Shown here piece after piece: positions 1 through 34,695 of a stretch of DNA of 34,695 bases. Below the pieces are notes generated by a model that was given only the letters and a program-made list of their open reading frames with translations, searched no databases and was not told the DNA's origin. Each line of letters opens with the position of its first letter. Position 1 is the first letter of the stretch. The stretch covers positions 1 through 34,695 of the forward strand of contig NZ_JAGGQL010000062.1 in the NCBI RefSeq assembly GCF_018613315.1, in the 5' to 3' direction. A program made the position numbers and the translations under genes. Source of the DNA: Bacillus sp. ISL-37. GTDB lineage: Bacteria > Bacillota > Bacilli > Bacillales > Cytobacillaceae.

Positions 1-430
1 CCAGGTTCGGACAAAAGCTCGCGGGAGGAGCTTCAATTTGTCTGAAGTCACCCCAGGTTCGGACAAAAGATTGACGATGAGGCTTCAATTTGTCTGAAGT
101 CGCCCCAGGTTCGGACAAAAGCCCGCCGGTGCGCTATCAATTTGTCTGAAGTCACTCCAAGTTCGGACAAAAGCTCGGCTGTGCGCTATCAAATTGTCTG
201 AAGTCACCTCAGGTTCGGACAAAAGATTGACGATGATGCTTCAATTTGTCTGAAGTCACCTCAGGTTCGGACAAAAGATTGACGATGAGGCTTCAATTTG
301 TCTGAAGTCGCCCCAGGTTCGGACAAAAGGCCGCCGGTGCGCTATCAATTTGTCTGAAGTCATCTCAGGTTCGGACAAAAACTCGTAATCGCGATAACAA
401 TTTGTCCGAAGTAACCACAAGTTCGGACAA
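1..430. repeat. 52-bp tandem repeat array with hairpin-forming units
   Basis: Eight full units and a partial ninth, with left arms TTCGGACAAA starting at 6, 58, 110, 162, 214, 266, 318 and 370 and a partial at 422, so the period is exactly 52 bp. Each left arm is matched 21 nt later by TTTGTCTGAA (TTTGTCCGAA in unit 8), giving a 10-bp stem with one G-U pair in RNA. The stems are conserved, while the 21-nt loops fall into two main sequence classes (GATTGACGATGA.. and ..GGTGCGCTATC). Units 2-3 and 6-7 are nearly identical, including the linker between them, which points to duplication of a four-unit (208-bp) block. The array runs off the left edge. No open frame crosses it. Confidence 0.95.
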
Positions 431-493
431 CTCAACGGAATGGCTCCATTTTTGCCGGCATCACATAAAACTACCCACCTTTTTAGGAGTTTC

Positions 494-507
494 TGGAAGT
501 GCTTTCA
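494..507. promoter_or_regulatory. cre-like CcpA site upstream of the beta-glucan operon
   Basis: TGGAAGTGCTTTCA matches the palindromic catabolite response element TGAAAGCGCTTTCA at 12 of 14 positions. It lies about 25 bp upstream of the candidate -35 at 533. That fits carbon catabolite control of the glucan-degrading genes that follow. The site is called from sequence match only; its effect (repression or activation) is not shown. Confidence 0.55.
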
Positions 508-532
508 CGCAGAATTACGCTCTTCTAAAATA

Positions 533-561
533 TTGACACCCTAAACAAAATTCTCTATCTC
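533..561 (+). promoter_or_regulatory. candidate sigma-A promoter of the GH16-GH1-GH161-GH30 operon
   Basis: A consensus -35 TTGACA (533-538) is followed after 17 nt by a weak -10 TATCTC (556-561). It is the only good -35 in the 430-646 gap. The -10 overlaps the left half of an 8-bp inverted repeat (556-601), which could be an operator. The remaining leader to the GTG start at 647 shows no riboswitch or RAT-type antiterminator that I recognise. Confidence 0.45.
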
Positions 562-601
562 AAGATGCAGGACTGGCACAGGTAGAATAGGAATTGAGAT
601 A
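556..601. promoter_or_regulatory. inverted repeat over the -10 region, possible operator
   Basis: TATCTCAA (556-563) and TTGAGATA (594-601) are perfect reverse complements separated by 30 nt. The left half overlaps the candidate -10. It could be a repressor site (LacI or GntR type) or a weak RNA stem. No regulator gene for the locus is present in the window, so the factor is unknown. Confidence 0.35.
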
Positions 602-646
602 TATTTTGTTCGCAGCAACGAGTTTTTTCAGAAAGGGGCGGTTTAG

Positions 647-1453
647 GTGGAGTCAAAAAATCAGGGCAATTTAAGCAAAGAAATGGTGACGCTTTCAAAT
701 TCTGAAGCGGAGTGGAAGTTAGTTTGGGAAGAGAACTTTAATCTTTCTGAGATAGATGAAAACAAATGGAATTTTGTTGAGGCCGGCACTGGCTTCGGGA
801 ATGATGAATCCCAGTACTATACAAGACGGAATGAAAACGCTCGAATCGAGAATGGCATGCTGGTGCTTGAGGCCAGGAATGAGGAGTATAAAGGGATGGA
901 TTACACATCCGCGAAATTGACGACCAGAGGCAAGGCAGCCTGGACATACGGACGATTCTCATTTCGGGCTAAATTGCCTGAAGGCCAGGGAATCTGGCCT
1001 GCAATCTGGATGATGCCAGAGGATATGGAAAAGTATACTGGATGGCCAGCCTGCGGGGAAATCGACATCATGGAGAGTATCGGCCATCAACCTGGTACGG
1101 TTTATGGAACGCTCCATTATGGCATGCCTCATACCTACACAGGAGACAACTTCACTCTTCCTGAAGGTAAGAAGTTCTCTGATGATTTCCATGTCTTCAC
1201 CCTCGATTGGGAACCAGGCGAATTCAGATGGTATGTAGATGATCTCCTGTACGCAAGGCAGACTGAATGGTTCAGTAAGGCTCCGGAATCAGAGGAACAG
1301 CAAGCTGGGTTTGCGCCATTCGACCGTGAGTTTTACCTGCAGCTGAATCTTGCTGTCGGGGGAAAATGGCCGGGATATCCTGATGAAACAACACAGTTCC
1401 CACAGCGAATGACAGTTGATTACATCAAAGTTTACAAGAGAGAAGATCAATAA
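647..1453 (+). CDS. cytoplasmic GH16 endo-beta-1,3-glucanase (laminarinase-like)
   Basis: A 268-aa protein made almost entirely of one glycoside hydrolase family 16 domain. The laminarinase-type catalytic motif GEIDIME gives E138 (nucleophile), D140 and E143 (acid/base), followed by the GTLHYG strand typical of bacterial beta-1,3(4)-glucanases. WPAIWMMP and the C-terminal VDYIKVYKR also fit the family. There is no signal peptide, unlike the secreted GH16 at 7513, so it should act inside the cell on imported oligosaccharides. Start is GTG at 647 with GAAAGGGG 8 nt upstream. It is the first gene of a four-gene run with gaps under 30 nt. Family assignment is firm; exact linkage specificity (1,3 or mixed 1,3-1,4) is inferred from motif and context. 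Confidence 0.92.
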   Translation: MESKNQGNLSKEMVTLSNSEAEWKLVWEENFNLSEIDENKWNFVEAGTGFGNDESQYYTRRNENARIENGMLVLEARNEEYKGMDYTSAKLTTRGKAAWTYGRFSFRAKLPEGQGIWPAIWMMPEDMEKYTGWPACGEIDIMESIGHQPGTVYGTLHYGMPHTYTGDNFTLPEGKKFSDDFHVFTLDWEPGEFRWYVDDLLYARQTEWFSKAPESEEQQAGFAPFDREFYLQLNLAVGGKWPGYPDETTQFPQRMTVDYIKVYKREDQ

Positions 1454-1472
1454 CATTTGAGGTGAGAAATGG

Positions 1473-2807
1473 ATGACTAGATTTTCAAGAGATTTTATTT
1501 TCGGCACAGCAACATCGTCCTATCAAATTGAAGGGGCCTATCAGGAAGATGGCAGAAGTCTTTCTATATGGGATACGTTCTCCCGGACTCCCGGAAAGGT
1601 CTTCAATATGGATAACGGGGATATTGCATGTGACCATTACCATTTATATGAAAAGGATATTGAGATATTAAAAACGCTTGGTGTGGACTCCTATCGGTTT
1701 TCGATTGCCTGGCCAAGGATTTTCCCAGAGCAGGGGAAATATAACGAAGCTGGAATGAATTTTTATAAAAAGCTTATTGCACGCCTGACCGAAAGTGGAA
1801 TCAAGCCTGCTGTTACTCTTTACCATTGGGATTTGCCAATGTGGGTCCATGAACAGGGGGGCTGGACAAACAGAGAATCTGTAAATTGGTTCATGGAGTA
1901 CGCAGAGAAATGCTTCGAGGAACTTGATGAGCATGTGGAAATGTGGATTACCCATAATGAACCGTGGTGCGCAGGTTTCCTCGGTTATCACCAGGGTGTA
2001 CATGCTCCGGGACATACAAATATGGAAGAAGCGCTTAAAGCTGTCCACCATATACTTCTGTCCCATGGTGAGGCGGTTTCCCTGCTGAAAGGAAAGTTTG
2101 CTTCAGCAACTCCGATCGGGATTACACTGAACCTGTCACCGACGTATCCGGCAAGCAATTCTGCAAATGATCGACTGGCGGCTAATAATGCCGACGGCTA
2201 TACAAACCGCTGGTTCCTTGATCCTGTATTAAAAGGGTCTTACCCAGTCGACATGATGAATCTGTTCTCCAAATACGTCCACTCCTTTGATTTTATCCAG
2301 GAAGGTGATTTGGAGAAGATTTCGATTGAGTGTGATTTCTTTGGAATCAACTATTATAATCGCAGTCTTGTTGAATTCAATGCAGCATCGGACTTCCTGT
2401 TCAAGAGTGCATACTCAGATTATTCGAAGACAGGAATGGAATGGGATATTTCCCCGGCTGAATTTAAAGAGCTGATACATCGCTTGCGCAAGGAGTATAC
2501 GAATCTGCCAATCTATATAACCGAAAATGGCTCGGCGTTCGATGATCACGTATCTGATGACCATCGTGTCCATGATTCTGAGAGGCAGGATTATGTTGAA
2601 AAGCATATTCGGGCGGTTGCCGAGCTTAATGAAGAGGGCATGAACATCGCTGGATATTATTTATGGTCATTGCTCGACAATTTTGAATGGGCATTTGGCT
2701 ACGACAAACGTTTTGGGATCACGTATGTTGATTTTGAAACTCAGGAAAGAATCCTTAAAGAAAGCGGTTACCGTTATGCAGAAATAATTAGGAACCGTTC
2801 AATCTAA
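1473..2807 (+). CDS. GH1 beta-glucosidase
   Basis: A 444-aa GH1 enzyme of full family length. It shows the N-terminal FIFGTATSSYQIEGA signature, THNEP with acid/base E163, and YITENGSA with nucleophile E351. The WSLLDNFEWAFGY block near residues 398-410 is typical of BglA/BglB-type beta-glucosidases. It lacks the features of 6-phospho-beta-glucosidases that I would expect with a PTS, and no PTS gene is nearby, so it probably hydrolyses unphosphorylated beta-glucosides such as laminaribiose. It starts at ATG 1473 behind GAGGTGAG, 19 nt after the GH16 gene; the upstream ATG at 1468 hits a stop after three codons. Cytoplasmic, no signal peptide. Confidence 0.95.
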   Translation: MTRFSRDFIFGTATSSYQIEGAYQEDGRSLSIWDTFSRTPGKVFNMDNGDIACDHYHLYEKDIEILKTLGVDSYRFSIAWPRIFPEQGKYNEAGMNFYKKLIARLTESGIKPAVTLYHWDLPMWVHEQGGWTNRESVNWFMEYAEKCFEELDEHVEMWITHNEPWCAGFLGYHQGVHAPGHTNMEEALKAVHHILLSHGEAVSLLKGKFASATPIGITLNLSPTYPASNSANDRLAANNADGYTNRWFLDPVLKGSYPVDMMNLFSKYVHSFDFIQEGDLEKISIECDFFGINYYNRSLVEFNAASDFLFKSAYSDYSKTGMEWDISPAEFKELIHRLRKEYTNLPIYITENGSAFDDHVSDDHRVHDSERQDYVEKHIRAVAELNEEGMNIAGYYLWSLLDNFEWAFGYDKRFGITYVDFETQERILKESGYRYAEIIRNRSI

Positions 2808-2833
2808 ATCCAATGACTTCGGAGTGATCAATT

Positions 2834-5800
2834 ATGGAAAGATACCGCTTTGATGATAATCAATATCTTATAATCGAGGAATTCGACCAGGCAAAAACAT
2901 TCTCAAGCTTCCTGCCTGGCCTGGCAGGTTTATACGGAATACCAATCTGGGCGTTCTACGTCAACCGCGGGCAGGGAATCGTCAGCTTTGGTGTGCAGGA
3001 TAAAAATCATGCTATAACTGAATTTTTCCCTGCGAACCAGGCATATCAGCGAGTAGGAACCAATGGTTTCCGCACATTTATCAAGCTGAATGGAAGTACC
3101 GTTTTCGAGCCATTCTCTTCATACGGCAGCAAAAAAGACCGAAAGAGAACGATGTCTATAAAAGAAAATGAAATGAAGCTGGAAGAAATCAACTATCAAT
3201 ATGGCGTGAAAACAGTAGTAACGTATTTCACGCTTCCGAATGAGAACTTTGGAGCTCTTGCGAGAAAGGTGGAAGTCGAGAATCTTTCTGATGGTCCGTT
3301 TGAACTCGAGGTCATTGATGGGCTTCCTGCAATCATCCCGTTCGGAATTGATGATGCTGCCTATAAAGCAGTGGGAAATACGCTGAAAAGCTGGATGGAT
3401 GTATTCAATCTTGAAAATGGCATTCCGTACTACCGAGTCCGGTCATCAACGAATGATTCGGCGGAAGTTGAAGAGGTGTCAAAGGGGCACTTTTATTTAA
3501 GCTTTGATGATGAAGGCCAACTGATCAAACCAATTGTGGACGCGGATTTGATTTTTGGTTCGAACAGTTCGCTGTCTTATCCTGACGAGTTTGAGAAAGT
3601 ATCCGTTAAAGAGGTATCAGCAGCTGAGCCGGTAACCTCAAATAAAGTTCCTTGCGGTTTCTCTGGTTTGGGCAGAGTGCTTGAGCAAGGTGGGAAGCTG
3701 AGTTTCCATACACTGATCGGCCATGTGAAGGACATTGAAATTATCAATAAAAAAGCAGCTGAGATTAGAGCTGCCGGATATATGGAAAGAAAATACGAAG
3801 AAGCGCAAAGTCTTGTTACGGAGATTACGAGGGATGTTGAAACAAAGACAGCGTCCCCGCTATTTGATGCCTATGTAAACCAAAGCTACCTTGACAATGT
3901 GCTGCGTGGCGGTTTTCCAATTGAATTGGAGACGGATGATTCAGCCTTTACTTATTATGTTTTTTCCCGTAAACACGGAGATCTGGAGCGGGATTATAAC
4001 TTTTTCTCGCTTGCGCCTGAATACTTCTCGCAGGGAAATGGTAACTTCCGTGATGTGAACCAGAACCGCAGGAATGATGTGTATTTCCATCCTGAGACGG
4101 GAGACTACAATATCAAGCTGTTCATGAGCCTGATCCAGCCGGATGGCTATAACCCGCTCGTTGTAAAAGGAGCAAGCTTTGAACTAAGAGATCAGTCTGA
4201 TTGGGGATGGCTGGATGAACTGGCTCCTCTGAAGAATGACGCTGAATTCATTAAAAAGAAGCTGAGCGGAACCTATACACCAGGCGATTTACTACAAACG
4301 ATTTCGGACAGCGATATTCAGCTTACATCCACACTTCCGGATTTCCTGAAAAAAGTCCTTTCAAGGAGCTCCCAGAACATTGAAGCGGAGTTTGGAGAAG
4401 GCTACTGGATGGACCACTGGACGTACAATCTTGATCTGGTTGAAAATTATTTGAAGGTTTATCCGGAAAATAAAGCGCAGCTATTGTTCGATGATTATAG
4501 CTACAAATACTTCCACAGTCCTGTATTTGTGAATCCGCGTTCTGAAAAATATGTACTGGCTAATGGCAAGGTCCGCCAATACGATGCCATCACTGAATTT
4601 GGTCATCAGCAAGGATCAAATTGGGTGAGAAAGCCTGACGGTGAATTTTTTACATCCAACCTTTACAGCAAACTGTTCTCGCTAGCATTGCTGAAATTTT
4701 CCACATTGGACCCTTATGGAATGGGTGTGGAAATGGAAGCGAATAAGCCAGGCTGGAATGACTCCATGAATGGCCTGCCAGGAATTTTCGGTTCAGCAAT
4801 GAGTGAGACATTAGAGCTGAAACGTCTGCTCGAATTTGTCATATCTTCTGGAGAGACTGGCGAGCTGGAGGTTACTCTTCCTGCAGAAGTAGTCGATCTG
4901 GCTGAGTCAGTTGTAGAAGTACTGAATCAATTTGAAAATGGCGAGCTGGATGATTACAGCTACTGGAATCAAACAGCGGCTGCTCGTGAAAAATATCGCG
5001 AGTTAGTGAAAAACGGCTTCGAAGGTACAGAAAAGAACATTGAGTTACAAAAGCTTACTGCTTATGCTAATCAAATGCTTCTTAAGACTAAAGCAGGAAT
5101 TGACAAGGCAACCGAGCTTGGCAATGGGCTGATTCCTACTTATTTCTCTTTCGAAGCAGTTGACTGGGAAAAGGTTGTCGATGAAAGCGGAAATGAAAAA
5201 CTGAATAAAAAGGGCTTGCCGTTAGTCAAGGTCAATAGCTTTGAAGTGTCTGTTCTTCCTCATTTCCTTGAAGGTCCTGCAAGGGCATTGAAGACTGCAG
5301 ACCATCAAACAGCCTTGTCGACATATCAGCATGTTAGAAACTCTGAAATTTACGACAGCAAGCTGAAAATGTACAAAACTTCCGGTTCTCTTGAAGACCA
5401 AACCTTTGATATCGGCCGGGCGAGGGCATTCACCCCGGGCTGGCTTGAGCGCGAATCCATCTTCATGCATATGGAATTCAAATATCTGCTCAGTGTCCTG
5501 AAGTCTGGATTATATGATGAGTTCTATGAAGATATCAACTATGCGATGCCGCCATTCATGGATGCAGAAGTTTACGGAAGAAGCGTCCTTGAAAATTCAT
5601 CCTTTATCGCAAGCAGTGTGAATCCTGATTCCAGCCTCCATGGACAAGGATTTGTTGCAAGGCTGAGTGGAACAACAGCAGAATTCTTAAGCATCTGGCA
5701 AATGATGATGATGGGGAAAAAGCTTTTTGACGTAAACGAAGAAGGTTTGACGCTGAAGCTTGATCCGATTCTTCCTTCATGGCTTTTCGATTCAGAGGGC

Positions 5801-6013
5801 AAGGTGCAATTTACAATGTTGGGCAAGATTCAAGTAACCTATCACAATCCATCAATGAGAAATACTTTCGGTGAAGAAGGTGCAAAGACAGTAAAGTATG
5901 TACTTCATATGAATGGAGAAGAGGTTGAGGTTCCTCGCGACCACCTGCAAGAATCCTACGCACAAGCTGTTAGGGAAGGAAAAGTTTCAAAGATAGATGT
6001 TTACCTAGATTAA
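2834..6013 (+). CDS. beta-1,3-glucan/oligoglucan phosphorylase (GH161-like, GH94 superfamily)
   Basis: A 1059-aa protein resembling the long phosphorylases of the GH94/GH149/GH161 group, which cleave beta-glucans with inorganic phosphate to give glucose 1-phosphate. It has an N-terminal beta-sandwich region (about 1-340), an (alpha/alpha)6-barrel region (about 360-930) and a C-terminal cap. The segment KPGWNDSMNGLPG has D643 where this superfamily carries its catalytic aspartate. SSVNPDSSLHGQGFVARLSG near residue 930 resembles the phosphate-binding end of the barrel. The length and the company of GH16, GH1 and GH30 laminarin enzymes make GH161 (the Paenibacillus PapP type) my best guess; cellobiose phosphorylase would be shorter. 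RBS GGAGTGA, ATG start, 26 nt after the GH1 gene. No signal peptide. Confidence 0.75.
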   Translation: MERYRFDDNQYLIIEEFDQAKTFSSFLPGLAGLYGIPIWAFYVNRGQGIVSFGVQDKNHAITEFFPANQAYQRVGTNGFRTFIKLNGSTVFEPFSSYGSKKDRKRTMSIKENEMKLEEINYQYGVKTVVTYFTLPNENFGALARKVEVENLSDGPFELEVIDGLPAIIPFGIDDAAYKAVGNTLKSWMDVFNLENGIPYYRVRSSTNDSAEVEEVSKGHFYLSFDDEGQLIKPIVDADLIFGSNSSLSYPDEFEKVSVKEVSAAEPVTSNKVPCGFSGLGRVLEQGGKLSFHTLIGHVKDIEIINKKAAEIRAAGYMERKYEEAQSLVTEITRDVETKTASPLFDAYVNQSYLDNVLRGGFPIELETDDSAFTYYVFSRKHGDLERDYNFFSLAPEYFSQGNGNFRDVNQNRRNDVYFHPETGDYNIKLFMSLIQPDGYNPLVVKGASFELRDQSDWGWLDELAPLKNDAEFIKKKLSGTYTPGDLLQTISDSDIQLTSTLPDFLKKVLSRSSQNIEAEFGEGYWMDHWTYNLDLVENYLKVYPENKAQLLFDDYSYKYFHSPVFVNPRSEKYVLANGKVRQYDAITEFGHQQGSNWVRKPDGEFFTSNLYSKLFSLALLKFSTLDPYGMGVEMEANKPGWNDSMNGLPGIFGSAMSETLELKRLLEFVISSGETGELEVTLPAEVVDLAESVVEVLNQFENGELDDYSYWNQTAAAREKYRELVKNGFEGTEKNIELQKLTAYANQMLLKTKAGIDKATELGNGLIPTYFSFEAVDWEKVVDESGNEKLNKKGLPLVKVNSFEVSVLPHFLEGPARALKTADHQTALSTYQHVRNSEIYDSKLKMYKTSGSLEDQTFDIGRARAFTPGWLERESIFMHMEFKYLLSVLKSGLYDEFYEDINYAMPPFMDAEVYGRSVLENSSFIASSVNPDSSLHGQGFVARLSGTTAEFLSIWQMMMMGKKLFDVNEEGLTLKLDPILPSWLFDSEGKVQFTMLGKIQVTYHNPSMRNTFGEEGAKTVKYVLHMNGEEVEVPRDHLQESYAQAVREGKVSKIDVYLD

Positions 6014-6031
6014 TAGATGAGGTGCTGACAC

Positions 6032-7366
6032 ATGGAATTAAAAATGATTCAGAGTGCTAAGAATACCGGAGAACGTTTTGCTGACAAGGGCAATCTTTCT
6101 TTTACAGATGAGACAGGCCAAGATCTTGTAATGAAGCTTGATCCAGAAACGAAGTATCAAACCTTCATGGGATTTGGCGGAGCTTTTACAGAGGCAGCTG
6201 CTTACACACTGGCACAAATTCCCGAGGAAGAACGCGCAAAAATAATCGACAGCTATTTTAACCAGGAGACAGGTCTTGGTTACAACCTTGGCAGGACCCA
6301 TATTCATAGCTGCGATTTTGCCCTGGAGAATTACACTTATGTTGAAGAAAATGACACGGAACTTAAAACCTTTTCAATCGAACGTGAAAACAAATATGTA
6401 CTTCCGCTCATAAAGGATGCTGTGAAGGCAAGAGGAGAAGAATTGACGATTCTTTCTTCTCCATGGAGCCCTCCGGCATGGATGAAAACAAATAATGAAA
6501 TGAATAACGGCGGAAAGCTGAAGCCTGAGTTTTATAGCACATGGGCTTTGTATTACACGAAATACATCAAGGCGATGGAATCAGAAGGAATCCCGATTTG
6601 GGGAATCACTGTCCAGAATGAGCCGGAAGCAACCCAGGTCTGGGATTCCTGCAGATATACAGCGGAAGAAGAACGTGACTTTGTGAAAAATCATTTGGGA
6701 CCTGTCATGGAGCAGGAAGGCCTGGGTGATAAGGAAATCATCATCTGGGACCACAATCGGGATATTGCTTATGAGCGGGCAAAGACGATCTTATCAGACG
6801 CTGAAGCTTCAAAATATATTTGGGGCACTGGGTTGCACTGGTATGTTTCTGAGGAGTTCGAGAACTTAAGCAAGATTCATGAAGATTTTCCGGATAAGCA
6901 CCTAATTTTTACAGAAGGATGCATCGAAGGCGGAGTTCAGCTTGGCGCCTGGCATACAGGAGAACGTTACGCAAGGAACATCATGGGGGATATCAACAAC
7001 TGGCTAGAAGGCTGGATTGACTGGAATATCGTCCTGAATGAACAGGGTGGACCGAACCATGTAGGCAATTATTGCGATGCACCGGTAATCGTCGATACAA
7101 AGACTGGAGAAATTCACTATAATAGCTCCTTTTATTATATTGGACACTTCAGCAAATACATCAAGCCGAATGCAGTGAGGATTGCACATGAACTAAATCA
7201 CCCCACATTAAAGTCGGTTTCCTTTCAGAACGAGGATGGCTCGATAGTTGCAGTCGTGATGAATGACGAAGACAAGTCAGAATCAATCAGTATTTCACTA
7301 GAAGGCAATGTAACGAAAGCAGAGTTGCCAGAACACTCTATTACTACCTTCATTATAAAAAGCTAG
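6032..7366 (+). CDS. GH30 beta-glycosidase (glucosylceramidase/beta-1,6-glucanase family)
   Basis: A 444-aa cytoplasmic GH30 enzyme. FMGFGGAFTEAAA near residue 45, SSPWSPPAWMK near 142, VQNEPEA with acid/base E197, and LIFTEGC with nucleophile E295 are the family landmarks, and the C-terminal beta-sandwich is present. In this operon a role in removing beta-1,6-linked glucose branches from laminarin-type oligosaccharides is likely, but GH30 also includes beta-glucosidases and beta-xylosidases, so the linkage is inferred. ATG start with GAGGTG 8 nt upstream, 18 nt after the phosphorylase gene. It ends the operon before the hairpin at 7394-7465. Confidence 0.92.
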   Translation: MELKMIQSAKNTGERFADKGNLSFTDETGQDLVMKLDPETKYQTFMGFGGAFTEAAAYTLAQIPEEERAKIIDSYFNQETGLGYNLGRTHIHSCDFALENYTYVEENDTELKTFSIERENKYVLPLIKDAVKARGEELTILSSPWSPPAWMKTNNEMNNGGKLKPEFYSTWALYYTKYIKAMESEGIPIWGITVQNEPEATQVWDSCRYTAEEERDFVKNHLGPVMEQEGLGDKEIIIWDHNRDIAYERAKTILSDAEASKYIWGTGLHWYVSEEFENLSKIHEDFPDKHLIFTEGCIEGGVQLGAWHTGERYARNIMGDINNWLEGWIDWNIVLNEQGGPNHVGNYCDAPVIVDTKTGEIHYNSSFYYIGHFSKYIKPNAVRIAHELNHPTLKSVSFQNEDGSIVAVVMNDEDKSESISISLEGNVTKAELPEHSITTFIIKS

Positions 7367-7393
7367 AAAACGATATATTAGTCACTAAAGTGG

Positions 7394-7465
7394 ACCGCCT
7401 CCTTGTCATGGCATAATCGATTTTTTATTAAATGGATGTTACGAAAAGGAGGTGGTGTTTTTTTT
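7394..7465 (+). terminator. probable terminator/attenuator between operon and secreted glucanase
   Basis: ACCGCCTCCTT (7394-7404) pairs with AAGGAGGTGGT (7446-7456) with one G-U pair and is followed by an eight-T run. The 41-nt loop is unusually long for an intrinsic terminator. The right arm contains a Shine-Dalgarno-like AAGGAGG, so the stem may be fortuitous or may serve as an attenuator for 7513. Confidence 0.5.
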
Positions 7466-7512
7466 AGGAAAGTGATTCTGTCTTTTTAAAAAATGATAGA
7501 GGAGGAATTTGA

Positions 7513-10464
7513 TTGAAAAAAACATTGGCCATTTTATTAAGTGCAATGATGATATTGCCTGGTGCAAGTTTCGCAGGCACTGACATCAAACAAGAAAATG
7601 AAAATGCCGCCCCGAAGAACGATATGAAACAGAACAAATCAGAATGGTCCCTCGTATGGTCAGATGAGTTCAGCGGTACTGAAATCGACCGCAGCAAATG
7701 GACCTATGATATTGGGAACTGGATAGTCGACCAGGATGGCAATGGAATAGCCCCTGGCTGGGGGAACAATGAAAAGGAATATTATACGGATTCAAGTGAA
7801 AACGCCTTCATTGAAGATGGCAAGCTTGTCATCAAAGCGAAGCAAGAGCAAGTTACAGATGAGTTCGGAACTTATGATTACACTTCAGCAAAGCTGAAAA
7901 CAAAAGGCTTGTTCAGCAAAAAATACGGCCGCTATGAAATCAAAGCAAAGCTTCCTGTTGGTAAGGGACTTTGGCCGGCCATCTGGATGCTTCCTGAAGA
8001 AGATAAATATGGTACATGGGCAGCCTCGGGTGAGATTGATATTATGGAATCATGGGGCAGCAAACCTCATACAGTAGCAGGAACAATTCATTATGGAGAA
8101 GGATGGCCAAATAACAAGTATACTGGCAAGGAATTCGAGCTTCCTGAAAATAGAGGCATCGACAAGTGGCATACATATGCGCTTGAGTGGGAACCGGGAG
8201 AGCTCCGCTGGTATGTAGATGGAGAACTCTATCAAACTCAGAACAAATGGTATTCGAAAGGAACGGATAATGCTGCGAATTTTTCTTATCCAGCACCTTT
8301 CGATCAGGAATTCTATTTAGTTATGAATCTAGCAGTTGGCGGCTGGTTTGACGGGGACCCTGATGAGACGACAAAATTCCCAAGCCAGATGGAAGTAGAT
8401 TATGTCAGGGTGTATGATCTGAAAAAACGTGATTACCGTGAACCGGTTGAGCCAGTGGGAGAGCCGGTGGAGTTGCCTGCAGATGCTAAACAGCCTGTAG
8501 ATGGCAACTTGATTTATGACCAAAACTATGAAAAGCAGATTACCGTTGTGGATCAGCCTGAGAAACAGCTGGATCCTATGTATTGGAACTTTGTGAAGTT
8601 ACCAGAGTTCGGAGGCGCTGGAAGCTTAGAAGTGGAAGAGATTGATGGCAAGAATTTTGCGAGAACAGATATTTCAAATCCTGGAACACAGCTGTACTCT
8701 TTGCAAATGATTCAAAACATCTCACTTGGCAATGGCGGGAAATATAAAGTCAGCTTTGACGCTAAATCAACATCACCAAGGAATATAATGGTCAAAGCTG
8801 GGGCTGGACCTTCTCGAGGCTGGGTGAAATATTCGAATGAAGAATCATTCAAGCTAACGAGTGTCGTGCAAAGATATGAATTTACATTTGATATGCTCAA
8901 TGAAACAGATATTGAATCAAGACTTGAATTCAATCTTGGCGGGAACGGAACGAACCCAGTCTGGATCGGTAATGTAAAAGTTGAGGATATCACTGGGGCT
9001 TCTGTAGACCAGGATGGTCCAAAACAGCCTCTTCCAGATGGAAATCATGTCTATAATGGCACGTTTGACCAGGGCGGCATGGATCGTCTCATGTTCTGGA
9101 ACTTCTCAGTCGGTGATGCAGCTGCAACGGCATCTGTTTCTGAAGACGCTCGAGAGCTCCGTGTGTCGATTGAAGATGAAGGAAGCCATCCTGAAGCCAT
9201 CAAGCTTGACCAACAAGGGGTTAATCTAGTTAAGGGAAATGATTATAAGCTTAGCTTTAAAGCAAGAGCAGACGAATCAAGAACGATTCAAGCTGTACTT
9301 TTGAATAAGGCAGGTACATCTGATTACTCTGGAATTAACACGATTGAGCTCACTTCAAATATGGAAGAGAAAATAGTTGAATTTACAATGCCAGAGGAAG
9401 TTTCTGATTCAGAGGCTCAACTTGTCTTTAGTTTTGGGGACGAAGTTGGTGATGTCTACCTGGATGATGTAGTCTTGCTTAAGACTTCAAACATCCCGGA
9501 TTATGGAAACATTGACTTGTACCCATTGAAAAATGGTAATTTTTCAGACGGTTTATCATCATGGGGAAGTTATGTGCATTATGATGCAGGTGCCGAAGTT
9601 AAAGTGGAAAACGGAGAAGCAAAAGCAATTATTGGCAGTGAAGGAAATGAAACATGGAGTGTCCTTTTGGAACAAGGTAATCTAAGCCTTGCTAAAGGAG
9701 TAGTCTATGAGCTTAGCTTTGCCGCTCGTTCTACAAAGGAGAGGAAGGCTGAGGTTACGGTGGAAAACGCTGCTTACACAAGATTCTTAAGTGAGTCCAT
9801 AACACTTAGTGACCAAATGCAGCAATACAAATATGAATTCGAGATGCCTATCGATGACATTACTGCCTTCAAGATGCTGCTTGGCAAAAATGCGTCGTCA
9901 CCAGTCGGCGCACATGATGTATTCATTGATAATGTGGTCTTGAAGGTTAAGGACGCACCGACCGAGCAAGACCCAGAGCCGGAGCCTGTTTCCACACCTG
10001 GCATTGATAATGGAACTTTTTCAGATGGAACAAATGGATGGTCCGAATGGTGGGGCGACCAGTGGAGCGGATATGGTGCAGGTACAATGACTGATGAAAA
10101 CGAAGAACTGAAGGTTGCGATTTCACAGGTTGGCGGTCAATCGTATGCCCCTCAGGTTTTTCAGAAGGGCTTGCTTTTTGAAAATGGTGCAAGCTATACT
10201 GTCACGTTTGAGGCAAGAGCAGACGTGCCAAGGAAAATGAATGTCAATATTGGAAAAGAATTAAGTTTTGATCCATGGTTTATTTACTATATGCCAACGA
10301 AAATAGTAAATTTAACTTCAGAGATGCAAACGTACAGTTATACCTTTGTAATGAATGAAGCAACGTATGCCGATGGCAAGATCGTATTCGAGCTTGGCAA
10401 TATTTTAGATGGCAATGCGGCAACAAATGTCTATCTGGACAATGTAAGCATCACAAAAAATTAA
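7513..10464 (+). CDS. secreted multimodular GH16 beta-1,3-glucanase with about four CBMs
   Basis: A 983-aa extracellular enzyme. Residues 1-22 form a Sec signal peptide (KK, hydrophobic core, ASFA before the likely cleavage). The GH16 domain spans about 45-303, with GEIDIMES giving E174, D176 and E179. An acidic Pro/Val linker (about 304-330) is followed by four tandem jelly-roll modules at about 331-492, 508-655, 670-815 and 832-983. Each has the CBM4/9-like pattern of NGTF or NGNFSDG at its start, a YxxSFxARS core and a VYLDNV end. No LPXTG or SLH anchor is seen, so it should be released or bound to substrate. Start is TTG 7513 with GGAGGAA 6-7 nt upstream. It supplies oligosaccharides to the intracellular enzymes upstream; no dedicated sugar transporter lies in the window. 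Confidence 0.93.
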   Translation: MKKTLAILLSAMMILPGASFAGTDIKQENENAAPKNDMKQNKSEWSLVWSDEFSGTEIDRSKWTYDIGNWIVDQDGNGIAPGWGNNEKEYYTDSSENAFIEDGKLVIKAKQEQVTDEFGTYDYTSAKLKTKGLFSKKYGRYEIKAKLPVGKGLWPAIWMLPEEDKYGTWAASGEIDIMESWGSKPHTVAGTIHYGEGWPNNKYTGKEFELPENRGIDKWHTYALEWEPGELRWYVDGELYQTQNKWYSKGTDNAANFSYPAPFDQEFYLVMNLAVGGWFDGDPDETTKFPSQMEVDYVRVYDLKKRDYREPVEPVGEPVELPADAKQPVDGNLIYDQNYEKQITVVDQPEKQLDPMYWNFVKLPEFGGAGSLEVEEIDGKNFARTDISNPGTQLYSLQMIQNISLGNGGKYKVSFDAKSTSPRNIMVKAGAGPSRGWVKYSNEESFKLTSVVQRYEFTFDMLNETDIESRLEFNLGGNGTNPVWIGNVKVEDITGASVDQDGPKQPLPDGNHVYNGTFDQGGMDRLMFWNFSVGDAAATASVSEDARELRVSIEDEGSHPEAIKLDQQGVNLVKGNDYKLSFKARADESRTIQAVLLNKAGTSDYSGINTIELTSNMEEKIVEFTMPEEVSDSEAQLVFSFGDEVGDVYLDDVVLLKTSNIPDYGNIDLYPLKNGNFSDGLSSWGSYVHYDAGAEVKVENGEAKAIIGSEGNETWSVLLEQGNLSLAKGVVYELSFAARSTKERKAEVTVENAAYTRFLSESITLSDQMQQYKYEFEMPIDDITAFKMLLGKNASSPVGAHDVFIDNVVLKVKDAPTEQDPEPEPVSTPGIDNGTFSDGTNGWSEWWGDQWSGYGAGTMTDENEELKVAISQVGGQSYAPQVFQKGLLFENGASYTVTFEARADVPRKMNVNIGKELSFDPWFIYYMPTKIVNLTSEMQTYSYTFVMNEATYADGKIVFELGNILDGNAATNVYLDNVSITKN

Positions 10465-10470
10465 GTTCTT

Positions 10471-10506
10471 AAGAGGCAGAACAAGAATTTAATTCTGCCT
10501 CTTTTC
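10471..10506 (+). terminator. intrinsic terminator after the secreted GH16 gene
   Basis: AAGAGGCAGAA (10471-10481) and TTCTGCCTCTT (10493-10503) form a perfect 11-bp stem with an 11-nt loop and a short T run, 6 nt after the stop codon. Confidence 0.9.
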
Positions 10507-10605
10507 CTTGAATTTCGAAAAATGCTTTAGCAAATTGCTGTTGAATATAACATGGCCAGCGTAATCCTGACCATCATAGTGAACTCTTAAAGGTGGAAAT
10601 GCAGT

Positions 10606-11976
10606 ATGAATTTACAGAAAAACAACAGTCTACCTAAACAGATTGGCTTATTAGCACTTACCTGGCCTATTTTTATAGAAATGTTCTTGCACATGTTAAT
10701 GGGCAGCACGGATACTTTCATGCTGTCCCATATTTCGGATGAGGCCGTTGCGGCTGTAGGGGTAGCCAATCAGCTCGTATTCTTCATGATTCTCGTATTT
10801 GGTTTCGTTGCGACAGGGACTGCGGTTTTGGTATCGCAAAATCTTGGGGCTGGACTTCAAGCGGATGCAAGGAAGATATCTGGTCTCTCGCTATCTCTTA
10901 ATCTTATATTTGGGGTATTGGTCAGTGTAATTGTTGTCGGTTTCAATGATTTATTTTTACAAATGTTCAACTTGACGCCCGAAATACACCGTCTTGCTCA
11001 ACAGTATCTGACGATTGTTGGCGGAACACTTTTTACCCAGGCGCTCCTTGTTACTGCGTCGGCCATACTGCGGGCAAATGGGTTAACGAAAGAGGCAATG
11101 TTCATTTCAATTATAATGAATGTCATTCACCTTGTTGGGAACAGCCTATTTATATATGGACTATTCGGCGTCCCGGAAATGGGTGTTCAGGGTGTGGCTA
11201 TTTCGACAGCCATATCTCGTGCAATCGCAGTGATTCTAATATTCCGCTTACTATACCGCAGGCTCCCTATGAGAATTGCTTTAGAAGACTATCTGAACTT
11301 CAAAAAATCTTTTATCAAAAAGATATTGAAAATAGGTGTTCCTTCCGCAGGCGAAAATGTTGTGTATAACACCAGCCAGATGGCAATCACAGTCATTATT
11401 GGTTTGCTGGGGGCTATGGCATTGACAACAAGGGTATACACATTTAACATCATGTCATTCATGATGCTTTTCGGAATAGCGATAGGTCAGGGCACGCAAA
11501 TACTGATTGGATACAAAGTAGGAGCCAGAGAATTTGATAAAGCCTATCATCAGCTATTAAAAAGCTTGAAACTAAGTATCATCATCACAATGGCGATCAC
11601 CGTGGTTATCGTTGCAATCAGAGAACCTATACTAGGGGTCTTTACCGATAATAAGGAAATCATCAGGGAAGGAAGCAAGGTTCTGCTTCTTTGCTTAATC
11701 CTTGAACCTGGCCGAACCTTCAATATAGTCGTGATCAGTTCTCTCCGGGCAGCCGGAGATGCGGTATTCCCAGTGAAAATGGCCTTTGTCTCGATGTGGG
11801 GAATCAGTGTTCCACTCGCGTATTTATTGGGGATTAAAATGGGTTTTGGTCTTTCTGGGATTTGGATGGCTTTTATAGTTGATGAATGGTTCAGAGGAAT
11901 CATCATGTATATCAGATGGAGAAGCCGTGTATGGGAGAAGAAGGTACTGGTTGATGAAAGGGTACAAACAGCATGA
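10606..11976 (+). CDS. MATE family efflux transporter
   Basis: A 456-aa multidrug and toxic compound extrusion protein with about 12 membrane helices in two homologous halves. The N-terminal LTWPIFIEMFLHMLMGSTDTFMLS and the following VAAVGVANQL are typical of the NorM/MepA-like branch. It should export cationic or aromatic compounds in exchange for H+ or Na+. ATG 10606 follows AGGTGG. It is flanked upstream by the terminator at 10471 and downstream, after 29 nt, by an aldo/keto reductase that may be co-transcribed. Substrate unknown. Confidence 0.93.
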   Translation: MNLQKNNSLPKQIGLLALTWPIFIEMFLHMLMGSTDTFMLSHISDEAVAAVGVANQLVFFMILVFGFVATGTAVLVSQNLGAGLQADARKISGLSLSLNLIFGVLVSVIVVGFNDLFLQMFNLTPEIHRLAQQYLTIVGGTLFTQALLVTASAILRANGLTKEAMFISIIMNVIHLVGNSLFIYGLFGVPEMGVQGVAISTAISRAIAVILIFRLLYRRLPMRIALEDYLNFKKSFIKKILKIGVPSAGENVVYNTSQMAITVIIGLLGAMALTTRVYTFNIMSFMMLFGIAIGQGTQILIGYKVGAREFDKAYHQLLKSLKLSIIITMAITVVIVAIREPILGVFTDNKEIIREGSKVLLLCLILEPGRTFNIVVISSLRAAGDAVFPVKMAFVSMWGISVPLAYLLGIKMGFGLSGIWMAFIVDEWFRGIIMYIRWRSRVWEKKVLVDERVQTA

Positions 11977-12005
11977 TCGTTGATTTTTGAGAGGAGGGCA
12001 AGAAG

Positions 12006-12941
12006 GTGAAATACAGACAGCTTGGAAGCACAGGGATAAAGGTGTCGGAAGTTGGGTTTGGTGCATGGCAGCTCGGGAACGCCAGGGACTGGGAAGGCAT
12101 GGAGGACAATCATGCAATCAGGCTGGTGCATGAAGCGCTTGATCAGGGTTGTAATTTCTTTGATACAGCTCCTAATTATGGCGGAGGTAATAGTGAGTCA
12201 TTGCTTGGAAAAGCTCTTTCTGGAAGAAGGAGCGAGGCGGTGATTAATAGCAAGTTTGGGCATCATCCAGATAACACCCTCAATTTTGATTCGCAGAAAA
12301 TCCGCAGTTCGGTTGAAGATAGCTTACGTCGTCTTAAAACGGATTATCTGGATTCTATTTTATTGCATAACCCTCCGTTTGAAATCTTGACTGGTAGCAC
12401 AGATCATTTTGAAGTATTGGAGTCACTCAAGCAGGAGGGCAAGATCCGGGCTTATGGAGCTTCAGTGGACTCTGCGAGAGAAATTGACGAGCTGCTTCGG
12501 AATACCGGAAGCCAGGTTATTGAGGTAATGTTCAATATTTTTCATCAAGAGCCGAGGAGAGCATTCAAGCTGGCTGCAGAAAAGAATGTAGGGCTGATCG
12601 TTAAAGTTCCGCTTGATTCTGGGTGGCTATCAGGCAAATATGATGAAAACAGTATTTTTACAGACATCCGGAGTCGTTGGGACCGGGAACAGCTTAAAAA
12701 AAGAGCAGAGCTCCTGCCTGTTCTTAGGGAAATGCTGGAACCTGGTGAATCCCTGGTCCAGTTGGCTTTAAGGTATATTCTTTATTATCAGGAGGTCACT
12801 ACCGTCATTCCTGGAAACAAGAATCTCGAGCAGCTGTTTGAGAATTTATCTGCTTCAGGTAAAAGGGTCTCAGTTGAAAATGCTGAGAACATAGAGGAGA
12901 TTTGGGAACAAAAGCTGCAAGCTGACCCGTTGGGATGGTAA
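12006..12941 (+). CDS. aldo/keto reductase
   Basis: A 311-aa NAD(P)H-dependent oxidoreductase with the AKR (beta/alpha)8 barrel. The catalytic tetrad can be read as D53 and Y58 (FFDTAPNYG), K83 (INSKFG) and H121 (LLHNPP). Start is GTG 12006 with GAGGAGGG 7 nt upstream. It lies between a MATE gene and a second AKR of a different subfamily, suggesting a small detoxification or sugar-related unit. Substrate cannot be read from the sequence. Confidence 0.92.
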   Translation: MKYRQLGSTGIKVSEVGFGAWQLGNARDWEGMEDNHAIRLVHEALDQGCNFFDTAPNYGGGNSESLLGKALSGRRSEAVINSKFGHHPDNTLNFDSQKIRSSVEDSLRRLKTDYLDSILLHNPPFEILTGSTDHFEVLESLKQEGKIRAYGASVDSAREIDELLRNTGSQVIEVMFNIFHQEPRRAFKLAAEKNVGLIVKVPLDSGWLSGKYDENSIFTDIRSRWDREQLKKRAELLPVLREMLEPGESLVQLALRYILYYQEVTTVIPGNKNLEQLFENLSASGKRVSVENAENIEEIWEQKLQADPLGW

Positions 12942-12975
12942 AAAAATAGAGTATTTTATGGAGGTTTAAAAACAA

Positions 12976-13965
12976 ATGGCATATCAACCAAGCAACGACC
13001 GCTATGAAACGATGACTTATAACAGGTGCGGAAAATCAGGCCTTAAATTGCCGGCAATTTCCTTAGGGCTATGGCACAATTTCGGTGGCCAGGATACTTT
13101 TGAAAATGGACGTTCGTTAATCAGAAGAGCTTTTGATCTTGGCATCACTCATTTTGACCTTGCGAATAACTATGGTCCCCCACCAGGATCAGCAGAAGAG
13201 AACTTTGGTGCAATTCTTAAGAAGGACTTTTCAGGATACCGTGATGAAATGGTGATTTCTACGAAAGCTGGTTATGGCATGTGGGCGGGGCCTTATGGTG
13301 ACTGGGGTTCAAGGAAATACCTCGTATCCAGCCTGGATCAGAGCCTGAAAAGGATGGGACTTGATTATGTCGATATTTTCTACCATCACAGACCGGACCC
13401 AGAAACTCCTTTAGAGGAAACAATGATGGCGCTAGATCATGTTGTCAGGCAGGGGAAAGCTCTGTATGTAGGATTGTCTAATTATGGAGTAGAGGAAACG
13501 AAACAAGCTATTGGAATTTTAAAAGAGCTGGGTACTCCATTGCTGATCCATCAACCTGCATACTCTATGTTTAACCGCTGGGTAGAAGACGGCCTGACCG
13601 ATTTGCTCAAAGACGAAGGAGTCGGATCGATCGCATTTGTTCCATTGGCTCAGGGATTGCTGACCAACAGGTATATCAATGGAATTCCACAAGACTCCAG
13701 AGCTCTGAAGCCAAACAGCTTTCTGAATGAAGGAGATGTATCTGAAGAAGTCCTGAGAAAGGTTAGAAGTTTAAATGAGATTGCCCAGGAACGGGGCCAG
13801 TCCCTTGCCCAGATGGCACTTGCCTGGGTGCTCAGGGAACAGAAAATTACCTCAGCGCTTATTGGCGCGAGCAAGGTCAGCCAAATTGAAGAAAACGTCG
13901 CTGCTTTGAATCGTCTTGATTTCAGTGAAACAGAATTAAATATGATTGATGAAATCTTAAAATAA
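12976..13965 (+). CDS. YghZ/Kv-beta-type aldo/keto reductase
   Basis: A 329-aa AKR of the L-glyceraldehyde-3-phosphate reductase (YghZ/Gpr, AKR14) and potassium-channel beta-subunit-like group, marked by NNYGPPPGSAEENFG and AGYGMWAGPYGDWGSRKYL. Tetrad residues are D61, Y66, K97 and H138. The family can reduce toxic L-glyceraldehyde 3-phosphate and methylglyoxal; this role here is inferred. ATG 12976 has GGAGGT 10 nt upstream and sits 34 nt after the previous AKR. A hairpin terminator follows at 13977. Confidence 0.92.
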   Translation: MAYQPSNDRYETMTYNRCGKSGLKLPAISLGLWHNFGGQDTFENGRSLIRRAFDLGITHFDLANNYGPPPGSAEENFGAILKKDFSGYRDEMVISTKAGYGMWAGPYGDWGSRKYLVSSLDQSLKRMGLDYVDIFYHHRPDPETPLEETMMALDHVVRQGKALYVGLSNYGVEETKQAIGILKELGTPLLIHQPAYSMFNRWVEDGLTDLLKDEGVGSIAFVPLAQGLLTNRYINGIPQDSRALKPNSFLNEGDVSEEVLRKVRSLNEIAQERGQSLAQMALAWVLREQKITSALIGASKVSQIEENVAALNRLDFSETELNMIDEILK

Positions 13966-13976
13966 GAAATTCAAAC

Positions 13977-14012
13977 AAAGCTGTAAAGCCAAATGGTTTT
14001 ACGGCTTTTTTT
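13977..14012 (+). terminator. intrinsic terminator after the AKR genes
   Basis: GCTGTAAAGCC (13980-13990) pairs with GGTTTTACGGC (13995-14005), with two G-U pairs and an AAAT loop, followed by a seven-T run and flanked by AAA on the other side. It belongs to the same hairpin family as the terminators at 23026 and 31486. Confidence 0.88.
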
Positions 14013-14051
14013 ATTGGAATGTTTTTCTTGAGCATGGGTAAAGGTAGAGGA

Positions 14052-14140
14052 AAAGCGGTCACATTAAGGAAGGGGATGTGACCGGTTAAGGGTAGTAAAG
14101 CGGAAACGGGTCATATAAGAAGTGATATAGCCGGTTAGGA
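14052..14140. repeat. imperfect direct repeat containing a GGTCACAT hairpin
   Basis: AAAGCGG (14052 and 14097) and CCGGTTA (14082 and 14131) recur at offsets of about 45-49 bp, framing two related blocks. In the first, GGTCACAT (14057-14064) and ATGTGACC (14076-14083) are a perfect 8-bp inverted repeat around 11 nt; in the second the arms are eroded. Function is unknown; the second block ends in the ribosome site of the small frame at 14151. Confidence 0.5.
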
Positions 14141-14150
14141 GAAAGGCGTT

Positions 14151-14270
14151 ATGTTCACCTATCTAAGTACCTGCTCAATAGCCCTTCTTTTTTTCAATAC
14201 GACTGTTCTTTTGATAGTATTTAGTTTATATTCTCGTGAAAGCCTAACTAATATTAAGAAATCTTCATAG
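14151..14270 (+). CDS. possible small membrane protein (39 aa)
   Basis: An ATG frame of 39 codons ending in TAG at 14268-14270. AGGAG lies 9 nt upstream (14137-14141), with AAAGG closer still. Residues about 6-27 are strongly hydrophobic (IALLFFNTTVLLIVFSLY), followed by a charged tail RESLTNIKKSS, so a single membrane helix with the positive end inside is plausible. It lies in the 328-nt gap before the ABC importer. I do not recognise a family; conservation is untested, so it may be chance. Confidence 0.35.
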   Translation: MFTYLSTCSIALLFFNTTVLLIVFSLYSRESLTNIKKSS

Positions 14271-14320
14271 AGAACAATATCTTATAAGAAAAGATGAAAA
14301 GAGACTTTGGGGTGAAAAAA

Positions 14321-15268
14321 GTGATCAGCTTTGAAAATGTATCGAAGAAATATGACGATGGAACCTATGCAGTAAAAAATTTTAATTTACATATCAATGA
14401 AGGGGAATTGCTTGTCCTGATCGGTCCCAGCGGCTCGGGAAAAACGACCACATTAAAAATGATCAATCGATTGATTCCTCTTACGGAAGGCTACATTAAA
14501 ATCAAGGATAAGATGATCAGTGACTATGATATTCATGAGCTTCGTTGGGACATTGGATATGTCCTTCAGCAAATTGCGCTATTTCCGCATATGACGATTG
14601 AAGAGAATATTGCGGTTGTCCCGGAAATGAAGAAATGGGAGCAGCAAAAGATTGATCACCGTATAGATGAATTACTGAATATGGTTGGACTTGAACCAAA
14701 GACGTACCGTAAAAGGCTTCCTCATGAATTATCGGGAGGACAGCAGCAACGAATTGGTGTAGCTCGCGCACTGGCGGCCAACCCGCCGATTATTTTAATG
14801 GACGAGCCATTCAGCGCTTTGGATCCCCTGAGCAGGGAGAAGCTTCAGGATGACCTTATCGAACTGCAAAAGAACATAAAGAAAACTATCGTATTCGTGA
14901 CCCATGATATGAGTGAAGCACTAAAGCTCGGAGAACGGATTTGCCTGATGAAGAATGGAGAAGTTGTGCAGACAGGAACTCCGGAAGAGCTGATCCAACA
15001 ACCTGTAAATGATTTTGTCCGTGAATTTGTGGGGATAGATCAGGGAAATCAAACTACGGTAGATGTGCGGGAAGCTATCCAACCGTTAGCCGCTGATGAA
15101 CTGAACAATCTGCCTGTAATTCCCTCAACAGTATCTATAAATGAAATTCTTTCGTTATTGAGTGAGCATGAACAGCTGGCGGTTGAAGACATGGATGAAA
15201 TAATCGGGACCATAGACAGGCGTGGAATGATCCGGATTTTATCCAGGCAGATGGAGGGGATGATATGA
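14321..15268 (+). CDS. OpuC/EgtV-type ABC transporter ATP-binding protein
   Basis: ATPase of a quaternary-amine type importer. From the chosen GTG start (MISFENVSKKY) it is 315 aa: Walker A GPSGSGKT at 35-42, Q-loop VLQQI near 81, signature LSGGQ at 137-141, Walker B ILMDEP near 158-163, and H-loop VTHD. The C-terminal stretch (about 245-315) resembles a single worn CBS unit; OpuBA and OpuCA are near 380 aa with two. GTG 14321 is preferred because GGGGTG sits about 6 nt upstream and homologues start at this point; in-frame ATG 14294 and GTG 14312 are alternatives with poorer sites. It overlaps the permease gene by ATGA. Confidence 0.9.
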   Translation: MISFENVSKKYDDGTYAVKNFNLHINEGELLVLIGPSGSGKTTTLKMINRLIPLTEGYIKIKDKMISDYDIHELRWDIGYVLQQIALFPHMTIEENIAVVPEMKKWEQQKIDHRIDELLNMVGLEPKTYRKRLPHELSGGQQQRIGVARALAANPPIILMDEPFSALDPLSREKLQDDLIELQKNIKKTIVFVTHDMSEALKLGERICLMKNGEVVQTGTPEELIQQPVNDFVREFVGIDQGNQTTVDVREAIQPLAADELNNLPVIPSTVSINEILSLLSEHEQLAVEDMDEIIGTIDRRGMIRILSRQMEGMI

Positions 15269-16782
15269 ATAGCTGGACTTCCACATTCATAGATAGAAAG
15301 GACGATCTTTTAAGTTCTCTTCTGGAACATATCCAAATTTCATTTATAGCACTGTTTTTCGCTGTCCTAATTGCCATACCTTTGGGAATCTATCTTACCA
15401 GAAAGAAGCAAATATCGGAGGGAATCATTGGGGTAACAGCTGTTCTGCAAACGATCCCTTCGCTTGCATTACTTGGTCTATTGATACCGCTATTCGGAAT
15501 AGGGAAAGTCCCTGCCATCATCGCCCTCGTGGTATATGCGCTGCTGCCGATATTAAGGAATACATACACAGGAATCAATGAGGTGGATCCATCGCTAATT
15601 GAGGCCTCTCGTGCCATGGGAATGAACAGCAAGCGACGTCTGATGAAAGTCGAACTCCCTTTGGCGATGCCGGTCATTATGGCTGGCATCAGGACGGCTA
15701 TGGTTTTGATTGTCGGAACAGCGACGATTGCTGCGCTGATTGGAGCAGGAGGGTTGGGAGACCTGATCCTTCTCGGAATCGACAGGAATAATACGGCTTT
15801 AATTGTACTTGGCGCAATACCCGCCGCCTTGCTTGCCATCCTGTTCGACATTGTGCTTAGAAGGTTCGAAACTGTTTCCTTTAAAAAATCTCTTATCACC
15901 ATTGGTGCCATATCTTTAGCAGTCCTTTTAATAATGGTCATTCCATTTTTAGGCGGGAAAAATGAAGAAGAGATCGTCATTGGGGGAAAGCTGGGTTCCG
16001 AACCTGAGATTTTAATCAATATGTATAAACTTCTGATTGAAGAAGAAACGGACCATTCTGTCCAGATGAAACCTGGGCTGGGGAAGACTTCATTTGTTTT
16101 TACGGCGTTGGAAAATGGCAATATTGACATCTATCCCGAATTTACCGGCACGGCCATTTCGGAATTTTTAAAAGAAACGGCCAGCAGCACAAGCCGGGAA
16201 GAAGTATACCAGCAGGCAAAAGAAGGGATGAAAAAAGAGTTCGAGATGGAAATGCTTCAGCCTATGGACTATAACAACACCTATGCTTTAGCTGTTCCAA
16301 AACAGCTGGCAATTGAAAATGGCTTGAAAACCATTTCCGATTTAAAAGCGATTGAATCCTCGCTAAAGGCAGGTTTCACACTAGAATTTTCAGATAGAGA
16401 AGATGGTTACAAAGGAATCAAAAAGCTCTACGGACTAAAGCTTCCAAGCCTGATCACAATGGAGCCAAAACTAAGATATCGAGCGGTCAAAAATGGCGAA
16501 ATAAACCTTGTAGATGCCTACTCAACAGACAGTGAACTCCAGCGATACAAACTCGTCGTGCTTGAAGATGATAAAAACTTATTCCCTCCATATCAGGGTG
16601 CGCCTCTTTTGAGAGCTGAAACAGCAGAGAAATATCCGGAAATCGTTAAGGCACTCAACAAGCTAGCCGGTAAAATAACAGATGACGAAATGCGGAAAAT
16701 GAATTACCAGGTGAATGTAGAAGGGAAGTCGGCTGAGGAGACTGCTCGGGAGTACCTTTTGGAAGCGGGATTTATTGATTAA
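15265..16782 (+). CDS. permease-substrate-binding fusion of an OpuC/BilE/EgtU-type importer
   Basis: A 505-aa fusion. Residues about 15-228 hold roughly six membrane helices with the EAA-type loop EASRAMGMNSKRRLMKVELP. Residues about 233-505 form an outward-facing periplasmic-binding-like domain beginning IVIGGKLGSEPEIL and containing DIYPEFTGTA, as in the glycine betaine/choline OpuAC family. Separate genes encode these parts in OpuB and OpuC of B. subtilis; fusion is the layout of Listeria BilE and pneumococcal EgtU, the latter an ergothioneine importer. Substrate is therefore either an osmoprotectant or ergothioneine and cannot be decided here. It overlaps the ATPase gene by 4 nt and is followed by a terminator. 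Confidence 0.9.
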   Translation: MNSWTSTFIDRKDDLLSSLLEHIQISFIALFFAVLIAIPLGIYLTRKKQISEGIIGVTAVLQTIPSLALLGLLIPLFGIGKVPAIIALVVYALLPILRNTYTGINEVDPSLIEASRAMGMNSKRRLMKVELPLAMPVIMAGIRTAMVLIVGTATIAALIGAGGLGDLILLGIDRNNTALIVLGAIPAALLAILFDIVLRRFETVSFKKSLITIGAISLAVLLIMVIPFLGGKNEEEIVIGGKLGSEPEILINMYKLLIEEETDHSVQMKPGLGKTSFVFTALENGNIDIYPEFTGTAISEFLKETASSTSREEVYQQAKEGMKKEFEMEMLQPMDYNNTYALAVPKQLAIENGLKTISDLKAIESSLKAGFTLEFSDREDGYKGIKKLYGLKLPSLITMEPKLRYRAVKNGEINLVDAYSTDSELQRYKLVVLEDDKNLFPPYQGAPLLRAETAEKYPEIVKALNKLAGKITDDEMRKMNYQVNVEGKSAEETAREYLLEAGFID

Positions 16783-16837
16783 TCCTAAAAGAGGTGCAAT
16801 AGAAAGTTACGGTGTCAACTCAATATTAAAAGAATGG

Positions 16838-16870
16838 AAAACCCTCGCGGCATGATTAGCGAGGGTTTTT
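16838..16870 (+). terminator. intrinsic terminator after the ABC importer
   Basis: AAAACCCTCGC (16838-16848) and GCGAGGGTTTT (16859-16869) form a perfect 11-bp stem with a 10-nt loop and a T-rich end. Confidence 0.93.
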
Positions 16871-16935
16871 GTTTGCCTAAGTTTTGAAGTATTAAAAAAA
16901 AAAGATAAATTTCAGGTACTCCTAGGGGTTTTATA

Positions 16936-16978
16936 TGTGATTTGACTCACTACATTGATAATCATTCGCAATTAAGAT
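16936..16978 (+). promoter_or_regulatory. Fnr-type promoter of the heme-copper oxidoreductase operon
   Basis: TGTGATTTGACTCACT (16936-16951) matches the B. subtilis Fnr box TGTGA-N6-TCACT exactly. A -10-like TAAGAT sits at 16973-16978, which places the start of transcription near 16985 and the centre of the box at about -41.5, the classical position for Fnr activation. No proper -35 is present, as expected of an activator-dependent promoter. This predicts induction at low oxygen. Confidence 0.72.
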
Positions 16979-17008
16979 GAAGGTAAGAAATCAAAGGAGG
17001 GGATTTGG

Positions 17009-17176
17009 TTGAAAGTGACAGACGGAAAGGCCCAGGCAGAAGTTCAGGATGAAATCGTAGAGGTTACCAGTGACGACAAATCGAAGGTAGGAACCTGGAT
17101 ATCTGTTGGAGTAGTAGGAGCAGTCATTCTTGCTACGTACTTTATTCTATTTGGACTCTATATGGCAAGAGTTTAG
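17009..17176 (+). CDS. small subunit IIa-like protein of heme-copper oxidoreductase (55 aa)
   Basis: A 55-codon frame too short for routine calling. TTG 17009 follows AAAGGAGGGG with 6-7 nt spacing (GTG 17015 is an alternative). The first 26 residues are acidic and polar; residues about 27-50 form one membrane helix (ISVGVVGAVILATYFILFGLY) ending MARV. A single-helix subunit of this size directly before subunit II is the subunit IIa of B-family (ba3-type) enzymes, which replaces the missing first helix of subunit II. It is 17 nt upstream of subunit II and first in the operon. Confidence 0.85.
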   Translation: MKVTDGKAQAEVQDEIVEVTSDDKSKVGTWISVGVVGAVILATYFILFGLYMARV

Positions 17177-17193
17177 AAGGGGGAGCGAAAAAG

Positions 17194-17655
17194 ATGCATT
17201 TAGATGAAAAAATCTGGCTGTTTTTAAGTTTTGGAATGATCATGGGTTTCATGATTTTTACTGGGTATCAAGCAGTGGCTTTGGGAATGGGGCCCCCAAG
17301 CCATAAAGAAACGATCGATCCTCAAAAGGTCGATGAAACAGCTCCATTTGATGAGCCGGGAATAAAACAAATCGGTGAAAATGAGTATGAAGTTGTCATG
17401 ACCCTGCAGGTGTTTAGTTTTACACCAATGGAAATCGAAGTCCCAGCTGGTTCAACCGTCCATTTCACGTTAACGTCAAAAGATGTTGTTCATGGTTTCC
17501 AGGTGGCAAATACGAATTTAAATGCAATGGTTATGCCGGGGCATATCCAAAAAATATCTCAAAAGTTTGATCAACCGGGTGAATATTTGGTGTTATGCAA
17601 TGAGTATTGCGGTGCAGGGCACCAGGCTATGAGCACGAAGATCATCGTAAAATAA
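17194..17655 (+). CDS. CuA-containing subunit II of a ba3/sNOR-type heme-copper oxidoreductase
   Basis: A 153-aa electron-entry subunit: one N-terminal membrane anchor (about 7-30) and an external cupredoxin domain. The CuA ligand set is complete: H100 (DVVHGF), C135, E137 and C139 (LCNEYCGAGHQAM), H143 and M146. It passes electrons from a cytochrome c or similar donor to subunit I. Size and the single helix match B-family subunit II and also NorS of the alternative nitric oxide reductase. RBS GGGGGAG, ATG 17194; 16 nt before subunit I. Confidence 0.92.
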   Translation: MHLDEKIWLFLSFGMIMGFMIFTGYQAVALGMGPPSHKETIDPQKVDETAPFDEPGIKQIGENEYEVVMTLQVFSFTPMEIEVPAGSTVHFTLTSKDVVHGFQVANTNLNAMVMPGHIQKISQKFDQPGEYLVLCNEYCGAGHQAMSTKIIVK

Positions 17656-17671
17656 AAAGGGGGGAAACAAT

Positions 17672-19357
17672 GTGCAGTCTGCAATAAGATCAACTTCATT
17701 TAAACAGAAAACAAATCAAATATTAGGAATCAGCCAGGAAGATGCCAGGATTTCGAAATCATACTTATCTATCGCATTTATCGCATTGCTGCTCGGCGGT
17801 TTTCTTGGATTGTTACAAGGGTTGAATCGTGCTGGTGTCCTGCAATTGCCGCCGTGGCTTAACTATTATCAGGTGCTGACGGCTCATGGAATCCTGTTAG
17901 TTGTTGTATTGTCCGCGTTTTTCACGATTGGGTATTTTTATGCCGGACTCTCTCATACACTGGGAGGATTGCTGCCTAAAGTAAGGAAAATGGCATGGAT
18001 CGGCTTTTGGATAAAAATTTTCGGATTTGTATTGGTCGTCATTCCAATTTTAAAGAATGAAGCATCCGTCATGTATACCTTCTACCCGCCAATGGCTGCA
18101 TCGCCAATGTTTTACTTTGGCTTAGTGTTCATTGTATTAGGCATCTGGATGCTTTCATTGGGAGCATTTACACAGGTAGCGAACTGGAGAAGGAACCACA
18201 AGGGACAACATCTCCCGATACTCGCCTTCTTTGCAACTGGTGTCTTTGTCCTGTTAGTCGGCGCAACAGCTTTTGTTGCAGTAGAAGTCCTTTTCATGAT
18301 CATTCCATGGACACTTGGCTGGACTGACGGCATAAACGTATTGCTGGCGCGTACACTTTTCTGGGCATTTGGCCATACTGCCGTTAACATTTGGTATCTG
18401 ACAGCTGTATCAGCATGGTATGTAATCGTTCCAAAAATAATCGGCGGAAACCGCTGGAATGATCTTTTAACTCGTATGGTTGTCATTCCGTTAGTGATCA
18501 TGAACATTACCGGCGGATTTCACCATCAGATCATTGACCCGGGTATTTCCGAGTCCATCAAATATATGCACGTTTTCATGAGCCTTGCAATCGGATTTCC
18601 TTCTTTAATGACCGCGTACGCGATGTTCAGGGTTTTTGAACGTACGGCAAGAGCGAAAGGCGGAAAAGGTTTAGTTGGCTGGTATAAAAAGATGCCATGG
18701 GGCGATGTACGATTCCTGTCACCGTTTATCGCCATGGTAGCATTCATTCCCGCTGGAGCTGGCGGAATTGCACAAAGTACGAACCAATTAGACCAGGTTG
18801 TACACAATACGATGTGGGTGGTAGGTCATTTCCACATAACGCTTGGTATGTCTGTCATCATGACCTTCTTCGGCATCAGTTACTGGCTGGTACCATACCT
18901 TTCAAAACGGGTGTTGACTCCCGGCATGAATAGATTGGGAGTGATTCAAACCGCCATATGGACTTTAGGGATGGTGATCATGGCGATTTCCATGCATATC
19001 GTGGGTCTTTTCGGTTCTCCGCGAAGAACTTCATTCACAACCTATGGAAATTTTGCAGAAACGCTTGGATGGAATCCATATATGGTTGCAGTAGGCATTG
19101 GAGCAAGTTTATTGCTAGTGGCCGTCATCATGCAAGTTTATGCGGTTTTCAATCTCATGTTCTTTGCTCCAAAGGGAGTAACAGAGTTTCCAATTGCAGA
19201 AGAGGAAGCAGGAGCAGCGAAAACACCATACTGGACAGAGCGCTGGGGAATCTGGGTGGTGCTCATGCTATTGGTTGTTTCAATGGCATATGTCCTGCCA
19301 ATCGCAGACATGATTATGAATGCACCTCCTGGCTCGCCGCCATTTAAAACGTGGTAA
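17672..19357 (+). CDS. B-family heme-copper subunit I lacking the active-site tyrosine (NorY-like candidate)
   Basis: A 561-aa subunit I with about 13 membrane helices. All six metal-ligand histidines are present: H72 (low-spin heme), H235, H284, H285 (CuB or FeB), H386 and H388 (hemes). Aligned by eye with Thermus ba3, where H233 is followed by PIVY, the sequence here is GHTAVN: the cross-linked tyrosine position is N239, and the K-channel Tyr244 equivalent is V246. S311 and T314 of that channel remain. Loss of this tyrosine is seen in NO reductases of the superfamily, not in O2 reductases. Automatic annotation would probably say ba3 cytochrome c oxidase. GTG 17672 with a GGGGGG-rich site; the ATG at 17670 is out of frame and stops at once. 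Confidence 0.88.
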   Translation: MQSAIRSTSFKQKTNQILGISQEDARISKSYLSIAFIALLLGGFLGLLQGLNRAGVLQLPPWLNYYQVLTAHGILLVVVLSAFFTIGYFYAGLSHTLGGLLPKVRKMAWIGFWIKIFGFVLVVIPILKNEASVMYTFYPPMAASPMFYFGLVFIVLGIWMLSLGAFTQVANWRRNHKGQHLPILAFFATGVFVLLVGATAFVAVEVLFMIIPWTLGWTDGINVLLARTLFWAFGHTAVNIWYLTAVSAWYVIVPKIIGGNRWNDLLTRMVVIPLVIMNITGGFHHQIIDPGISESIKYMHVFMSLAIGFPSLMTAYAMFRVFERTARAKGGKGLVGWYKKMPWGDVRFLSPFIAMVAFIPAGAGGIAQSTNQLDQVVHNTMWVVGHFHITLGMSVIMTFFGISYWLVPYLSKRVLTPGMNRLGVIQTAIWTLGMVIMAISMHIVGLFGSPRRTSFTTYGNFAETLGWNPYMVAVGIGASLLLVAVIMQVYAVFNLMFFAPKGVTEFPIAEEEAGAAKTPYWTERWGIWVVLMLLVVSMAYVLPIADMIMNAPPGSPPFKTW

Positions 19358-19360
19358 AAA

Positions 19361-19479
19361 GAAAAGCGCAAGCGCCTTGTTCAGCCCCGACAAGCGTTGG
19401 AGGGCCGACCGGTGAAGTCGTTCTTTGACTTCATTGGGCGGACCGAAACGATCGAGGAGCTAGGCGCTGGAGCTGGACA
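19361..19479. repeat. 119-bp structured intergenic repeat of the GCGCAAGCGCC...GGCGCTGGAGCTGGAC type
   Basis: The element begins GAAAAGCGCAAGCGCC and ends GGCGCTGGAGCTGGAC. AGCGCCT (19371-19377) pairs with AGGCGCT (19462-19468), and inside it TGAAGTC (19412-19418) pairs with GACTTCA, so it folds into a branched stem. From memory, sequences with these two ends are scattered many times through Bacillus/Mesobacillus genomes; only one copy is in this window. It separates subunit I from the SCO gene and has no coding potential. Confidence 0.7.
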
Positions 19480-19522
19480 CTAATGTTGGTTCAAAAACTT
19501 TCTTACCTTTTTAAATGTAAGC

Positions 19523-19557
19523 AAAGAGATAGCTCCTACATTCAGGGCTATCTCTTT
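19523..19557 (+). terminator. strong hairpin before the SCO gene, possible attenuator
   Basis: AAAGAGATAGC (19523-19533) and GCTATCTCTTT (19547-19557) form a perfect 11-bp stem. The following bases are CAAATC, so the T run is poor. It ends only 16 nt before the likely start of the SCO gene, so it may attenuate read-through or protect RNA rather than terminate fully. Confidence 0.5.
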
Positions 19558-19573
19558 CAAATCAGCACACTAT

Positions 19574-20260
19574 GTGAAATTGGAATCTATTGAAGAATCA
19601 TCACTGAAAAAATGGGATGTGATCAATTTGATCAAAAATCGGCAAACGACCGTTTCTTGCATAGTTGTATTGGTGTTTGGACTGTTTTTATTTTATACAG
19701 GAACAGACGGATTCACTGCTTATACAGCAGAGACAGCAAGAGTGACAAAGCTGGTTGAGGAACAGCCCCAGTTTCCGGAATTAACCTTTGAGGATAGTGA
19801 GGGTCGGACCTATTCAATATCTGAATTCGAAGGTAAGTATGTATTTATCACTTTTATTTATACAGGTTGCACCACTATTTGCATAAAACTAGAGGAAAAC
19901 ATGTCGCAGGTGTACAATCTGCTTCCCAGTGAGTATATAGGCAAGGATATTGTCTTTTTAAGCATAAGCTTTGATCCAGGCAAAGATGATCCTGCTACGT
20001 TAAACAAGTATAAGGATTTATTCGGAAGTGACGGAGAGACTTGGAGAATGGCAAGGATTCCGGACCAGGATCAGTTAGATACCTTACTGAAGAAGTTTGG
20101 CGTCATTGTAATTCCAGATGGAAATGGGAACTTCGCACATAATTCAGCGTTTTATTTAGTGGACCGGCAAGGAGCGCTAGTGGATGTAATGGATTTTACA
20201 CAGGTAAATGATGCGGCAGATAAGTTGATAGAGACTCTAGAAACAGACTGGGGGAAATAA
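19574..20260 (+). CDS. SCO1/SenC family copper chaperone
   Basis: A 228-aa membrane-anchored thioredoxin-fold protein. One helix at about 25-42 is followed by an external domain with the copper motif C99-x3-C103 (GCTTIC) and H189 (FAHNS), the three ligands used by SCO proteins to load CuA. Its partner is evidently subunit II encoded upstream. The gap to subunit I is 216 nt and filled by a repeat and a hairpin. The start is uncertain: GTG 19574 has no ribosome site; GTG 19619 and TTG 19628 are in-frame alternatives just before the helix. It is followed after 2 nt by 20263. Confidence 0.88.
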   Translation: MKLESIEESSLKKWDVINLIKNRQTTVSCIVVLVFGLFLFYTGTDGFTAYTAETARVTKLVEEQPQFPELTFEDSEGRTYSISEFEGKYVFITFIYTGCTTICIKLEENMSQVYNLLPSEYIGKDIVFLSISFDPGKDDPATLNKYKDLFGSDGETWRMARIPDQDQLDTLLKKFGVIVIPDGNGNFAHNSAFYLVDRQGALVDVMDFTQVNDAADKLIETLETDWGK

Positions 20261-20262
20261 CG

Positions 20263-20820
20263 ATGAATCAGTTTCTTATCGGGCTTGTCCTTTTAATCGG
20301 TTTAATGCTTCCTCCTGTTGCAAACTTAATGGAATCCGTCATGATCATTCACATGCATATGCAAATGCCTATGCTAGTGATTGCCGGTTTTTTCATGGGA
20401 CAGTTTTTCCAGCAGAGGTTTCCTCATTTCTTTTCAAAATATAATCAAGAGGGAATCCCAGGAATCCTCCTCTTTATCATTATAATGGGTTATTGGATGC
20501 TGCCGCGCACAATGGATGAAGCGTTGACTGTAAATAGTGTGGAATTATTCAAGTTTATCAGTTTGCCATTCCTCGCGGGAGTGCCTCTAAGAGATTCCTG
20601 GAAGAAACTCAGCAAGAATCGAAAAAATTATACCATTGCATTTTTTACAGTGATTTTTTTCGGGATGGGCTGGTTATATATTCAAGCAAACGACCAGCTA
20701 TGCAATAATTATCTAGTAGTTGACCAGATTATCCTCGGCTGGGGATTCATCACAATGGCCATTTGTATGGTGGTTTACTTAGCTTATACGGTGTTAGTGG
20801 ATCCTTCTTTATATGAGTAG
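20263..20820 (+). CDS. membrane protein with HMHMQM motif, CtaG-like or orf1 of norSY-senC-orf1
   Basis: A 185-aa protein with about five membrane helices. The first loop/helix carries E24 and IIHMHMQMP (H30, H32 with methionines at 31, 33 and 35), a likely copper site that recalls the HMxxH helix of CtaG copper-assembly proteins, though the whole protein is much shorter. It is 2 nt after the SCO gene with GGGGGA upstream. Being last in an operon of subunit IIa, II, I and SenC, it is probably an assembly factor for the metal centres. I do not recognise a named family with certainty. Confidence 0.8.
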   Translation: MNQFLIGLVLLIGLMLPPVANLMESVMIIHMHMQMPMLVIAGFFMGQFFQQRFPHFFSKYNQEGIPGILLFIIIMGYWMLPRTMDEALTVNSVELFKFISLPFLAGVPLRDSWKKLSKNRKNYTIAFFTVIFFGMGWLYIQANDQLCNNYLVVDQIILGWGFITMAICMVVYLAYTVLVDPSLYE

Positions 20821-20833
20821 AAACCCATGGGTC

Positions 20834-20842
20834 TGTTATAAT
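20834..20842 (+). promoter_or_regulatory. extended -10 promoter for the PP-loop gene
   Basis: TGTTATAAT provides a TGn extension and a perfect TATAAT at 20837-20842. No convincing -35 lies 16-18 nt upstream. The leader to ATG 20947 is about 100 nt and shows no structure I can name. Confidence 0.5.
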
Positions 20843-20946
20843 AAGTTGAAGGACTTGTTAAGGAAATCCGGGTCTATTTTGTTATAGGGTTATTTTCTTG
20901 TTTGCAATGCAGATTTGGTTGGAAGTCGTAGTTTAGGAGGATCAAA

Positions 20947-21627
20947 ATGAAAATCGCAATCTCGTTCAGTGGCGGGAAGGACTCTACGCTAGCATTATAC
21001 AAAATTCAAAACAATCCTGATTTTGAGGTTGATTCACTGCTCGTGACCCTGACAGAAGGATTCGATCGCGTATCGATTCATGGAGTCCGCTACGAGCTGT
21101 TGAAGCTCCAGTCTGAGTCATTAGGTATTCCATTAAGAGAGGTATGGCTTCCTCAGGACTGTCCGGATGAAAAGTATCAAGAAATAATGGGGAAAACTGT
21201 TGCTGGTATGAGAGAAGACGGAGTTACCCATATCGCTTTTGGCGATATACATCTTCAGGATGTTCGGGAATATCGAGAAAGTATGTTATCAGCATCGGGA
21301 ATAACCCCTATCTTTCCTCTCTGGGGATTACCTGTTGAGGAAGTAAGTCGTGAGTTTGTTGAACTTGGATTCAAAACGGTTTTAACATGTGTTGATTTAG
21401 AAAGTCTGGAGCCGTCCTATGCAGGTAAAGTATATGATAGAAAATTTATCATGGAGTATCCGAAAGACCATGATATTTGCGGAGAGAATGGAGAATTCCA
21501 TTCATTTGTGTTCGATGGACCTAACTTTACATTCCCCATCAATTATAGATTAGGCGAGGAAAAAGTGACAAAGGACTATTTCACTCAAAAAGATAGATTC
21601 TTGTATATAGATTTAATCCCGTATTAA
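20947..21627 (+). CDS. Dph6-like PP-loop ATP pyrophosphatase
   Basis: A 226-aa N-type ATP pyrophosphatase of the diphthine-ammonia-ligase-related group (MJ0570 type). The PP-loop SGGKDS is at residues 8-13, and the C-terminal half has the conserved CGENGEFHSFVFDGP segment. Eukaryotic Dph6 amidates diphthine on EF2; bacteria lack diphthamide, so the substrate here is unknown, possibly amidation or adenylation of a cofactor. AGGAGG is 6 nt before ATG 20947. It is convergent with, and overlaps by 4 nt, the small minus-strand gene ending at 21624. Confidence 0.9.
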   Translation: MKIAISFSGGKDSTLALYKIQNNPDFEVDSLLVTLTEGFDRVSIHGVRYELLKLQSESLGIPLREVWLPQDCPDEKYQEIMGKTVAGMREDGVTHIAFGDIHLQDVREYRESMLSASGITPIFPLWGLPVEEVSREFVELGFKTVLTCVDLESLEPSYAGKVYDRKFIMEYPKDHDICGENGEFHSFVFDGPNFTFPINYRLGEEKVTKDYFTQKDRFLYIDLIPY

Positions 21628-21731
21628 AGTTTATAAACTTTTAAGTGCAAATAAATAGTAAACAAACTTCCAGCAATGAAAAAAATGACGCCCGAAATTG
21701 AGTTTGGAGAAAGATAATGTAAAAGATCCAT
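21624..21731 (-). CDS. 35-aa single-helix membrane peptide divergent from MarR gene
   Basis: Read on the minus strand from ATG 21731 to TAA 21624. The peptide has a short N-terminus (MDLLHYLSPNS), a hydrophobic stretch at about 12-28 (ISGVIFFIAGSLFTIYL) and a basic tail ending KVYKL. AAAGGGG lies about 8 nt before the start, and a near-consensus promoter (TTGATA-N17-TATAAT, 21815-21787) lies upstream, overlapped by two 17-bp palindromes. These signals make it a real gene in my view, despite its length. It resembles no family I can name; its context suggests the target of the adjacent MarR regulator. Confidence 0.65.
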   Translation of the reverse strand: MDLLHYLSPNSISGVIFFIAGSLFTIYLHLKVYKL

Positions 21732-21758
21732 AAAAAGCACCCCTTTATTTAGATAGAA

Positions 21759-21775
21759 ATATCGTATTGCGATAT
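21759..21775. promoter_or_regulatory. operator 1 of MarR regulator (17-bp palindrome)
   Basis: ATATCGTATTGCGATAT is an inverted repeat (ATATCG-N5-CGATAT), the size and shape bound by MarR dimers. It lies just downstream of the predicted start of the minus-strand transcript. Confidence 0.65.
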
Positions 21776-21786
21776 TTTGTATTTTA

Positions 21787-21815
21787 ATTATATCGTGTTA
21801 AGATATATTTATCAA
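21787..21815 (-). promoter_or_regulatory. sigma-A promoter of the 35-aa membrane peptide gene
   Basis: On the minus strand TTGATA (21815-21810) and TATAAT (21792-21787) are separated by exactly 17 nt. Operator 2 overlaps the spacer and -10, so MarR binding there would block RNA polymerase. Confidence 0.7.
21790..21806. promoter_or_regulatory. operator 2 of MarR regulator (17-bp near-palindrome)
   Basis: ATATCGTGTTAAGATAT shares its outer arms and layout with operator 1 (ATATC ... GATAT). The two centres are 31 bp apart, about three helical turns, so two dimers would sit on the same face of the DNA. Confidence 0.65.
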
Positions 21816-21836
21816 CAAGAAAGTAAGGTGGAATTT

Positions 21837-22220
21837 TTGCTTAGTAAAGACGTATATGAATACCTTGGTGAGTTTCGGTACCAATTGAGGAAGTTCCAGA
21901 AGTTCAGTGAAACAGCAGCTGAAAATATGGGCATCACAGCTCAGCAGCACCAATTAATGCTAGCCATAAAAGGGTACCCGGAAAGGGATTATGCTACACC
22001 GAGCGAGCTGGCAGAACGATTGCAAATCACCCATCATTCATGTGTTGGCCTGATTGACCGTAGTGAAAAATCAGGACTGGTCTCACGCAGGAAAAACCCG
22101 GAAGACGGCCGAAGTGTCTTTGTAGATGTAACCGCTAAAGGAATGGAGATCCTCGAGGGTCTATCTGAGATTCATCTTGAAGAAATAAAGCGGATCGGAT
22201 TGTTTAAGGAGAAGCTTTGA
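21837..22220 (+). CDS. MarR family transcriptional regulator
   Basis: A winged-helix regulator of 127 aa from the preferred TTG start at 21837, which has AAGGTGG 5 nt upstream; the longer frame from 21777 would run through the operators and is unlikely. The recognition region TPSELAERLQITHHSCVGLIDR and the wing SRRKNPEDGRSVFVDVT are typical. It presumably represses its own gene and the divergent 35-aa peptide through the paired palindromes. The inducer is unknown. No terminator is evident after it. Confidence 0.88.
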   Translation: MLSKDVYEYLGEFRYQLRKFQKFSETAAENMGITAQQHQLMLAIKGYPERDYATPSELAERLQITHHSCVGLIDRSEKSGLVSRRKNPEDGRSVFVDVTAKGMEILEGLSEIHLEEIKRIGLFKEKL

Positions 22221-22295
22221 GTATAAAGCAGGGGCATCACACAACTGAATGAGCGAGAATAGTGGAGAAAAAATTAGTTTATTAAGAGGTAACTT

Positions 22296-22994
22296 ATGAA
22301 AAAAAGAATCATCTATTTTGGAATTATAACTATAATCATATTCCTTCTTTTGCTTGGGACTTATAAATTAATGAATTCAAGAACATTTCAGTTGTTCGGA
22401 GGACTGACAGCCGAAGTAAATACCGACGAAAAAGTAGTGGCTTTAACCTTTGATGATGGCCCCACACAACAAGTGGGAGACATTTTGCCAATACTAGAGA
22501 AGTACGATGCTAAGGCAACATTCTTCTTGATTGGTAACAAAATTGAAAAAAATCCAGAAGAGGCACAGATGATTGTCCGTGCAGGTCATCAAATTGGGAA
22601 TCACACATACTCTCACAATAGGATGGTATTGAAGTCTCCTTCCTTTATCGAAGAGGAAATCGAGAAAACCAATACGCTGATAGTAAACGCCGGTTTTACC
22701 GGTGAAATAGATTTCCGGCCGCCTAATGGAAAAAAACTGCTCGCCCTTCCTTATTACCTGGACAAGCAAAATATTGACACAATCACCTGGAATCTGGAAC
22801 CCGATTCCTATTACACCAAGTCATCTGACAAGATAAATTATGTAAAGAAAAATGTGAAACAGGGATCCATTATCTTATTGCATCCTATGTATGATGAGAC
22901 AGGCGAAGAGCTTAAAACACTTGAGGGAATATTGCAGACATTAAGTAAAGAAGGATATAAATTTACCACGGTAAACGATCTTCAGGAGATGTAA
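22296..22994 (+). CDS. membrane-anchored polysaccharide deacetylase (CE4)
   Basis: A 232-aa carbohydrate esterase family 4 protein with an N-terminal membrane helix (about 5-24) and the catalytic domain outside. Motif 1 TFDDGP is at 51-56, motif 2 H103-x3-H107 (GNHTYSHNR), motif 3 RPPNG, and motif 5 LLHP. It should remove N-acetyl groups from peptidoglycan or another cell-surface glycan, as PdaA/PdaB-like proteins do. ATG 22296 follows AAGAGG. The palindromic terminator at 23026 ends the unit. Confidence 0.93.
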   Translation: MKKRIIYFGIITIIIFLLLLGTYKLMNSRTFQLFGGLTAEVNTDEKVVALTFDDGPTQQVGDILPILEKYDAKATFFLIGNKIEKNPEEAQMIVRAGHQIGNHTYSHNRMVLKSPSFIEEEIEKTNTLIVNAGFTGEIDFRPPNGKKLLALPYYLDKQNIDTITWNLEPDSYYTKSSDKINYVKKNVKQGSIILLHPMYDETGEELKTLEGILQTLSKEGYKFTTVNDLQEM

Positions 22995-23025
22995 ATGATA
23001 TGTACATCATATATGGACAAATAAA

Positions 23026-23057
23026 AAAGCCGTAAAACCAATTGGTTTTACGGCTTT
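23026..23057. terminator. bidirectional palindromic terminator
   Basis: A perfect 32-bp palindrome with arms AAAGCCGTAAAACCAA and TTGGTTTTACGGCTTT. It is preceded by extra A residues, so it could work in both directions. The same hairpin lies downstream of tRNA-Ala (31486), and a diverged version at 13977. Confidence 0.85.
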
Positions 23058-23066
23058 ATTGTTAAG

Positions 23067-23103
23067 TGGAGAATAGGGAGTTAGAACCCATGATCTCAAC
23101 GTT
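23067..23103 (-). pseudogene. decayed 3' half of tRNA-Ala (possible att remnant)
   Basis: This 37-nt stretch matches the 3' half of tRNA-Ala(GGC) (31528-31564) at 31 of 37 positions: acceptor 3' strand ATTCTCCA intact, T-loop changed from TTCGAAC to TTCTAAC, T-stem mismatched, anticodon and D arms absent. The similarity extends through the adjoining terminator, so 23023-23103 corresponds to 31484-31564. It cannot form a tRNA. Confidence 0.8.
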
Positions 23104-23128
23104 ACTTAAAAGTATTCAAATACAATAT

Positions 23129-23149
23129 AAATAGTAATGGTTACGATTT
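23129..23149. promoter_or_regulatory. Zur box 1
   Basis: AAATAGTAATGGTTACGATTT matches the B. subtilis Zur consensus AAATCGTAATNATTACGATTT at 18 of 20 defined positions. It ends 3 nt before the -35 at 23153. Confidence 0.75.
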
Positions 23150-23152
23150 GTG

Positions 23153-23181
23153 TTGACTCACTCAGAAAAAGAAGCTATATT
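23153..23181 (+). promoter_or_regulatory. sigma-A promoter of the Zur-controlled transport operon
   Basis: TTGACT (23153-23158) and TATATT (23176-23181) are separated by exactly 17 nt. One Zur box lies just upstream of the -35 and a second just after the predicted start near 23188, so zinc-loaded Zur would block it from both sides. Confidence 0.8.
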
Positions 23182-23195
23182 AATAAATAGTTCAT

Positions 23196-23216
23196 AAATC
23201 GTAATGATTACGATTA
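23196..23216. promoter_or_regulatory. Zur box 2 (near-perfect)
   Basis: AAATCGTAATGATTACGATTA matches the Zur consensus AAATCGTAATNATTACGATTT in all but the last base, and its core AATCGTAAT-G-ATTACGATT is a perfect palindrome. It overlaps the early transcribed region of the promoter at 23153. Confidence 0.88.
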
Positions 23217-23323
23217 TTGATTAAATTTTTTATACTGTCACTCTTAAAGGTTATTTAAAGAAATCAAAACTGGTTTTCCTTTTAGAGAGTTTAAAGCTGT
23301 CTCCTATACTAGGGGTCTATCAA

Positions 23324-23691
23324 GTGAAACAAGGTGTTAAACGTAAGAAGTTTTTTTACTTTTTAGCAGCTGGAACAATCGTATCTGCACCTCTGATGTG
23401 GAATGAATTTGTTCTTCCTAGCTTAATAGGGTGTTTTTATCTTATCTGTATTGGTGTTGTTTCTCTAATAGGGCAAATCGTCTTAACGAGTGCCTTTACA
23501 CATGAGAACATTATCGTTGTTGAAGTGGTGCGATACATAGGTATTTTTTTCAATATCATGTGGGGATTGTCATATGGGGTGAGACAACAAGTTTTTTATC
23601 TGTCATGGGTGGTGCACTAATTATCGCGGTCTCAATCATTTTGTCAAGACAAAAGAACACAATGGTTTCTTTAAAGCAGCAAGTTAATTAA
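23324..23691 (+). pseudogene. frameshifted C-terminal remnant of an EamA/DMT transporter
   Basis: The first frame (GTG 23324 onward) encodes about 83 residues resembling the second EamA domain. At about 23565-23575 the reading changes frame: continuing in the next frame gives IWGETTSFLSVMGGALIIAV and a tail ending at TAA 23689-23691, the usual last two helices and glutamate of DMT proteins. In the original frame it ends at 23620 in unrelated residues. The N-terminal half (about 150 aa) is missing. A frameshift plus truncation means no working transporter. It is the first gene behind the Zur promoter. Confidence 0.75.
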
Positions 23692-23712
23692 ATTGAAATT
23701 GGAGTGGAATAC

Positions 23713-25269
23713 ATGCTTAAAAAGTTTATTACGCTTATGGCAATAGCTATCATCTTTATTTTTGTATCAGGATGTAACAATCAACAGAAAAGCAGTAATT
23801 CAATGAAAGAGGAAGTCTCACCTAAATCAACAGAATCAGGGGAAAAATCACTTACATTATTGTTCAGCTTTGCATCCAAAACAATTGATCCTCATCAAGA
23901 TTGGATGGGTGTCCGTGCAGGCATTGCAGAGACTTTAGTTAAAATTGATGAAAACCTTACGATCAAGCCGTGGTTAGCTGAATCTTGGGAACAAGTGGAT
24001 GATAGAACATGGACGTTTACATTGCGAGAGGGGATTACGTTTCATGATGGTACTCCAATGAATGCAGAAGCGGTGAAAGCCTCATTCGAAAGAGCCTTAA
24101 GTGTAAACGATTCTATTAGCTCTAGCCTAAAAATTGAGTCAATGGAAGCAAACGGTCAAGAAATTACGTTTGTGACAAAGGAAAAATACCCAGCATTTCT
24201 ATCGGAACTTGTGCACACTAATGCTTCCATTATTAAGGTGGATGCAGATAACATAAGCGAGAGGCCAATTGCTACAGGTCCGTTTAAAGTGGCGGATTTT
24301 TTACCTGAGTCTGAAATCAAGTTAGAGAAGTATGCTGACTATTGGGATGGCGCTGCAAATATTGATAAAGCAACCATTAAATTCAACTCCGATGGGAATG
24401 TCCGTGCGCTAGCCCTTCAATCGGGTGAAGCGGATATTGCCTATCATTTACCTCCTGAAGGACTTAGTGCAATTGAAAACAGTAACAATCTTCGAGTAGA
24501 GTCGGTGTCAAGCTTGCGGGTTCATTTTATCTTGTATAACTCAGCAAAGCCAGCCTTGCAAGATGGAAAGGTTCGAAAAGCATTAGACTTACTGGTGAAT
24601 CGGCCTGTGATGGTAAATGAGATAATGAATGGCCATGCTACAGCTGCAAATGGACCTTTTAATCCTTCATTCCCATTTGCTTCAGATATTGATCCGGCTA
24701 GCTATGATCCAGCTAAAGCAAAATCTTTACTAAAAGAAGCGGGGTATGAGAAAAACAAAGCTGGAAAACTTGAAAAAGATGGTGAAGTTCTTCAGCTGAC
24801 AATTGCCACTTATCAGGGAAGACCTGAATTGCCTTTAATGGCTCAATATCTACAAGCAGAAGCAGCTAGTTTAGGGATTGATATCAACATAGTAACGGTT
24901 GAGGACATTGATACTTATTTGTGGGAACAACAAAATGAGTGGGATATGGCGACATATTCTAATTTAACAGCTCCAAGAGGGGATGGAGGATACTTCTTTA
25001 ACGTTGCTTACTTGCCAGAGGGTTCTTTAAACCCTGGACAAATCAACATTCCGGAAGTAAACGAATTAACGGAACAACTAAATGAAAAAGCCGATCAACA
25101 AGAACGAATTGCTTTACAAAAGAAAGCGGTGGCTATTATTCAAGAACAGCTTCCGCAATCCTTTATTTTACACCCGCATATCATTGTCGGTGTAAATGAA
25201 CGGGTGAAAAATTGGAGCCCAGGATCAGAAGAGTATTATTCGATTACGAATTCAATAGATGTTGAATAA
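23713..25269 (+). CDS. lipoprotein solute-binding protein, Opp/Nik/Cnt type (SBP family 5)
   Basis: A 518-aa extracellular lipoprotein. The signal peptide ends in the lipobox VSGC, and the mature part is an SBP_bac_5 fold with TFTLREGITFHDGTPMNAEAV near residue 105 and ATGPFKV near 190. The best resemblance is to nickel or metallophore binding proteins (NikA/CntA): SSLRVHFILYN and TAPRGDGGYF fall where that group has its ligand-binding arginines. With two Zur boxes upstream, uptake of a zinc-metallophore complex is more likely than peptide import, but this is inference. ATG 23713 is preferred over GTG 23704 because GGAGTGG sits 5 nt before it. A hairpin follows. Confidence 0.9.
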   Translation: MLKKFITLMAIAIIFIFVSGCNNQQKSSNSMKEEVSPKSTESGEKSLTLLFSFASKTIDPHQDWMGVRAGIAETLVKIDENLTIKPWLAESWEQVDDRTWTFTLREGITFHDGTPMNAEAVKASFERALSVNDSISSSLKIESMEANGQEITFVTKEKYPAFLSELVHTNASIIKVDADNISERPIATGPFKVADFLPESEIKLEKYADYWDGAANIDKATIKFNSDGNVRALALQSGEADIAYHLPPEGLSAIENSNNLRVESVSSLRVHFILYNSAKPALQDGKVRKALDLLVNRPVMVNEIMNGHATAANGPFNPSFPFASDIDPASYDPAKAKSLLKEAGYEKNKAGKLEKDGEVLQLTIATYQGRPELPLMAQYLQAEAASLGIDINIVTVEDIDTYLWEQQNEWDMATYSNLTAPRGDGGYFFNVAYLPEGSLNPGQINIPEVNELTEQLNEKADQQERIALQKKAVAIIQEQLPQSFILHPHIIVGVNERVKNWSPGSEEYYSITNSIDVE

Positions 25270-25278
25270 GAAAGAATT

Positions 25279-25312
25279 GTGAAAGTGTCTACGATACTTT
25301 CACTTTTCTTGT
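25279..25312 (+). terminator. intra-operon hairpin after the binding-protein gene
   Basis: GTGAAAGTGT (25279-25288) pairs with ATACTTTCAC (25294-25303) with one G-U pair and a 5-nt loop, followed by TTTTCTTGTT. Such hairpins between a binding-protein gene and its permease genes usually give partial termination and more binding protein than membrane components. Confidence 0.75.
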
Positions 25313-25340
25313 TCTTTTCAGTGTATAGGAGGTGCCTGGG

Positions 25341-26291
25341 GTGAGAAAAATTTTGTCTATCGTTGCTTCAAGGCTTGTTCAATTATTCATCATGGTTTCA
25401 ATCCTTTCTTTTGTGACCTTTGTATTAATTAAGGTCACACCTGGTGATCCCATTCGGGATTTGCTAAATGTAGATGATGTTGTTGCAACAAAAGCTGATG
25501 AGGAAAGGTTAAAGATAGAATATGAGTTTGATAAGCCAATTTTCGTTCAATATGGAAAATGGATTTTGAATGTCATGCATTTTGATTTGGGAGAATCTAT
25601 TATTTCCAAACGACCAGTTAAGGAAATGATCCTTAGCAGATTGCCAGCGACCATTTCCTTAACGACTGGTGGCATGGTCGTACTGTTTTTACTTTCCATT
25701 TCATTTGGAACTCTAGGTGCTGTTTATGAAGGTCGTTGGCCAGACTTTATTAGCAGATGGGTGGCCATGTTAGGTGCTTCTATTCCTAGTTTTTGGCTGG
25801 GTCTATTGTTAATTTATTTCTTTTCCTTAAAACTTAATCTTTTACCGGTAATGGGAAAGGGGACGTTAGCCCATTTTGTATTGCCCTCGATCACACTAGG
25901 TGTTGCTATGGCTCCAATGTATATTCGACTCTTACGTGAGCGTCTTATTTCTACATTACAAAGTTCGTACATTGAGGCAGCCAGGGCAAGGGGATTAAGT
26001 AAAGAACGGATCCTATTCTTTCATGCCTTAAGAGGAAGTCTAATACCGTTGCTTACTATGTTTGGCTTGAGTATTGGAAGCCTTTTAGGAGGAGTTACGG
26101 TAATTGAAATCCTTTTCTCTTGGCCGGGAATGGGAGAGCTTATTGTGAGCTCGGTAAAACAACGTGATTATCCTGTCATACAAGGTTACATTCTCATAGT
26201 GGGTTTTTTAGTTGTGCTTACCAATCTAATTGTCGATTTATTATATTTAGTTGTTAATCCTCAAATCAAACAAGGAAAGGAGACTGTGTAA
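25341..26291 (+). CDS. ABC transporter permease, NikB/DppB/CntB type
   Basis: A 316-aa permease with about six helices, starting RKILSIVASRLVQLFIMVSILSF with the usual TPGDP motif after helix 1 and the EAA loop EAARARGLSKERILFFHALR near residue 215. GTG 25341 is chosen because AGGAGGTG is 6 nt upstream; the frame can be extended to GTG 25332. It overlaps the next permease by one base (TAATG). Part of the five-gene importer behind the Zur promoter. Confidence 0.92.
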   Translation: MRKILSIVASRLVQLFIMVSILSFVTFVLIKVTPGDPIRDLLNVDDVVATKADEERLKIEYEFDKPIFVQYGKWILNVMHFDLGESIISKRPVKEMILSRLPATISLTTGGMVVLFLLSISFGTLGAVYEGRWPDFISRWVAMLGASIPSFWLGLLLIYFFSLKLNLLPVMGKGTLAHFVLPSITLGVAMAPMYIRLLRERLISTLQSSYIEAARARGLSKERILFFHALRGSLIPLLTMFGLSIGSLLGGVTVIEILFSWPGMGELIVSSVKQRDYPVIQGYILIVGFLVVLTNLIVDLLYLVVNPQIKQGKETV

Positions 26292-27139
26292 TGGAACCGG
26301 CTTTGATAAAAGCTAAAGCATTTAAACTTATCCATGATCCTAATATGACAATAGGACTTTTCCTTGTTGTGCTATTAGGCGGGGTAACAATCCTTGGTGG
26401 ATGGCTTCTTCCACACGATCCCTTTCAAATAAATATGAATAATAGATTACAAGGAACTTCCTTGGACCATTGGTTTGGTACAGACCAATTAGGGCGGGAT
26501 GTATTTTCAAGAATTATTTATGGTGCAAAATTAACCATCGGACTCGGTGTATTTGCCATTATGATAGCTGTGGTTATCGGCGTACCAATTGGTCTTTTTT
26601 CAGGTTTTATAGGTGGAAGAGTAGATGCTTTCTTAATGAGAATTGTAGACGGCATATTGTCGTTTCCCGATTTTATTCTTGCTATTGCCATTGCTGGTAT
26701 GCTTGGACCTAACTTAACAAATTTAATCATAGCGATCGTTTTAGTGAGATGGATCGTATATGCACGAGTTGTGCGTGGATTGGTGCTGGCTGAGAAAGAA
26801 AAGGAGTATGTGCTAGTTTCCAAGGTCTCGTTTTCTAGTGCCTTCAAAACAATAAGGATGCATTTAATTCCGCAAATTCTTCCAGATATCATTGTCATGG
26901 CTGCCATTGATGTGGGGAAGGTCATTCTGCTCATCTCTGCGTTTTCTTATATTGGTCTCGGAGCACAGCCGCCTATTCCAGAATGGGGAGCTATGTTGAA
27001 TGAAGGGCGTTCATACTTTCAAGTCGTACCTTCTCTAATGATTTACCCAGGTCTCGCCATTATGTTAACGGTATTATGCTGCAACCTGCTAGGTGATGGA
27101 CTGAAAAACTATTTTGATATTCGCAAAAGGAGGGGTTAA
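26291..27139 (+). CDS. ABC transporter permease, NikC/DppC/CntC type
   Basis: A 282-aa permease. It shows the DppC-family N-terminal helix, then GTDQLGRDVFSRIIYGAKLTIGLG and the cytoplasmic EAA-like loop around residues 175-195. The C-terminal LGAQPPIPEWGAMLNEGR is the family hallmark. It pairs with the preceding permease to form the channel. It overlaps both neighbours by one base, so translation is coupled. Confidence 0.93.
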   Translation: MEPALIKAKAFKLIHDPNMTIGLFLVVLLGGVTILGGWLLPHDPFQINMNNRLQGTSLDHWFGTDQLGRDVFSRIIYGAKLTIGLGVFAIMIAVVIGVPIGLFSGFIGGRVDAFLMRIVDGILSFPDFILAIAIAGMLGPNLTNLIIAIVLVRWIVYARVVRGLVLAEKEKEYVLVSKVSFSSAFKTIRMHLIPQILPDIIVMAAIDVGKVILLISAFSYIGLGAQPPIPEWGAMLNEGRSYFQVVPSLMIYPGLAIMLTVLCCNLLGDGLKNYFDIRKRRG

Positions 27140-27960
27140 TGATGAAAAGTTCTTTGATTTCCATACAAGATTTGCGGATTACTAGTCAATCAGAAGAGAA
27201 GGTGTTAGTTAGCAATGTCAATTTAGAGATTGAAAAGGGAGAAATTGTCGGTCTTATTGGAGAAAGTGGCAGCGGAAAAAGTTTAACCGCTAGAGCTGTC
27301 ATGAGACTTCTCCCCCCAGATATGAAAGTTAGTGGGGAAATTTTTTATAAAGGTACTGATATGCTGGCGGTCAATCCTAAAGAGGACCGTCATTTACTTG
27401 GAAGTGGAATAGGTATGATCTTTCAAGATTACAGAGGCAGCTTTACTCCTTTTATTAAAATTGGTAATCAGATGATCGAAACAATTCGAACACATTACAA
27501 GATGACTAAAAAAGAAGCAAAAAATATTGCTCTTAATGTTCTGGAAGAAATGGGACTAGAATCAAAACGAGTTTATGGAAGCTATTCTTTTCAACTAAGT
27601 GGAGGACAGGTTCAGCGCGCAGCTATAGCGATGTCGCTAGCTTTAAAACCAGATTTAATCATTTGTGATGAAATGACGACAGCACTGGATGTAATGAGCG
27701 GTGAAAGAGTATTAGATTATATTGATCAAATAAGGAATAATACAGGTTGCTCTGTCTTAATGATTACTCATGATTTAGCATTAGCCTATAAAAGGACAGA
27801 TCGTATGTATGTCATGAATCAAGGAGAAATAGTCGAAGAAGGTTTACCTGAACAAATTCGCTGTCATCATAAACATCCTTATACAAAAAAACTTTGTTCT
27901 TGCTTATTGGCTCTCCCTGCAGAGAAGTCAATACAAGAGAAAAGAGCGTATTCAGTATGA
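27139..27960 (+). CDS. ABC transporter ATP-binding protein, NikD/DppD/CntD type
   Basis: A 273-aa ATPase: Walker A GESGSGKS near residue 40, Q-loop MIFQDYRGSFTP, signature LSGGQVQR, Walker B LIICDEMTTALDV, H-loop ITHD, and the C-terminal HPYTKKL tail characteristic of the Opp/Nik family. Two adjacent ATGs (27139, 27142) follow AAAGGAGGGG; either could start. It overlaps the second ATPase gene by ATGA. Confidence 0.92.
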   Translation: MMKSSLISIQDLRITSQSEEKVLVSNVNLEIEKGEIVGLIGESGSGKSLTARAVMRLLPPDMKVSGEIFYKGTDMLAVNPKEDRHLLGSGIGMIFQDYRGSFTPFIKIGNQMIETIRTHYKMTKKEAKNIALNVLEEMGLESKRVYGSYSFQLSGGQVQRAAIAMSLALKPDLIICDEMTTALDVMSGERVLDYIDQIRNNTGCSVLMITHDLALAYKRTDRMYVMNQGEIVEEGLPEQIRCHHKHPYTKKLCSCLLALPAEKSIQEKRAYSV

Positions 27961-28724
27961 GCCTGATCATAGAAGGTCTTTCAAAACAGTACACCAAGGG
28001 TACTCAAGCGTTAAGGCATATTTCCCTCACAGTTCCAGAAGGTGAATGTGTTGGCATAGTTGGAGAAAGTGGCAGCGGAAAAAGTACGTTAGCCCGTATT
28101 CTATTAGGATTGGAACCATATAAAGAAGGTTTTATCACTTATAAAGGGAAGCAAATCGTCCCAAAAAATCGAAGTTCGTTACGCGAATACCGTAAGAGTG
28201 TCCAAATGGTTTTCCAGGATTCTACCAGCACATTAAACCCTAAATTGCCAGTATGGAAAAGTTTACTAGAACCATTGGATAATTATAAAGAAGCCTCACC
28301 TTCATTTCTGGAACAAGGTCTTACAAAATTGGAAAAGGCAGAGAAGCTTTTAGAAATAGTTGGATTAGAAAAAGAAATGATTAATCGTTATCCAGGGGAG
28401 TTAAGTGGGGGACAAAAGCAGCGTGTTAGTATTGCTAGAGCCATTAGTCTTGAACCTTCACTTCTGGTTTGTGATGAACCTACTGCTAGCTTAGATGTAA
28501 CAGTACAAGTTCAAATCCTGCAACTTCTCAAGGAGCTTCAAAGGAAAACCAACATGACCATTCTTTTTATTTCTCACGACATAAGAGCTGTTGCGTATTT
28601 ATGTGAGCGAATGATCGTTCTAAAAGACGGTTTAATGGTTGATGAGTTCAGAATGGATGACATTTATCACAGGGAACGTCATCCCTATACAAAAGCCCTT
28701 ATTCAAGCAGCTTCGTTAGAATAA
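27957..28724 (+). CDS. ABC transporter ATP-binding protein, NikE/DppF/CntF type
   Basis: A 255-aa ATPase partner of the preceding one. Walker A GESGSGKST, Q-loop MVFQDSTSTLNP, signature LSGGQKQR, Walker B LLVCDEPTASLDV, H-loop ISHD and the tail RHPYTKALI are all present. ATG 27957 is preferred: it gives the usual MSLIIEGLSKQY start and an ATGA overlap with the previous stop; the longer frame from TTG 27894 is an overlap artefact. It completes a five-component importer. Confidence 0.92.
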   Translation: MSLIIEGLSKQYTKGTQALRHISLTVPEGECVGIVGESGSGKSTLARILLGLEPYKEGFITYKGKQIVPKNRSSLREYRKSVQMVFQDSTSTLNPKLPVWKSLLEPLDNYKEASPSFLEQGLTKLEKAEKLLEIVGLEKEMINRYPGELSGGQKQRVSIARAISLEPSLLVCDEPTASLDVTVQVQILQLLKELQRKTNMTILFISHDIRAVAYLCERMIVLKDGLMVDEFRMDDIYHRERHPYTKALIQAASLE

Positions 28725-28748
28725 GTCATGTCTGGATAGGAGGAGTTT

Positions 28749-30107
28749 ATGAAGTTGGCAACTGAATCATTAAAGGCCTTAAATAGTACTGCATCCTTTA
28801 GTCATAGGGAGTATTTAATGTTGGCTATTCCACTTATAATATCAGGAATTTCAACACCAATTTTAGGGGCTGTTGATACTGCAGTAGTGGGAAGAATTCC
28901 TGATCCGGCTTCAATCGGCGGAGTTGCGGTTGGGGCTGTTATCTTTAATACGATGTACTGGCTCCTTGGATTTCTTCGTGTCAGTACAAGCGGATTTACC
29001 GCTCAAGCAGAAGGAGCAAATAATCAAACTGAAATGATATTTTCCTTAGTTAGGCCAATGATTTTAGCTATATTGTTTGGCATAATTTTTATTCTTTTAC
29101 AAGCTCCTATCCTATCCATTGCACTATCTTTGATTGGAGGAAGTGAAGCAGTATCATCCTTTGCATCCACCTATTTTTCGATTCGAATATGGGGAGCACC
29201 TTTTATTCTATTAAGCTACGTCATTATTGGCTGGCTGATTGGAATGGGAAAGGTTCGCTTAGCTTTGGCTACTCAAATATGGATGAATGTATTGAACATT
29301 CTATTAGACCTTGTTTTTGTCTTAGGTTTAGGAATGGGAGTAAAAGGCGTTGCTTATGCAACCCTTATAGCTGAAGTTAGTGCGGTACTGTTAGGGGCGT
29401 GGCTTCTATATTTCACTAATAGAGAGAAACTAGCTGATATAAAGATCACGATGTTACTGGATACAGAACCCATTCTAAAGATGATGAAAATGAACCGGGA
29501 TTTATTTCTGAGGACTGCATGTTTACTCACGATGACCGTAATATTTACCTCTATCGGTGCAAGTATGGGCGAAGTAACTTTAGCAGCTAATGCTATTTTG
29601 CTGCAAATTCACTATATAATAGCTTATTTATTTGGTGGGTTTGCTAATGCCTCTAGCATTTTGGTTGGCAGAGCTATTGGTGGAGCAAATCAGTATTTGT
29701 ATAAGCAGGCAATTAGCCTTTCGGCTCAGTGGGGATTTGCTTCGGCAGTTCTATTGAGTTTAAGCGTACTTTTTTTCGGTGAAAATTTTATCTCCTTATT
29801 TACGACAATTGCTGAAGTGGAAGATTTAACAAAGGATTTCCTGATGTGGATGATGCTGTTTCCAATATTGGGTTTCTGGGGTTTGCAGCTAGAAGGAATT
29901 TTTTCCGGTGCTACTGAAGCAAAATCGATCAGAGATTCCATTGCATTAGCTTTAATTGTCTTTTTAATTACTCTTTGGTTATGTGTGCCTCTGTATCAAA
30001 ATCATGGATTATGGATGGCGTTTATCCTATTTAGTTTATCTCGTTCTTTCTTTTTATCGTTATTTGTACCAAAGTTAACTCGTGAAAAAATGGTTAACCT
30101 AGGCTAA
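28749..30107 (+). CDS. MATE/DinF family exporter at the end of the Zur-controlled operon
   Basis: A 452-aa transporter with about 12 helices, closest in style to the DinF branch of MATE proteins (IPLIISGISTPILGAVDTAVVGR at the first helix). GGATAGGAGGAG precedes ATG 28749, 24 nt after the ATPase gene, so it is likely co-transcribed. In cnt-type metallophore systems an exporter accompanies the importer, but that exporter is an MFS protein; a MATE protein may fill the role here. No metallophore synthesis genes are in the window. Confidence 0.9.
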   Translation: MKLATESLKALNSTASFSHREYLMLAIPLIISGISTPILGAVDTAVVGRIPDPASIGGVAVGAVIFNTMYWLLGFLRVSTSGFTAQAEGANNQTEMIFSLVRPMILAILFGIIFILLQAPILSIALSLIGGSEAVSSFASTYFSIRIWGAPFILLSYVIIGWLIGMGKVRLALATQIWMNVLNILLDLVFVLGLGMGVKGVAYATLIAEVSAVLLGAWLLYFTNREKLADIKITMLLDTEPILKMMKMNRDLFLRTACLLTMTVIFTSIGASMGEVTLAANAILLQIHYIIAYLFGGFANASSILVGRAIGGANQYLYKQAISLSAQWGFASAVLLSLSVLFFGENFISLFTTIAEVEDLTKDFLMWMMLFPILGFWGLQLEGIFSGATEAKSIRDSIALALIVFLITLWLCVPLYQNHGLWMAFILFSLSRSFFLSLFVPKLTREKMVNLG

Positions 30108-30288
30108 CCTCCTGGTTCACTAATTATAATAAAGAGGAGTATTAAAGACACATACTGAGAGCATGTATATAGGATTTACTAAAAGATCATATATCTGATG
30201 TTTAAAGGCTGGGAGGAATGCAAGGACTGGGGAGTTGAGGTTTTTGAGGATGAATACTCATGAAGAGAAAGAGAAAACTAGAAAATGG

Positions 30289-30319
30289 TGACAGGTACCT
30301 AATGATACCTGTCATTTTT
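30289..30319. terminator. bidirectional terminator between MATE and hydrolase genes
   Basis: TGACAGGTA (30289-30297) and TACCTGTCA (30306-30314) form a perfect 9-bp stem with an 8-nt loop; T-rich on the right and A-rich on the left (AAAATGG). It overlaps the last codons of the minus-strand hydrolase. The 181-nt stretch before it (30108-30288) holds no gene I can support. Confidence 0.8.
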
Positions 30320-31078
30320 ATTTACAAATTGATAAATTAGCTGGTTAAGTTCTTTCGCACCCTTAGTGGGGACACGGTGGTCAACATTCTCGATAAAATG
30401 AAGGTCGTTTTGAGGAAGTTTTTCATGCAATTGCTTTGCATAAGAGTGAAAGGGCTTATCCTTCTTGCCATAAACCAGTAAGATTGGCAGATCAATCTCC
30501 TCTAGCTGATTGACACAATTGTATTTTAGACTATAGCGGTAATATTGCTCAATATTGCGGTAATCCCCTTTTCTTGCTTCTGAAAACATATTTTTAAACA
30601 GCTTTATATTAGCTGAATTACTCCAGGAGATGGACCAGGCTAATAAGTTTATGGCTCCTTTGCTTGAAAGCTTGATTCCTAAAGAAATCTTCTTTCTCAA
30701 GTAATCGTCATTCACATCGGGCATTGCCCCAACCGAAATTCCTCCCAAAGCTCTCTCAGGAAACGTCAGCATAAATTCTAAAACAATAGAACCGCCCGTC
30801 GAATATCCGCATATAAACGCTTTGTTTATATTAAGGTGGTCCAATAGTCGAATGATATCCTTAATAATCAGTGGATAGGTTATTGGTTCGGGGGAGTAGG
30901 GGCTATTTCCATGGCCCCTGATATCAAACGTAATGATCTGAAAATTTTTCGAGAGTTCTTCTAACTGATATTTGAAGTTCACTGAAGTCAATACAGGCGG
31001 GTGAATAAAAACGATCGGAGTTCCGCTTCCTTTTACAGTATAATACAGGCTGGCACTTTTCATATTCAACAATGGCAT
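30299..31078 (-). CDS. alpha/beta hydrolase
   Basis: A 259-aa cytoplasmic alpha/beta-fold hydrolase. The oxyanion HPP segment (VFIHPPVL), FDIRGHGNS, the nucleophile elbow GYSTGG with S93, a late YGKKD aspartate and the catalytic His in VDHRVP form the usual triad. Substrate cannot be told; esters, lactones or haloperoxidase-like reactions are all possible. Start ATG 31078 has GAGGTGA about 8 nt upstream on the minus strand. It is transcribed towards the MATE gene and separated from it by the terminator at 30289. The 31079-31480 gap contains no supported gene, only two frame remnants. Confidence 0.9.
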   Translation of the reverse strand: MPLLNMKSASLYYTVKGSGTPIVFIHPPVLTSVNFKYQLEELSKNFQIITFDIRGHGNSPYSPEPITYPLIIKDIIRLLDHLNINKAFICGYSTGGSIVLEFMLTFPERALGGISVGAMPDVNDDYLRKKISLGIKLSSKGAINLLAWSISWSNSANIKLFKNMFSEARKGDYRNIEQYYRYSLKYNCVNQLEEIDLPILLVYGKKDKPFHSYAKQLHEKLPQNDLHFIENVDHRVPTKGAKELNQLIYQFVNKNDRYH

Positions 31079-31483
31079 GTACTTGTCACCTCAACTACTT
31101 ATTATTATTTAACCAATTCGTCTGACCTGGAAGCGTTGAATCATCAAACAAAATTATTGGAGGAATCATTGGATATTTTTCCTTACTTTATTACAAAAAA
31201 TGCATATTGCCTGGGTAAGTGAAACGGGAAAAGGATATGAAAGGTAAAATCCCATGAAATGTAGGGAGTTACGGCAGTTAATGCTAAGTTGAATCAACAT
31301 AGCAATATAAATGCGTTATGAAATACAGAGACAATAGTTGTATAGTGTAACTTCAGCAGAGAGGAATAATGTTAATAGAGGAAGAAGCTTTGCTATCTGT
31401 AAATTACTTGAGGAGAATGGATGGAACCGATTTAAAGAAGTAGAATTAAGCGCATATAAAGCATATTGATAAGACAACCGAAA

Positions 31484-31522
31484 AAAAGCCGTAAAACCAA
31501 TTGAGGTTTTACGGCTTTTTTA
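31484..31522 (-). terminator. terminator of tRNA-Ala
   Basis: AAAGCCGTAAAACC (31486-31499) pairs with GGTTTTACGGCTTT (31505-31518), with T runs on both strands. In the direction of the tRNA it ends in a seven-T run. It is a near copy of the palindrome at 23026. Confidence 0.88.
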
Positions 31523-31527
31523 GAAAG

Positions 31528-31600
31528 TGGAGAATAGGGGGCTCGAACCCCTGACCTCAACGCTGCCAGCGTTGCGCTCTCCCAGCTGAGCTAATCCCCC
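31528..31600 (-). tRNA. tRNA-Ala(GGC)
   Basis: 73 nt on the minus strand: acceptor GGGGGAT/ATTCTCC with two G-U pairs, D-arm GCTC-AGCTGGGA-GAGC, anticodon stem CAACG/CGTTG around loop CTGGCAG (anticodon GGC, alanine GCC codons), five-base variable loop, T-arm AGGGG-TTCGAAC-CCCCT, discriminator A. The CCA end is not encoded (ACTT follows). It has its own promoter (31657-31629) and terminator. Confidence 0.97.
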
Positions 31601-31628
31601 ATATCTAAATAGATAAGGTACAAGAAAG

Positions 31629-31657
31629 ATTATATAACCATCTTGCTGGACATGCAA
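31629..31657 (-). promoter_or_regulatory. promoter of tRNA-Ala
   Basis: On the minus strand TTGCAT (31657-31652), a 17-nt spacer and a perfect TATAAT (31634-31629). The predicted start is about 22 nt before the tRNA. Confidence 0.85.
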
Positions 31658-31679
31658 GACAAAATTTTATTGGTAAACT

Positions 31680-31705
31680 AAAAAAAGCCGCGATTGAGCG
31701 GCTTT
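31680..31705 (-). terminator. terminator of the MgtC-family gene
   Basis: AAAGCCGC (31684-31691) and GCGGCTTT (31698-31705) form an 8-bp stem, followed on the minus strand by a T run. It begins one base after the stop codon. Confidence 0.9.
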
Positions 31706-31706
31706 C

Positions 31707-32402
31707 CTATAAACCTTCAATTTCAACCCGGTTAATGCCTTCGATTTCCGATACCGCTTCATACACATCAGTAGTCTTTCTGCGGAAGTCCACGGTTACA
31801 ATCAATTGTACCAGCTGGTTTCCTTCTGCCAGATCCTTAATGCGGACGTTTTTCAAGGCGATTTTTTCCCCTTTAATCCTGGTAATGATATCGGCAATGC
31901 TTTCCCGGCTATTGACATTGAACTGCAGACGGATCTCTTTTTCCCTTAATTGTCTTGGACCTATGAAAGTCATTAGGAACGGTATGAATTCCACACTTAC
32001 GATAAGTAGAGCAACACCTGCAATGGCTTCCCAGTAAAATCCCGCGCCTACCGTGATTCCAATTCCTGCAGCACCCCAAATCATCGCGGCTGTAGTCAGT
32101 CCTGAAATCGTGTCGTTCCCTCTTCGTAAAATAACCCCGGCACCGAGGAACCCGATACCTGATACGATCTGGGCTGCCAAACGGAGAGGATCCATCGTGA
32201 TATTAACGTCTTCATCCCCTGGGAACATATAAGCTGATTCACTTGATACAATCGTCAAAAGACAGCTGACAATCGATATAACCAAGCTCGTTTTAAGGCC
32301 AACAGGTTTTCTTTTTATTTCCCTTTCAAGCCCAATGACCAGGCCCAAGAAAGCGGATATCCCCAACTTAAGTAAAATTTCCATATCAATTGAATAATAC
32401 AT
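31707..32402 (-). CDS. MgtC/SapB family membrane protein
   Basis: A 231-aa protein. The N-terminal half has about five helices with the MgtC signatures GLVIGLERE and GIGFLGAGVILRRG, and the C-terminal 80 residues form a soluble ACT-like domain, as in longer MgtC proteins. MgtC relatives act in magnesium limitation and modulate the F-type ATP synthase or phosphate uptake; the role in Bacillaceae is not settled. ATG 32402 has AGGAG 8 nt upstream. No Mg-sensing leader is apparent in the 149-nt gap to the divergent EamA gene. Confidence 0.93.
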   Translation of the reverse strand: MYYSIDMEILLKLGISAFLGLVIGLEREIKRKPVGLKTSLVISIVSCLLTIVSSESAYMFPGDEDVNITMDPLRLAAQIVSGIGFLGAGVILRRGNDTISGLTTAAMIWGAAGIGITVGAGFYWEAIAGVALLIVSVEFIPFLMTFIGPRQLREKEIRLQFNVNSRESIADIITRIKGEKIALKNVRIKDLAEGNQLVQLIVTVDFRRKTTDVYEAVSEIEGINRVEIEGL

Positions 32403-32521
32403 GTCGTTTCTCCTGCCCCTGATAAGATGTATTTACTTTCCCTAAAAATGACGGACTAAACTTCTCATTGATAAAATAAAATTTTATTCAAGATAAAAAT
32501 TCGATTTCATTGTAAAATACA

Positions 32522-32527
32522 TATAAT
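32522..32527 (+). promoter_or_regulatory. -10 element of the EamA gene promoter
   Basis: TATAAT at 32522-32527, about 30 nt before the start codon; the -35 region is poor, so this is a tentative call. Confidence 0.4.
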
Positions 32528-32557
32528 TCACATTGTGTTACTTAAAGGAGAATGGAA

Positions 32558-33472
32558 ATGGAATCACCTAAAGTAAATCCTTATATGGCGGTAGCAATCG
32601 GCGTGGTGGCAGTCTCAACTTCTGCGATCCTTGTCAAAGTCTCATCTGGACCATCAGGAGTCATAGCTTTTTACCGATTATTCTTTTCTGTACTATTAAT
32701 GCTGCCGGTGTTTCTTATAAAGTATGTTTCTGAACTTCGTCTTATTACGAAACGGGATTGGGTATTCACAGGGATAGCCGGTGTTTTTCTGGCTTTTCAT
32801 TTTATCCTCTGGTTTGAATCACTAAACTATACCTCAGTAGCAAGTTCAACTGTGCTGGTGACTCTGCAACCGTTATTTGCATTTGTTGGGGCCTACCTGT
32901 TTTTTAAGGAACGTGTATCCGTTAAAGCGATTTTAAGCGGAGTAATTGCAATCGGCGGCAGTGTCATCATCAGTTGGGGTGATTTTAAAATTAGTGGAAG
33001 CGCACTGTTTGGAGACTTTTTGGCGATTGTTGCATGCGCCTTGGTAACCGTCTACCTTTTATTTGGCCAAACCGTCAGAAAGAGAATGTCTTTAATAACC
33101 TATACTTTTATCGTCTATAGCATCAGTTCAATTACTTTGTTCTTCTATGTAATTGCAGTGGGTGATTCGTTCTACCCATATCCCACAAGTGATTGGGTTT
33201 ATTTCATCCTCCTTGCGTTGATCCCAACTTTGCTTGGCCATACATTGTTTAACTGGTCTATAAAATGGATCAGCGCCTCAGTCATTTCTATGGCCATACT
33301 TTTCGAACCAGTTGACGCAACCGTATTGGCCTTCTACCTGCTCGGTGAAAAAGTAATTTTGACACAGGTGATCGGAGGATTAGTTGTTATTGCGGGGATA
33401 ACATTGTTTTTAGTAGATGAAAGAAAGATGAAGCTAAAAAATCAAGCCGAAATCAAATCAATCTCGGGGTAG
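32558..33472 (+). CDS. EamA/DMT family transporter
   Basis: A 304-aa protein with ten helices in two EamA repeats. VSTSAILVKVSSGPSGVIAFYRLFFSVLLMLP and TVLVTLQPLFAFVGAYLFFKERVS mark the first, and LFEPVDATVLAFYLLGEKV the second. It probably exports a metabolite. ATG 32558 is chosen over 32552: AAAGGAG lies 7 nt before it but only 1 nt before 32552. The acetyltransferase gene follows after 3 nt and is likely co-transcribed. Confidence 0.92.
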   Translation: MESPKVNPYMAVAIGVVAVSTSAILVKVSSGPSGVIAFYRLFFSVLLMLPVFLIKYVSELRLITKRDWVFTGIAGVFLAFHFILWFESLNYTSVASSTVLVTLQPLFAFVGAYLFFKERVSVKAILSGVIAIGGSVIISWGDFKISGSALFGDFLAIVACALVTVYLLFGQTVRKRMSLITYTFIVYSISSITLFFYVIAVGDSFYPYPTSDWVYFILLALIPTLLGHTLFNWSIKWISASVISMAILFEPVDATVLAFYLLGEKVILTQVIGGLVVIAGITLFLVDERKMKLKNQAEIKSISG

Positions 33473-33475
33473 GGG

Positions 33476-34021
33476 ATGAAAGTGCAAATTAGAAAAGCTA
33501 CGAAAGATGACGCGAGCGGTATTGCCAAGGTTCACGTTAGAAGCTGGCAAGAAACTTACCAGGGAATGATAAGCCAGGATTACTTGGATTCTTTAAAGGT
33601 AGAGGACAGGAAACCTTTATGGGAAAAAAGCTTATCAGAAAGTGCTGATACATCTCCAGTTTTTGTCGCAGTTAATCCAGAGGGAGAGATAGTTGGCTTT
33701 GCATCTTTTGGTAAAGAAAGATCAGGGAAGTTTAATGCCGACGGAGAATTGTACGCGATTTATATCCTTAAAGAGTACCAAAGAGGAAAACTGGGCCTGA
33801 GGCTGCTTTTAGCGGGTTTGGATGATTTGCTAAAGCAAGATTATGAATCCATGCTCGTTTGGGTGTTAGCTGATAATGAAAGCCGAAAATTTTATGAAAG
33901 CCTTCAGCCACAAAAAGCTGGAGAAGAAGTTGTGAAAATTGCAGGCAAGGAATATATCGAAGTGGCTTATATATGGAGAGATTTAAAGTTGCTGCACCAG
34001 ACTAATATAGAAAAACTGTAA
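33476..34021 (+). CDS. GNAT family N-acetyltransferase
   Basis: A 181-aa acetyltransferase. The N-terminal IRKATKDDASGIAKVHVRSWQETYQGM is characteristic of the group, and ELYAIYILKEYQRGKLGLRLL is the acetyl-CoA-binding motif A (a variant of QxxGxG). Substrate unknown. Start is ATG 33476 or, more naturally spaced after GGGG, GTG 33482 (VQIRKA). It forms a pair with the EamA gene. Confidence 0.9.
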   Translation: MKVQIRKATKDDASGIAKVHVRSWQETYQGMISQDYLDSLKVEDRKPLWEKSLSESADTSPVFVAVNPEGEIVGFASFGKERSGKFNADGELYAIYILKEYQRGKLGLRLLLAGLDDLLKQDYESMLVWVLADNESRKFYESLQPQKAGEEVVKIAGKEYIEVAYIWRDLKLLHQTNIEKL

Positions 34022-34055
34022 GAGTATAGGTGCAAATCTGTAAGGTACAAACAAA

Positions 34056-34083
34056 AAATCCCCTTTAAAGAGGGGACTTTTTT
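34056..34083. terminator. bidirectional terminator between GNAT and small membrane protein genes
   Basis: TCCCC (34059-34063) pairs with GGGGA (34072-34076), extended inward by T/A pairs, with six As on the left and six Ts on the right, so it can stop transcription in both directions. Confidence 0.85.
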
Positions 34084-34258
34084 AAATGAATAGGTAAGTG
34101 AACCTTGAGAACAATAATGCACAGACGGTGGATAAAATTAAAGTTTCTCCGTGAACCTTTCCTTCAGCGTTTGCGATTTTAATGGCTTCAATGTAGGCAA
34201 TACTGAATAATAGTATCGCCATGATTAGTGAGAGATAAAGTGCAATTGATTGCAGCAA
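34082..34258 (-). CDS. small two-helix membrane protein (58 aa)
   Basis: A 58-codon minus-strand frame with no internal stops, from TTG 34258 to TAA 34082. GAGGTGA lies 6 nt before the start. Residues about 3-23 (QSIALYLSLIMAILLFSIAY) and about 40-58 (ILSTVCALLFSRFTYLFI) are hydrophobic, joined by a charged hairpin (IEAIKIANAEGKVHGE). The pattern suggests a helical hairpin in the membrane. Its stop coincides with the bidirectional terminator shared with the GNAT gene. I do not recognise the family. It is divergent from the rrn promoters. Confidence 0.65.
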   Translation of the reverse strand: MLQSIALYLSLIMAILLFSIAYIEAIKIANAEGKVHGETLILSTVCALLFSRFTYLFI

Positions 34259-34399
34259 ATAGATTCACCTCAGTAAATTAGTTTGTCCAAAGCATTATAT
34301 GAGTACAAGCGAGAAATTATTAATAAAAGCATTTAATAAGAAGAAACTCGGAAAACCAAAAAGAACTCTCTCATTGTGAAAAATTCTTTTGAAATTATA

Positions 34400-34428
34400 T
34401 TGCAAACATATTTTATCCATGGTATATT
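34400..34428 (+). promoter_or_regulatory. rrn promoter P1
   Basis: TTGCAA (34400-34405), 17-nt spacer, TATATT (34423-34428) with a TGG extension before the -10. It lies 107 bp upstream of P2, the usual tandem arrangement of Bacillus rRNA operons. Confidence 0.75.
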
Positions 34429-34506
34429 TAATCTCGCTTCAGGAAAACAACGTTGAATTGAAAAAATAAACATCAGTTTTCACGAAAAAGAAAAACAAAA
34501 ATGATG

Positions 34507-34535
34507 TTGACAATAACAAATCAGCGTGTTATATT
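34507..34535 (+). promoter_or_regulatory. rrn promoter P2
   Basis: Consensus TTGACA (34507-34512), 17-nt spacer and TATATT (34530-34535) with a TGT extension. Confidence 0.9.
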
Positions 34536-34541
34536 AATAAA

Positions 34542-34678
34542 GTCGCTTCTGGGCGACGAACTGAACAACTTGCTCTTTGAAAACTAAACAAACAAGCGTC
34601 AACAAACAATAAATGATCATGTTTCTTCTATAAGAACATGAGCCAACGTTTTAACTTTATGAGCTAACTCATAACTCT
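34542..34678 (+). promoter_or_regulatory. rRNA leader with boxA-like site and processing stems
   Basis: After P2 come a small GTCGC/GCGAC hairpin (34542-34558), the conserved TTGCTCTTTGAAAACT block (34570-34585) containing the boxA-like antitermination signal, and a CATGTT/AACATG stem at 34619-34641. Part of the leader should pair with the 3' flank of 16S for RNase III cleavage, outside this window. Confidence 0.8.
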
Positions 34679-34695
34679 TTTTTGGAGAGTTTGAT
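34679..34695 (+). rRNA. 16S ribosomal RNA, 5' end only
   Basis: TTTTTGGAGAGTTTGAT is the start of bacterial 16S rRNA (universal 27F region). The gene continues beyond the right edge. Confidence 0.95.

Follow-up and report, generated by a model that had tools for sequence, protein, structure and literature searches.

Organization of the operon

The window, which is the whole analysed stretch of 34,695 nt from Bacillus sp. ISL-37, contains a five-gene operon annotated by general models as a cytochrome c oxidase, with an FNR-like box upstream and a structured repeat between two of its genes (Table 1).

Table 1. Features of the operon and its flanks in the window.
Feature	Positions	Strand	Basis or remark
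FNR-like box TGTGA-TTTGAC-TCACT	16936..16951	+	ends 57 bases upstream of the operon's first start codon
cbaC-like one-helix peptide, 55 aa	17009..17176	+	from sequence; TTG start assumed; probable subunit IIa
cbaB-like subunit II	17194..17655	+	Pfam COX2; 80% identity to S. azotoformans CbaB1
cbaA-like subunit I, probable bNOR/CuANOR catalytic subunit, 561 aa	17672..19357	+	Pfam COX1; 74% identity to S. azotoformans CbaA1; trees; Thermus ba3 fold match
Dispersed structured repeat, outside the enzyme	19357..19490	+	genome matches; predicted fold
SCO/SenC copper-insertion protein	19574..20260	+	Pfam SCO1-SenC; 65% identity to S. azotoformans SenC1
cbaD-like membrane protein, 185 aa	20263..20820	+	68% identity to S. 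azotoformans CbaD1

An earlier note on this DNA had described the order CuA subunit II, subunit I, SCO/SenC and small membrane protein; this order was confirmed, with a 55-residue membrane peptide in front of it. The closest characterized counterpart is the operon BAZO_06394-06409 of Schinkia (Bacillus) azotoformans LMG 9581, in which all five genes are orthologous and occur in the same order (55, 80, 74, 65, and 68% identity, the first over 38 aa of CbaC1). Heylen and Keltjens (2012) identified this S. azotoformans cbaA1 operon as that of the purified CuANOR, whose reported N-terminus is nearly that of CbaC1 (PMC3475470). The S. azotoformans CuANOR is now called bNOR. Subunit II starts MHLDEKIWLFLSFGMIMGFM in ISL-37, and the purified S. 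azotoformans protein MHKSEKIWLTLSFGMIMGFM. The two operons also share a CuA subunit II, an Asn in place of the active-site Tyr, and an upstream FNR-like box, and differ in that ISL-37 has a repeat before the SCO gene and another SCO active-site motif (CTTICI, vs. CGSVCP in S. azotoformans).

Subunit II combines a CuA domain with one membrane helix (the latter by reading of the sequence); its best solved relative is Thermus ba3 subunit II, with E5 opposite residue 15 of 1ehk_B. Among the subunit II sequences listed, 115 of 116 distinct ones contain the CuA motif, and the order II-I-SCO-D is found in 53/59 distinct listed loci with full flanks (54/60 with duplicates). By comparison with S. azotoformans, the real start of the SCO gene may be the GTG at 19619. 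The CbaD-like protein had no match in Pfam or NCBIfam at E 0.01.

The dispersed repeat lies in a 216-base gap between subunit I and the SCO gene. It has 42 matches in the genome including its own copy (40 of 174 candidates scored) and a predicted fold of -53.6 kcal/mol; several strains of the genus carry related copies in the corresponding position. The repeat may affect read-through. That it separates subunit I from SCO, together with the CTTICI motif, could suggest a decayed or silent oxidase copy, a reading that we consider barely credible: all five frames are open, the metal ligands and the CuA motif are intact, the FNR-like box is kept, and copies with 93-100% identity occur in 14/21 genomes of the genus, its own included. 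A sequencing accident is dismissed on account of these same copies and of the many other B-family frames with Asn at position 239 (see below).

Active-site residues of subunit I

Residues are numbered here as in ISL-37 subunit I; Thermus numbers are shifted by the construct and were therefore not used. The six histidines proposed as metal ligands (H72, H235, H284, H285, H386, and H388) were all confirmed. The claim that Asn239 and Val246 replace two tyrosines was likewise borne out by alignment, which sets N239 opposite the cross-linked Tyr237 of Thermus ba3, and V246 opposite the next K-channel Tyr. The His-linked helix VI tyrosine of ba3 O2 reductases is thus absent from ISL-37, whereas a Tyr occupies this position and the next K-channel position both in Thermus ba3 and in the ba3-type oxidase that the genome itself encodes. 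These two oxidases (34% and 47% identity to ISL-37, respectively) otherwise share its fold (TM-score 0.85 for Thermus), the six histidines, a CuA subunit II, and Tyr250. The AlphaFold model has a moderate pLDDT of 76, and among 25 sequences of solved structures matched at E 0.001, none was named NO reductase.

Asn occupies position 239 in 143/167 of the full-length B-family frames collected, a set biased towards Asn, as an Asn pattern supplied many of its loci. The contig pattern scan for Asn loci returned at least 116 stretches, 108 with subunit I (tblastn, 300 bits) and eight without, from which frequencies are not derivable. As the Asn-type and Tyr-type groups were split by residue 239, the Asn or Tyr found there is true by construction, and it is the other positions that serve as evidence. 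One frame, L216, has the motif GHTLVNIWM and so is not labelled as an oxidase in the tree.

Y242, Y250, and E205 all sit where the earlier note had placed them. E205 had been proposed as a proton donor near the metal site; a proton donor specific to NO reductases is rejected, since Thermus ba3 also has Glu there. Among the proteins listed, Glu205 occurs in 126/126 distinct core Asn-type and 2/23 Tyr-type sequences. Of the K-channel residues, II-Glu5, Tyr250, and Ser304 (in the place of Thr) are kept and the two upper Tyr positions are lost, a pattern shared with the 126 core bNORs listed; with two channel tyrosines gone, the channel is by sequence only partly there.

Tyr242 is invariant in the 126/126 distinct core Asn-type bNORs listed, and Leu stands there in 23/23 Tyr-type sequences. 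Lying three residues past Asn239, this tyrosine could in principle replace the lost one, which would make the operon an O2-reducing ba3-like oxidase; an O2 side activity is conceivable, and an O2 role has been argued for the nitrifier sNOR (PMC6967387). An O2 reductase is nevertheless very improbable. The S. azotoformans enzyme carries the identical stretch GHTAVNIWYLTAVSAWYVIVPK, and its family was purified as an NO reductase (PMC3475470); the ISL-37 genome already encodes a ba3-type oxidase, a cbb3 oxidase, and two A-family oxidases; and Planococcaceae relatives have Met at 242. These relatives form an Asn side clade with the motif GHLH, in which SCO or CbaD was not detected nearby. A tentative and rather doubtful proposal is that the core bNORs moved their active-site tyrosine, with Tyr242 taking its place in a K-channel whose new route renders NO reduction electrogenic, and that the Planococcaceae clade is a functionally distinct, earlier-branching NO reductase. 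The invariant Tyr242 is a directly testable lead on the conversion of a B-family oxidase into an electrogenic NO reductase.

Family assignment

In trees of subunit I, ISL-37 groups with S. azotoformans, with SH-aLRT support of 99 in one tree and 100/99 in two. Rather than being placed among the O2-reducing ba3 enzymes, the pair nests in a bNOR clade that forms one side of a branch (99/100) and is recovered in 98% of 200 bootstrap trees. These trees and the orthology of all five genes to those for the purified CuANOR of S. azotoformans (PMC3475470) strongly support the proposal that the operon encodes an NO reductase rather than an O2 reductase. It is very probably a bNOR (CuANOR, qCuANOR type I), a heme-copper-type enzyme of the B family predicted to catalyse 2 NO -> N2O. 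This enzyme family is already known, and the ISL-37 enzyme is a close relative of one purified from another Bacillus.

The earlier note had called the enzyme sNOR-type, a label whose source is the heading "(qCuANOR, sNOR)" given to the S. azotoformans operon in the 2012 paper (PMC3475470). In the present classification the label does not hold. The strict sNOR subfamily is that of Ruegeria (Silicibacter) and Geobacillus; Table A4 of PMC8756737 also places Betaproteobacteria in it, and gives Asn as the CuANor residue. The sNORs share with ISL-37 the Asn for Tyr and the order II-I-SCO-membrane protein (norSY-senC-orf1), the latter identical in the Ruegeria pomeroyi cluster SPO_RS20760-20745. The resemblance to norS-norY-senC-orf1, for which the comparison with nitrifiers is indirect, is no sign of sNOR, since this order does not separate bNOR from sNOR. 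Subunit I of ISL-37 is 97% identical to the M. boroniphilus bNOR and 74% to that of S. azotoformans, vs. 25-30% to four sNORs. Subunit I is also shorter in sNOR (493 vs. 561 aa). The sNORs sampled (S. azotoformans type II, R. pomeroyi) formed their own clade (100/100). The type II enzyme further has PHHL in place of GFHHQ and is described with two helices in its subunit II (PMC3475470), and the ISL-37 genome, unlike S. azotoformans, has no match to this second enzyme at E 1e-40. AU tests rejected neither a tree holding sNOR with ISL-37 (p 0.191) nor one joining bNOR and sNOR in one clade (p 0.262), which we attribute to a long sNOR branch that is only loosely placed, and not to kinship with the ISL-37 protein. 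Assignment of the operon to the strict sNOR subfamily is accordingly held to be highly improbable. The Asn of bNOR and sNOR may have been acquired once or twice, as the AU tests are compatible with both.

Proposed mechanism, regulation, and role

From the sequence and its relatives we infer the NO reductase activity, electron donor, electrogenicity, regulation, and physiological role of the ISL-37 bNOR operon as follows. Electrons would enter at the CuA centre of subunit II, from a membrane cytochrome c or possibly menaquinol, and would pass via the low-spin heme to the heme/metal-B site held by the six histidines. Asn239 takes the place of the cross-linked tyrosine, on which O2 splitting by oxidases depends, and SCO would load copper into the enzyme. 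Protons probably reach the site from the cytoplasm via the remodelled K-channel, and NO reduction should therefore be electrogenic, a property reported for CuANOR of S. azotoformans (PMC5826923, PMC10256718).

The FNR-like box is the sole site in the window within one mismatch of TGTGAN6TCACA. At the same threshold, sites were found in 82/116 of the distinct bNOR upstream regions listed (1.2 expected from shuffles) and in 0/116 internal control regions. FNR-like boxes are also present on the operon of the genome's own ba3-type oxidase, so the box indicates low O2, not NO. An FNR-type regulator probably raises expression of the bNOR operon at low O2. The common FNR-like box upstream of bNORs and the invariant Tyr242 are new details, the former being a directly testable lead on when the electrogenic NO reductase gets switched on.

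The ba3-type oxidase of this genome is located on contig C37 and retains the tyrosine (motif GHPLVYFW). The genome also encodes NrfA, NosZ, and a qNOR, the last identified through solved structures (no NCBIfam family at 1e-10). The best score in the NirK search of the genome was 36.5 bits (cut-off 296.3). A NirS candidate of 43.3 bits (Pfam cut-off 25.5) covers just part of the family and was not accepted. NO reduction would thus be encoded twice, by bNOR and qNOR, beside NrfA and NosZ and without a clear NO-forming nitrite reductase. A similar gene set has been described for Bacillus vireti. Because the host organism, probably of the genus Mesobacillus, has NrfA and NosZ without clear NirK or NirS, the bNOR likely serves to remove NO that escapes during nitrite ammonification or is released by neighbouring cells, and to conserve energy in doing so. 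KEGG files both bNOR and sNOR as coxA (PMC11388526), and a capacity to form N2O is missed where annotation reads such an operon as a cytochrome c oxidase.

Operon identity and phylogeny

The operon at 17009–20820 comprises five genes in the order listed in the table below. GTDB contigs were scanned for the pattern G-H-x-x-x-N, correctly spaced relative to GFHHQ, yielding at least 116 stretches; among the 116 listed, subunit I was found at ≥300 bits in 108 and not in 8. Those listed include contig 42 of Schinkia azotoformans LMG 9581, where the five genes stand in an order identical to that of the window and encode proteins with, in turn, 55% (over 38 aa), 80%, 74%, 65% and 68% identity. From the N-termini of subunit II and a small peptide, Heylen and Keltjens identified the LMG 9581 locus as the CuANOR that Suharti and co-workers had purified (PMC3475470). 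The subunit II N-terminus is MHKSEKIWLTLSFGMIMGFM in the purified S. azotoformans protein and MHLDEKIWLFLSFGMIMGFM in the window. The family is now named bNOR, formerly CuANOR, in PMC11388526.

Features of the operon and its surroundings
Feature	Coordinates	Remarks
Osmoprotectant-type ABC transporter	14294–16782	upstream of operon; assigned by reading
FNR-like box	16936–16951	TGTGATTTGACTCACT
One-helix peptide	17009–17176	55 aa; TTG start assumed
CuA subunit II	17194–17655	
Subunit I	17672–19357	Pfam COX1, 261.9 bits
Structured repeat	19357–19490	~120–134 bp, between subunit I and SCO; predicted −53.6 kcal/mol
SCO protein	19574–20260	
SCO active site	19874–19891	CTTICI; CGSVCP in S. azotoformans
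Membrane protein	20263–20820	185 aa
Peptide/nickel-type ABC transporter	23704–28724	two ATPases; downstream of operon; assigned by reading

Two subunit I trees were built, one of 59 rows and a careful version of 54 rows that omits the qNOR, the cbb3, the long row for Thermomicrobium and two bNOR rows duplicating others. The window's subunit I groups with Mesobacillus boroniphilus, M. persicus and the S. azotoformans CuANOR (100/99). A single branch sets apart the 30 bNOR rows (99/100; present in 98% of 200 bootstrap trees), and another the 7 sNOR rows (100/100). Six of these sNORs are from Bacillota, including S. azotoformans type II, and the seventh is from Ruegeria pomeroyi (formerly Silicibacter). 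Table A4 of PMC8756737 places Silicibacter under sNOR. Identity to the window's subunit I is 97% for M. boroniphilus, 74% for S. azotoformans, 47% for the ba3-type oxidase of the same genome and 34% for Thermus. The earlier note had suggested an sNOR-type NO reductase: assignment as a NOR is strongly supported by orthology with the purified CuANOR, but assignment to sNOR is not, as the sNORs compared form a separate clade with 25–30% identity (four sNORs). AU tests rejected neither a grouping of sNOR with the window's protein (p 0.191) nor a single bNOR + sNOR clade (p 0.262), which we read as loose placement of the long sNOR branch.

Active site and putative proton channel

The best solved relative of subunit I is the Thermus ba3 oxidase (290.9 bits, best chain), with which an AlphaFold2 model (10-row alignment; pLDDT 76, pTM 0.83) gives a TM-score of 0.85. 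Every subunit I residue named in the earlier note, Asn239 at the place of the His-linked tyrosine of oxidases among them, is correct. Residues were compared in 167 full-length frames with B-family spacing and GHFH, leaving out five GHLH frames and short frames. The cross-link place holds Asn in 143 and Tyr in 24 (126 and 23 once identical cores are removed), in groups defined by that residue itself and in a set enriched for Asn by the scan pattern. Tyr242, Tyr250, His300, Ser304 and Glu205 are invariant in all 126 Asn-type sequences, and position 246 is Val in 95, Thr in 14, Ile in 14 and Leu in 3. All 23 Tyr-type sequences have Leu, Tyr and Tyr at 242, 246 and 250; at position 205, 21 have Thr and the other two have Glu, the residue also present in Thermus. 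Six sNORs carry Asn, Ile, Val and Tyr at 239, 242, 246 and 250.

The window's subunit II has Glu5 aligned with a Glu at residue 15 of the Thermus subunit. Of 116 distinct subunit II sequences, 110 fit a strict pattern with Glu at this position, and a Glu is visible by eye in three of the six misses; 8 further sequences did not extend far enough to be scored. The CuA motif is present in 115 of 116. The window keeps the entry Glu and lower Tyr of the K-pathway, with Ser in the Thr place. The S. azotoformans CuANOR is described as electrogenic and as retaining many K-pathway features in PMC5826923 and PMC10256718. PMC6967387 argues that the nitrifier sNOR is possibly an O2 reductase, which cautions against inferring function from Asn alone; the purified orthologue is the better guide to bNOR function.

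Gene order and distribution

The order II, I, SCO, membrane protein read in the earlier note is borne out by the coordinates (17194–20820). Subunit I was collected at 150 loci, 137 of them distinct, with full flanks in 60. The order II-I-SCO-D occurs in 54 of these 60, 41 with a detectable IIa (53 of 59, 40 with IIa, when each is counted once). The remaining six (L084, L113, L148 and the Planococcaceae loci L100, L119 and L141) have II-I only, with IIa present or absent. The R. pomeroyi sNOR cluster is also II-I-SCO-membrane protein, so order alone cannot separate bNOR from sNOR. A Planococcaceae-type clade (L088, L100, L119, L141, L216) forms a deep side branch of bNOR and combines Asn with Met at 242 and GHLH; gene order was checked in four of these loci, where tblastn found II-I and detected neither SCO nor CbaD nearby. 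One five-gene bNOR operon (L123), with a subunit I 72% identical, comes from a record labelled Arthrobacter beigongshangensis (Actinomycetota), reflecting either horizontal transfer or a contaminated assembly.

The structured repeat has 42 matches in the genome, counting itself (with 40 of 174 candidates scored), and its long copies are 87–96% identical. Several strains of the genus have related copies at the same place.

Subunit I is present at 93–100% identity in 14 of 21 genomes of the genus, this one included. Type II sNOR was not found in the window's genome at 1e-40, a threshold at which it occurs in 15 of the 299 genomes of the order. A subunit I match of ≥64% was found in at least 47 of these 299, one being partial at a contig edge and one having an internal stop; the matches listed below those 47 reach at most 51% and include ba3-type oxidases and one Asn-type sequence (L216).

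Putative regulation

The FNR-like box is the window's only site within one mismatch of the consensus TGTGAN6TCACA. Among 116 distinct upstream regions (132 in total), 17 match fully, 65 have one mismatch and 34 are worse, counts that are not independent events because the regions are related; order-1 shuffles predict 1.2 at ≤1 mismatch, and 116 coding stretches used as an internal control gave 0. Twelve HTH_Crp_2 matches in the genome exceed the Pfam cut-off. The genome's own ba3-type oxidase (L003, contig C37) likewise has two FNR-like boxes, within 1000 bases upstream of its subunit I. A brief literature search, in sources partly accessible, found no earlier description of the box upstream of bNOR operons.

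Respiratory context

The 4.74 Mb genome has seven COX1-family places, the window's enzyme among them. The others are two A-family oxidases (motif GHPEVYI, by reading), the ba3-type oxidase (GHPLVYFW), a cbb3 oxidase (302 bits to ccoN, under the NCBIfam cut-off of 583), a 787-aa qNOR that matches the solved NO reductase 3ayf at 1407 bits, and a short frame of 122 aa. NosZ (870.9 bits) and NrfA (415.4 bits) score above their cut-offs; the best NirK match in the genome, 36.5 bits, is below the cut-off of 296.3. Cytochrome D1 has a partial match (43.3 bits against a Pfam cut-off of 25.5). The gene set resembles that of Bacillus vireti, in which, according to PMC4719734 and PMC10653820, nirK and nirS are absent and NrfA, CuANor and NosZ are present.
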